A stretch of 64,000 nt of DNA, taken from assembly GCA_963971535.1 (NCBI GenBank), contig OZ020589.1:81041184-81105183 (forward strand). The letters run 5' to 3'. The DNA comes from Notolepis coatsorum (taxonomy: Eukaryota; Chordata; Actinopteri; Aulopiformes; Paralepididae). The position numbers and the translations under genes were made by a program. This document shows positions 1-64,000 of the stretch, in pieces. Within the stretch, counting starts at the first letter, position 1, and every line of letters begins with the position of its first letter. A model generated the notes under the pieces. It was not told where the DNA came from and did no database searches. It saw nothing but the letters and a program-made list of their open reading frames with translations.

Positions 1-630
1 AAACACAAACATATTTAAAATGAGTAAATATTATTCATTTTAAACATGTTTATTTTATTTCTAGGGCTCTAAAATAAAAAATTAAAAAAACATTTTCTCT
101 CTTTACCAGGGCGGGCTGCGCCCCAGTGCCCCTAGTGGAGAAACCGCCACTGGTCACAAGACCAAAAACACAAGTACCGAAGCAGATAAATAAACAAACA
201 TTAAGACGGGCGAAGGCACGTTACAAAAGAACATAAAAGGATCGAACTGAGAACTCTAAAATAAACAGGCAACAAAACGGAACACTAATATACACTTACT
301 TAGACAGTACAACACTACAGGGCAAGGACGACGTCGACAGGAACAGGGTTAACGGAGGAATGTCACCACACAGAGAAGCAGACCGAACACACATATATAC
401 GCAGACTAATTACAAGTGGCCACAGCTGGCCAGGCCAGTCTAAAACACACAACAACCAACTAAACACAAAAGCAATTACCAAACCACAAGCAGACAGGAG
501 AAACACATCACACAAGGGAAGGGACATTCAATAACACACACCATGAAATAACATTAATTATATTTAACAATATAGTCAATATCGGTGTGATGATTGCCTG
601 CACCATTTCGGTAATCTGGCCACTAGAGGG
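1..630. other. Unassigned A-rich DNA, possibly an old LTR remnant
   Basis: No gene is visible. Read on the minus strand, the stretch from about 150 to 540 has the feel of a retroelement LTR, with a TATA-like run near 395-405 followed by T-rich sequence. I found no matching second copy, TSD or clear ends. A short phrase near 150-180 resembles one near 26400-26430. Treat as unassigned. Confidence 0.25.
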
Positions 631-1430
631 AGGTAGGAGACCAGGGCCCCGTTCCCCGTACCTGGATAACTGAGTTAGCCGGATAACTTTCGGTCAAGCC
701 TGACTTAAGCCGGACCTTCCCATTCCCTGAGCGCGATTGTCTAAATCACCATGACAACAGATCAAAAAGTTTGAGCCTGGTCGAGAGCAGGGTTAAGTTC
801 AAGTTAGCCGGATGAACCATGGCCACGCCCCCGCAAAGAAGTGACAGCTCGTTTCCTGAAATGATTCTCACAGTCTAGGATCTGCATTATACCATTCTGA
901 ATTACGTTTTGTGCTCCATTCTTCCAGAGGGGGCTTTTGAAATGTAAAATAGACCCAAAATGCTAATACTAAATTCACTTTGTCCTAAATAATGCACGTT
1001 ATATATACCGTGGCGCTCGCTAGGTGCGATGTACACATTATGTGGTTATTTTAACAACGCGCAGCATTGCAAATGTGAATCCCGCGGGGATATCCTTAAT
1101 GATTGAAACCTATCGCTCGTTTGGCTCTGATTCCTTTCATATTCTCCGCTGTGGATGAGGAGCGAGGAAGGAGAGGAGCGCCTGGATTTGTTTCATTCAA
1201 GCATAAAATTGAAGTGTCTATGCGTGGATTGTGGATTTTGTGTGATATTGTAACTGGGATTAAAATGTCTGATGAGATGCGCTGTTTGACGGATTTGAGA
1301 AATTGAATGAGCCGTTGACGTCACATTAATGCATTTGAGAATAAAGAGATAAAACTTCATTCAAAAGCAAAAAATATTATAAACACAGGTCTCTCGTTCA
1401 TTATGTAATAAACAATGATTTATCCAATCT

Positions 1431-1500
1431 GGCACAGTGGCGCAGCGGTAGTGCTCAATCCTGGCAACCGGGCGACCGGTGTTCGAAACCCGCGTTTCCA
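1431..1500 (+). tRNA. tRNA-like sequence, degenerate
   Basis: There is an A-box-like stretch at 1438-1453 (TGGCGCAGCGGTAGTGC-like) and a B-box-like GTGTTCGAAACCC near 1480-1492, spaced as in a tRNA. The 5' GGCACAG does not pair with the 3' end, so it is not a functional tRNA gene. It could be a tRNA-derived SINE head or a captured tRNA pseudogene, sitting inside the 644-2204 TIR element. Confidence 0.35.
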
Positions 1501-1653
1501 ATATATTTTTTGGAATATAATATTAATGATTATACGCAAAAGTAGCCTAGTTTTAAGTTAAAATATTATAAATCTACATGCTTGAGGATGTCATTCTTTA
1601 TATAGCTCTCAACGTGCACCAAATTGAATTATTCCTACATTGCAAAAAGAAGG

Positions 1654-1722
1654 AAAAGACTAGGATTCGAACCCCGGTCGTCTGTGTGAAAGTCAAAAGG
1701 ACAAACCGTCACACCATAGTGC
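1654..1722 (-). tRNA. tRNA-like sequence, degenerate, minus strand
   Basis: On the minus strand a B-box-like GGGGTTCGAATCC lies at about 1664-1676, with a weak A-box-like GGTGTGACGGTTTGTCC about 40 bases upstream. T-arm pairing is partial and no complete acceptor stem is seen. It faces the tRNA-like sequence at 1431-1500 within the same transposon. Confidence 0.35.
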
Positions 1723-2264
1723 AGATAAATAAAAAATCCACCATACATCAATCAATGGATAAGAGAGCCGTATCCTTATTCTGAAACAGTTGAACTAATT
1801 ATTTTCGCTAGCAAGATCTCATTTGATTATTCAATGCATAAACCTACTGCCAGCAGGAACGTTTAAAGAAATAATCTGATTGATTGGGTAATGAGGGATT
1901 TAAAATTAGCCTATAGATTATGCATTTAACTTGTCGGCAAGGCTATTGAGCCGCCTGCAATCTGTAAAACAATCAATCAATCAATGCCGTTAGAAGATCA
2001 GGATTTCTGCGATCTACACCTGCTGTCTTTTCAACTGAAGCGGCCGCGCGCACTTATCCAGAGTCTCAAGTCTGGTTCAAGTTAACGAGACTGAATCAGC
2101 GTTCCAGGAACAGGAAAATCCCGGCTTCAAACATCGGGTTAACTGAATCTGGATAATGGGACTCTTGATCGACTTAGTTGAACAAGGTACGGGGAATAGG
2201 GCCCAGGTAGGGGACCACTCTTCCTACTGTCACCACAATTTACATTGTGGCCACTGTTTCCATT

Positions 2265-2560
2265 GTCCTCCCTGGAACCGTTACACTTTACACCTTATTG
2301 CACACTGCACACTTATTGTACCTTACATGTCATATTGTATTGAAGTTTGGGGAACACCTACAAAACCAACCTACAAAGATCTGCACGTTACAGAAAAGAG
2401 CGATAAGGATAGTCCATCATGCCGGTTATCGAGATCACACTAACCTTCTGTTTTTAAAGATTCAAGCTTTGAAATGCACTGACCCAGCGCAAATTATGTT
2501 CAAAGTAATACAGTGCCTAGTAACATTCAGAAAATGTTCACAGGCAGAGATGGTAACTAC
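2265..2560 (+). mobile_element. LINE reverse-transcriptase C-terminal fragment
   Basis: The translated stretch around 2310-2510 contains LQKRAIRIVHHAGYRDHTN and LLFLKIQALKC, a pattern typical of the region after the polymerase domain in fish non-LTR retrotransposons. The conserved start (SYCIEVWGT) is in a different frame from the rest, so the fragment carries at least one frameshift near 2370. It is truncated at both ends and begins just outside the TIR element. The clade is uncertain (Jockey/L2-like). Confidence 0.6.
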
Positions 2561-2629
2561 GGGTTAAGAGGGATTATACAATGGCATGCAAATTTCTTCA
2601 TTCTGATTGGCTGAAACAGTTGTTTCAGC

Positions 2630-2720
2630 CGTTGTCTGAATTGGTTTGTAATTGGTTTGTCATGACCCATTGTAAAACAAAATATAAATCGCGTGCGGGG
2701 GGGGGGGGGGGGGGGGGGGG
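2630..2720. repeat. Short dispersed repeat plus poly-G run
   Basis: The phrase TGGTTTGTCATGACCCATTG at 2653-2672 recurs near 6066-6086, so this is part of an interspersed repeat. It is followed by a run of more than 20 G at about 2697-2720. Confidence 0.5.
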
Positions 2721-2821
2721 TTCTGAGTGCTGAGTGTCTGTGTCCGTCGCGCAAAAGCTGGCTGGCGGTCTCATTAAATAATATAAGTCTGGAAACGCAG
2801 TCCCGGCGCCATTGGGCGGGC

Positions 2822-3638
2822 ATTTGAAAAAACCCTCAGCTCAGAACTAAGCAAAATCTGCATATGGCTCGCTGATAACAAACTATCATTACACATGGGC
2901 AAAACAGAGTCCATTCTCTTCGGTTCAAATAACAAACTCAGCAAGACCGACGGCTTCTCAGTTACAGTGGGTGACAATATTGTCACAAGGAAAGAAGATA
3001 TTACCTACCTGGGTTCCATCCTAGAGGCAAATCTTTCCTGTGACAAAATGGCATCCGATGTAATAAAAAAAGTCAACCAACGAACTCGTTTCTTGTACCG
3101 GATCTCCTCACTGGTAAACAAGAATACCCTGAAGACTCTAGCAGGAGCACTCATTCAAGGGTACTACGACTATCTTGCTTGCACCTCATGGTACCAAAGC
3201 ACCTCAAAGGCGCTAAAAACAAAATTACAAACATCTCAAAACAAACTGGTCAGACTACTGCTTGACCTTACTCCTAGAACCCACCTCACCCCTGCCCACT
3301 TTGACAACCTAGGATGGCTTAGAGTAGACGACAGAGTACAGCAACTTGCAATGGGCCTGGTCTACAAGATACACTACACGACCAAGGTACCCATGTACAT
3401 GTCTAAATACTTCCCAAAGGTCAGTGAATACCACGATCACAACACCAGAGGGAGCTCCACAAATCATGTTAAACCCAGATTCGGCTCAAACAAGGGACTA
3501 AACACGTTTCGCAATTATGCCACATCAATGTGGAACGCCCTACCCAAAGCTGTAAAGGAATGTGAATCACTACCCACTTTCAAAAACACTCTCAAAAAAC
3601 ACCTAAGGGAGACTGCAACTCGAAACTGGCCCCTGTAA
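2822..3638 (+). CDS. LINE reverse transcriptase, C-terminal part only
   Basis: An open frame of about 270 codons runs from the truncation point to the stop at 3636-3638. The protein starts just after the catalytic palm, with a segment reading WLADNKLSLHMGKTESILF, then a YLGSILEANL segment. It ends with the family-typical FRNYATSMWNALPKAVKEC and LPTFKNTLKKHL. The endonuclease domain and the catalytic FADD motif are missing, so it cannot act on its own. The first ATG in frame is at 2895, but coding similarity extends upstream of it, so that ATG is not a true start. It is intact over its length, which suggests a fairly recent insertion. Confidence 0.75.
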
Positions 3639-3654
3639 ATGTCCGAACACAACC

Positions 3655-3950
3655 CCCTCCAATGTACAGTAAATTACCAAGTATGGTCTTGTCAATAATC
3701 CAATGTACAGTGTTGTTTGTACAGTTGTACAGTGTCCCCCACCCACCCCTCCTACCCACCCACCCCTCCTACCCACCCCCCACCCACCCAACCACCTCCA
3801 ATGTACAGTCCCCACCCACCCCTCCTACCCAACCCCCCCCCCCCCCACTCCTACCCAACCCCCCCCCCCCACTCCTACCCAACCCCCCCCCCCCCCAACC
3901 ACCTCCAATGTACAGTCCCCCCCCCCACCTACCCAATCCAATGTACAGTT
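3655..3950 (+). repeat. C-rich variable repeat in LINE 3' UTR
   Basis: Runs of C and CCCACCCAC-type units alternate with the 12-mer CCAATGTACAGT, which occurs about five times between 3658 and 3948. The minus-strand copy at 57310-57500 has the same punctuation in a different order, so the tract is a family-specific VNTR. Confidence 0.7.
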
Positions 3951-4287
3951 TCTACGCCTAATGTATATACTCTTTTCTTTCTGGACTCTTTTTGTATCAC
4001 AAATACAGTACTGTAATTGCAAATCTGGTATGTCATAAATGTATAGATGTAGCAGTACTGTCTATCTGTATGTCATGTATGTCATATATGTTACGATGAA
4101 TTGAAAATGGGGGACCCTGATGTAAACAAGACGAAAGTCTTTCTCTGGTCTGCATCCCCTTAACAATTGTATGTATTGAGCTGTACTGCACTGTACCCAT
4201 TCTGCAATCTGTTAATAAAGTTTTCATTCATTCATTCATTCATTAGGGGGCCGGGCCCGCCCACTGAGTCAGCTGTGCCCACCCTGG

Positions 4288-4360
4288 ATTTTTTTTTTTT
4301 TTTTTTTTTTTTTTTGACAATCAAAGTCAACTATCCAAATCCTTAGTTGGGGACAGCCCT
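4288..4360 (-). mobile_element. hAT-type terminal fragment
   Basis: After a poly-T run (4290-4314), the minus strand reads AGGGCTGTCCCCAACTAAGG, the kind of end seen on fish hAT elements. No partner end is near. A related end lies at about 62303. Confidence 0.45.
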
Positions 4361-4367
4361 AGTGGGC

Positions 4368-4606
4368 ACTGATGTCAACAACAACACTACTGAAGCTAGC
4401 ACGGCACTCTGTGAGAATTCGTTTTCTACCCTCAAGAACGTCTTTACAGAACATCGCCTTAGTATGCTTCATTGACGCAAGGCCAATTTAATTCAGTTGG
4501 CATTTGAGAAGGACTTAACAAAAAAGTTCAGGAATGAGTGGAGGGGCAGTGTTTTAAGAAGATTTCACTCTGTCCCCAAACACCGCTTGCCTCTCTACTT
4601 ATGATG
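4368..4606 (+). pseudogene. hAT transposase C-terminal fragment
   Basis: Reading from 4368 gives TEASTALCENSFSTLKNVFT, then KANLIQLAFEKDLTKKF and WRGSVLRRFHS. This is the C-terminal part of the hAT dimerisation region as found in ZMYM1-like/hAT transposases. One in-frame stop (TGA at about 4474-4476, in HERKAN-like context) interrupts it, and the frame ends at about 4604. No start, BED finger or catalytic part is present. A transposon-derived pseudogene scrap is the simplest reading; a host exon is unlikely given the stop. Confidence 0.6.
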
Positions 4607-5075
4607 GTGAGTAGCCTGTGGAGGAATTTTGTTTGCTTTTTTATGCACCTTATTTTTGTCAGTTCAGTTCAGTTTGTCAGTGAATTCAGGTCTGTTATAT
4701 ATATCCGTTCAGCCTGTTTATGTATAAGTGAAAGTTCTTAAGATAGAGAGAAATTAGATTTTTGAATTGCCTCTCTGCTGTTTAGTTCAGCACCGTGGGC
4801 AGCGCCAAGCAAGCCACAGCTGTCCCAGCTGAAACGTATAAAAGGGAACCTGTGTTGAAAAACCATTGTGCCCCCCCGAGAACATTTTATGCCCCCCCAC
4901 TAATTTGTTTCTGCAGCCTGGTCTGTGGAAACGTATACAACAGGAGAAGCCGGAGAAGGAAAAAAGACATGCTGACGAAAACGAACTTATCATTGTACAT
5001 TTTCATCTATGTACATGTATGATGTTACCCAGAATATGTAAAGCCGTGGGCACCGACACGATTTACACCAATCAT
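4607..5075. other. No recognised feature
   Basis: Only short spurious open frames are present. Nothing matches other parts of the window. Confidence 0.3.
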
Positions 5076-5700
5076 TGTTTAAGAAGCACAGTGAAGTTAC
5101 CGGTTGTTATTTGATTGGATTGAAAATTGTATTAACAGATTGCAGAATGGGTACAATACAGTACAGCTCAATACACACAATTGTTAAGGGGATGCAGACC
5201 AGAGAAAGACTTTCGTCTTGTTTACATCAGGGTCCCCCATTTTCAATGCATCATAACATATGACATACATGACATACAGCTAGACAGTACTGCTACATCT
5301 TGTTTAAGAAGCACAGTGAAGTTACCGGTTGTTGTTTGATTGATTGATTGCAAATTGTATCAACATATTGCAGAATGGGTACAATACAGTACAGCTCAAT
5401 ATACACAATTGTTAAGGGGATGCAGACCAGAGAAAGACTTTCGTCTTGTTTACATCAGGGTCCCCCATTTTCAATGCATCATAACATAATGACATACATG
5501 ACATACAGATAGACAGTACTGCTACATCTATACATTTATGACATACCAGATTTACAAATACAGTACTGTTTGTGATACAAGAAGAGTCTAAAAAAGAGAT
5601 TATATACATTTGATGAAGAAACTGTACATTGGAGGAGGTTGGTAGGTAGGAGATTGGTAGGTGGGGTGGAGGGGGGGGGGGGGTATTTCGTATAACACAC
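5076..5700 (-). mobile_element. LINE 3' end, tandemly duplicated
   Basis: This is the 3' end of the LINE family seen at 2820-4245, in reverse orientation. A block starting TGTTTAAGAAGCACAGTGAA occurs at 5076 and again at 5301, so 5076-5300 and 5301-5529 are a direct tandem duplication with a 225-bp period. The second copy continues into the LINE 3' UTR, with its G-rich tract near 5665-5683. No coding part remains. Confidence 0.7.
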
Positions 5701-5743
5701 TCCACGTGACCCCAGAACCTCAATGTAAATAAACCATAATCAC

Positions 5744-5832
5744 CCTACAAATACAGTACTGTATTTGTAAATCTGGTATGTCATAAATGTATAGATGTAG
5801 CAGTACTGTCTATCTGTATATCATGTATGTCT
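5744..5832 (+). mobile_element. LINE 3' UTR fragment
   Basis: The stretch matches about 4003-4085 of the plus-strand LINE (phrases TAAATCTGGTATGTCATAAA and TAGCAGTACTGTCTATCTGT), in the same orientation. It lies just beyond the inverted copies at 5076-5700. Confidence 0.65.
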
Positions 5833-5876
5833 GTAAACTTGTGCATAACGGAGTGTGGCTCTATAGCAGAGTCATT

Positions 5877-6165
5877 TTATATGAAGTTTGTAGTTAGATG
5901 GCATGCTTTGTAGCAACCTCCCTCTGCAAAAGGACACTGTCGCGCTAAACGATTTCACTGGATGTCCCGGAAACAATGGAAGTATGGATATCGTAACGAA
6001 TAATTTAAAAAAGATACAGTTAACTGGAATATGTTAGTTGTTTACACAATGTTGGATTATGTAATTGGTTTGTCATGACCCATTGTCAAAACAATAATAC
6101 ATCGCAGGATTTATATGAAGTTTGTTGTTAGATGCCATCCTTTGAAGCAACCTCCCTCTGCTTCT
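5877..6165. repeat. Direct repeat pair of unknown type
   Basis: A ~50-bp phrase containing GCAACCTCCCTCTGC and TTATATGAAGTTTG occurs at 5877-5927 and 6110-6160, with small differences. The stretch between them also contains the dispersed TGGTTTGTCATGACCCATTG repeat. Confidence 0.5.
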
Positions 6166-6301
6166 AGATACGGAGGCAATTTTTTTTTTTTTTTCTACTT
6201 TTTCTGCAGACGGTTTTGTGAATAAATCTCCATTATGCTTCAATTATTGTGTGTTTATTCTATATCAATAAGGTTGGGTGAATTCGGCCATTGTATAAAA
6301 G

Positions 6302-6440
6302 ACATTACATCACTTGAAGTCGTGTGTTATAGGAATTAGATCACGCCTATGTCTCACGACCCTCGGCTGCGCCTCAGGCCTAACAACCACCCATAGGCGT
6401 GATCTAATTCCTATAACACACTCCGGCGCGTGATGTAATG
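6302..6440. mobile_element. Fold-back (MITE-like) element
   Basis: The arms 6302-6351 and 6392-6440 are inverted repeats of about 50 bp with an internal bulge. The central 30 bp of each arm (GTGTTATAGGAATTAGATCA core) pairs almost perfectly around a 40-bp loop. It would form a strong hairpin when single-stranded. No coding content or clear TSD was found. Confidence 0.6.
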
Positions 6441-8075
6441 CTTAAAACTGCTCCTAAAACACCCTAGGGTCCGTACGACCTTGAAGCAATTGGGCATCTT
6501 GGTCTGTGGGGTGTTGGAACCGCCTGCATGAGATGTTAAAAATGAGTATGAATATTACACAATTTTAAATCAGTTATAAACAAACATTCTTAAACAAATA
6601 CATGAAAGAGGAAAATCTAGAGTAGTACTGTTACTTATGATTATGACATATTCTATTCCTTGCAAATACTGCTTTATTTTCTTCTCTTTTAAAATGTTTT
6701 CATTTACTATAGATAGTCTTGATGTAAACAAGACGAAAGCAAGAATCTGTTAATTGTGTGATGTAAGGAAGGGGCAGGACTAGATAATCACTGCTTCTTT
6801 CTGCCCCTTCTCGAACCAAATACTATGTTTTGGTTTATTTACTATGTTATGTGTAATATGTGTATATTGTTTTTGCTTTTATCAATTTGTTGTGGTTTGT
6901 TATGTGTGTTGGTTTGAGATAAATACAAATCAAATCAAATGAAATACTTTCAAGTCTCTGCCCAAATTTCCCCAAGGGGATCAATAAAGGAATATCCGAC
7001 TGGTCTGAAAAGCTCCAGTCTTTGTCATACATGTTGTTAAAAGGTGAACATGGGGCAACGTTAATTAATCAAATGATCAACGTTAATTGATAATCAAATT
7101 ATCAATTAACATTGATATTTTTACAAAATAGTAAAATTTGCTTTGCTATAATATGAGATTCCTTCACCCCCTCCACCCTATGATTCCTTCTTGATCTTCA
7201 GTCCTATGAACTGTAATTGACTCTGGATGCTTTTGACTCCATACTTAAGGGTATGACTCTGTGTGTGTCTGAGGGGGGGCTGTGTGTGTATGAGTGTATA
7301 CATGTGTGTGTGTGGGGGGGGGGGTTCATGCATATCTGGGTGCATGAATTTGTGAATGATATTTGGGTGCTGGAGTCTATACGGTATGTGCAGCAAGTGG
7401 GTGGAGTGTGTAATTTTTAGGGGTGGGGGGGGGGGTCTCTTATTATTACCTGCAACTCTAGCAGGAAGGAAGGGGAAGGAGTTGAGAGCGGATGAGGAGA
7501 GAGAGATGCTACCTGAAGGCATCTCATAATCTCAGAGGAAACTCCAGGGGTCTAAGCGGAGAACAAATGCTCCATAGTAATCATCACTCTTGGGTTTGCT
7601 CTGCACCCCTGAGTGCTTCCCAATATGCCTGAAATATATTTGATTATAGTTATACTTGTATGGGGTCACTATACTGTAGCAGCACTGCAGGTAACTTATG
7701 GTGGTGGAATGAAACAAAGTAAAACAATGTTTACTTCAAGTTATCCCATGGCCCATAATAATAATATAATTATTATTCTTTCTCCAAATATACCATGAAA
7801 TTAATTGATGTAAGGACCGTGGGCTGCCATCTAATGGTGTTATGTAATGATTTCCTCCACCGACTGCTTTTCATGCATAACTTAACAGAAGGCATTTCAC
7901 ATGCCAAATACCGGCCTGACAACTGGCAAATTGGACCAAGTGAAATCCTCACAAACCAAATTGTTAGAATTCTAGCCCTATCTGTCACCAGTGCATGCAG
8001 AAAGAGCCGGGCCCCTAAACAAAAACAGTCCCCCCTGCAGCAAATCACATACCACTGCTCACAAATGCACACACT
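6441..8075. other. Gene-free DNA with simple repeats
   Basis: No coding feature is supported. The stretch includes a possible LINE-like 3' tail near 6965-6990 (CCCCAAGGGGATCAATAAAG), an AT-rich quasi-palindrome at 7055-7110, G/GT-rich tracts at 7270-7325 and 7420-7437, and otherwise unremarkable sequence. Confidence 0.4.
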
Positions 8076-8077
8076 CA

Positions 8078-8382
<305 letters not shown>

Positions 8383-9378
8383 GGGGAGACCGCATATTTT
8401 TTTTCATATACTGTAAGTTCCACATGATGTGAAAATACAAGGGCTATTTGCATATTCTTGGTATCTAGGTACATCTATGGACCTCAGGGAATGTATTCAC
8501 AGTGTCAGAAATATTGTGTCTATTACTAGGCTTGCTTAAATTGTGATGAAACAAAGGAGAATATGAATTATGATTTTTCTTTGCATCTTTGACAGTGAAT
8601 AACACCATGATAATAATGACCAAACTTAAAAAACGGCCACTGATCTCGTTCAGTACCCTCTTGAGATCACGTGTATGAAAAATCTAAGGAAATTAATAAA
8701 GGGTAGATGATTAAACCGAAGGTTCTGTAGATACAGTACTGAATTCTCCCATCCGGACCAATGCAATTTGAAATATTATTATAGAATATAGAATATGATG
8801 CTTATACATTACCTTATTATAGCCAATTCGCACATTTATATATATATATACATATATTATCTTTCAAATGCCCGAGTTCAATTTGGATTTAGTATCACCA
8901 GGCGTGCATAAGAACAGATAATGGAATCTACTGTAATCTAGTGTACTTTTAAATTTGACCCACAGTGCAAACGTTTTGAAACTAATTTCAGATCTAATTG
9001 TTCCTACATGATAACAATAGGGAGGAGAAACTAACTGCGTTTCAATATTTGTCAAAAACGTTACCTTTTGTGGCTTATTATCGCGAATCATAACAGTTAT
9101 TGATATGATTCATTCAGAACGCTGAACTTTGAACCCCCACAGTATCTGACAGGAAGTGTAGTTTGGAAAGATTCCAACGCTGGTCGACAGCTATGCATGT
9201 CCAAAATGGCCGCAAAAAGGCTACAATTCCCATGGTAGAAAATTTCCATTTCCGTTTCCGTCTTGGAATAGAGTTCAGAAAATCGAAAACTTAAAACGAT
9301 CTAATGGCACTTTTAACCTATTGCTAAACTAACTTATTGATGATAATATACATTCTACATGCTTTTGTGACATGTTAG

Positions 9379-10724
9379 CAGTGATGCCACAGATTACTTG
9401 TAAAAGTAATACGATTACTGATTACTGATTACTCCTTTAAAAAGTAATCCAAGTTACTTTACTGATTACTTGATTATCAGAGTAACTTAGTTACTTTGAA
9501 AGTAACTAGGTTACGAAGTCGTCGTCGTTCCCCCAACAGTTTTTTTTAAACGCTTTATTGAAAGTGCATAAATTGTTTTTAACTTGTTTCTCTGCACATA
9601 ACGTAAATTGTTAAACTAGTGCTTCAGCTTCTGTACCATCAAGTATGGTAAAGCAACAGTCTATGATGCTCACAGCATTAGAGCAGCCAGCCAGTGGTTG
9701 TACAAAACCAGTGTATCTATTCACATCTAACAAATGCAGGCTGAACTATTCAATTATATCAACTGTAACTATTAAATTGTTTTTATAAATGTCTCTCTAT
9801 AAACATACAATCAGTCTCTCTTTAACATGTAAATTAACTGTAAATCTGGCAAATAAGAGCTTTTGCTCTGCCACCATCAAATATACATTAATCAATAGGG
9901 AAAGTCCTCCTGTACCTGAATGAATGAATGAATGAAAACTTTATTTAACAGATTGCAGAATGGGTACAATATACAGTACGGCTCAATACACACAATTGTT
10001 AAGGGGATGCAGACCAGAGAAAGACGTTTGTCTTGTTTACATCAGGGTCCCCCATTTTCAATTCATAGTCGAAGCGTCGGCTAGTGTTGTGATTCCAGAT
10101 GCTTTCAATGCAATTGGATGTGCTGTTTTTAGCGGTAGACAGTATTTTGACTGAGGCTACGTTTAAACGAGCGTTTTGGGGTGGAAGTCTGAACAGAAAC
10201 CGCAAAAGTCTTCTTGTGGTTTCACTTCGTTTAGACAAGCGTTTTGTAAATGAATTCTCAGACGAACATAACAACGGAGCCCTGCTGTCACACGATTGGC
10301 GCATATGTCACATGACGTGCTGTGAAGACCCGCCCTACTCTGCCTCTGATTCGCAGACTGTGGATGGGGAATGTGATTGGGCCAAAGCAGAGTCACTCAC
10401 AGACAGAGAGTCCAGTCACGCCGCGGGGACACATTCTTGTGTAACCCTTTCACTGCCACACCACGTCACTCCATAATAATAATAATAAGAAAAACAGCTC
10501 AAAATGTATTTTTGACTGTCGAAAACGAAATAAAATACTGCATTCCGCCTGCATTATGAATTTATGATGAGATAGTAACGAAATAGTAATGCACAGCCAC
10601 TTGGACAAGTAACTGCAATCAGATTACTGGCTTTTAAAGATTAACGCGTTAGATTACTATTTTCGGGGGAAAGTAATCAGATTACAATAACGCGTTACTT
10701 AGTAACGCGTTACCGGCATCACTG
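9379..10724. mobile_element. Non-autonomous hAT element
   Basis: The ends are CAGTGATGCC and its inverse GGCATCACTG, flanked by a perfect 8-bp TSD, CATGTTAG (9371-9378 and 10725-10732), diagnostic for hAT. The subterminal regions are rich in GTTAC/GTAAT repeats and AACGCGTTA palindromes, as in a widespread teleost hAT family. No transposase is encoded. A minus-strand LINE 3' fragment sits inside (9919-10068). A 40-bp internal phrase at 10324-10363 recurs exactly at 56575-56614. Confidence 0.85.
9919..10068 (-). mobile_element. LINE 3' end nested in the hAT element
   Basis: The stretch starts with (TGAA)n at about 9919-9937 and continues with the reverse complement of the LINE 3' end at 4090-4245 (phrases AACAGATTGCAGAATGGGTA and CAGGGTCCCCCATTTTC). 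It is heavily 5'-truncated and landed after the hAT. Confidence 0.75.
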
Positions 10725-10835
10725 CATGTTAGTGATGTTAATACTTGAAAAGGTTTGATTTAAATGTGAATAACACCATGCAAAAAATGACCAGACATAA
10801 GAAACTGCCACTGAGCTCGTTCAGTACCTTCTTGA

Positions 10836-12656
10836 TGTAGCGACCTGAAAATAGTCTATTATTCAGATGTGCTAACTTGCCTTTTACCTCCCCTTTGTAC
10901 ACCAAGACATTCGAATTGGTTTCATTGATATTCGCACGAACAATGACGAACGTCTCTTTTCTTCTATCACTGGAAGATGGATTATAAATGACACTACTGG
11001 ATCATATTCTACAATGCTTTTCCCTTGTGACTGGCAGGCGGGACCAGCAGGGGGCAGTAGCAGGCAGAGAGTGGCGGAGAGAGTTGGGAGGAGATATATG
11101 GAGGAGAGAAACGGAAGACGCTCTCTTCGGCTTTGGACTTGGCCGTGAGCGGTCGCAGCCACGGCGGGCGTGTGCTTTGGAATAGCCCCGTTGAAGAAGC
11201 GAAGCTGCAGAGCCCCGTGAGATAGCAACGGGTGATAGGAGGTACTTGCTAGTGGACACGATATCCTAGCAGTACCAGCGATAGTGTGTGAACCATTAGT
11301 GCAGAGCCAGGCACTAACAAGCGGGTTATAATAGTTACAGTGAGCGGTATAGGTAGCGTGCGGCTAATAATATATCTGAGTTCACAGTAGTCGGGTTATA
11401 GCAGTTACTGTGCCGGTATAGTGTGCGAGCCAGATACGGGCGTGGATCTACAAACAGTCGGCCCCGGCCGTCAACAGCTGTCTTCACCGGCGTTCTGCAT
11501 CAGCTCTGCACCGGCTGTGAGCAGCCAGCACGGGAGTCGTCCCGTCCAGCAGAGGTCGTCATCGCCCAGCACACACTCTCAGCCAGCACTGCCTCTCTGC
11601 CCAGCTCCGCCTGCTAGCACCTGCGACGAGAGCGTTCAACGCCATCTTGCCACCAGGATGGTGGTGGAGCGGCGCGGCCGCCATTTTGGTAGAGTAACAT
11701 TAGGGCTTCGGTGCCCAGGATCTATTGCACGTTACACAGTGTGGTGTGGCCTGCGGGCGAAGTTAACGTTGCTAACTACAGACCCCAAACATTACATGCC
11801 GGCATTAGCATAGGGCTTTTGTTTGGGTAATTGTGGGCCCACACTTTTGGTTTTCTTTCCTTTTCTTTGAGCGTGATAACATGTGTGTTTAATAATATTT
11901 TCCCATTCAATTAACCCTTCCCTGTGGGGAAGTTACAGACCTGGTGCATTATAATTAAAGCCTTTTGAGGTATTATTCTGGCCGTATAATTAAAGCCTTT
12001 TGAGGTATTATACAGGGTGAAGACCCAGACGTGGGTGATGAGTCAAACACAGTGAAGTATATTATCCCTGATATTAACCCAGAGGTGGGTGTATAATATA
12101 TGTGTTTATGAGGTATTGAGTTACACACAGGAGCTATAGTAGGACTTCAGTCCAGTAGACCACTCCTATTAAATAATTGTAACTGACAGTATAATTAATA
12201 TAAAGACTTGAATGGGGTTCTGTGTGCGTGTCCATTCCTGTGCCCAGCATTAACTCTTTTGGTGTGGGTAACGTATATATGATTAATCCCTTCCTATCCC
12301 ACCTTTCTCTCTTCATTGTAAGGTTTCTAGGGTCATTGAGGGAGGGTACTGCTTGCGGGGGGAGCTCAGAGTATTTAATTACAATCAGTCACGAGGTGTG
12401 GGAGGGCTTAAGGAGCAACTGAGGGGAGTGGGAGCGTGTTGGCGAGTACTGCTGACCGCCCTGCGGCAGGGAAGGAAGACCAGAGTACCAGACCAGGTTG
12501 GTAAATCCTGGGCCCCATCCACTCACACTACCAGCCTCCAGTCGACGCCCCAGGCCCAAAGACGAGGGTGCAGTCAGACAGAGTTCTACTGTGTCCAGCT
12601 ACCTCCTGACTGCCAGCAACCGTTCCCACGAAGCAGGGATAATCCACCCTGCTACA
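10836..12656 (+). mobile_element. Long solo-LTR-like element, copy 1 (fossil)
   Basis: The 1821-bp sequence starts TGTAGC and ends GCTACA, with a 4-bp TSD TTGA (10832-10835 and 12657-12660). It interrupts a repeat unit whose two halves are contiguous elsewhere. A second copy with the same ends lies at 29927-31817. TG...CA ends with 4-bp TSDs and no coding content suggest a solo LTR of an endogenous-retrovirus-type element; a non-autonomous element with very short inverted ends is the alternative. It looks old, since the two copies differ throughout. Confidence 0.6.
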
Positions 12657-12778
12657 TTGAGATCACATGTACAAAACATCTAATAAAGGGAAGATGATTT
12701 AACAGAAGGTTTTGTAGATACAGTACTGAATTCTACCATCCGGACCCATGCATATTATTATAGAATATAGAATATGAG

Positions 12779-13270
12779 TGTGAGGGCTCGAGGGGCGAGC
12801 CAATCAATCAACGTCACGCACCCGAGACGCTCGCTTCCCGGCCACCCCGAAGAGTTTTAGCTGTTAGGTCTCCTGCGCGAGACGCTATTGCTTCCCCGTT
12901 GGACCTGTGCTTTTGTTTACCTTTCACGTTGCCCCTGATGAGTCTTTGATAGGACTTTTTCCCCTGAACATTATCCTGGACTCTGGGCTTTCGTCCGCCT
13001 TCGTTTGTTATTCCTAAATCCCTTGGAGGAAGTGTTTAATTTCTTCGTTACTGGACTGGGCCCCGTGCTATTGACATTTTCCCTTAAAGGGGACGTTCCT
13101 ATTTTTCCCCTCAATTCTCTGGACGGCTGTTTTTTCTCCAATGCATTTTTTGTCCTTAAAGGAACAGATTTGCACATTTCTGTTGTGAAAATAAATACGC
13201 CCTTTGTGTTTGGCTAACTCTGATCTACCTGTCAGTGTTGTGCTGTTGGGGTCTCATACAAACCATAACA
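12779..13270 (+). mobile_element. Solo LTR, 492 bp (fossil)
   Basis: The sequence starts TGTGAGG and ends CATAACA, with the 5-bp TSD ATGAG at 12774-12778 and 13271-13275. It lies within a repeat unit that is uninterrupted in other copies. A polyadenylation signal (AATAAA, near 13189) sits about 80 bp before the 3' end, as expected in an LTR. Family is unassigned (Gypsy- or ERV-like). Confidence 0.75.
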
Positions 13271-14354
13271 ATGAGGCCTATAAATGACCTTATTATAGCC
13301 AACTTGCATCTATGGATTGCGCCAAATCTACTCTTTCCAATGGCAGAGTTAAATTTGGATTTAGGATCACCAGGCGTAGATGAAGAACAGAGAATGAAAT
13401 CTACTGTATGTACAGTAGGTTTTTTATTCTTGCAAAAGCTCCGCCATTTTTACTGATTTCAAATCGCATGGTTGCTAAATGTTCAAAATAGAGGAGACAA
13501 ACTAACTGCGCTCCAATATATGCCAATAATGTCCAGTTTTGTGGTATATAATCCAGAGTAATAAGAGAAATAAAAAAAATGCATACACTAGTCATTTGTT
13601 TGAAGGCAGCTATAGGCCGTTGGGAAGTGTAGTTTAAAAAAATGCCAACACTCATTGAGAGCTATAGATGTCCTCTTCTCAAAATGACTATAATTGTGGT
13701 CATTCAGCAACGGTCGCTTTTTCAAAATGGCGGATCCCCGCGATCAAAACAACACATTTCAAAAACTAAAATCTTACTAATAACACTTTAACCTATTGTT
13801 AAACAAACGTATTGCTGAAAATATACAATATGACTGCTGTTGTGACATGGTTAGGATGTTTACTGTTGAAAACATTTGAAAAACAAAACGATAATTATGT
13901 CAAACAGTCTAGACTAGAGAGACTGATTTATGACGTGATGTCATTTGCGGTCCGGTGCCGGACCGCACAGGCGGAAGAGGTTAAACATAATGTGTTGTAG
14001 ATACAGTACTGAATTCTGCGATCCGGACACATGCAATTTGAAATATTATTATAGAATATAGAATACCAGGCCTATAAATTACCTTATTATAGCCAAGTTG
14101 CACATCTATGGATCGGGCCAAATCTCATCTTTCAAATGGCAGAGTTTAATCTGGATGTAGTACCACCAGGCGCCTAAAGTACAGTTACTTTTTTATAATG
14201 TAAATTGCTCTGCCATTTTTCATCAGATTGCAATGTGTTTATTTTTGCTAGACATTCACAGAAAGGTAGAGAAACGAACTGCGTTCTATTTGATAGAAAT
14301 AACGTTCAGGTTTGTACCACCCGTGAGATATGATTCAAAAAATAATAAAATGTA

Positions 14355-17300
14355 GTTCTGTATCGTATGGCTCCGCTCGGCGTCACTACTGCACTGTACC
14401 TCGCTCGTGCACGCGCACTGAATAAAAAATTCCACAATGTACCTTTACATCCCAACATCCGTCTGACCACACTCCTATCAGTTTACCTTCATAAGCAGGT
14501 GTGTGGCCACCTACTCGCCTCCTTCTTCGCTTTCACCACAAGGAAGTGCCTTCGGTAGATCCCCACTTGACGAGGTTGTTAGTAGAAGAAAGTTGGAAAA
14601 CAAGAGATACGTTGACATCATATCTTTATTTTCTCTCTCACTATTTTCGAGAAAATACGGCGATATTGTCTTCGTTACTGGAGTGTCTGGAAGATGATGA
14701 TCATTCTACACCTCCATCGGTTTTTTCGTATTAAGAGTTCACTCCGCTGACATGCTTCCCAACTACAATCCTCCTTGCTGCGGCTGGAAGGGGTAAGACC
14801 CTCCAGCAACACAGCTGGACTGTAGGACACACCGACTGTTGTGAGAAGCGGTGGGTTCCAAGGGTTGGGTGAGTAATGTTTGCTTGCGAGCACCACTTGT
14901 CTGTTAGTGCTATGGGGGCTAGCTGACAATGTTTAGGAAAACCGGCCCCAGATTAGGGTCCCTCTGTTCAGCCTTTTAGGCGACGGCGGAGGATCTTGGT
15001 TTGAAGCCCATTATAGTCAACTAGTGGGCCACGACCAGTAACTGGTGATCCCAGGATTCTCTGGACGAATGGATGCTTCTCTGTCACCGTGTAGGCCCCA
15101 TCTTTCATATACAAATAAGAGTATACCCTAACGAGGAAATGTGGGCATGGATGTTCGTTATCGGGAGATCCATGTTCAAGTCGGCTGCAACCCAGATGGG
15201 ACTTGTGCTGGCTCCGCCGGATGTCTGGTAAAATCACCGTTGTAAACTGTGTTGACATCTCTTTTTCTCTTCTCTCTTAAAGGGGAGGAGGGTTTCAGAC
15301 GGCGACCTGTCGGAAGTGTGGCTTGTTATATCGTCTGTGTACGAGTTCAGGTGATAGCTGCTTAGCTTGCGTGCTAGTTGTGGCCTACCTGTTAGCCACG
15401 CAGCTGTTAGCTGCGGCATTAGCTCGCTGTGTTTACCAGGCTGGTATACGTTAGCTTGTGGCTATCAGCCGTTCGGCTGTTAGCTTAATGCTACACTGTT
15501 GAACGTTCTGAGACTATAACATGCTTTAAACACTCTGACTATGACGTCATCTTTGACAGAGGATGTTAGTCGAACCTACCCGGAGCCCGGCCGGCGAGGA
15601 CTGCGTCAACAAGGAGAACCGTAGCAGCGGGATGGAGCAGCGACGCTGCCCGTGTCGTCAACACAGATGCTGTGTTTACCATCGGTGCCCTGTTAGAGAC
15701 TGCAGTTCGCTTGGTCTGCGCTCACGGTAGGAAAGGTCCCGATCGGACCTTAAACACTTCTTCTTTCTTTCCCTGCTAAATGTTTTGTAATAACGATGTT
15801 TTCCAAAACGAGTGTTGCTGCACTACATTTAGGATACGACGCAAGTTGTGTGTGAATTGTCTTGTCACTGTTATTAGCTTCTCCATGCAAATCGGGTTGT
15901 TTGTTACAGATGTAAAAATGAGCTGGTTTGTTGTGTTGAGAAACATCATGTGTGTTCATGTACCGTGTACTCACAACTAAGGGGGTTAAACTAACCTATA
16001 AAGCTATGCTTAGTGACATATGAGTGAAGAATGATTCTTTTCTCAGCCTGTAATGACAATGAACAGTGTGTTCACATATTAACAGGTTTACCTGTTCAAC
16101 TGGCCGTATTAAGGGTAAGGTAGGAGGGTGTTCCCCCCGGTTCCCTGGGGACTTCCTCACCCTCCTCTTAGACATGTTGTTTACAATATATTGTGTCACT
16201 GTGTGGTGGGATACGATGTAACCCTTAGCTTGATTGCTGGGGTTGTTCTAAAACCGCTTGAGGAACTGTATTTTCCTAAAGAAAAGATTGTTTGGTCACT
16301 TTTCGTGTGTGCTTAGCAAGGCCTGTGGCCGATACTAATCGAGAATTGTGTATTCTCTCATTATGGAAAACGGCGTTCCTCTGTAGAGTGTATTGCCATT
16401 TTTTTGTGGTGATAAAGGGTTGTGTGTATCTTGTGATATACAACTGGGTTGGGTTGGCCACAGAAGCACATGTGTAAGTCTGGTACCGGGGCTCTTAAGG
16501 GGGCCCTCTCTATTCTGTGTTTTTTTTCCTTCGTAAAAATCAGATAGCAGGTTAGCACATGAGCTGTGTGAAGCTGTTAGACGCTTCATGTAGCTGACTA
16601 TGACTGTGTCATACTCTTTTTTGTCATTACATCGTATCATGGGTGTGGGGTCATAAAGGGGTGAACTGGTAATCCTTTCCTCCCCTTTTCTGATTGGTCA
16701 GGGGTTAAAACCTCCTGTCCTTCAAGGTTCCTGTCACGTTGCTGTTCGGCACGTTACAGGGTAAGAGGGGGGGGGGTTCCTGGTCCCACGCCCTGGAATA
16801 TTGGGCGTGTGCACCGCAGAAATTCCCCCGCCATAGAGTACGTCACTGTGCGCGTCTCTGTTGGTAAGACTTCCGTGTGCTGTTCAGGTCCATATGATGG
16901 ATCTGTTTCAGGGAGTGGTCAGGGCTCCTCCTCACGAAGCTCCTACTCGGGCCGTCTGTGAGTTAGGACTCTCCTTCCCTGTGAGGGAGCCTCCTCAGAG
17001 TTCAGAGCCTCCTCCTCAAGATTGTCAAGATGAGTAGAACTTCAAAAAGGAGTTCTGCTCTATTGTATGTGTATTCGATTCAATTCGATTATTGAGTGTA
17101 TTGGTTCAGTGCCTCCTCCTCGGAGAGCCCTAATCCAAATATTACATAGCTCAATGTTGCAATATATTCTCTTCAATCTATACAGCTCGCGTGGGAAGTC
17201 CCTCTGGGGATTTCCGTCTCCTCCCTATGGGAGGGTGGTGGGATGTAAAAATGTAAAAAAAAATTACCCTCAGCCTGCGTCACGAGGGATTCATGTCAGT

Positions 17301-19285
17301 CTGTGTTCTTTCTTTTTTGAATAAAAAGAGGAAGGTACATGAAGCACGACGGCTCTGTGTCGTTCTCCCAGGCGACTTGGAGGAACAATGTTTGGTGTCT
17401 TGCTAGACTGTCCATTGATGTGTTGGGTCTCGACGCATACATAGTGCTGGCTCGGTGTGTTTCTGTTACAGGATCACACAGGGGCTAAGTGCGCCTTGGT
17501 TGCTTGTTAAAACAGCGTTTTTATAGGGCAACTGGGATGGAGTTTTGTCTCTTCCGAGCGCCAGTTTACTAGGTTGTCTCGATGAATTCTCGTTCATATC
17601 TGGGGGATGTTAACGGAATAGATCTGAACATAGGTAGAGGGGTCTCACGCCCTTGGGGTGGGCCACTGAGCACGGTCTAAATGGGGACCGTCTGGGTGGC
17701 GCCCTCTTTTCATGTTTTAGATCGACACACATACCTACCCCCTCTCCTGGAGTGGGCATGTCGGTGTGGTTAGGACACGGGACTGGTCTGGTCACGCTGG
17801 TCCAGGTCAGTTAACCCGTTGTCCGCCGGGGATGCAGATCTGCTGTTCTGGTACCCTGAGGGACTTGTGCTTTTTTCGGGGGGAAAAATGCCAGGTCGGT
17901 CCGGGTGTCACAGGGTTAGGCGCTATGGAGACCCTTGTTGGGTACATATTGTACTCTGCACTGTCGTAATGGCTTACGGCCATGCCAACCTGTACACGCC
18001 CGATCTCGTCCGATCTCGGCCGCTACGCAGGTTTGGTCCTGGTTAGTACTTGGTTGGGAGACCGCCTGGGAATACCAAGTGCGGTGTGCTTGGGGCTGGT
18101 TCTCCATTATTTTCGCTCCTCTCTCACGCGTGGCGAAGAGGGGGCTGTTGGGGTGGTCTTGGACCTCCTCTGGTAACCCTGTGCTTCCTGTGCCGCCGAG
18201 CCCGGTCCGAAGTAATGTTTCGTCGACCCGTAGGCCTGGAATAGCCCTTTTTTGAAAACTGAAACACTTGTACTGCGGTATAGCCAGTTATGCCCGCAGG
18301 TGTGTTTTGGAGTTTTTTCTTGAGGGGTTATAGGAACAACCACCGCATAGGGTAACGACAGGGTGGTTGATTCCCTGGTGTGTTGGAGCAGTGTCAACTC
18401 CCGGGTTACCCGGTTGAGTGTGCCCCTGCACGTTCATGACGTCTGCCAATCATGTCAGCCTTCTCTGCCTCAACCCCTCTGGGTGGGCTTTTTTTAATGG
18501 AGGCTTGTTCATGCAACAACGCCAGCATACGCCCCTTCCGCCGGGGGGGGGGGGCTGTTCTCAGCTAACTCCTTTGGCGCCTGTCTCGTCCGCAGTGCTC
18601 CAGGCTCAGGTTACAGCCTGTTGCCTGGTTTCCCCGGTGCGCTGCCTGCTTCCGTTGGTTAACCTTTTTTGTGTGCTTACGGCCATGCTGACTGCCTGTT
18701 CTGCAGGGTCAGTGTGCCAGGCGGTGTGCTATTGGGGGGAAAGGGCCCGCTTTTGGAGGGGCCTTATCCGAATACGCTGGCGATGTGGGGGGCGGTGTCA
18801 CTAAGTGATCGCCTGGTGGGGTCTTGATGCCTGGCGTCATTGACCTCTCCGGGCCCCCGTTTTCCAGGGGATCCAGTCCCTTCAGTGGGTCTGGGTCTTC
18901 CTTCGCGCTCCGCTGCTACGGCCTTGCCACGGGGTTGGGTTTGCTCTTGACCCCGTGATTTCTGGGGGCAGTAACGAGGTTGTTCCTTCCTTTCGTTCCC
19001 GGGTGGCATGCGGGTTGTGCGTGTGTGTAGTCATGGGGTCAAGCCACGGTCTGCTCACCCTGTGCGTTGAGTTGCTTGAGTGCCTCTTCGCACGGTCGGG
19101 TCCGTCGCCCTCCCGGGAACCTCCAATAGGGGGGGTGCCCTCCATTAGGGGGGGTCGGGGGGACTCGGTCCTCCCCGATCTGATGGTTGTGGGGGGCCTC
19201 AGCGGGGTACATTTGTCGGGCGATGGCTCTCGCTCGGCCTCCCTTGTGCAGTAGTGACGCCGAGCGGAGCCATACGATACAGAAC
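14355..19285 (+). mobile_element. 4.9 kb element with perfect 40-bp TIRs, possibly DIRS-like (fossil)
   Basis: 14355-14394 and 19246-19285 are perfect inverted repeats (starting GTTCTGTATCGTATGGCTCC). About 150 bp next to the left end recurs inverted in the adjacent module at 19287-19574. No long coding region is recognisable; the largest frames are under 135 codons and unlike known proteins. Inside is a full-length 5S rRNA-like sequence (17972-18091). Its layout matches the DIRS-like element at 20668-26004, so I infer a tyrosine-recombinase retroelement relative, but no enzyme is seen to prove it. It truncates the third unit of the upstream array. Confidence 0.6.
17972..18091 (+). rRNA. 5S rRNA-like sequence (probable pseudogene)
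   Basis: These 120 nt align end to end, without gaps, to vertebrate 5S rRNA; against the human sequence as I recall it there are about 19 differences (about 84% identity). Conserved blocks include CGCCCGATCTCGTC, CCTGGTTAGTACTTGG and TGGGAGACCGCCTGGGAAT. The 3' box C of the internal promoter is nearly intact, while box A is altered (GCTACGCAGGTTTGG). There is no T-run terminator right after it. It sits in the middle of the TIR element and is not in a tandem 5S array, so it is likely a captured pseudogene or a 5S-derived promoter module. Confidence 0.8.
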
Positions 19286-19286
19286 G

Positions 19287-19574
19287 TTAGGTTATGGCTA
19301 TAACCAAGTTCTGTGAGTAATGGTGATGCTCGGCGTCAGACGCCGCTGCTGCCCTTGATCTCACCTTGTGGTGAAAGCTTGGGAAGGAGGCGAGTAGGTG
19401 GCCACACACCTGCTTATGAAGGTAAGCTGATAGGGGTGTGGTCAGACGGATGTTGGGATGTAAAGGTACATTGTAGAATTTTTTATTCAGTGCGCGTGCA
19501 CGAGCGAGGTACAGTGCAGTAGTGACGCCGAGCATCACCATTACTCACAGAACTTGGTTATAGCCATAACCTAA
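19287..19574. mobile_element. 288-bp module with perfect 52-bp inverted ends (fossil)
   Basis: 19287-19338 and 19523-19574 are perfect inverted repeats (starting TTAGGTTATGGCTATAACC). The middle contains an inverted copy of the sequence next to the left end of the 4.9 kb element (14395-14545). It begins one base after that element ends. Either it is a related short element inserted there, or it is an integral 3' part of the larger element, as the matching arrangement at 20372-20668 suggests. Confidence 0.7.
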
Positions 19575-19639
19575 AGTTTTTTCACACAGCGAGGAAAACA
19601 ATACTGTCGGACAATCTAACAATAATTAACACATTTACA

Positions 19640-20225
19640 AGTCGTATTAAGTTTTGCAAACAAGGAGACATATTTAACATTTAAAAGCACTCAAAATTGC
19701 CAATATCTCCATTTCAACCTATTTCTGAATTGCGCAACATTTTGGGGGTTTCTGAGGAATCGTGAGCTTCTTAGCAAGACGGCCTAGACTGTGCTGGGTC
19801 ACATATAGAGAGAAAAGAGTAATGGACCTAAACAGCTCCCTTGTACTAGCTTTCATATTTCTCTGATGTATTGCCTCCTAGATGAACATAAAACATCCTT
19901 CCTCTGATATATGTTTTGATCCAGTTCAACACACAGCCAGAGAAACCAATACGCTTTTCAAGTCAATTTATTATGATGTTGTGATCAATAGTATCAAAGG
20001 CGGCACTGAGATCTAATAGGATAAGGATGGAGATTGTATTTGCATCAGAGTTGAGTCTGAGGTCACTAATTACCTTTGTGAGAGCAGTCTCCGTACTGTG
20101 ATATCTTATTAAACCTTACTGAAAGACTTCTAAGATGTTGTTTTCTTTACAATAGGAATTTATTTGGACTGAGACTATCTTTTCCAGTATTTTACTGATA
20201 AATTGTATATTTGATATTGGTCCAC
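19640..20225 (-). pseudogene. L2/Maui-like LINE reverse-transcriptase fragment
   Basis: The minus strand encodes ISKILEKIVSVQINSY, STETALTKVISDLRLNSDAN and the catalytic-block sequence ILLDLSAAFDTIDHN, i.e. motifs 0 to A of a CR1/L2-type reverse transcriptase. Stops interrupt the frame several times, for example after LEVFQ and after the HNIIIN segment. Neither the endonuclease nor the FADD motif is present. It is a decayed fragment lying between the two TIR modules. Confidence 0.7.
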
Positions 20226-20335
20226 ACAAACAATAGTAGCCAATACCGCACAGTAGCTAATACCACACAAACAATAGTAGCTAATACCACACAAACTTAG
20301 CTAATAGCACACAGTAGCTAATACCACACAAAAGA
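20225..20335. repeat. Minisatellite, unit about TAGCTAATACCACACAAAC
   Basis: About five imperfect units of a 17-25-bp motif built on AGTAGCTAATACCACACA lie head to tail here. Confidence 0.75.
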
Positions 20336-20371
20336 CCCCTCCCCAATTAGTCAAATTACATAGTCCTGTAG

Positions 20372-20668
20372 CGAAGGTTATCCAATAACCCTAGTTATGT
20401 GAATACTGGCTGAGAGTTCCGCTCTAGCCTTTAGTGGGATATTCATCATTCGTGCACATATTGTGCGTGCATTGAAAATAGTTCTATGCACCTACATCCA
20501 TCGTGGCCATGCCTGCCCTGTGTTTCCTTAAAACACAGGAGGTGGTCACCTCCACGCCCTTCCGAGTCTGAATTTCACACGTGAAAAAAACAGCCAAGGG
20601 TCCTCAGGGCGTGAAGAGTGGAACGCTCAGCCAGTATTCACATAACTAGGGTTATAGGATAACCTTCG
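20372..20668. mobile_element. 297-bp inverted-repeat module next to the DIRS-like element (fossil)
   Basis: About 50 bp at each end are inverted (CGAAGGTTATCC, then ATAACCCTAGTTATGTG). Inside the left arm is a copy of the terminal block of the neighbouring element (TTCCGCTCTAGCCTTTAGTG). It abuts that element exactly, at its downstream side, mirroring 19287-19574. Confidence 0.7.
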
Positions 20669-21517
20669 TTATGTTTCATCTGTCTGAGCATTCCGCTCTA
20701 GCCTTTAGTGGGAACAAAAAAAGGGAGCGGACGCGCAGCCGCTGATAAATGCACCCCCTGAGGGCCCTTACGTCCATCAAAACGGGGAGGGGGGTCTTGT
20801 CCCCCCGCTAGTCCTAACAAGGAGCGGGGGGGTAGAAAACTCCGACCAATATGCGTAATAGGGAACAGCCACCCTAGGACGCACAACGTGAGTGGGACCG
20901 TGTGTGAAAACACCCTGCGGTCTACACCCACACACTCCTGCTAGCCCACCTGGTGAGGGGGAGGGTGAAAAGCCTGTAGCACAATATCCCTGGAGCAATA
21001 AGAACTCCGTATATTTTTTGGCACAAAGGCTGGATTGGGCCTCAGAGTAACGCTGTATAGACAGACACCGAAAGAGCGCATAGCTTACCCACACATTTAG
21101 CAGAGGTGATGGCCAAAAGGAATGCCATCTTGAAAGACAGCCGATCCAACGGCGCCTGCTCAAGAGGTTCAAACGGGGCCCCCAACTGCCCCACCAGGAC
21201 TAGTTGGAGGTCCCAACTGGGAGACAGAGCCCGTTCAACAGGCTTGAGGCGCCGTGTGCCCAGCAAGAAACGTCTCACGAGAGGGTGGCTGAATAACGTT
21301 TTGCCCTCAAAGAAGATATAGCCGCGGCATATACTTTCACTGTCGAGGCCGAGAGCCTATCCAGGATAGACTGGAGGAAGGACAGAACCGAGTTCAGGGG
21401 ACATTATACGGGGTCCAGGCCCTCAGCCTCACACCATTCTCAAAACATACGCCACTTCCATGCGTAAACTGCGGTAGTGGACAGAGTGCGCGCGTTTTGG
21501 ATGGTGTTATTCACAGC

Positions 21518-24500
21518 TATAAGGGCAACCGAACAACAAATAGATGCCAGTGAGGGAATATAGTACGAAGCTCTTTCCAACACGTGGTGCTTGTTGATAA
21601 TAAAGTATGTATCCTCGTTGAGTGCATTTAAAAGTTTTATTTTCGCTTGCAGAGTGGAAAAAGCAAAGCATAACGTAACCTCTGTGTTTAAACTGTAACC
21701 TAAACAAACGACTAGTGCTGCAAAGTAAACCTGAAAAATAACTCAAAATAACTGAAAACAAACAAAACACCCACAATAAAAAAACTGTGTGGCTTCCCTG
21801 TGATGATTCCCCAATTCCCTCCCGCTGCACACCTGTGACACACATACAAATAGGCTGTGCCCGAGAACATCTGAGCCCTGCCTCCTATGCCCACTGCCCA
21901 GCTAATTAGTCAACACCTTCACAATAACACAGCGCCTTCATTCAATAAAGTAACCACAGAAAGATCATCAATTTGACTACAACACACCGGCCCCTAATTG
22001 CTACTGTAAGAACGTAACAATTCAACACATGCAAATCATTGTAGCCAAGTAAATAGTTCACATCAGTATTCAACTCGTAATGTTCATAGTTCATGTAATC
22101 CAATAGGGTTGGTAACCCCGCTAATAGGAAATGGGTATCAGTCTATTCAGCTTCCAATAGAAGACAGATCTTTGTGATCGGTCACTCCAGGATGTTGTAC
22201 TTGGTCCGGACATTCACAGACCGCACAAGTCCATGTCTGTCGGGAAAGGTTTGCAGTACATTGCCCAACAGCCAGGATCCATGAGGTGCATTAGAGTCCG
22301 CTACTATGATGACGTCTCCTGCGACAAAGTTCCTCTTGTCCTTTGGCCACCGTTGTCTCTTTGTCTTTTCCTCGCTGGCATCCCTCTTGTCCGACAGCTC
22401 CTGTTTCTTTTTCTTTTCCTGATTAGAGTCAACTGACATTGTCTTTACATTCCTTGTGTTCCTTGTGTGTTTGTGTGTAGCATCCACAGAGTCTCTTATC
22501 TTTGTTGTGTTTCTCCAGGGAGTCTTTCCTCTCTTTAGCCATGTCAAATATGCCCTTTTCCTCCTTCTTCTCTTTATGGTCTTTCTCTTTTGTTTTTTCT
22601 GTTGGGAAGTGGTCCAGTTCATCCTGATCAGGTGTTGAGTCTTTCCTATGGGAGTCAGAGAGGCCTGGAGAATCACTTAACTTAGCTACACAGCGTTTGT
22701 GGGATTTGTATTCCTTGTACTCCTTCACAGGACCGTCCCAACTGTCGTCCCTGTAGAGGGAGGAATCGGAGGAGAGGTCTGAGGCCCACCTGTCGTGGTG
22801 GTCATTGGAGGCACTGAGCTTGGTATCTTCCTTGTTCAGGAAACGGTTGTTGACGTCGTAACCTTCATGTGTCGGCTCCTCCTTTGGTGCCTTTTCATTT
22901 TTAGATTTCTCCTTCTCCTCCCTGGTGTTCTTCTCCTTGTCCACCTGCAGATGTTTCTCCTCTTTCTGTTCACTTTTCCTGTCAGCCTTTGAGGAGGATT
23001 TCTCCTTGGACCTTTTCTCCTCTTTGTGAGCCTTCGGTTTATCCTCCTTGGGCTTGTATTTCTCTTTGAAAGTCCTTTCCTTCTCAGCTTTTACAGGTTT
23101 CGCCCTCTTCTCCTTGGTGGATTCTTTAGCTTTCTTAATTTTCTCCTCCTTCGCCGTTCTCTGCAGCTCTTTCCCAGAAGACCAGTCCTTGTCCTCAGGT
23201 TTGATTTTTGAAAGCCGCTCCTTTGAATGATCTTTCTGAGAAATGGAGATGCGGTTGGCTGTGACTGTGGGGCAGCTAATCCCACTCTCATTGCCTCCTC
23301 TCAATGGTCCATTGACAACCCATCCCAAAAGGGTTCTAACAGCGTAGGGTCCTCTACTCCTGCTGTTTATCACCTCCCATGGCTCCATTGCTTCTGGAGC
23401 GTTCGTTCCAATTAACAGCTCCACATCAGCATCGATAGTAGGAATGTCTAAAGTGTTCAAGTATGGCCAAGCACACAAGTCTTCCTGTCGTGGGATGTTA
23501 TTGCGAGTTACAGGCATCTTACGTTGTGTGTACACATCAGGCAACTCGATGTAGGCGTCACCATTTAGTGCAGAGACCTCTAGTCCTGAGATGACATGAC
23601 TGTTGACAAAGCTCTCTTGGTTCATTGTTTTCATTAGGAATCTAGTGTTCCTTCCTCTCACATTTAGCTTCCGCATCAGTTGCTCAGAGCAGAACGTGGA
23701 TGAACTGCCGGGATCTAGGAATGCATACGTTTTTAAGATTGTGCTGCCTTTCTTTGCCTTGATCTTTACAGGCACAATAGACAAAACGCAATCCTGTGCT
23801 CCGGCCCCTATAGTCTTGGGAATGGTGACTTGACTTATTCCGTTTTCATCTCGTGTCATTTTGTCATAACTTTATTTCTTTCCATTCCCTTTCATGGATA
23901 TGGAGAATGGTAGGGTGTCTCAGGTTACATATCCTGCAAGACAGCCTACTGTGGCACTGTGAACTTATGTGCCCGACAGATAGACATCCAAAGCAAGCAC
24001 CCTTCCCTTTTAGAAAGTCAATTTTGTCACAATGCTGCTTCTTCTCCATCTTAGGGCATGTTTCCAAACTGTGGCCATCTTCACACAGCAGACAGGATCC
24101 TCTTGTTGGTTTATCAGGTAAGTCTCTCTCTTCATGATTTTCAGACTCAACAGATGCCACAGATGTAGCAAAACTGCTTCCTTTCTCCTGTATTCATCCT
24201 GCCCTGTGATGCTTTATTTCCAATCTTTAATTTTGACATTGAGACAGCAGTGTCTTGAATGTCCCCATATAGTGGATCAGATGCAATAGACACTTGTCTT
24301 TCAATGAAATTGACAACGTCACTGAAACCTGCTTGACAATGATGTCTCTCCTGATGCTCAAAAGCAATGTTTCTCCATCTGTCTCTGAGTTTGTATGGTA
24401 ACTTCATGATTATTGCCCGTAGGTTTGATGGCATATTCATCTCGGACATGTAGCTGATGTCCTCCATAGCATTATATGTGGGTTTAAAAAGCCTTTTGCC

Positions 24501-25333
24501 AAGTTCATTCTCCGTTTCATTTTGATTGACAGCTGCATCCATTTCAACGTTTATTTCCTGATTCCCCACGTTACTCATCTTTATAATTATATCAAGCAAT
24601 CGGCGGAGGCTTTATTTAGAATTACTATTGGGATTTGCCTGTATCCCGTTGCGTGAAGCCACTCCTTCCACAACTTTATTTCATTCATGAATCGGTCTCA
24701 CCGTAACTTCTTTGATGTTTAAGTCCGCGTTGCGCTGTGGGCTGTTGTACCGTGGATTGAAACGTCAGAAATGGCAATGAATGGGGCGCTGTCCCTTGAC
24801 TCCTTCCATGTCCATCAGTCTTCAAAACAATTTTGTTTGGAAGCTAGTTTTTTTTAACTTGTATAAGGGCAACCGAACAACAAAAAGATGCCAGTGAGGG
24901 AATATGGTACGAAGCTCTTTCCAACGTGTGGTGCTTGTTGATAATAAATTATGTCTTCTCGTTGAGTGCATTTAAAAGTTTTATTTCTGTTTGCAGAGTG
25001 GAAAAAGCAAAGCATAACATAAACTCTGTGTTAAACTGTAACCTAAACAAATAACTAGTGCTGCAAAATAAACCTGAAAAATAACTCAAAACAACAGAAA
25101 ACAAACAAAACATGCACGGTTGAAAAACTGTGTGGCTTCCCTGTGACTTTCCCCAATTCCCTGCCGCTGCATACCTGTGACAGACATACAAGTAGGCTGT
25201 GCCCGAGATCATCTGATTGGCTAATGCCACCTGCCCAGTTAACTAGTCAATCATCTCCACAACACCCCCACAACAACACAGCACCTTCACACAACAAAGT
25301 GACCACAGTGAACCCATCAAATTGGCTACAACA
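21518..25333 (-). mobile_element. BEL/Pao retroelement with an internal host-like segment (fossil)
   Basis: The LTRs are 21518-21985 (3' LTR, 468 bp) and 24862-25333 (5' LTR, 472 bp), with the 5-bp TSD ACAGC outside (21513-21517 and 25334-25338). On the minus strand the order is a Gag remnant (about 24.15-24.6 kb), CCHC-type zinc knuckles (about 23.9-24.15 kb), an A17-type aspartic protease with LDPGSSSTFC (about 23.25-23.86 kb), a lysine/glutamate-rich foreign segment (22495-23238), and the C-terminal Pao domain near the 3' LTR (WPKDKRNFVAGDVIIVADSN). Reverse transcriptase, RNase H and integrase are missing. The LTRs differ at many sites, so it is moderately old. It is broken and non-autonomous. 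Confidence 0.85.
22495..23238 (-). pseudogene. Captured host-gene segment resembling ANKRD11
   Basis: About 248 codons between the BEL protease and the BEL C-terminal domain do not look retroelement-like. They are very rich in Lys/Glu (ERTFKEKYKPKEDKPKAHKE and similar), followed by a serine/aspartate block, DRWASDLSSDSSLYRDDSWD, then VKEYKEYKSHKR and more Lys/Glu repeats. This composition and the DRW-SDLSSDSSLY block match my memory of the large central exon of the chromatin regulator ANKRD11 (ANKRD12 is the alternative). It is open in the same frame as the upstream protease. There are no introns, which fits either an mRNA-derived capture or a piece of a single large exon. The identity is from memory, not a search. 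Confidence 0.6.
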
Positions 25334-26041
25334 ACAGCAGTGTTAAGACGCATCCCCTCCAAATTCAACCTCTCAGCAGCCAAGCCATTAGAGGCTGCCC
25401 CAGGACAGGTGGTAGAAACACTGAGCCTTGTGCCTGAGAGAGGGCCTGCGGCGACCATGGGATAGGCCATGGCGGGGCCACCAGGAATTGAATTAGGGCT
25501 TGGAACCACAAGACTGTGCCCCAGTCCGGCGCAACCAGGATCAAAGTCTTGCGCTCCTGTCGTACCCGCTCCAACAGCTGGTTTATCAGATGTATGGGGG
25601 GGAACACATATAGATTCCCGGGTTGCCACAGGTACGTCGAGAAGGCATCCACTCCCAGAGGGAAGTTGTCCTTCCGACTGACCGAGAACCACAGGGGGCA
25701 CTGGTGGGACTGACTGCTCGCAACCAGGTCCACAGCGGCCTCCCCGAATCGGTTCCAGATCAGTCTGACTATGTCTGGGTCCAGACCCCACTCGTCTGGG
25801 TGGGGACCTCCCTGTGACATCAAATCTGCACCCATATTCTCCTTGCTGGGAATGTGGAGAGCCCTCCAGCTGTGCAGATTGCGAGATGCCCATAGCCAGA
25901 GTCTGACAGAGTAGACGTTTTTTCAACGTGCGCACAGTATGTGCACGAATGACAAATATCCCACTAAAGGCTAGAGCGGAACGCTCAGACAGATGAAACA
26001 TAACTGCCTCCTATGAAAGCATCATGGTTCAATTACGTTAC

Positions 26042-26384
26042 CAGGCTCGATGTCGGGTCAATGTAACATAATAAGGAGACGCTAGCCAAAGTAATCAACA
26101 AAGAATATTTTATGAATAATTACCATGGTTTTGAATAAAGGAAATCTATAGTATATAACGACAGACAAGAACACATACTGCACAGACAGGATCAGCATCA
26201 GACAAAGGGGATGACAGGATACTTATACATGAGGGGATGACGAGACAAGACACACCTGGGTTAATTACCAATGGGAACAGCTGTAGGCGAAAACGATAAG
26301 GACTACAAAACCATGACAGGGAACTACAGCTAGACATGACACATCACACTAGGAGCACCTGATCAGGGCACAAAACACATAACA
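26042..26384 (-). mobile_element. Solo-LTR-like sequence (fossil)
   Basis: The 343-bp sequence is flanked by the 5-bp repeat GTTAC (26037-26041 and 26385-26389). On the minus strand it begins TGTTATGTG and contains a TATA-like region (ATGTATAAGTATCC) in the middle. The other end is GAGCCTG rather than the usual ...CA, so the call is tentative. Confidence 0.5.
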
Positions 26385-26389
26385 GTTAC

Positions 26390-27970
26390 TAGTGGGGCGT
26401 TCACACGTCTCTGGTCACAAAACAACAAAAACACAAAGAATTCTCTGTCAATCTGTGAGAACAGTTCCTTAGAGGAGTCTTGGGATGACCGCTGCTCTTT
26501 TGGTTATTAGGAGGATATCATGAAGTGGAAGATAAACATGCAGGGGAGGGGCATTCTGCAGAGAAAAAGAAAGATGATTTGAGATGAAAGTTGAACACTC
26601 TTTTTTATTATTATAAGCAGGGTGCGAATCATGGGGGAGCTGGGTGAGCCCCACTGAAAACATGATTTGTGAATTTTTGGGGGGTCTCTAAAATACTGAC
26701 AATAAATGCTATTTTAGCCATGCATTTCTAATTTTTCTGTAATTTTCTGTATCGTCATCATCGTGTATAATAATAAAACTAGGCTATTTTGATGTATGAT
26801 TAATGATTTGCGCACTAATTCACCGTAATAGACAATAGCATAAATCTATGGGGTTGCGGCACTGCAGATATACTACCTACTCGTAATAATAAGAACATGC
26901 ATGCTATTCTTGCGTTTACCATTCGGAGCGTGGCGGCGCTGCAGTCTGCAGGCACAAATCAACTTCCCCCGCTGTTTAAAAAAAATAAAATACAGGTATC
27001 AGAAAGTATTCACGCATCCAGGATAATGTCGAAAGTTAAACGAAATACAAAGAAGGCGAAGCAACCTGCTGTGACATGCAGATTTTGAGAATTGGGCAGA
27101 TCTTGACCATCAACAGGTGGGTGGCGATAATGTTGAATTTTTTTGCCTACTATAATAATGTTAGACTCGATGTGTTTGGTCGTGCACTTGTTTTTCGGTA
27201 TTGGTTCATCCATGTGTTTATGTGTAAATAGGACTGTTGTGTGTGAATTTCAGTGTTGGATCAGAGGGGTTAATCTGAGCATGTGTATTTAGACACCTGT
27301 GTGGTGTGGACTATGTGTGGTTCTGTAATACTCATACATATAGCCTATGGCCTGTGTCGACCGGGGACGTTTTATGAGTTGTCAGCTCCTTTCTGTCATT
27401 CATTTCTATGCTAGAGACGCGACAGGCGCGCTCCTTTTCCCAACTCCACGCCTCGATGTGCTCTCGGCGGCAGCGTTTTTGGGCGGAGCGCTCCCAGTGC
27501 CTAAAGTTGAAACTAGTTCAACTTTTAGAGAGGAGCGCGCTCATCAAGGTAACTCTTTTTGACCGACCAATCAACATCGAGGAAGTGGCAGAGCTGCGGC
27601 AGTCGCGAGACTCAGGAAAACGCTGTGAGTTTTTTTTTTTAGGCACGCGCAGCGTCAGTTACAGCACAGCCAGTAACTACTGGAACCATTAAAGGTCCTG
27701 TGTCTTATAAATGGCCTTTTCCAGTGTTTAGCATTGTTTCCTAGCAATGGGGGTTTATATCAATGGGGTCTGTGTCGCTTATTCTCATTTTGGCGGATTG
27801 CTCCAATTCAGTTGAGACAATATCCTCTCCCAGTGAATTAAGCTATTCTGATTTGACTTGCTGTCCTACATAGCAAGGAGCTGATCTGCAGTAACGCCCC
27901 CTCTATGGTTGTAGCGCAACCATTCGCTCAACAACTGAGCGAGTGGAAATACCTACACTTCCTCAAGCGG
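26390..27970. other. No gene recognised
   Basis: Short spurious frames only. A GC-rich stretch at about 27405-27640 (AGCGCTCC- and GAGCGCGC-containing) has the look of a dispersed teleost DNA-transposon end but has no partner here. A simple T-run lies near 27633. Confidence 0.35.
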
Positions 27971-27974
27971 TGCC

Positions 27975-28055
27975 GACAGAGAGAGGCAGAGAACGAGCGA
28001 GCGAGAGAGAGGGAGAGAGAGAGATAGAGAGGGAGAGAGAGAGAGAGAGAGGGAC
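27975..28055. repeat. (GA)n microsatellite
   Basis: Imperfect GAGAGA tract, interrupted by single G or T changes, immediately upstream of the LINE. Confidence 0.9.
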
Positions 28056-28103
28056 AGGAGCTTCTCTCGAAACACACACGCATTTACACACAGCACCCTC
28101 TCT

Positions 28104-29114
28104 CACCTTGACCGCCAGAAGGGGGGCTATGTGAGACTGTTGTTCATTGACTACAGCTCAGCGTTCAACATCATAGTCCCCACCAGACTGGTGGACAAGC
28201 TGATCGAGCTGGGTCTGAGCTCCGCTCTGAGCGCCTGGATACTGGACTTTCTGAGCGAAAGGCCCCAGGCGGTCAGGGTGGGGGGTCAGACCTCCAACAC
28301 CATCACCCTGAGCATCGGGTCCGCCCAGGGCTGTGTTCTGAGCCCCCTGCTGTACTCACTATACACACACGACTGTGTGGCCAAGTTCAGCTCCAACTCC
28401 ATAGTGAAGTTTGCGGACGACACAGTGGTGGTGGGGCTGATCTCGGACAACGACGAGAAGGCCTACTGGGAGGAGGTTGAGGTACTGGAACGCTGGTGCC
28501 AGGACAACAGCCTGCTCCTGAACATTGGTAAAACCAAGGAGCTGATCGTGGATTATAGGAGAGGACAGCAGGAGACACACACACCACTGATGATAAACGG
28601 GGCTACCGTGGACAGGGTGAGCAGCTTTAAGTACCTGGGGGTCCACATCTCAGAGGATCTGACATGGACAACACACATAGACTCAGTCGTAAAAAAGGCG
28701 AAGCAGCGCCTCTACCACCTGAGACAGTTAAGGAAGTTCAGAGTATCTGGGAAGATACTCCAGTCCTTCTACTCCGGAGCTGTAGAGAGCATCTTGACTG
28801 GAAACATCACTGCCTGGTATGGGAACAGCACGGCACAGGACAAGAAGGCCCTACAGAGAGTTGTGCGCTCAGCCGAGCGTACCATGGGTATTGCACTACC
28901 ACCCCTGCAGGTTCTATACAACAAGAGGTGCAAATCCAGAGCCTGCAGAATAATGAAAGACCCTCATCACCCCAACAACAGCCTGTTCATGCTGCTGAGG
29001 TCAGGCAGACACCTGCGAACACCAGCTACTAGGACACAGAGACTTCGGCTCAGCTTCTTCCCCCAGGCCACCAGAGCCTTGAACACTGAACTCTCCACAC
29101 ACAAGCACACATGA
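28104..29114 (+). CDS. LINE reverse transcriptase, from motif A to the C-terminus
   Basis: Non-LTR reverse transcriptase that would copy LINE RNA into DNA at a nicked target. Motif A (LLFIDYSSAFN) lies near 28137, the SAQGCVLSPLLYSLYTHDC block near 28320-28374, and the catalytic FADDTVVVG near 28413. Downstream are the YLGVHISEDLTW segment and a C-terminal part with ILTGNITAWYGN and LPPLQVLYNKRCKSRA, all characteristic of fish CR1-group LINEs. Similarity (HLDRQKGGYVRLLF) extends upstream of the ATG at 28131, so that ATG is not a native start. The catalytic Asp residues are present, but the endonuclease and RT motifs 0-2 are absent, so it is non-autonomous. The frame is uninterrupted to the stop at 29112-29114. 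Confidence 0.85.
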   Translation, partial: HLDRQKGGYVRLLFIDYSSAFNIIVPTRLVDKLIELGLSSALSAWILDFLSERPQAVRVGGQTSNTITLSIGSAQGCVLSPLLYSLYTHDCVAKFSSNSIVKFADDTVVVGLISDNDEKAYWEEVEVLERWCQDNSLLLNIGKTKELIVDYRRGQQETHTPLMINGATVDRVSSFKYLGVHISEDLTWTTHIDSVVKKAKQRLYHLRQLRKFRVSGKILQSFYSGAVESILTGNITAWYGNSTAQDKKALQRVVRSAERTMGIALPPLQVLYNKRCKSRACRIMKDPHHPNNSLFMLLRSGRHLRTPATRTQRLRLSFFPQATRALNTELSTHKHT

Positions 29115-29522
29115 ACACACACACGACACACGCTCACACACTAGCAGCCACTTTAACATGAGCAAGCACACACTCATGCTGCACACGCCCACACTTATGG
29201 CCACTAAGGAAAGGTCACTTTAAGAATAGTATAACTTGAGATTGTAGAATATAGCATGTACATAAAGACCCAGTGCCTCATCCGTAGCTAACAGTGTATT
29301 GCACTACCACAGGACCTAGCATGTCCTACCATGCTCTGTAAATAACTTATGTACATATACCGATATGCCCTACTCTGTTTACTTGTTTTATTGCACAATG
29401 TAGTTCTATTGGATTCTATTTTATGTTATTACTATTGTATTATGCACATCGTTGCGGGCAAGACCACCCGCATTTCATTGTATACTTGTATGCCGTGACA
29501 AATAAAACTCTTGACTTGACTT
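28104..29522 (+). mobile_element. CR1-group (Rex1/Babar-like) LINE, 5'-truncated
   Basis: The element starts inside the reverse transcriptase, has a 3' UTR of about 390 bp, and ends AATAAAACTC followed by (TTGAC)n at about 29503-29522, a LINE-type 3' tail. The endonuclease and N-terminal finger motifs are missing through 5' truncation. A clear single frame over the retained part suggests a recent insertion. Confidence 0.8.
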
Positions 29523-29922
29523 GACACTCACACACACAACCTCCGATAGCGCGCCGTGGGGATGGGGCTTCTCCACTTGCATCACTGTCAAAATATCTTT
29601 GACCTCCATGCGCGCACCCGTATTCCGGCAATAATATTCACAGGGGTATATATTGTCATTTGAAACAAGTTACCAATGCATTGTCCCGTGGGATTATGCC
29701 CCCAGCGGCGAAATGAATTAGTATCCCCCCTCAATCTCTCTATATCTCTCTCTGCCAGTGTCTGCCAGTGCAGGCTGTGGGTGACTGTCACTCAAAGCGC
29801 TTATGGGCGGAGCCAAGCCCAAAACAGCTTGAAATCTTGAAGTGGAAAAATGCTGCTTTAGAGTACTTGATTAGAAATACAAAACAATGCATTTTTTTTA
29901 AAAGAACTTTACAGATGTTTTC
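29523..29922. other. No recognised feature
   Basis: No coding signal. A short TCTCTCTATATCTCTCTC tract is near 29735. Confidence 0.3.
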
Positions 29923-29926
29923 CATA

Positions 29927-31817
29927 TGTAGCACCCTGAAAATATGGCTATTATTCAGAAGTGCTGACTTGCCTTTTATCTCCCCTTGGTGCACCAATAC
30001 ATAGTAACTAGTTTCCATTGATATTCCCTCGAACAATGACGCGGGTTTCTCCTTCTCCTACCGGCTGGAATATGGATTATAAACAGTAACACTGGATCAT
30101 ATTCTTCCACCCAGTGCTTCTTCTGTGGGGCTAGTTGGCGGTACCAGCAGGGGGCAGCGGTGGCAGGCGGAGCGTACGAGAGAGACGGGGAAGGAAGCAA
30201 GTCAACTGAGACGGAAGTGGGAGGAACCAGCCTCTTCGACATTGGACTTGGATGTGATCGGTCGTGTCTAGACAGAGCCCCGTAGTGGACCACACGGGTG
30301 AACGTATTGAACTTGAGTATATTACGGGTTATCCTAGAAAAGTAAACGTAGTAGCGTGTTGCATGTTTCCCCAATGAATAACCCTAGTGATACAACGAGT
30401 TATCCCAGAAGAAATGTGGTATAGCCAAGTGTGGCTTATGTTAACGATATTCCCTCTAGTGAGGTGCCCCGCCAGCGTGGCTTGAAGAGGACCGGTGTTT
30501 AGAGACACCCTGCATCATTATATATTGCGGCTAGCAGGAGGGCTGTTTGGGACCCAAAGAGTAGCTTCAGTAAAGGTAGGGCTAGAGTATTGCTGCGCGT
30601 CTACCCAGCACCGGCCTTCAACAACCAGTCTTCGCCGGCGGTCGACGTCTGCTCTGCCCCGGCTGTCTTCAGCCCAGCACGGGAGTTCTTCCCGTCCAGC
30701 AGAGGTCGCCATCACCCAGCACGCGCTCTCAGCCCGCTACTGCTTCCTCTGCTCCAGCCCCGCTTGCTAGCGCCCGTGACGAGAGCGTTCAACGCCATCT
30801 TGCTACCCGGACAGTGGTGGCGCGGCGAGGACGCCATCTTGGTTGAGTACATTAGAGCGTCAGTTCTCCGGATCTTATTGCACAGTACACAGTGTGATGC
30901 GGCCTACGGGTGAAGCTAACGTTGCTAACTACAGTTCATAGGGGTACCCCATAAACATTATATGCCGGCATTAGTATAGGACTCTTGTTTTGGTAAAGTG
31001 GGCTCACCTTTTTGATTTCCTTTGAGTGTGATAACGTGTTGGTTCTTTAATAATAATTTCCCATCTAATTAACCCTTTCCCTGTGGGGAGGTTACAGACC
31101 TGTGATCTCATAAGTAAAGCCTTAGAGAGGTATTATTCCTACCATATAATTAAAGCCTGAGAGAGGTATTATTCATGGTACTAACCCAGACGTGGGTGAT
31201 GAGTCAAGCACATTGAAGTATATTATCCCTGGTACTGACCCAGAGGTGGGTGTATAATATAAGTGTCTATAAGGTATTGAGTTACAAACTGAGTAATAGT
31301 AGGACTTCATTCTATTTGACCATTCCTAGTAAATCTTTGTAACTGAACAGTACAAATTAATATAAAGCATTAGATGGGGTTCTGTGTGCGTGTCCATTCC
31401 TGTGCCCAGTAGTAATCATTTTGGTGTGGGTAACGTTCATGCAATTAACCCCTTCCTATTCAACCTTTCCCTTCTTACTGTAAGGTTTCTAGTGTCACTG
31501 AGGGAGGGTACTGCTTGCGGGGGGAACCAAGTTATTTATTTACCATTCAGTCACTGGGTGTGAGAGGGTTAAAGGAGTAATTGGGGGAAGTGAGAGCGAG
31601 TTGGGGAGTACTGCTGACCGCCCTGGAAGGGAGAGGAAGACCAGAGTACCAGACCAGGTTGGTAAATCCCGGGCGCCATCCACCCCCACTGCCAGCCTCC
31701 AGTTGATGCTCCAGACCCAAAGACGGAGGTGCAGTCAGACAGAGATCTACTGTGTCTCGCTACCCAGTGGCTGTGCACACCCGTTCCCATGAAGCAGGGA
31801 TAATCCACCCTGCTACA
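29927..31817 (+). mobile_element. Long solo-LTR-like element, copy 2 (fossil)
   Basis: Same family as 10836-12656: starts TGTAGC, ends GCTACA, 1891 bp, with the 4-bp TSD CATA at 29923-29926 and 31818-31821. Shared landmarks in the same order include CCTGTGGGGA, AATTAAAGCC, GTTCTGTGTGCGTGTCCATT and AAGCAGGGATAATCCACCCT. No coding region is seen. Both copies are in the same orientation 19 kb apart and appear independently inserted. Confidence 0.6.
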
Positions 31818-31821
31818 CATA

Positions 31822-33780
31822 GACTCACAGGAATTGTGTAAAGTTGCCCAAATAGTGAAAGGAATAGCAAGACATTAATTAACATTTAATAAAGATGATT
31901 TCTATCATAGCTATTTTATGACATAACTATTTCTTGACATTTTGACATTGGTAGTTAGTGCTGGGCTGGCAGCCAAGTACATGCTTGTCTTGAAATTTTA
32001 ACAGTACTTTAACAGTTAGAAGAAATATATCTGTTTATTTTAGATAGACACAATGATCGAAAAGGGTTAGGGTTATACAAACAGAGAAGTGTAGCCTCTA
32101 GTCCCAGCTCTGCTTGTGTATCTGTACCAGAGAGACGTTTCTTTAAAGAGAGTCAATTAAATGCGTCATGTGGGCTTAACAAGGAACCATAGGAGACACC
32201 AATGGGAGTTAGAGGTCTGGAGAGAATATGGCTCATTCTTCCTGTCCAATAGAAATCAAGGTAAATATTGGACCATTCTCTGACAAAAGTGTTCTTAACA
32301 TTCTGACACTGAATTTGATTTAAAAAATAATTCTGACATTGTACTGTATATCCAGAGAAAAACAATATTGTTTGAGAATTGTCCAGCTATCTCAGAGCTC
32401 GATAGTGGCGAAGAGTCTCGCCGACGTAGGAGAGAGAGAACTAGGACCATTTTCATCTCATTGGCACAATGTTATCATTTCCAAAATCTTTACAGTTCCC
32501 AAAAAATCCCCAAATTTAGGAATCAGTCTTATAAAAGTGGTGGGAGCTGTCTCCGTAGAAAGCCTTTAACCCTGATAATTAGTCCCTGTCAGGGTCCCCA
32601 CCAGTCCTCCCGCAAAACCTATTTTTTTATTATCACCCATTTGTTGCTGCTCATTCTGGGCACTTGGAGAAAATCATCATTAGCTTTAGTCGTATCTGCT
32701 CTGTATTTTACCCTGGCAATGAGCCTTGTCGCTGAGATTTAGCTGATAATGATTGGTCCTGTGGTGTTGGCTTAATGGCTTCTCTTTATCTTCAAAGGCT
32801 TTGACTCCTCATTGTTGTTGCTTAGCAGACAATTAGGGGGTAAAGTGCCTTATTGGGAGATTTTTTTTAATACACAGTCCTATAATCGAAAATAACAATG
32901 ACCAAAAAAGCCATGACATAAATTAAGAAACAGTGGAAGATACTTCCCATCTGAATCTAAATATATACAGTCCATTTGAGTATCTAATTTAGCATCACAG
33001 AACTGACAATCCAAGCTTCCTTGTTGAAGAAAGGTTCCTTCTGCAGAGCAGAGTCTTCTAATTGCTGTATTTTTACTCGTTCTGTTTCGCTTCTACAGAA
33101 ATAGCACGCAGGCTATGCAGTGGGTTTACTTAACAAATAACTTGTCATTTCTAATGAGCGGCCACACTGTGTACTAGAAATGTCTTGCGGGAAGCAAAGT
33201 TGCTTAACCAATTACAGACCTGTTTCATAATATGTTAACTCCTAATTAGCTACAGTGGGGAATTTAATTGGCATTGTATATATACTCGTCTGGAGCTTGT
33301 CACGTCTTAGCGGTTGCTAATTGACTTTGACAGCCTTGATCATGTAGATACCATCGCTCTTGTTTATAATAATAACAATTTAAAATAAAAAAATTAAAAG
33401 CATGGGGGGACTGCACTTCTTAATTCAGAAAATATCAGCATTCAAATCACGCACTGCTGTCTCCCTCCGAGTTTGCTGCTCGGTATAATATTCTAAAGGA
33501 CTTGATTCTATCTGGGCCAAATTGAGGCCATCCATATCTCTTGAAGTCTGCATCTCATTGCAAATTTTCATGAGCCAGCGTGGTAGTCTTTGATGTTCCA
33601 CAAAGTAGCGGGAGAGAGGGGGAAGAAGAGAGAGGAGAATGCATGGCTGTTTACAGAGAACTTCAGTGAACCTTGATGATACATCAATGACTACAGCAGT
33701 TTCCACAGCACTGATATATCCTTCAATACAGGTATGTGTTCCTGCTGCTGCTGTTAGTTAACTTAGTCTTCTTAGGCCAC
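31822..33780. other. TE-poor DNA without a recognised gene
   Basis: Mostly AT-rich sequence without obvious repeats. A 94-codon minus-strand frame with a GTG start (33425-33706) is discussed under findings. The stretch 32740-33400 is rich in TAATTA-type motifs and could include conserved regulatory DNA, but this cannot be shown from one genome. Confidence 0.3.
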
Positions 33781-34579
33781 ATCCACACTGTGTTAGGGTA
33801 GCTTCAGATCTTGAACCCAAGAGCAGAACACTAGAGGAGAGGATAATGAGGCGGTTTAGGATGTTTAATCACTAGGTACCATGCAGACAGGGTTTGAATG
33901 ACAGAATGTGCGACAGGTGAGAGCAGGGTCACTCCATATGATACCAAGATACGTCCAGGCTGGTGACATCCATGGGTGGGGGGTAGACCGGGGGTATGCC
34001 ATCCTACACACGGAGAGAGCAAGGTTAGAACAAGGTCGGTTCAGAGACAGTGGAGGCATACATCTTCGAGTCCTAGTACAACGGTAGGTGAAGCAACACT
34101 CGGACAAGGAGTGGCAGGAACGCAGGTCTCATATCCAGGTCTGGTGATGATCTGATGAGCCTCAGGTGTGTAGGTTGGTCCATGGAGACAGCGTATGGAA
34201 GAAGGGACAGGACGCTGCCCATATAAGGGCGTGGAGGCCTGCAGCCAGGCAGGTGAGAGAGAGGCTCTGGCTGAGGTTGTAACACACAGAGACGGAACCA
34301 ATCTTTTTCGTTTTCATTTCAAAAAAGTTTTCCGTAAACACAAAATTGTCTCAAGAAATATGTGCGTCCAAACGAAACCACTGAAAATGCTGTAACGCTG
34401 CCACAAACAACACTAAAAACAGAGAAGAAGAATGGAGCATGCGCAAACCTGTGCAATGAACAAACACACGAAGAAGAAGAAGAATGGCGGAAGATACAAA
34501 CAAACAATGCTAAATGCTTAGTTTGTTGTTTAATGTACAAAATAAACGTCTTTCAATAGCAACTTCGTTATTTTATTTT
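33781..34579. other. Probable old transposon DNA, unassigned
   Basis: The phrase TAGGCCACATCCACAC at 33776-33791 resembles a hAT-type end and is mirrored by GTGTGGACATGGCCTTA near 54139-54155. No transposase is visible. An A-rich stretch with AGAAGAAGAAGAATGG lies near 34467. Nothing else could be supported. Confidence 0.3.
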
Positions 34580-34584
34580 GAAAC

Positions 34585-34981
34585 TGTAACGTTCTGGGTA
34601 CTTCACCCTGTTCTCTGTAATTAGCACTGATTGACTGTCACCTGTGGTTTGTTGTCACTAATTACTGCGTGTGGTTTGCTGGGAGTTTGCCTTTATAGTA
34701 ATCCCTTGTTTCTCTGTCTGTTGTCGGATCTTCAACAGAACTACTGCGGGCAGTCGGCCACGGACAAGAAGTGGGACCTCTTGTCTTTGCTGTAATTATT
34801 TTGTTTATCTTTTCCTTCTTTACCCTCAGTTGTAGGCTGGCTACAAATTCGTTATCGTTACAGTATCTTGCTCTAGTGATTCTGATAATAAAAGAACACG
34901 TATGTTTGAGAAGAGCAACCACATCTCTGTCTCCTTATTACCTTCTAATATTGGACTCAACTCATACCTTGAATCGTAACA
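34585..34981 (+). mobile_element. Solo LTR, 397 bp (fossil)
   Basis: The sequence starts TGTAACG and ends CGTAACA, with the perfect 5-bp TSD GAAAC at 34580-34584 and 34982-34986. A polyadenylation signal (AATAAAAG, near 34886) lies within it. Probably Gypsy-type, left by recombination between two LTRs. Confidence 0.8.
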
Positions 34982-35129
34982 GAAACCCCCCGACCGGACG
35001 TATTATTGTTGTTATCGCTAGCAGAACAACTTGTTTCGTCCGGTTCTGTGCTTTTGAGCTAACGCTAGTTAAGCTAGCGAATATTTGTCCTCCTTTGACT
35101 TGTTGAAAATGTCTAGAATACAAATGTTG

Positions 35130-36250
35130 TATTTTATTTTTTTATTATTTTTTAAACAAACATATAAACAAACATGACAACACACGATAAGATATACAAG
35201 CATTAATTAACAGTGCATATCCAATGAAATCACCATTTAGTTAAATGTCTTATACAGGATATACCCCTAATATCTGCTATCTAGTACCCTACATACATAT
35301 GCTCTAGCTCGTACCCCCCCCCCTCCCGGACCCTCCATTGGATAATCCATCCATTATAACTTGTTCCTACCAGACACTACCTTTATATGCTAGCTTTTAT
35401 TCTCTCCACCACTTCTAACCACATTGTCATTTTGGATTCATTGAGACCCAAAATTCTTGCTGTAGATATTTCTTGATAAATCACATCAAGATATGTAAGA
35501 ATCCAGACCTTCCGGCAAATTTTTTCCGGTTGAAACCATTGTGATGCTATCAGCTTTTTAGCCACTTTGATACCAGAAAAAAACCAATCTCTTTAGCTGT
35601 GGATGTACTGCACACTCAAAGACATCATTCAGCAGTAATACAGAGGGGTGTACAGGTATATTCAGAGTTAAGAGATTTGATAATTGTTTGGTCACTTCTT
35701 TCCAGAATATCTTAACTGGTGGGCAGTCCCAGTACATGTGCATAAATGTCCCCTCGTCCCCATTTGTACATAAGGAGCATTTGGGGTCTTGTTTAAGACC
35801 CATTTTGTTCAGTCTTATAGGAGTTAAGTATGTCCTGTGAATATAGTTAAGATTGATTTGTTGATGGTTCGGGTTCCTTGATGCAAGTTGAATATTTGCC
35901 CAGGCTTCTTGCCAATCAAAATCTATCTCCAGGTCTGGTATATCCCTCCTCCAGACTGAGTCTAGATGGAGGGTTTCATATGAGGATGTTAGTAATTGAT
36001 GATAAAAATCTGAAACAAAACCTCTCGATGTCTCTCTTTCGTAGAAGAATTTGTGGTATCTGTGGTGTACAATTGGTATCCTTAATGGAACACCGTGAGC
36101 CTTCAAACATGCCAATAACTGTGTGTAAAAATGTGCCCCGACGCGACCAAACCCGATTTGATTCGGCCAGAGAGAAATGTCGCTAAGTGAAAACATTTCT
36201 TGCTGTTCAGAAAATCCAAAAAATCGAATACTTTTTTTTTTACATCTTTG
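35130..36250 (-). mobile_element. L1/Tx1-like LINE, 5'-truncated
   Basis: The minus strand encodes the C-terminal third of the L1/Tx1 ORF2 protein. It includes LNYIHRTYLTPIRLNKMGL and the C-terminal CCHC motif CSLCTNGDEGTFMHMYWDC, then a VKIFWKEVTKQLSNLL segment. Near 35562-35580 the frame shifts, after which AKKLIASQWFQPEKICRKVW continues. A T-rich 5' edge at about 36228-36240 and an A/T-rich 3' edge near 35130-35160 bound it. The reverse-transcriptase catalytic core and endonuclease are missing. Confidence 0.75.
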
Positions 36251-36259
36251 AACTGTCAT

Positions 36260-36872
36260 TAATGTGTTCCTTTATTTGCCCTTATTTGCAAACTTAAATA
36301 CAACTTGTAAATGAGGTAATTATTGTTGTATAGTTCGACAAGGATTTTCTCTCATAAGGTGGAAAAACTACAGCAGCGGGTTAATCGCTGGGTGCGGCCT
36401 GTCCGGGTATCAAGTACTGGGTACTTGATGAGGTGTTGAAACACACACAGACAGTCTTAGCTCTCCTCCAGAGAATAACAATGTTAATACACTATCTTAA
36501 TGTTATAAGTTATAAGCAACGTAACTTGTGACAAACGCAGTGTCTAAAAAAAAAAGATAAAAAAAGAGGCAGCTGCGCCGCCGTCATAAAACGCGTGTTT
36601 GAAACTTAATTAAACACCAATAAAACACAGTTAGAATTTTATGAGCGAACGAATTTCGTTAGAGTGCATTTATTGCAACCTAATGGCTAAAAAGTAAATT
36701 AATTTAATAAGGAAACGGAGTGATACAAATGCTTTTCATCGGAGCGAGAGGTTATTGTTGTTTTCAAGGGGGGCCCTGGTGTAAACTATTTTCTGCTGAA
36801 GACAAACGCGCGCTGGCATTCAGCACGGAATCTGTTAATACAGTTAAAAGTAAGTAAGTTGTTGTTGTTGTT
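36260..36872. other. Unassigned DNA ending in (GTT)n
   Basis: No coding signal. The stretch ends in a GTT microsatellite at about 36858-36877, where the Gypsy element inserted. The sequence resumes beyond it at 50510, so it is the upstream flank of the small gene at 50659. Confidence 0.4.
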
Positions 36873-36877
36873 GTTGT

Positions 36878-37089
36878 TGTAGATCATTGGCTGAACGATT
36901 ATCCAGTTTGACTTTTGGCTACTACGGGCCACCGTACCGCTAGTGCGACTGCGTACAAACTGCCTCGCTATTATGAACCGACTCTCACCGTCACGTCACA
37001 ACTAGATGTTTAATAAACCTACGGTTTGATATACCCAAGTGTCTTCATTGACTCACACGCAACTGAGGTACATATTAACACAGTTTACA
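36878..37089 (+). repeat. 5' LTR of the Gypsy element
   Basis: A 212-bp direct repeat of 50298-50509, TG...CA bounded, with an AATAAA signal near 37011. Confidence 0.9.
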
Positions 37090-37175
37090 TGGTGTCAGAA
37101 GACAGAACGGACTTTTCGCCCGTGAGTAACGTGTTTTTCCGTCATGTTTTTTTTACTAGCCTTTGATAGCCTAGC

Positions 37176-38506
37176 TGTTACAAAGGATCAGATTAAACCG
37201 AATATATATATTTATTGATTGATATATATTGCATAATATTTGTATATCGTCTGATATCCCTTGTATATTCCTTGTACATATACACGGAATATCCCTTTAG
37301 CCTAGTACAGACCATAATATTTCATTCTCCTATTGGACAGCGGTCCACAGGCGCCAAGGCCATGCCTCCAAAGTCAGGTTCAAAGTCACCGCCGGGGACA
37401 TGCCTGGACATGAATGGTATTGCGCAAGGATATGAGACAGGAATAAAGCTGGTACTAGTTTATTCATCTAAGCGTATAAATACGGCGCAGGTGAATACAG
37501 AAGTATGTTACCCAATAAGTTGAAGCCTCACCCACGATACTACGTGCGGTGAAGTATGGCCTGTTTGGCCCCAAATAGAGCATTGAGACCGCGTGCGAAT
37601 TAATAACTGAAGTGTCAGAGTTTGGCGCTATACCGTCGAGTGCGACATATTCTATTAAGTCAGTAATAGTCTAATTTGTGTATAGTGTATCGTGCGGCTA
37701 AAGTTCTACAGTGACCAGCATCACCAACGTTTTCCTCGTATCAGCTAGAGTGCTTATCCAGGCTGGGCTGCTTTCATGGCGCTTTCACCCGAGGAGCCCT
37801 AGACGAGGACCGTGTGGACATGTACACTGGATTATCTACCCGACGACTGCATAGCCCTTTACGGCTGGATTATATTTGCTTTTGGTCCTGTGATTAATGG
37901 AGCGGAGAATCGCCGACGCCCACACGTGTGTGGGATTTACCCTGTGAGGAGCCACGTCGAGTCTGCCCCTCAGAAGCCTGAGGCAGGCTAGCTTTCTTCC
38001 CTGTGGAGCTACAGGCTACGGAGAACAGCTGTATTCGTCTGTGGATCAAGATCTTATTGCACCGTCTCCCGTACTCGGAGTCTCCTTATCATCGTTGACC
38101 CAGACTCTATTACCGACAGATCCTACCCTTGCTGGCTTACAACCGGGGGGACCCTTCCAGTATCTCCCGCTATATTACTAGTGTACCATAGATATAATTC
38201 CCTAAGATTCAGGTTGTATAATTACCTCCTGCGTAACCAGAGAATGGACATTCGTTATTGATTTGCCTACGCACATTCCTTTGCCTTATAAGCGCATTCA
38301 AAGTGAAATAGAGAAGTATATTATGTACCTTTTGCTGCAATAAATACTTAATTACAACTTTGTGAAGAACCGATTTCATTGTGGGAAGTGTTCATCATTA
38401 TATATATCATGTACTGTATGGCCAGTAATTAAAGTGCATAAGACGGTAGTGGTTTAATGATACCATACTTATCAATACAGTCAGGGAATTGTACCCCTCA
38501 GTTACA
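37176..38506 (+). repeat. 5' LTR of the BEL/Pao element
   Basis: A 1331-bp direct repeat of 44846-46177, starting TGTTACAAAGG. The short open frame inside both LTRs (about 37215-37520 and 44885-45190) is part of the repeat and not a gene. Confidence 0.92.
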
Positions 38507-38574
38507 ATTGGTCCTTCGAGCCGGAGGGTAACTAGTGTAATATTAATATAGTGGTATTAATATTGACATGGCCA

Positions 38575-41300
38575 ATGATGAACACTCCACAAAACGGTAC
38601 TCCTAAAATAGATCGCCCGCAGACACCTCAGTACTTAGAGGATTACGTTGCCAATATACTACCTAGCTTTCTACAGACGGTAAACGCGGAAAAAGTAGAT
38701 AGTAAAATTATGTCCGACCCTATCGACCAGGCTACCCCGCCAATAGAGGCCCTAGTGGGTTCTAACGTAACTGACCAAGCTCACGGTGGAGACCAGGAGG
38801 GACCCGACATGACTTTACCCCCCGCCAAGACCGAAGAAGTAGTCCCCGGAGAGCTCCAGGATAAAGACAGCCCTCCAGGGATGGAACTCGACCCAATACA
38901 AGAGGAGGCGAGCACCCCGGAGATGGATCTCCTCGACTCGCCACAGGAGAACGGATCTCCAACGAGTACTACCAGGAGCGGATCACCTCAACCAGCGTCT
39001 TCCCCCAGCGAGGCGGACAAGATGCTGGCACAGGCCTTCCTCGCCAGCCTGGCAGCCTCAACAGAGCGCGATCGACTCCAAGCACAGACGCTTAGTGAGC
39101 GCGAACATTCTTCCATGGAAAGAGAACGCCTTCAAGCGCAGCAACGGAGCGACGAAGATCGTATACGTCTAGAGATTAGACGCCTTCAGACGGAAGAGAA
39201 TATGGGAAGAGACCGGGCCGAAGCCCAGCGCGCCGCCGCCGAAGCCCAGCGCGCCGCTGCCGGTGCCCAAAGAGAAGCAGAGCGCGACCTCGCTTTCACC
39301 AAGCGTGAAGCCGAGCGCGACCGATTACAAGCGCAGATAATGGAGCAGCTGATTACCAGGGCAACACCCCCTCCCTCCGCACGGGGCTCCAGGGCCTCGT
39401 CAAGACAAGGGTCAGGGGCACCCTCCCCTACCCGATCAAGCGACCCTGAGCCCGACCACCAGAGAGAGCCTATACCCCCCTCCGAACCCCTTCCCCGACC
39501 GGTCCAAGTGAGACCCAGCTACAAGGAAGAAACGGTCTACACTGCGGAGAGGCTAAATAGACGACTACAGGATCTAGATGACCTGCCAGAAGAAGAAGAG
39601 GGAGAGGAGGAGAGTCAAGCCCAACAGCAGCACAGTACTCCACAGGACCAGGAGGTACAGTACAGCCCAGGCTTTACCCCCGCGGCTCTGCGCTACAGAC
39701 CCCCGACTCAATTCACGGGTGAGCTTGACGCACGACCAGCCCCGAGGAACAGCACCTGGATACGCGGGCCATGGTATCCAGCAGGTACCAGCCCACCAAG
39801 AGGCGTAAGAGGAGACTCGCCTAGGAGGCCTCTCTTCCAACGCTCACCGATGTGCCAGCCATCCATGGCATCATACATTGGCACACCGACGTTCCCGGAC
39901 TTCACACACGAGAACAGAGCACAGTACACAGAGCTACGAATGTGCTTAGAGACAATGATGTCCGATGTAGCTGATGAACCGTACAAATATGCTATCCTGC
40001 TGAAGCACCTCAAGGTGCCCCGAGCGCACAATATAGCGCTGGCCTATGCCACCTCTACTACCCCATACACCGCGGCTCTAGCAGCACTCTACCAAAGATA
40101 TGGACGCATATGGGACTACGTAATACAAGAGATAAGGCATATTGACCGCCTACCCCCAGCCACAGACAATCGCTCACTAGATGACCTGTCTATCAAGGTA
40201 CAATCCCTGGTAGGGATGCTGGGGGCGCAAAGAGAAAAGGGTATGCACGAACTGTACGCAAACTCTAATGTCGAGAGGATTTTAGAGAAGCTTCCGCCCG
40301 CCCGACAAGAGCGCTTCAGGCGGCAAAGAGACCACCGCGAGCCATCCCTCCTAGACCTAGCCGACTTCCTGGCGAGAGAAGTCAACAGCCTACGGTTGGA
40401 TACGTTCATGCGGAGCACACCAAGCTCCAGAGAGGGACCTAGGAGAGCAAACGATGGCCGCAGATTGGTGACCGTCATGCACCAATCAGAATCAGTACCG
40501 AGCAGCAAGAACCACAGTACCCCCTCGATGAAAGAGAAGTGGAAGATGGTGTGCCCGTACTGCGAAAATGAACACTGGCTGTCACAATGTGACACGTTCA
40601 AGAAGATGACCGCCGACGAGGTGAGTCAATGGATAAAGTCCAACCGACGCTGTTACCGATGTGCGCGCAGTCACATGGCAGCCGATTGCCACTTAAAGAA
40701 GAGGTGTAGTCGGTGTGACGGAGCCCACTTAGACGTCCTACACGACAGTAACAGAAGAAAGCCTGCACCCTCAAGCAGCACAAAGGCAAGTGTTATGTAC
40801 ATTGACCCCGCCAGCAGCGGGGGCGCCCGGGTGCTCTTAAAGGTGGTCCGCGTAACATTGAGTTACCAAGACAAGGTCATGGACACTTACGCCATCCTTG
40901 ACGACGGGTCAGAGAAGACCCTTCTCCTTGCGTCCGCTGCGGCCCAGCTGGGGCTGCGGGGGAGCGAAAACCAGATGACGATTCGGACAATAAGAAGAGA
41001 TCTAAAGACGATAAAGGGCGAGAATGTCTCCTTCACTATCGCAGCAAGCGGGCAGCCAGAGAGACGGTATAGGATTACTAACGCCTTCACCAGCCAAGAA
41101 ATAGGCCTGTCGCAGTACACCTACCCCATCGCCAAGCTGATGGATAAATATGTGCACCTGCGTCAACTACCTATACCGCTCATAGACGGTGCCACCCCGA
41201 CCCTGCTGATAGGCTCCGACCATGCAGACCTCATCGTCCGGATTGACCGGGTCCACACAGGGCCCAGAGGCTGTCCTGCAGCAGTCGAGACCCGCCTAGG
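38575..41300 (+). mobile_element. BEL Gag and protease region (fossil)
   Basis: The region starts at the tandem ATGs near 38575. In order it holds an acidic/proline-rich N-terminal part, a long Arg/Glu/Gln-rich coiled-coil stretch (about 39.0-39.35 kb), the Pao Gag domain (about 39.9-40.4 kb, with GTPTFPDFTHENRAQYTELR), and zinc-knuckle-like cysteine clusters (CPYCENEHWLSQC and CYRCARSHMAADC, about 40.55-40.75 kb). The A17-type aspartic protease follows (TYAILDDGSEKTLLL, about 40.85-41.3 kb). These would form the particle core and process the polyprotein. Confidence 0.85.
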
Positions 41301-41599
41301 ATGAACACTACAAGGCCCCCTCGCTAGGTCCCTTAACCGAACAGCAGCCACTAGCTGCCTCCACTCCAGAGTGACAGAAGAAGACACCACCCTCCTACAG
41401 CATGTCGAGAGGCTATGGACACTAGAGACAATGCCCTTTAAGAACGAAAAGAAAGACATTCGTTCCAAGGAAGACATTTACGCTATAGCCCTCCTCGAGC
41501 AGGGGACAAAGAGAGTCAAAGTCAACGGAGTGATGAGATACGCAACTCCACTCCTGAGGCGAGAGGGTATGCCTACCTTCCACGCCCCAAAAGAAGCGA

Positions 41600-42350
41600 C
41601 GGAGCGGTATCTATTGAACACAGAGCGGCGCCTAGCCAGAGACCCCGCTCAAGAGACTGTGTACCGCGCTGAGATTAACAAGCTAATCACAGCGGGACAC
41701 ATAAAGAAAATTGACATTAAAGAGGCCGATCAGACGACCGAATCATGGTACGTGCCGCACCACAAAGTCCACCACAACGGCAAGGATCGTATTGTGTTCA
41801 ACTGCAGCTACCAGATCGGATCACAAAATCTGAATAAAGAGCTCTTGCCCGGCCCAACACTAGGCCCCTCTCTACTAGGCGTGTTACTACGTTTCCGCCA
41901 AGACAAGGTGGCCATCAGCGGCGACATCAAAGGGATGTTCCTGCAGGTGAGACTAGTGGAGGAGGACAAGCCCCTGCTGCGGTTCCTATGGAGAGAGAGG
42001 ATCGGGGACGAGCAACCAGCCATCTATCAATGGGAAGTCCTCCCTTTCGGAACCACATGCAGCCCATGCTGTGCTACGTTTGCACTGCAAAAACACGTCG
42101 CAGAGGACCCAGCAGCTGATGAAGAGGTCCGACAAAGTGTAGGAAATAGTTTCTACTTGGACAACTGTCTGCAAAGCGTCTCGACGCCAGAAGAAGCCGA
42201 GGCCCTTCTACTCAAGCTCCGCGCCTCCCTGATCAAAGGCGGCTTTGATCTCAGGCAGTGGGCCAGCAGCGACCCGCAAGTATTGCGCAGCCTCTCCCCC
42301 GAGGACAAGGCAGCAAGCAGCGAGACCTGGATGGCGACCATCCCAGGAGA
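41600..42350 (+). mobile_element. BEL reverse-transcriptase region (fossil)
   Basis: Contains RIVFNCSYQIGSQNLNKELL, ISGDIKGMFLQVRL and LPFGTTCSPCCATFAL, the BEL/Pao reverse-transcriptase hallmark blocks, and NSFYLDNCLQSV in place of the YxDD active-site block. It lies between the protease and the RNase H part in the usual order. Confidence 0.85.
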
Positions 42351-42399
42351 AGCCCAATAAATGACATTAGGACTAGTCTGGCGCTTCAAAACAGACTCG

Positions 42400-44750
42400 C
42401 TCCATTATAAACACACACCCCTGACCAAGGAGCAGGGAAGGTCGACTGCACTACCGACCACCAGACGGAGTGTATACAGAACACTCGCCAGACAATATGA
42501 CCCGTTGGGATGTATTCTACCTTACACCACCAGGGCAAAGATGATTGTAAGAGCGTTATGGGACAAGGACCAGGGCTGGGACGACCCCATACCCGAGCAC
42601 CTTGCATCCACATGGAGAGAGTGGGAGACAGAACTCAGCTCACTCCCAGGTGTCAACATACGCCGCAGCTACTTCCCACCCACAGTGAGGCCGGAGACGT
42701 GCCAGATGGACCTGCACGTCTTCAGCGACGCCTCCGAAGTAGCCTACGGTTCGGTGGCCTACTTGCGTGCCCGAGAGGAGGGAGGAGAAATACATACTGC
42801 CTTCATCCTGGCTCGCTCAAGAGTAGCCCCACGCAAGCAACAATCTATCCCGCGTCTAGAGCTCTGCGCAGCCCTAGCAGGAGCGCAACTCGCTACGTTG
42901 ATCCAACGTGAACTCACCATCCCGGTGCAAAGAACAATCTTGTGGTCAGACTCCACGACAGTACTCACATGGATCCAGTCTGATTCGTGCAGATACAAGG
43001 TCTTCGTGGGAGTCAGAGTCACAGAGATTCAAGATTTAACAGAAGTAGCAAGCTGGAGGTATGTGGACACAAAACTCAACCCAGCTGACGTCATCACCCG
43101 GGGAATGTCCCTGGATGACCTCACCCGTCACAACCTATACAGTGACGGGCCAGAGTTCCTCAAGCTCCCGGAAGAAGAGTGGCCTACACCCACCCCACGG
43201 GCAGCGAGTAAAGAGGAGGCCGAGAACAAGAAATCTATGTTCTGTGGATTGACCACACTCGTCTCCACAGACCCCGACATAGACGATTGCCTCACCCTAG
43301 AGAGTGTGCAGCTAAAGACATTCCTGTGGCACCACCCAGAGGTTCAGCTCACTACTGACATTACTGCAGCTGACTACGAAGAAGCAGAACTTCTTCTCCT
43401 ACAACGAGCCCAGAGAGACTCGTTTCCCGATGAGCTAGACTGTCTACAGGGAGCCAAGCCCGTCCCATCAGACAGCAGATTGCTCCACCTAGCCCCCGAG
43501 AGCGACGCCCATGGTCTCATCAGAGTGGGTGGTCGTCTGCGGAGAGCTCCAGACTTACCGGATGACGTCAAGTACCCGATAGTCTTAAACAGTCGACACA
43601 AGGTCACAGAGCTGATCATAAAGAAATACGACGAGGATGTGCATCACGCCGGGGCAGAGAGAGTCTTCGCGGAGATCAGACGTCGTTATTGGATACTGCA
43701 AGGGAGAGAAGCAGTGCGGCGCTTCCAGCGGACCTGTTTAGACTGTCGTAAATGGCGAGCGCAGCCCAGTATACCCCGGATGGCTGACCTACCTCCCTGT
43801 CGCCTCCGACTCGGCGACAAGCCTTTTCACTCCACCGGTATGGACTGTTTCGGCCCGCTGTATGTAAAGAAAGGAAGAGGAACCGAGAAGCGGTGGGGTA
43901 TTGTATTCAAATGCATGACCACCCGAGCGATGCATATAGAACTCCTTCCAACCATGAGCACAGACTCATTCCTTATGGCCTTCCGAAGATTCACATTGCG
44001 GAAAGGCAAACCGTCTATATTATTGTCTGATCACGGGACAAACTTCAAAGGCGGAGAAAGAGAGCTGAGAGAGAGCTTCCAAGCTATGGGCCCAGAACTT
44101 AAGACCCACCTCGCTCCATCCCAGATTGACTTCCAGTTTAATCCCCCGAATGCACCTCACTTCTGTGGAACTTGGGAACAAGAAGTACGTTCAATAAAGA
44201 CAGCCCTGTACGCCGTGCTTGGGACCCAGACCGTGGCGGAAGAAGTCCTAATGACAGTCCTCACGGAGATCGAGGGAGTATTGAACTCAAAGCCCCTCGG
44301 TTACGTCTCAAGTGATGTAGCAGATGTCGACCCAGTCACCCCCAACACACTCTTGATGGGGCGGCTGGACCCCGCGCTACCACAGACAATGTACAGGCCT
44401 GAAGAAGCGAACGGCCGAAGAATGTGGAGGTACAGTCAAGTATTGGCTGACAAGTTTTGGAACAGCTTCCTACTCCACTATCTACCGTCTCTACAGACCC
44501 GCCAGAAATGGGTGAAAGAGAGAGACAATTTGACAGAAGGAACAGTCGTCATGATTATCGACCAGTCACTACCCCGAGCTATGTGGCCGGCTGGCCGCGT
44601 AAGCAAAGTGATCACCGGTGCCGACGGAAAGGTCCGAGCAGCCGAAGTGCTTGTCCAAGGGCGGATCTACACCCGACCCGTGGCGAGGCTAATAGAGTTG
44701 CCAAGGCTCCCCGAGACTATTGATGACGACCATGACCCCATGACTTTGTG
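42400..44750 (+). mobile_element. BEL RNase H, integrase and Pao C-terminal region (fossil)
   Basis: The RNase H-like part carries HVFSDASEVAYGSVAYLR and ILWSDSTTVLTWIQ (about 42.7-43.1 kb). The integrase starts with a zinc-binding HHAGAERVFAEIRRRYW and CLDCRKWRAQP, then the catalytic core with GMDCFGPLYVK and LLSDHGTNFKGGEREL (about 43.6-44.2 kb). The BEL C-terminal domain (DUF5641-like, LTEGTVVMIIDQSLPRAMWP) ends the region. It would copy the RNA and insert the DNA. Confidence 0.88.
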
Positions 44751-44845
44751 AACTGCCCTACCCCTCACAACAGACATTGAGTAGTGGACAGTGCGGTTAA
44801 TCTGTCTCTGCTTAGCTAATTAGGTGGGACTAATTAGGAGGCGGC

Positions 44846-46177
44846 TGTTACAAAGGATCAGATTAAACCGAATATATATATTTATTGATTGATATATATT
44901 GCATAATATTTGTATATCGTCTGATATCCCTTATATATTCCTTGTACATATACACGGAATATCCCTTTAGCCTAGTACAGACCATAATATTTTATTCTCC
45001 TATTGGACAGCGGTCCACAGGCGCCAAGGCCATGCCTCCAAAGTCAGGTTCAAAGTCACCGCCGGGGAAATGCCCGGACATGAATGGTATTGCGCAAGGA
45101 TATGAGACAGGAATAAAGCTGGTACTAGTTTATTCATCTAAGCGTATAAATACGGCGCAGGTGAATACAGAAGTATGTTACCCAATAAGTTGAAGCCTCA
45201 CCCACGATACTACGTGCGGTGAAGTATGGCCTGTTTGGCCCCAAATAGAGCATTGAGACCGTGTGCGAATTAATAACTGAAGTGTCAGAGTTTGGCGCTA
45301 TACCGTCGAGTGCGACATATTCTATTAAGTCAGTAATAGTCTAATTTGTGTATAGTGTATCGTGCGGCTAAAGTTCTACAGTGACCAGCATCACCAACGT
45401 TTTCCTCGTATCAGCTAGAGTGCTTATCCAGGCTGGGCTGCTTCATGGCGCTTTCACCCGAGGAGCCCTAGACGAGGACCGTGTGGACATGTACACTGGA
45501 TTATCTACCCGACGACTGCATAGCCCTTTACGGCTGGATTATATTTGCTTTTGGTCCTGTGATTAATGGAGCGGAGAATCGCCGACGCCCACACGTGTGT
45601 GGGATTTACCCTGTGAGGAGCCACGTCGAGTCTGCCCCTCAGAAGCCTGAGGCAGGCTAGCTTTCTTCCCTGTGGAGCTACAGGCTACGGAGAACAGCTG
45701 TATTCGTCTGTGGATCAAGATCTTATTGCACCGTCTCCCGTACTCGGAGTCTCCTTATCATCGTTGACCCAGACTCTATTACCGACAGATCCTCTACCCT
45801 TGCTGGCTTACAACCGGGGGGACCCTTCCAGTATCTCCCGCTATATTACTAGTGTACCATAGATATAATTCCCTAAGATTCAGGTTGTATAATTACCTCC
45901 TGCGTAACCAGAGAATGGACATTCGTTATTGATTTGCCTACGCACATTCCTTTGCCTTATAAGCGCATTCAAAGTGAAATAGAGAAGTATATTATGTACC
46001 TTTTGCTGCAATAAATACTTAATTACAACTTTGTGTGGAACCGATTTCATTGTGGGAAGTGTTCATCATTATATATATCATGTACTGTATGGCCAGTAAT
46101 TAAAGTGCATAAGACGGTAGTGGTTTAATGATACCATACTTATCAATACAGTCAGGGAATTGTACCCCTCAGTTACA
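44846..46177 (+). repeat. 3' LTR of the BEL/Pao element
   Basis: A 1332-bp direct repeat of 37176-38506. A polypurine-like TTAGGAGGCGGC stretch lies just before it, as expected for plus-strand priming. Confidence 0.92.
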
Positions 46178-46182
46178 CTAGC

Positions 46183-49100
46183 TAACCTAGCCGCGGCCGT
46201 GCTAGTAGAGACACTATGGCGGATGGATTTCGCAGACCCGACCCTGTTGTATTTGATGAACATGTCGCAGAGAATTGGCGCAAAATTCAGAGAAATATGC
46301 AATCCCCAAAGCAACAGGACGATGGAAAGACACACATTTCGAGAAACCAGAAGCAAGGTGAGAGTATTGAATCCTTCATCAGTGACTTGAAGATCAAAGC
46401 AAAAAATTGCCAGTTTGGAACTCTGACTGAAGAGCTTATCTGTGATCGAATCGTGTGTGGCATCACACGGGACACTTTGAGAAAATCTCTGTTGAGGGAT
46501 AGTGAGTTAACACTTGCCAAAGCTATCACAATATCACAAAGTCGTGTTCACGAGATGACAGAGGAAAACAGCAAAACACTAGCCACACAGGCTACCAGTG
46601 TTGATGCAGTGAGGCCTGTTTACAACAGAAAGTACCAGTCTAAACCCCAGGTATTTTCAAACAATGCCATAACAAAGTGCAACAATTGTGGTGGTAGTCA
46701 TGAGGCTAAAAGAGAAAAATGCCCAGCCTTCGGACAGCAGTGCAGAAAAAATCTTACGGACCATCTGTGCATGAAATGTCAGTGGACCAGTCTACACATG
46801 AAGACGACACATTCTATGTGGATGGTGTCAATATTGACAGTGTCAATTCTCAAGTAAATGAGAAAGATGAAGGATTTGTCACAATGCACATAAACGGCAA
46901 ATCTACAGAGTTTAAAGTTGACACAGGAGCTAAATGTAATGTTATGTCAATAGACACTTTCAAAAGAGTGACTAATGGAGAGCAATTTGTGCAGCAAAAG
47001 AAAACTGCAAACCTTGTTGCTTACGGAGGCACTAAAATTGAGACCACAGGTCTGGTCACACTGTCGTGCTGTTTAAAGGAACAGCAACACACACTGCCTT
47101 TCTTCATAGTGGACAGAGATGTGCAACCACTACTAGGTTTTCGTGCATGTATGGACATGGGGATTGTTCAAATGAGCCTAGACGTCCACCAAATCACCAT
47201 GGAGAATAACACAGATTTCAAAACACAGATTCTAACACATTATAAAGATGTGTTCAGTGATGAGCTTGGAGAACTCCCAGTTATATATTCCATGACGCTG
47301 GATCCCAGCATACAGCCTGTGGTCCGACCAGCCCACTGCATCCCTGCAGCGATGCAAGAGAGGGTTAAAGCGGAATTGGACCGCATGCAAAGCATAGGTG
47401 TCATAACACCTGTCTCTGAGCCCACAGACTGGGTTTCATCTATGGTGGCAGCACACAAGAAAGACAAACAAGAAATCAGACTGTGCATCAATCCAAAGGA
47501 CCTCAACACAGCATTGAAGAGGCCCCATCACCCCATGCGTAGTGTTGAAGAAGTAGCAGCACAGATGTCGGGAGCAACAGTGTTTTCCGTCCTGGACGCC
47601 AAGAACTCATTCTGGCAGATACGTCTGGACGAGAAATCCTCAGTGCTGACCACATTCAGCACACCGTTCGGGCGCTACAAATGTCAAAGAATGCCTTTCG
47701 GCATCAACTCCGCAAGCGAGGTGTTTCAGCGCTCCATGGAACAGCTGTTCACAGGCTTACCATGCTCCGTGATAGTAGATGACATTATCATCGGAGGCCG
47801 CGGAGTGGCTGAACACGATGCCAACCTGAGAAAAGTGCTTGATCGGGTGAGAGAGGTCAACCTCAGGCTAAACTCAACAAAGTGCAAGTAGGTTATGTAG
47901 GCCACATCTTCACGAGCGAAGGCCTGAAAGCAGACCCCTCTAAAACAGCAGCTATAACTGAGATGCCAGTCCCCACAGATGTCACTTCACTACAGCGTTT
48001 CCTAGGGATGGTAAACTACCTGGCAAAGTACATCCCCAGTTTCAGTGACATAGCAGTGCCACTGAGGAAGCTGACCCACAAGGAGATGGCGTGGTGCTGG
48101 TACCAGCAGCACCAGGAGGCATTTGAGCGTCTCAAGTCGTGCCTATCCAGCCCACCAGTGTTGATATACTACAACGTCAAGGAGCCAGTCACACTCACAT
48201 GTGACGCGTCATGCTATGGACTCGGAGCAGCATGCATACAAAGTGGCAGGCCAGTAGTCTTTGCGTCGCGTACCCTCACAGATACTAAGACAAGGTACGC
48301 CCAAATAGAAAGAGAGCTTCTAGCTGTCGTGTTTGCCTGCACAAAATTCAAGGACTATGTATATGGAAAGCCCACAATCGTGGAAACATACCACCAACCT
48401 CTGGTGACGATCATAAAAAAGCCCATTCACACAGCCCCAGCCCGTCTTCAGAGAATGCTACTCCGTCTACAGAGCTACGACATCAGCCTAGTGTACAAAA
48501 AGGGCAAGTACATGTACCTGGCTGACACCCTCTCCAGAGCTCCAAACAAACATGTCACACAGAGCCCTGCTGAAACCGGTGCTTATGAGGTCATGTCGGT
48601 GAGTTGCATCTCCACCGCTGGCCTAGAAGAACTCAGAAAGCACACAGCAGAGGATGAGATGTTACAGACCCTCAGCGCAGTCATTCAGAGAGGATGGCCC
48701 AACAGAGAAAGCCAGCTCCTGCCTGCTGTCGTTCCCTTCTTCCCTTACAGAGACGAACTCGCAGTGGAGGATGGAATCATCATGAAAGGCCACAAGACAG
48801 TCATCCCCCGGTCTCTGCACAGAGAGTACATCAACATCGTGCACAAAGGACACCCAGGTGTTGAAGCCACAAAGCGCAGAGCCAGAGGCATCATATTCTG
48901 GCCGGCAATGTCAACTGACATCGCTGAAGAGCTGTTCTCATGTGCAACGTGCAATAGCACCAAGTCCCACGAGCAAAAGGAACCTCTGAAACTTCAATCA
49001 GTTCCAGACCTCCCATGGTCTACAGTTGCCACGGACATGTTTGAATGGCATGGTAAACACTACCAAGTGCTAGTAGATTCGTATTCTGGCTGGTACGAAA

Positions 49101-50297
49101 TCGACCTTCTCCACAGCCTGACATCATCGGCTGTGATATCTAAGTTGAAAAGAAATGTTTCAGTCCATGGCTCACCGCACACCCTCTTCTCTGACAATGC
49201 TAGACAATACACCAGTCAGAGTTTCAAGGACTTTGCCAAACAATGGGATTTTGTACATACCACCAGCAGCCCATAGTTCCCACAGTCTAATGGGCTCGCA
49301 GAGAGGGCGGTCAGAAGTGCCAAGCAACTGATGGAGAAATCTCATAGAGATGGAACCGATGTTTTTTTCAATCTCCTAAACCTCAGGAACGTCCCCTGTG
49401 ACTCAACACTAGGCTCCCCTGCTGAACGTTTGATGTCACGGCAGACACGCGCAGCCATTCCAGTGTGTAGCAAACTACTGGAACCAACCCCCAAGGATGC
49501 CCGGCTAGTCAGTGCCCAGCTCCTCAACAGAAGGCTCACTCTGAAGCACCACTTCGACAAGTCATGTCGCCCACTACCGCCTTTAACAGAGGGACAGGTG
49601 GTCCGTATGCAGACCCCGAAAGGATACGACCGACTTGGGACTGTGAAGGAGAAGAGCAAAGAGCCGCGCTCCTACGTCATCCAGTCCAACGGGAAGACAT
49701 ACAGGAGGAATCGCCGTCACATCCTTCCTGTCACAGAACCACCACCACCACGGTTCCACGCAGAGGACCCAGACTCCCAGAACACCGGCTCCTCTACAGT
49801 GAACAATGCACCCTACACGCCACGATCACCAGGGCCAAACAACATGCAACACACACACTCTCCCCGGCCGACACACCCAGCACGCTTCCCAGCTGAGAAC
49901 AGTAACGCACAATATACAACGGCCGCATCTGCAAGCCAAACCCCAAGTATATGCAGTAGAGATTGTATTAAAAAAAAAACAAAAAAAAGGAGTAAAGAAA
50001 ACTGATGTGTGGTTAATGTAGAATGCTATGCCAATGTGTCAATATTATTTGCACTAAGTTGTTCCACTTATGCACTTATGGTGATTCCAAGTTTTATGAA
50101 TGCACTACTTCTCAAAGTGATATATACTCGTCCACTTTTGTCTACAGATGGATAGTTTTAAGTTTGTCTAAGAGTATCTTCATTTAATTGTTTACCGGAA
50201 ATTGTAGAATTCAAAGTAAAAGAAAAGTTCTGTGATGTTAACATTCACCTAGTGATACAGTATTTTGTTATACGAGATTTGAGCTAAAGGGAAAGGA
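46183..50297 (+). mobile_element. Gypsy internal coding region (fossil)
   Basis: Gag, with ESFISDLKIKAKNCQFGTL and a zinc-knuckle CNNCGGSHEAKREKC, is followed by retropepsin. The reverse transcriptase carries RLCINPKDLNTALKRPHHPM, VFSVLDAKNSFWQIRLDEKS and the VDDI active-site block. RNase H (PVTLTCDASCYGLGAACIQS), integrase (TVATDMFEWHGKHYQVLVDS, SDNARQYTSQSFKDF) and a C-terminal tail of low complexity ending about 50.0 kb come next. The family is the K02A2.6-like Gypsy type common in fish. It looks nearly whole, with a few breaks. Confidence 0.88.
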
Positions 50298-50509
50298 TGT
50301 AGATCATTGGCTGAACGATTATCCAGTTTGACTATTGGCTACTACGGGCCACCGTACCGCTAGTGCGACTGCGTACAAACTGCCTCGCTATTATGAACCG
50401 ACTCTCACCGTCACGTCACAACTAGATGTTTAATAAACCTACGGTTTGATATACCCAAGTGTGTTCATTGACTCACACGCAACTGAGGTACATATTAACA
50501 CAGTTTACA
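50298..50509 (+). repeat. 3' LTR of the Gypsy element
   Basis: A 212-bp direct repeat of 36878-37089 with about two substitutions, ending TTTACA before the TSD GTTGT. Confidence 0.9.
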
Positions 50510-50535
50510 GTTGTTGTTGTTGTTGTTGCGTCTTT
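50510..50535. repeat. (GTT)n microsatellite, right half
   Basis: Continues the GTT run interrupted at 36877 by the Gypsy insertion. Confidence 0.85.
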
Positions 50536-50584
50536 CACTACCACACTACATGTATTTACATCTAAATGCTTATTGGTCAGGCGG

Positions 50585-50592
50585 TGACGTCA
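50585..50592 (+). promoter_or_regulatory. Consensus CRE, TGACGTCA
   Basis: A perfect 8-bp cAMP-response element lies 67 bp upstream of the ATG at 50659. A TATA-like GGTATTAAAC near 50615-50625 follows. Together they look like a small promoter. Whether it is used is unknown. Confidence 0.45.
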
Positions 50593-50658
50593 TTAAGTTG
50601 ATTGTGCCATTGATGGGTATTAAACAGCGCGCAGGCAGTGCTCTGCTTGACAGTCACC

Positions 50659-51060
50659 ATGGAACCTACAGCGAGAGCAGTTGCCGAAGCATTAAACCGG
50701 TTTGCTCACTTCGGAGCACACTGTGTTGAAGACGAACGCGCACTGGGAACATTCATCGCGGATATCTTTGAGCCGAATAAAAATCCAGAAAGAAACTCAG
50801 ATTCTGGTTCAGAAGAAGAGGACAACGCAGACGTTATTCGGGCTATAATCACTGACAGCAACGCTGAAGAGCCAGATGATGGTGACAACACACCTAACGG
50901 ATTTGCAGACGAGGTAGAGCCAGATGATGGTGACAACACACCTAACGGATTTGGAGACAAGGTAGAACATGTAATGTGCTTTGTGGAAGTTGAATCTGAC
51001 GAGAGCCATGAACACGAAATGGAAAGACTTTTGCGATTTACTCAAGGCGTTTTGAGATAG
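50659..51060 (+). CDS. Small acidic protein of unknown function (first part of a possible multi-exon gene)
   Basis: The ATG at 50659 has a strong Kozak context (GTCACCATGG), so I prefer it to the upstream GTG. The 133-residue product starts MEPTARAVAEALNRFAHFGA and has an acidic middle (SDSGSEEEDNADVI). It then has two direct copies of a 16-residue unit built on EPDDGDNTPNGF (48-bp units at about 50869 and 50917), and ends FTQGVLR. No known domain is recognised. Downstream, on the same strand, similarity continues through a likely second exon with a GT-AG intron (51301-51439). It may be a transposon-derived gene. The Gypsy/BEL nest sits 150 bp upstream, in its probable promoter region. Confidence 0.45.
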   Translation: MEPTARAVAEALNRFAHFGAHCVEDERALGTFIADIFEPNKNPERNSDSGSEEEDNADVIRAIITDSNAEEPDDGDNTPNGFADEVEPDDGDNTPNGFGDKVEHVMCFVEVESDESHEHEMERLLRFTQGVLR

Positions 51061-51214
51061 CGGCTCTCGAAGAGGATCATAAAGATTTGATTATTATGGC
51101 TCAGCTCCAAGCTTTTGGTCGAAAGTCAGAATGGACTATCGCAAATAAATCGATTTCCAAAAAAAGGCAACGTGCCTACACGCACTACTTCTTCGGGGCT
51201 ATACAAATGGCACT

Positions 51215-51698
51215 GTAATCGTGCAGTCCTACAACTGGCAGGAACATCTGGGGCCTTACTTCAAGCCACTGCCACAGATCAAGCAGTACCAGCACTTTAG
51301 GTGGGTGTGGTCACTGTGTGTTGTGTATTTACTGTAATTAATTATTCACACTTTAGTGCAAAGAATGTCATTGGCAAATGATACAAATGCATTGATATTG
51401 TTATGTGCCCTGTACTAACGTTTCACTTTATTATTGCAGCTTTGATTCCAAGGAACCTGGTGTGGTTGTGGCAAATATGTCTATTGATGGCGCTGAAACC
51501 AGATTCCAGCTGCTCCGTGACGTCCATGTCCTGCCGCCTATAGATGGACTTCCTGTGCTGTCACCACCGGGACTGGACTCTGCAAGACAACACTATCTGT
51601 TCCACAAGATCAGAGAGTTCTGTGATGAAGAAGCCCAAGACATCACATGCCCAGCACCAGCCAAAGTATCCAGCGGCGGTTCAAAAAGACCACGGTGA
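51215..51698 (+). CDS. Downstream part of the same gene, with a likely intron
   Basis: Reading GYTNGTVIVQSYNWQEHL, then LPQIKQYQHF up to 51300, and continuing from about 51441 with FDSKEPGVVVANMSI, LLRDVHVLPPIDGLP, LSPPGLDSARQHYLFHKIRE, ends at the stop 51696-51698. Between them, 51301-51439 begins GTGGGT and ends TTATTGCAG, a plausible intron. The C-terminal PPGLxxARQxYLFxxIRxFC pattern is one I associate with uncharacterised transposon-linked proteins of fish. The link to the acidic ORF upstream crosses a frame change and a stop, so the gene may be decayed or have another small intron. A polyadenylation signal (AATAAAATC) lies near 51795. Confidence 0.4.
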
Positions 51699-51799
51699 TC
51701 ATCTGGAGAGGCCATCAGAACATTGAACATTGAACATTGACTTTAGCATGTCTATTTTTATCATGCCTATTTTTCTCGTGTTATTTTAAATGATAATAA

Positions 51800-52260
51800 A
51801 ATCTTGAAACTTGATTTGTCTTGTTTATTATCAAGGTCCCCCATTTTATTAAAACTATAGTAATATATATATAATATAGTACATTATAGTAGAGTATAGT
51901 AGCATAGTATAGTATATTATAGTATAGCAGATAGTATTTATTTAGTATTTTATTTTGATGTAGCCTTTCCTTCAGCCAATACCTTGACCCCCAACATTAC
52001 ATGGCTTATGTGAGGCTTCCAACAAATAAACATAACAAAAGAGCTTGACGCAAGGTGTTAACCCCATAGAGAGAGGGGGGCCATGGAATACAATGCATTC
52101 TGGGTAGGGTTGTAGTTGACTAACTCACAGGTGTGAACCTCTCCACAAAGTTCACAGGCCATTCATCTCTGAATGCGTTTACTCATATCACCATGATTCA
52201 TAGGATGTAGCTTGAAAAATATCCCACCAAAATGTTCAAGTGATGGCTTATTTTTAAGGT
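51800..52260. other. AT-rich DNA with TATAGTA repeats
   Basis: A short piece reading TTGTCTTGTTTATTATCAAG then GTCCCCCATTTT (51814-51846) echoes the inverted LINE 3' end. After it comes a TATAGTA/ATAT-rich stretch to about 51960. No gene is seen. Confidence 0.4.
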
Positions 52261-52683
52261 ATGAATCTGTACTTTCACAATATGTAAAAAAAATTAAATT
52301 TGACATTGCCTCAACAAGTCCATCGTCCCCACGCCCAGTCACAAATAATATGTGGACTTGGTGAGATTACATTTTTTGCGTATTTCATCATAACTACAAA
52401 AAACCCGTTTGTTGAAGACATCTCCTAATGAGTGTATGCCTTGCTTTTCCCATCTAGGGAATCTTATAGGTTGTTTTCCAATCAAGAGTGCATTGTTATT
52501 GAATAAGGGAGTATGATTATGCCATGTATGTGGGATAGAATATTTCTTTTGTGTTTCTCGCCATATCCGGATTGCATGAGTAATTATGGGGCCAAATTTC
52601 CGTTCGCATTGCTTAATTGATAATTTGGTGTATACTATGTCCTTCAGCCTATGTGGAGCTACTATATTTTCTTCTAAATTTCT

Positions 52684-53097
52684 TCAGGATACTGATGCTT
52701 GGGGATCAAACCATGTTGTCAGTGGTCTTAAAGTGTACGCCTTAAAATAGTGGTAGAAATCTGGAAATGCCATACCACCGTCTGCTCTGTTTCTCTGTGC
52801 GGTGGATCTTTTTATACGTGGTGGTTTGTTATTGCAAATAAATTTGTATGTGGAGGAGTGTAATTCTTTCCAGTAACCCTCTGGAGGGGGTAACAGTAGC
52901 ATTGAGCTGAAGAAGTTGATTCTAGGTATGACGTCCATCTTAACTATTGATACCCGTGCCTGTACTGGGTTTTTAAGTTTTGACCACCTGTCAAGGTCGT
53001 ATTTGATTTTGTTTGGGATTTTTATGTAATTGTGCTTCACCGTTTGGCTTATGGTAGGGAATATTTCAACTCCCAAACATCTAAAGTGTTTTACCAT
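52684..53097 (-). pseudogene. LINE ORF2, segment after the reverse transcriptase
   Basis: The frame includes FRCLGVEIFPTISQTVKHNY, LDRWSKLKNPVQARVSIVKM, INFFSSMLLLPPPEGYWKEL and NKPPRIKRSTAQRNRADGGM, the thumb/connection region of L1/Tx1 ORF2. It is separated from the upstream RT frame by a frameshift at about 53100-53118 and is followed by further stops before the C-terminal end. Confidence 0.75.
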
Positions 53098-53117
53098 CGG
53101 TATCTCTTCTGGGAGGG

Positions 53118-53705
53118 TTATATTTTTTTTGCAGGGGCGTTAAGTGGGAGGAAGGCCGACTTCGGCCAATTTATCCTAAATCCCGATAAATCTCCAAAGT
53201 CCTCAATCAGCTTGAGAAGATGAGGCAATGCGGTGTTGGGGTTTTGCATGAACAGTATTACGTCGTCCGCATATAAACAAATTTTATGTTGTGTGCCCTT
53301 GATTACGATTGGTTCTATGGATTGGGATTGTCTTATATATTGTGCTAAAGGCTCTAATGAAAGATCGAACAGTCCGGGACTAAGAGGGCAACCCTGTCTG
53401 GAAGAACGTGATACCGGAAAGATTTCGGAGGTGATTGTACCTGTTGTAATCATGGCCGATGGGTCTTTGTATAATACTTTAATCATATCAATGAATCCTT
53501 TTCCTAACCCCATCCTTTCTAATACTGCCCATAGATACGACCATTCCAACATGTCAAAAGCTTTCATTGCATCCAGGGACAGCATCGCCTTAGGTGTGGT
53601 GTCGTCCTTGTTAGCATCTAGTACGTGTAGTAATCGTCTTATGTTATCAGTGATCAAGCGGCCTCTTATGAAGCCAGTTTGGTCCGGATGAATTAGAGAC
53701 GTCAT
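53118..53705 (-). pseudogene. LINE ORF2 reverse transcriptase
   Basis: Reverse-transcriptase core of the L1/Tx1 type, 195 codons. It starts with HPDQTGFIRGRLITDNIRRL, then motif A (MLSLDAMKAFDMLEWSYLW), the SRQGCPLSPGLFDLSLEPLA block and the catalytic YADD in KICLYADDVILFM. All three catalytic Asp positions are kept. Upstream motifs (about 53705-53890) continue in the same family but are broken. The C-terminal part lies in another frame downstream. Confidence 0.8.
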
Positions 53706-53890
53706 GTGCTTTTGTAGTCTGATGGCTAATACCTTAGAGTACAGTTTGATATCGGTTCCGAGAAGGCTTAAGGGTCTATAACTACCGCACTCGGTGGGGT
53801 CTTTGTCTTTTTTAAGGAGGACTGTTATGAGTGCAATATTGTCGTGTTTATGGAAGTTCCCCTCATAGAATACAAATGTTGAGATTGTTG

Positions 53891-54237
53891 GTGAACAAGT
53901 GACTAACTGCAGCTATGTTGCATGATGTTTCTTTTTTGTTGGCTGGGTTTGTGTCATCCATTCAGGAAAGATGCATACTGGCTTGTAAAGACAGAAACGC
54001 AAGGGTGGTGTCTTCAGATTTATTCAGTCTGCTACCCGTTTTCAGAAAATAGCATATTCAGGCTCCCAGAACGTGGTTCCGTGTGAACGAAACGTGCATA
54101 CGATAAAATACTTTGGCGGATACACCCAAACGCGTCTCCGTGTGGACATGGCCTTAGTCTCTACTGTCTTGGACTCATGTGAGAGTTTTTGTAAGCGAAG
54201 GACAATGAAAAGGAGGGTTGAAGGAACGGAGGGAAGA
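53891..54237. other. Probable hAT-type end, unassigned
   Basis: The stretch 54040-54155 (ACGAAACGTGCATACGATAA, then ACGCGTCTCCGTGTGGACAT) is the type of sequence seen at the ends of vertebrate hAT elements. No matching left end or TSD was found nearby. Confidence 0.35.
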
Positions 54238-54650
54238 AGGGAGGCAGGAAGGAAGGAAGGAAGGAAGGAAAGAAATAAGGAAGGAAGGAAGGAAGGAAGG
54301 AAGGAAGGAAGGAAGGAAGGAAGGAAGGAAGGAAGGAAGGAAGGAAGGAAGGAAGGAAGGAAGGAAGGAAGGAAGGAAGGAAGGGAGGGAGGGAGGGAGG
54401 AAGGAAGGAAGGAAGGAAGGAAGGAAGGAAGGAAGGAAGGAAGGAAGGAAGGAAGGAAGGAAGGAAGGAAGGAAGGAAGGAAGGAAGGAAGGAAGGAAGG
54501 AAGGAGTGGGAGGCAGAATGGAAGGAAGGATTAAAGGAAGGGGGCGGGAGGGAAATAGGGAGGAAGGAAAGAAGGAAGGAGGGGGGAGAGGGAGGAAGAA
54601 AGGAAAGGGGGATGGAGAGAAGAAGGAAGAAAGGAAGGAATTAAATAAGG
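54238..54650. repeat. (GGAA)n microsatellite
   Basis: Nearly pure GGAA from about 54248 to 54505, with a GGGA block at 54383-54400, followed by an imperfect purine-rich stretch to about 54650. More than 60 tandem units are present. The long repetitive open frames are artefacts. Confidence 0.97.
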
Positions 54651-54689
54651 GAGGCTTGCTGCTCACGAATAGTGTGCAGACCTACTCCC

Positions 54690-55165
54690 CAACCAGTCTG
54701 TCACGCACACACTCACTATAAACAAACAACACACTGCAGCACCCACTCTCCACACTTTAGAACACCTAAACACACTTTATATTTATTGGTAAAGGATTTG
54801 CACTACAACCCATACCTCAGTACACCTTACTGTAAATTGTACCTAAATTGTACCTCATCCCATTTCTGCTTTGCACTATATAGTATATTGTATATTAGTA
54901 TATTGCATAGTTTATTGTATGGTAACTCAGTTACTTCTATTCTGCATTGAACATTGTACATATGTATATACTGAACACTGTGTCTACGTACATGACTTCT
55001 ATTTTTTACTTCTATTTTTTACATGCTATACTATTTTATTTCATACTTATCGTTTTGTCTAGCACAGTCTCTGGAGCGTAACAGAAAGAAGCATTTTGTA
55101 TAAAAGTATTCTGTACTTCTGTATGACAACTATTAAAGAAACTTGAAACTTGAACTTGAAACATT
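54690..55165 (+). mobile_element. LINE 3' UTR and tail
   Basis: A gene-free AT-rich sequence with ACTATTAAAGAAACTTGAAA then CTTGAACTTGAAACATTG (about 55131-55164) has the repetitive tail of a fish LINE 3' end. No coding part remains. The family is probably CR1/L2-like. Confidence 0.5.
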
Positions 55166-55815
55166 GTTACAGCACGGAAACTAATTTAATATTAATTGAG
55201 AGAACTTTATTGATACAATTAAGTGTGTTTCTTTCCTGGTGAACTACAGAAATGGAGAGTGAGAAGCAGGTGTAAGAAGAGGGAAGGTATATAGTGAGGC
55301 GGTTAAGCAAAATAATTGTGCATTTTATGAAAGAAGCATGAAACTTTCTACATACTTTTTTACTGCAGTAGACTAGCAGAGGGCAGTAGCCTGAAAAGAG
55401 TGCACAAGAGAGAAGATCAGATATTTTGATGTTTGGACAGGTGAACATTTTTATCATGTTCTTATTGATCAAATACTATTTCTAGCTGTTGATGATGAAT
55501 GAAATGTTGTTGATGATGAATGAAATGAAATACAGTTAGCTATCTATCTAGCAACTAGCTAGCTAGCCATTGTGTAATGTTAGCCAATCCACCTCCAACT
55601 TCTTCACCATTAATTCCTCCAAAGAGGGTGTTAATGACATTTTTCTCACTAAATATGTACAAAGATAAATACATGCAGAAAATAATACCAATATATACTT
55701 ACATCTACAATATGGTATGTTCATGTTCACTACAGGATTTTTGTATGTGTCAGCTAGTTACTGGCAAGGCAGCCTATGACACTCTTCAGCAATTTGATGC
55801 AACACTGCCTGCATC

Positions 55816-56193
55816 ATGTCAAAACGCCATATCCTGATTGATCCAGCCCAGCCTTCTACATCTAAGAAGCTTCATTGCCCCACTAACTGGGAACCATGTG
55901 CTCTCTGCCAAGTGGAAACACGGGACGTTTTGCAATGTCCTGCCTGCTCAAGCAAGCCACCACTAGGCAGTGGTTATGTGTCATTGGCCAGGCATCTTCT
56001 TGAATTTCAAGAATTTGGACAGATACCCGCTGAGCTGGACCTAAACAGGCCCACCAAGTTACGGCTGCTAGCCTGTACAAGCTACTGCACCTCGCCTACA
56101 ATCAGCACTGCATACCTGAAGCGGCCCCTCCAACATTTGAATACTGGTGCCTACAGCGAGTCAGGGATAGTGTGCATTTCGACTACTGGTTGA
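55816..56193 (+). pseudogene. N-terminal part of the transposon-linked protein
   Basis: The frame contains a cysteine-rich start, CPTNWEPCALCQVETRDVLQC then CPACS, followed by GSGYVSLARHLLEFQEFGQI. This C-x2-C ... GxGYxxLAxxLxxFxxLG pattern opens a family of large uncharacterised proteins often found in fish and cnidarian repeats, the same family whose C-terminal part lies at 59020-60960. After about codon 80 the frame loses similarity, so it is broken near 56050. No intact start is certain; the ATG at 55816 is internal to a longer frame. Confidence 0.5.
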
Positions 56194-56559
56194 AAACCTT
56201 ATCACTTGAGGTCCTCATGCTCATATACAGATGTGGGACTGGAAAACGAGGTCTCTAACGCCGGTAGCAAGCTAGACGCCGGTTGTTGACGCAAGATGAC
56301 GTCAGCTGACGCTGCTCTGCCTGGTTCAACCAGTAGGGGGAGTCGAGTTACACGGTGGAGAGAGGGGGCTATTGTACAATCTGTGTGTGTGTGTGTGCAT
56401 GCGACACTAGTCTTGGACATATTATTTTGCAATGTAATGCTTTTCTGTTGATTATTTGACTGTCATGGGTACAGTAATGGTGTGGTATTTTCGATTAACG
56501 TGCGTTTTTTAAGGATAATCAGCTAGATACAGTGCAGTATTATTTTTTACGAGACAACC

Positions 56560-56640
56560 CAACGTGCTGGCACCGAAGACCCGCCCTACTCTGCCTCTGA
56601 TTCGCAGACTGTGGCTCTAGTTACGCTCTGGGGGGAGTGT
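56560..56640. repeat. Fragment shared with the hAT element interior
   Basis: 56575-56614 is identical over 40 bp to 10324-10363 within the hAT element (phrase CCGCCCTACTCTGCCTCTGA). Flanking sequence is only weakly alike. Confidence 0.7.
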
Positions 56641-57029
56641 AACTGGATTGAGCAGGCTGGTGGATCATCATGGTAAGATAATTTAGGTTTACCGTTCGTT
56701 TGTTTACTGCAGTTATGTCAGAACGACAATCAACTAACACTAGCAACTGCTCAAATAAAGCATACCCACATTTGCTGTCAAGTTAACGTTATGGTTATGG
56801 TCCCTCGAAAAATAGAATGCGACCGCAAGGCTGGCCGTAACATTAGCTAACGTTCATTTAGCTGGATAGATGTACAGTAGCAGTACTGTCTATCTGTATG
56901 TCGTGTATGTCATATTATGTTATGATGAATTGAAAATACAAGGCATTTATCTATGTTAAAATGTAAACTGGACCGTCGACTCTTGTGATCAGGCTGTCCT
57001 GTGGATCGAATAATCATATTTTCCTATTC

Positions 57030-57960
57030 ACTTGATTGATTGATTGATTGATTGATTGAAAAGTTTATTAACAGATTGCAGAATGGGTACAGTACAGTAC
57101 AGCTCAATACATACAATTGCTAAGAGGATGCAGACCTGAGAAAGACTTTCGTCTTGTTTCCGTCAGGGTCCCCCATTTTCAATTCATCATATGACACACA
57201 TGACATACAGATAGACAGTACTGCTACATCTATACATTTATGACATACCAGATTTTCAAATACAGTACTGTTTGTGATACAAAAAAAATCCAGAAGAAGA
57301 GTATATACATTTGACATAGAAACTGTGCATTGCGGGAGGTTGGGTAGGTGGGGTGGGGCTGTACATTGGAGGTGTGGGGGGGGGGGGGGTTGGGTAGGGG
57401 GGGGGACACTGTACATTGGAATACTGACATACATTTGCCATGGAAACTGTACATTGGAGGAGGTTGGGTAGGTGGGGTGGGGTTGGGTGGGACTGTACAT
57501 TGGAATACTGACAAAGCCATGCTTGGTCTTTATTGTACAACTGGGTTAGGACATTTGTAGGGGCCAGTTTTGAATTGCAGTCTCCCGTAGGTGTTCTTTG
57601 AGAGTGTTTTTGAAGGTGGGTAGTGATTTACATTCCTTTACAGCTTTGGGTAGGGCGTTCCACATTGTTGTGGCATAATTGCGAAACGTGTTTAGTCCCT
57701 TGTTTGAGCCGAATCTGGGTTTTACATGATTTGTGGAGCTCCCTCTGGTGTTGTGATCGTGGTATTCACTGACCTTTGGGAAGTATTTTGACATGTACAT
57801 GGGTACCTTGGTCGTGTAGTGTATCTTGTAGACCAGGCCCATTGCAAGTTGCTGTACTCTGTTGTCTACTCTAAGCCATCCTAGGTTGGCAAAGTGTGCA
57901 GGGGTGAGGTGGGTTCTAGGAGTCAGGTCAAGCAGTAGTCTGACTAGTTTGTATTGCACT
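57030..57960 (-). mobile_element. CR1/L2-like LINE 3' part, inverted copy
   Basis: The left edge is (GATT)n at 57031-57058, then the reverse complement of the LINE 3' end seen at 4090-4245, the CCAATGTACAGT-punctuated VNTR (57310-57500) and the ORF C-terminus. Truncated at about 57960. Confidence 0.8.
57546..57959 (-). CDS. LINE reverse transcriptase, C-terminal part
   Basis: 138 codons almost identical to the C-terminal half of the 2822-3638 frame: NLGWLRVDNRVQQLAMGLVY, YHDHNTRGSSTNHVKPRFGS and FRNYATTMWNALPKAVKECK. Open to its stop, and truncated at the 5' side by incomplete reverse transcription. No catalytic residues are present. Confidence 0.75.
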   Translation of the reverse strand: MQYKLVRLLLDLTPRTHLTPAHFANLGWLRVDNRVQQLAMGLVYKIHYTTKVPMYMSKYFPKVSEYHDHNTRGSSTNHVKPRFGSNKGLNTFRNYATTMWNALPKAVKECKSLPTFKNTLKEHLRETAIQNWPLQMS

Positions 57961-58142
57961 GCACTGCACTATTCTATTTTACTCTGTCTACTGTAGGTTC
58001 AGTGATGAGCTGGTGCAGGTCAGGATCTGACACCACCCTCTTTGATGCCCCTGTTAGAAAAGAGAAATATTAAGCCGTGTGCAAGGAATAATATGAAAAT
58101 GTGCCATTGAATAGCCTGTAGCTATTTACAAATACAGTACTT

Positions 58143-58480
58143 TGTACAGTGATACAGGTATAAAGACACTATGGTAGTAAGTCATACTGGCCAGCAGCGT
58201 AACTAGTAAGAGTAGGTAAGAGATATGTACAGATATAGATATAGTATTAATATGTACAGTGATACAGGTATAAAGACACTATGGTAGTAAGTCATACTGA
58301 CCAGCAGTGTAACTAGTAAGAGTAGGTAAGAGATATGTACAGATATAGATATAGTATTAATATGTACAGTGATACAGGTATAAAGACACTATATGGTAGT
58401 AAGTCATACTGGCCAGCAGCGTAACTAGTAAGAGTAGGTAAGGGATGTACAGATATAGATATAGTATCTACAGATATGTA
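58143..58480. repeat. 110-bp minisatellite, about three copies
   Basis: CAGGTATAAAGACACTAT recurs at 58155, 58265 and 58375, an exact 110-bp period. The units contain GTAACTAGTAAGAGTAGGTA and AGATATAGATATAG. Confidence 0.9.
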
Positions 58481-59019
58481 AATGTCATTAACAGATACAG
58501 GATATACAGATTCATTCAATTTTCGAGAGACCATAACGTTAAATTGACAGCAATGTGGATACAGCTTTATTTGAGTAGTTGCTACTGTAACGTTACCTTA
58601 ACATAACTGCAGTAAACAAACTAACGTTAAACCGAAGTTAGCTTACCAGTAAATTCAGTACAGCGACAGCTGAAATCCACAGGACAGCCTGGTCACAATA
58701 ATCGACGGGCCAGTTACATTTGAGTACAGCTGTAACAAAGTCCAATATGCCCTCGTTCATTAGATCCAAAGCCTCAATTGCTTTTCCTCGACTCTAACGC
58801 TAGTTTAATAGCTAATGACTAATGGCTAAACAGCTGATTTTGTAAACATGAGGCAGAGTAGGGGCGGGCGCTGGATGGATATAATTCCAACTTGACTTTG
58901 CGCCTCCTGGCGGCACAAAACAGAAGCCGCACCCACCCTAATAAAACCATTTGACGAGGGCCGTTAACGGGCGGCAGAGGGCGTTGGAACGGCGGTAGGA
59001 GGGACCTCAATTTGCAATG

Positions 59020-60960
59020 CTGTAACTGTACGTCAGATCACTGTGGGAGGGCAACTTTCAGCTCTATGTGGAAACCCTCACACAGATACTATCCTGGATG
59101 TTTGCTCTGGACCACACTCACTACTCCCGGTGGCTATCAGTGCATGTCCGTGACATGATGGTCCTCTCTGATAAACATCCAGCCATCCTGAAGGAGTTCC
59201 GTGTTGAAAAGTTTGTTGTGCATAAAACAAGTCACAAATTCTCTGCTATTGCAATTGACCACTGCCACGAACAGAACAACACACTCATCAAAGGATCTGG
59301 TGGAGCAGTTGGCCTGACAGAGAATCCTGGGGCACTGCATCGCTGGATGGTGGCAGGTCCAGAAATTGCCAGAATGACTACAGATTTCGAGAATGAAAGC
59401 ACCCCAGAAAGTGAAAATCGTCACCACGAGCAGCAGCCAGCAGTGCAAGAAACCTTCATAAAACATGTTAGGTACCTCACAGCAGTGACCGAAGAGATGG
59501 GGAACCCATTTCTTGAAGAGGGTCAGGATCTCCTGGTGCTTGACTCTAAAGACATCATGAGTTCATCAGTTGCAGACACAGTAAGGAAAGTGGAGTCCCT
59601 TGGTGCACAACAGTACAAGACCTCTGTGGAAGAACACCTGGAGCAGCAAACAAAGCCAGTCACAGATACCCTGCCCAAAAACAAATTGCCTCTGTTCAGC
59701 TGCCCACCAGTGAAAACACAGTGAAGCGTGATTGCAATCTCTTCTCGCGGCTGTATGTGGCTTGCCAAACACGTGATGGCAATCTGGATCAGTTCTTCAG
59801 TCATGAAAACCAGGAAGCACCACCATCTTTATCTCAAGGAGGGAAGATGCGGTTTGGTACAAAAGCAGACCTCTTGCACTGCATAATGATTGATGACACT
59901 TACTCACAACCTCCTCCTGTGGTTGATGCTATGTTCCTTGATGGTGCAGCTGTGGTCCAGATGCCTAATCCTGGTCCAGCAAAGACCTTGCAGGACTATG
60001 CAGATAGTGTATTTGTCCCATATGCAAAATCCCAGAATTGTTTGGATTCCTCTCTCAGCAAGTCATTTGCATCACAGTAGATGAGAGAAAATAAGTTTAC
60101 GAAACTCATGGCAAAATGGTGCTCTGCTCTCCTCCCCAGTGTGACGTGACAAATCTCACCCCATGTTCTCACGAGGAAGCAGACACATGCTTGCTTCTGC
60201 ATGTGTCAGATGCTGTTCAGAAGGGTTGCAAGAAGGTGACTATTTGTACTGTTGAAACCGATGTTGTAGTCCTGGCCGTGGCCATGTTTAGGAAGATCAA
60301 GCCAGAGGAAATGTGGATTGCTCCTGGTAGTGGAACCAACCTCAGATATATTGGCATTCATGAAATAGCCAACAAGCTGGGTCCAAGTACCTGTGCTGCT
60401 CTCCCATTGTTCCACACACTCACAGGATGTGACAGAGTCTCAGCATTTGCTGGAAGAGGAAAGAAAACAGCATGGCAGACTTGGAAGGCTTTCCCTGAAG
60501 TGACTGAGGCTTTCAATGAACTCCTGCAGATGCAGGGTGATGTGAGTGAGCTGTCCAAGTCACGGTTGGAGCGTTTTGTCGTACTGATGTATGACAGGAC
60601 AAGCGATACCACAGAGGTAAATGGAGCTAGAAAACAGCTCTTCACTCAGAAATCCAGAGCTCTGGAGAACATGCCCCCAACGAAGGATGCGCTAGAGCAA
60701 CACATTAAGCGTGCCAGCTATCAGGCCAATGTTTGGAGCAACGCCTTGGAACCTGACCCTCAGCTGCCAAGCCCTGCTGATTGGGGCTGGGTGAAAGAAT
60801 AAATGGGATGGCAGCCACTGTGGACCACCCTTCCAGAAGCATCACAGAGCTGTTATGAACTGATCCATTGTGGTTGCAAGAAAGGGTGTACAACACGCTG
60901 CAATTGCAAAAAGGCTGCCCTCAAGTGTACTGCCCTTTGCTCATGCTCAGGAGACCGTTA
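59020..60960 (+). pseudogene. Transposon-linked protein, C-terminal two thirds (PIN/FEN-like, Cys-rich tail)
   Basis: In order: LDHTHYSRWLSVHVRDMMVL and FVVHKTSHKFSAIAIDHCHE with EQNNTLIKGSGGAVGLTENP (about 59110-59335); GNPFLEEGQDLLVLDSKDIM; DCNLFSRLYVACQTRDG (about 59725-59775); VDAMFLDGAAVVQ; then HEEADTCLLLHV, CTVETDVVVLAVAMF and LTGCDRVSAFAGRGKKTAW (60165-60480); and a cysteine tail HCGCKKGCTTRCNCKKAALK (60868-60927). The spaced acidic blocks recall PIN/FEN-type nucleases, which is an inference. Breaks: a frame change at about 59720, a further one with missing sequence at about 60080-60120, and an in-frame TAA at 60800-60802 between the main body and the cysteine tail. The 5' end is cut near 59020. 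Confidence 0.6.
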
Positions 60961-61399
60961 GGCCTCACTAATAATGTCATTGTAGAGCAGGTACTACTTA
61001 CTACAACTAAGGTAGGTTAAGAGATGTCAACTGTTCAATCAAATTTAACATGCATATTGTTGAAAGTCCTTTTTTGAGTCTTTGTGTTTGTGTGAGGTGT
61101 GTTTGTATGACATGAAACCCAATTGCCATATCCTATACAGCTGATTTAATCTATTAAAGCACTTTTATGATGACCAGTGGGTTCCACAACTCTTCTTCTT
61201 TTTGTGCCTGGAAAAAAAGTTAAAAATAACTTTGAGAGCCCAAAATGTGTACATCCTCTGACAAGTTCCAGAGATCAATTCAGAAGTGTTTCCACGTCTG
61301 AAAACAAACTTGGAGAAAACAAAAATGTAGACACACTGTAGAAAGTTTCATGCTTCTTTCATAAAATGCACAATACCTTCCATATGAGCTTATCTGCCC

Positions 61400-61660
61400 C
61401 ACTAATAATGACAGGAAGGGAGGGGGATTGAGAGAGAAGGGGAATGGGTATAACAGCGGGGGGAGTGAGAAATGGAATAAGATTGAAGAAGGGTGAATAG
61501 AGAAAAAGGGAGAGAGAATCGAGATCAAGTGGGATCATAGAGAATCATAGTGATGAGGAAGTAAGGGGAGAGAGAGAGGAAGGGAGGGAAAGAGAGAGAG
61601 GGAGCAAGAGAGTGACCATTGCGTGGTACAACTAGTGTCTACAATTAGGACTGTAAGTGA
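61400..61660. repeat. Purine-rich (GA/GGGA) low-complexity tract
   Basis: Imperfect GAGAGA and GGGAGG stretches without coding signal. Confidence 0.7.
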
Positions 61661-62013
61661 GGTCTGGTAAGCTATATAAGCTCCTCCACGGTCCACACAC
61701 AGGGGATAGGAGATGCGGCTGTATGTCTGGCCGAGAGACATTTCTGGAACCTGAGGGAATGAAATATTGAGCTGACTGACTGTGAGTGTGTATCTAATAT
61801 TTGAATCCTATTCCGATGTGATTTGATCTGCATACGATATTTAAAATGTGTATATGCTACCTCTGTATATGTGGGTGTTTTTTGTGAGCATGTTTTTGCC
61901 TGTATGCACGTGTTTTTGCCTGTGTGTGAATGTGTTTTTGCCTATATGAGCGTGTTTTTGCCTGTGTGTGAGCATGTGTTTGCCTGTGTTTGTGTGTGAG
62001 CATGTTTTTGCCT

Positions 62014-62165
<152 letters not shown>

Positions 62166-62302
62166 GAGTGTGAGAAAGTGAGCGGGCCAGAGAGGGACAG
62201 TCAGCCAGGCAGCGTGTCCATCGTCAAATAGGACTAGCTTAGCCACCAGCTATATCACAGTCTAACCTTGCCTAGCCTAACCACCTAGCTCTCACTACAG
62301 AG

Positions 62303-62436
62303 TAAGGCTGTCCCCGAATCCTGTTTTTGGGATTCGAACTTCGTTAGGGTTTTACGAACGAACATTCGAACCTTCGTTTTTAATTAAAAAAAAATATATA
62401 TATATATATTCAAATTGAGTTAGTTAGTTAGTTAGT
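62303..62436 (+). mobile_element. hAT-type terminal fragment and (TTAG)n
   Basis: AAGGCTGTCCCCGAATCC at 62304 resembles the inverted fragment at 4340-4360. It is followed by GATTCGAAC/GAACATTCGAAC repeats, an AT tract and (TTAG)n at 62416-62436. No TSD or second end is seen. Confidence 0.4.
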
Positions 62437-62445
62437 TGCTCCTCA

Positions 62446-63213
62446 TATCGTCCAATAAGTTTGCTCAACGTCAATGTTAAGATCTTAGCTAAGGTGCTAG
62501 CTCTCCGCCTAGAATCTGTTCTGCCATCTATTATCAATTTGGACCAAACAGGCTTTATCAGAAACAGACATTCCTTCTTCAATATTAGACGTGCGTTTAA
62601 TATCCTGTACACGGAGACTTCAACACAGCGTCCAGAGGTACTCATGTCCCTGGACGCTGAGAAAGCCTTCGATCGTGTGGAATGGGGCTACCTGTTTTTC
62701 GCACTCCGGCGGTTCGGCTTCGGTGACGCTTTTATCTCCTGGGTCAGACTGTTATACACCGACCCTGTGGCCACAGTTAGAACAAATAATGTACATTCAA
62801 CATATTTCCCCCTTCAGCGTGGGACGAGACAGGGATGCCCTCTATCCCCACTGCTTTTTGCTCTGGTGATGGAACCTCTGGCAACGTCCGTTCGACAATG
62901 CCCAGATATTAAAGGGATAGTTAGAGCGATGCGGGAGCACAAAATCTCCTTATATGCTGATGATGTACTCCTCTATATATCTGATCCTCTTTCGTCTATC
63001 CCACATATCCTTGACACACTTGGTGAATTCTCAGGGTATAAACTCAATCTTGATAAAAGTGAACTAGTACCCATTAACACTGTAGCCAGCCAGGTTTCTT
63101 TTAATTCTTTGCCCTTTAAGATCACAAATGATAGATTTACCTATCTGGGTATATCTATCACAAAGTCTCACTCCCAATTACTAAAGGCCAACTTTACACC
63201 GCTCCTGGATTGA
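62446..63213 (+). pseudogene. LINE ORF2 reverse transcriptase
   Basis: RPISLLNVNVKILAKVLALR opens the frame (RT motif 0/1 region), then DQTGFIRNRHSFFNIRRAFN, motif A MSLDAEKAFDRVEWGYLF, RGTRQGCPLSPLLFALVMEP, the catalytic YADD in KISLYADDVLLYI, and YLGISITKSHSQLLKANFTP. Typical L1/Tx1 order with all catalytic residues kept. The frame ends at 63211-63213; the protein continues in another frame from about 63210, so there is one frameshift. The endonuclease part is missing (5' truncation at about 62440). Confidence 0.82.
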
Positions 63214-63214
63214 A

Positions 63215-64000
63215 CGTGCCAACATCTTATACGTTGGGAGAATTAATATAATTAAGATGAGCATTCTTCCAAAGTTTTTATACCTCTTCCAATGTGTCCC
63301 GATCTTTCTCACCAAAATCTTCTTTAAAAAACTTAACAGCCTAATTTCAACATTTATTTGGAACAATAAACCACCCAAATCCCGGAAAATATTTTTACAA
63401 AGGCTGAAAATGTGTGGGGGTTTGGCCTTACCAAACTTTCAAATATATGTCTGGGCCGCAAATATTAGAAGTTTATTGTTCTGGCTACATGATACATCTG
63501 CCCCGGACGTTCCTGCCTGGTTACACATCGAAGCTAGTTCTACCGCCTGCATTTCACTTTCTGCTCTTTTGTGCTCTTCAATTCCCCTGCAATCTCTGCA
63601 GTCCTGTCTAAATCCTGTAGTGTTACATTCCCTGAAAATGTCTCAATTTAGAAAAAGTTATGGTTTAGTCTCTATGTCTACTTATGCTCCAATTGCAGCG
63701 AATAATCTGTTTCCAGCCTCCCTCTTAGATAACGTATTTGATCAGTGGTTCAAAAAGGGAGTTTTGAACACGAGACTGCTCTATGAAAGCAACGTATTTA
63801 TGTAATTTGAACAAATTAAGAACAAGCATGATTTGCCATCACACCACTTATTTCGTTACTTACAAGTTAGAAACTTTATACGTAGTCAATCCACTGCATC
63901 TCCATCCCTGCCTCCAAATACATCACTGGACTCAATCCTGGAGACAAAACCTGAGCTCAAGGGAACAATGTCTAAGCTTTATACGAACATATTCTAGATG
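63215..64000 (+). pseudogene. LINE ORF2, region after the reverse transcriptase
   Basis: Continues with MSILPKFLYLFQCVPIFLTK, STFIWNNKPPKSRKIFLQRL and KMCGGLALPNFQIYVWAANI, the connection region of L1/Tx1 ORF2. A stop at 63803-63805 interrupts the frame, after which EQIKNKHDLPSHHLFRYLQV continues to near the window edge. The CCHC motif lies outside the window, if present. Confidence 0.75.

Follow-up and report, generated by a model that had tools for sequence, protein, structure and literature searches.

We have discovered a family of BEL/Pao retrotransposons in the fish Notolepis coatsorum in which part of a coding exon of the host gene ankrd11 was very probably captured in place of polymerase and integrase, after which the hybrid spread as a probably helper-dependent family. 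Host-gene transduction by a BEL/Pao element can here be followed within one assembly that holds the donor exon, the junctions, likely helpers and copies of different ages. The family would show germline multiplication and recombination of host coding sequence by a non-retroviral element, and it makes the capture route and selection on the cargo testable questions.

The window, i.e. the whole stretch of DNA that was analysed, comprises 64,000 nucleotides of contig OZ020589.1 (assembly GCA_963971535.1, positions 81,041,184 to 81,105,183). On its minus strand, 21518-25333 is taken up by a BEL/Pao element that has an LTR at either end and is flanked by a 5-bp target-site duplication; the parts are listed in the reading direction of the element.

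25334..25338, no strand: target-site duplication GCTGT, 5' side of the element
24862..25333, minus strand: 5' LTR, starting with TGTTGTAG
23872..24861, minus strand: leader and gag remnant with Zn-knuckle-like motifs
22429..23871, minus strand: stop-to-stop ORF of 480 codons, protease fused to the ANKRD11 segment
23239..23871, minus strand: BEL retropepsin, in the same frame as the ANKRD11 segment
22684..23235, minus strand: ANKRD11 piece A, 89% identical to host exon match L047 (579 columns, gaps counted)
22357..22691, minus strand: ANKRD11 piece B, 80% identical to host exon match L048 (381 columns, gaps counted)
22191..22370, minus strand: BEL C-terminal DUF5641, in a frame other than that of the protease and ended by a stop
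21985..22000, minus strand: likely polypurine tract, purine-rich and adjoining the 3' LTR, read by eye
21518..21984, minus strand: 3' LTR
21513..21517, no strand: target-site duplication GCTGT, 3' side of the element

Reverse transcriptase (RT), RNase H and integrase are absent behind the protease, where two joined ankrd11 coding pieces stand instead, followed by DUF5641. The original prediction, made from the window alone, had proposed such an element, with an ANKRD11-like segment replacing polymerase and integrase and open in the frame of an upstream BEL protease. This held up: ANKRD11 proteins and a host exon were matched, there is no room for pol, and one ORF of 480 codons (23871-22429) carries both protease and segment. 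When compared with the protein database, this ORF matched 180 proteins at E <= 0.001 among 7,992 scored candidates, and fish BEL proteins matched it through the protease half with E values down to 2.2e-73 among the matches listed; the Pfam protease models all scored below their cut-offs on the window element. The predicted BEL C-terminal domain is present as DUF5641 (Pfam E 3.7e-11), but lies in another frame and is interrupted by a stop in the window copy. Similarly, the segment placed at 22495..23238 is ANKRD11-derived as supposed, but its real span is 23235-22357, about 140 bases further, and it consists of two pieces with the middle missing. Piece B overlaps piece A in a short GTG-AGCT motif.

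The window copy is old, with LTRs of 472 and 467 bp that share 85% identity over 479 columns (K80 0.124). Relative to other copies, about 1.6 kb of gag is absent near 24474. The copy is not open throughout, as the last ANKRD11 stretch and DUF5641 are off-frame and a stop cuts DUF5641. Inverted repeats that are 83-98% complementary flank the element at 20369-20713 and 25912-26005, which suggests that this BEL copy lies inside or beside another repeat. A neighbouring ORF at 26010-25243 on the minus strand, which we take to have a DIRS-like look, gave no Pfam match.

The segment alone matched 50 proteins at E <= 0.001 among 5,424 candidates. The best match (E 4.5e-78) was to a protein without a name and the best protein named ANKRD11 followed at E 4.8e-56; among the matches listed, five were named ANKRD11 or ANR11 and three more 'ankyrin repeat domain-contain...'. 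In local alignments the two pieces correspond to about residues 414-598 and 889-1008 of database protein P0121, the intervening stretch being missing. An ANKRD11 stretch from outside the cassette was searched against the same assembly (3.42 Gb, 4,787 contigs); among 14 candidates scored there was one match, and it sits in a 1,558-codon open frame. The DNA of this host exon contains the places matched by pieces A and B, and the GTG-AGCT motif of their joint is present at both. The predicted resemblance to an ANKRD11 exon, with a single host exon as best match, was thus borne out by the ANKRD11 proteins and by the one host coding exon in the genome. Across the 5' joint, the sequence of an RT-bearing relative is ..CATTGCTCAG followed by ATAGAGG, that of the host ..CATGAA followed by AAAGATC, and that of the composite ..CATTTCTCAG followed by AAAGATC, in frame and with very little overlap. 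Judged by these matches, the segment is of host ankrd11 origin. It has a disordered or coiled-coil look.

A 744-base cassette query returned 93 candidates, 40 of which were scored, so that the genome holds at least 40 copies; 38 of these loci (the window copy and L009-L045) were read. BEL protease precedes and BEL C-terminal DNA follows the cassette in 38/38, although the downstream match in L026 spans only 63 bases, and the repeated composite copies with the same junctions that the prediction had called for are therefore present. The 3' LTR end is kept at 34 loci. Because three locus pairs share 150 bases beyond the 3' LTR at 99-100% identity (L022/L037 on contig C45, L038/L043 on C32, and L041/L042 on C1626 and C1446), these represent 31 distinct insertion sites; each pair reflects a segmental duplication, haplotigs or an assembly duplication. 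The composite moved as a unit, as had been deduced from the LTRs and GCTGT duplication of the window copy, given the 31 distinct sites, the target duplications and the young LTRs described below. Relative to the host exon, the copies have in common indels of -6 (37 of 38), -6 (35), +9 at the A/B joint (37) and -42 (35), and in the tree the host row is placed next to L015 and L012, with terminal branches of about 0.025. Both the shared indels and the tree position fit a single capture.

All eight copies in which both LTRs were available (the 5' LTR of L037 being partial) have LTR pairs that are 97.6-99.5% identical (K80 0.005-0.018). Duplications of 5 bp were found at five young sites: ATAAC at L039, GAGAT at L041/L042 (the same insertion), CAAGG at L043, CAATG at L044 and ATTAC at L045. 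By this LTR dating, one subfamily is a recent arrival at its sites. A single gag-protease-cassette frame runs for 1,230 codons in L037 and 1,226 codons in L039, for at least 1,221 codons in L022 (the same insertion as L037) and for 1,140 codons in L019, while protease, ANKRD11 and DUF5641 share one frame in L024, L025 and L028. Few copies look fully open, since a check of longest frames found 37/40 to be broken, shortened or cut in gag by the range that was read. Among the 16 aligned copies of the young class that have a 45-base deletion, 15 (all but L011) share the point within piece B at which the frame stops. The gag of L039 matches DUF1759 (E 1.3e-9), and this element measures about 5.4 kb as compared to 3.8 kb for the window copy after its deletions.

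Candidate helpers occur in the same genome. A protein with protease and RT (P0008) found 101 scored places among 28,032 candidates. The longest frame among these RT-bearing BEL copies has 2,233 codons, and the longest in the closest group 2,164. The L039 LTR matched 40 scored places besides short fragments; ten of these lie beside a cassette, and nine, at 92-97% identity, lie within 9 kb of one of the best 58 of the 101 RT places. Intact BEL relatives are likely to supply enzymes in trans, because RT-bearing BEL copies carry LTRs that are 92-97% like those of the hybrid. These autonomous elements also resemble the composite from the protease to the junction, where the sequence is nearly the same (one 120-base stretch); they differ from it in their RT frames, and no ANKRD11 part was seen in them.

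When L037 and L038 are compared in 200-base windows, the cassette is 97-99% identical, whereas identity is 85-88% over the 600 bases that precede it and 83% over the 200 bases that follow it, with 80-96% in the remaining windows. At its protease end L039 is like L038 (99%), and otherwise like L037. Furthermore, L036 and L040, and also L014 and L019, are grouped differently in cassette and protease trees. The simplest reading of this mosaicism would be that the cassette has been swapped between BEL backbones by recombination; the selection test did not point to any special constraint acting on the cassette. The prediction was real in its central finding, but it had missed the two-piece structure, the recent activity, the long frames, the likely helper family and the cassette exchange.

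BEL/Pao elements (Belpaoviridae) have LTRs of 0.2-1.2 kb, a genome of 4.2-10 kb, gag, protease, reverse transcriptase, RNase H and integrase, and an 18-nt primer-binding site for tRNA-Arg or tRNA-Gly (PMC8742986). The window LTRs fall within this range, as does the length of L039, while the window copy is shorter; gag is represented by DUF1759 in L039 and protease by homology to fish BEL proteins. In the copies read, protease, cassette and C-terminal part adjoin, which leaves no room for RT, RNase H or integrase. Because these enzymes are absent, the composite is a defective BEL derivative and not an autonomous member of the group. It has host coding sequence between its LTRs, as in host-gene-transducing LTR elements. 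Non-autonomous elements of the TRIM/LARD type have no coding capacity between their LTRs; the composite has gag-protease-ANKRD11 frames of 1,226-1,230 codons. It is a gene-transducing, probably helper-dependent LTR retrotransposon.

In oncogene-transducing retroviruses, host coding sequence replaces pol, gag stays and a helper provides the enzymes, and by analogy these may be regarded as the closest working parallel. The composite differs in that it is no retrovirus, no env was seen, it forms a germline family, its cargo is not an oncogene and its capture route is one that we infer. Gene capture by LTR elements is already known, from Bs1 of maize and from numerous examples in rice and sorghum (PMC13317346), and a review describes ORFs acquired downstream of pol as well as DNA caught between the LTRs that takes the place of coding sequence (PMC6431247). 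Bs1 is likewise an LTR element with transduced host gene fragments, but is a plant element with three host genes; the composite is a fish BEL/Pao element in which some copies read from gag-protease into the host part in one frame, and it has many recent insertions. A term search of a 2011 BEL/Pao survey turned up only env capture (PMC3118150), and among the matches listed from CC-licensed PMC literature (titles and abstract openings) no report of host-gene capture by BEL/Pao was found.

We propose that part of the host ankrd11 coding exon was captured once by a BEL/Pao element, replacing polymerase and integrase, most likely when reverse transcriptase switched templates illegitimately to ankrd11 RNA. 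The resulting element would have been in frame with the protease upstream and DUF5641 downstream, and the fusion may be translated. Since LTRs, gag, protease and the 3' end are kept, its RNA should be usable by BEL helper enzymes, and it would be packaged, copied and integrated by those of intact relatives with similar LTRs. A multi-copy family would then have formed, the cassette recombining between BEL backbones and one subfamily inserting lately. Most likely, the ANKRD11 part is carried as a passenger, with its open frame kept or tolerated, and does not act as a working ANKRD11 domain.

It is possible, if doubtful, that the segment instead has a function under selection, for instance as a charged region that aids Gag assembly or RNA binding. 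Among indels before the tail that are shared by at least two copies, 10 of 12 are multiples of three (split alignments of one event being counted once), the exceptions being a 41-base deletion in L009/L010 and the +1 indel of class 2. In the tail, clustered indels of -2, +13 and -2 add up to a net +9 in many copies. In pairwise comparisons of seven LTRs, which are not independent of one another, 16 of 191 indels are multiples of three. The three-base pattern in the cassette is only suggestive, because K/E codon repeats favour three-base slippage. Ratios calculated with NG86 for 23 copies against the host are 0.27-0.57. Their reading as purifying selection was dropped and the claim reduced to frame-keeping, as the means under a neutral null with the transition/transversion ratio of the LTRs were 0.75-1.00. 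Against this null, five host pairs gave P values of 0.025, 0.157, 0.020, 0.037 and 0.260, and the three pairs at 0.020-0.037 speak for a working part, as do other charged or coiled-coil inserts held at the same place by two database proteins, P0061 and P0065. The remaining two host pairs speak against it, as do class 1 versus class 3 (0.067 and 0.078) and three comparisons with class 2 (0.67-0.84), and constraint on the host side contributes to the host comparisons. L015 versus L031 gave 0.172. Selection at the residue level appears weak in older copies and is not seen in young ones, and we read the whole as past frame-keeping without clear residue-level function.

A fusion at the DNA level, in which a deletion removed pol from a BEL copy located within ankrd11 or close to it and the copy was fused to the exon and then spread, is unlikely. 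It has in its favour that a single coding exon contains all the captured DNA, so that RNA and DNA capture look alike and there is no missing intron pointing to RNA. However, two deletions with in-frame joins at both ends would be required, and the A/B joint in a short shared motif equally fits slippage of reverse transcriptase. LINE-made retrocopies are common in vertebrates, but it is very improbable that an ankrd11 retrocopy of this type inserted into a BEL element and then travelled with it: an internal exon part is joined directly to BEL DNA, and no gene 3' end or poly(A) is found at the joints. A processed pseudogene made by a LINE was accordingly rejected for the segment, which also has no target duplication of its own. 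A low-complexity match or an assembly error, for which the K/E-rich composition could be cited and either of which would have undone the prediction, has a negligible probability and was excluded, given the 89% DNA identity of piece A to one host exon and the same architecture in 38/38 loci on many contigs with target duplications.

Other candidate pol-less elements came to light, although a K/E-rich query, which favours finds with charged inserts, had seeded the first search. P0061 (593 aa, from a 1,923-base ENA contig) resembles the composite in having a BEL Zn knuckle and protease, a host-like segment and DUF5641 (E 3.5e-20) in one frame. It differs in that its insert is CDK5RAP2/myomegalin-like, and thus an unrelated capture, and in that the BEL linker is retained. 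The segment matched 62 proteins among 1,104 candidates (best E 9.9e-32). Against the genome, the insert alone gave one 60-residue match (126 candidates scored) and was not found captured; a capture here was dropped as a candidate, the match lying away from three loci at which the whole-P0061 alignment runs about 55 residues into the insert. P0065, from Pleuronectes platessa, has an E/R-rich segment at the place of the cassette and DUF5641 (E 9.8e-25). At 42 of its 67 scored places in the genome, it aligns for at least about 90 residues into this insert behind gag-protease (C21:92384531, C30:115578815, C7:182460827, C8:207750586 and others), and from these alignments a second pol-less BEL family is possible. 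Besides an ANKRD11 copy, eleven loci have protease and BEL linker/DUF5641 only 0.5-0.8 kb apart (74 of 45,273 candidates scored), namely C35:41044056, C13:68173502, C9:81899210, C24:14347855 and seven others; this spacing is too small for RT and RNase H. Both sets of loci may be plain deletions or low-complexity alignments.

We tentatively suggest, as a somewhat unlikely but not negligible generalization, that fish BEL/Pao elements repeatedly swap pol for in-frame host segments of charged or coiled-coil type, that such a segment works in Gag multimerisation or RNA binding, and that host sequence is shuffled between backbones. If true, there would be a recurrent class of gag-protease-host-DUF5641 elements, to which the ANKRD11 composites, P0061 with its CDK5RAP2/myomegalin segment, P0065 with its E/R-rich one and perhaps many P0065-like loci of this genome would belong.

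Two further database proteins look like fused gene models and were not counted as captures. P0089 (Nerophis LOC133609140) has MHC class I domains, a BEL protease and then an ANKRD11 stretch at about residues 1096-1195, which differs from that of the window cassette; either an independent capture or a fused model would account for it. P0018 (Pungitius) has BEL gag-protease followed by sequence named BICD family-like cargo adapter 1, and is perhaps a BEL insertion in that gene.
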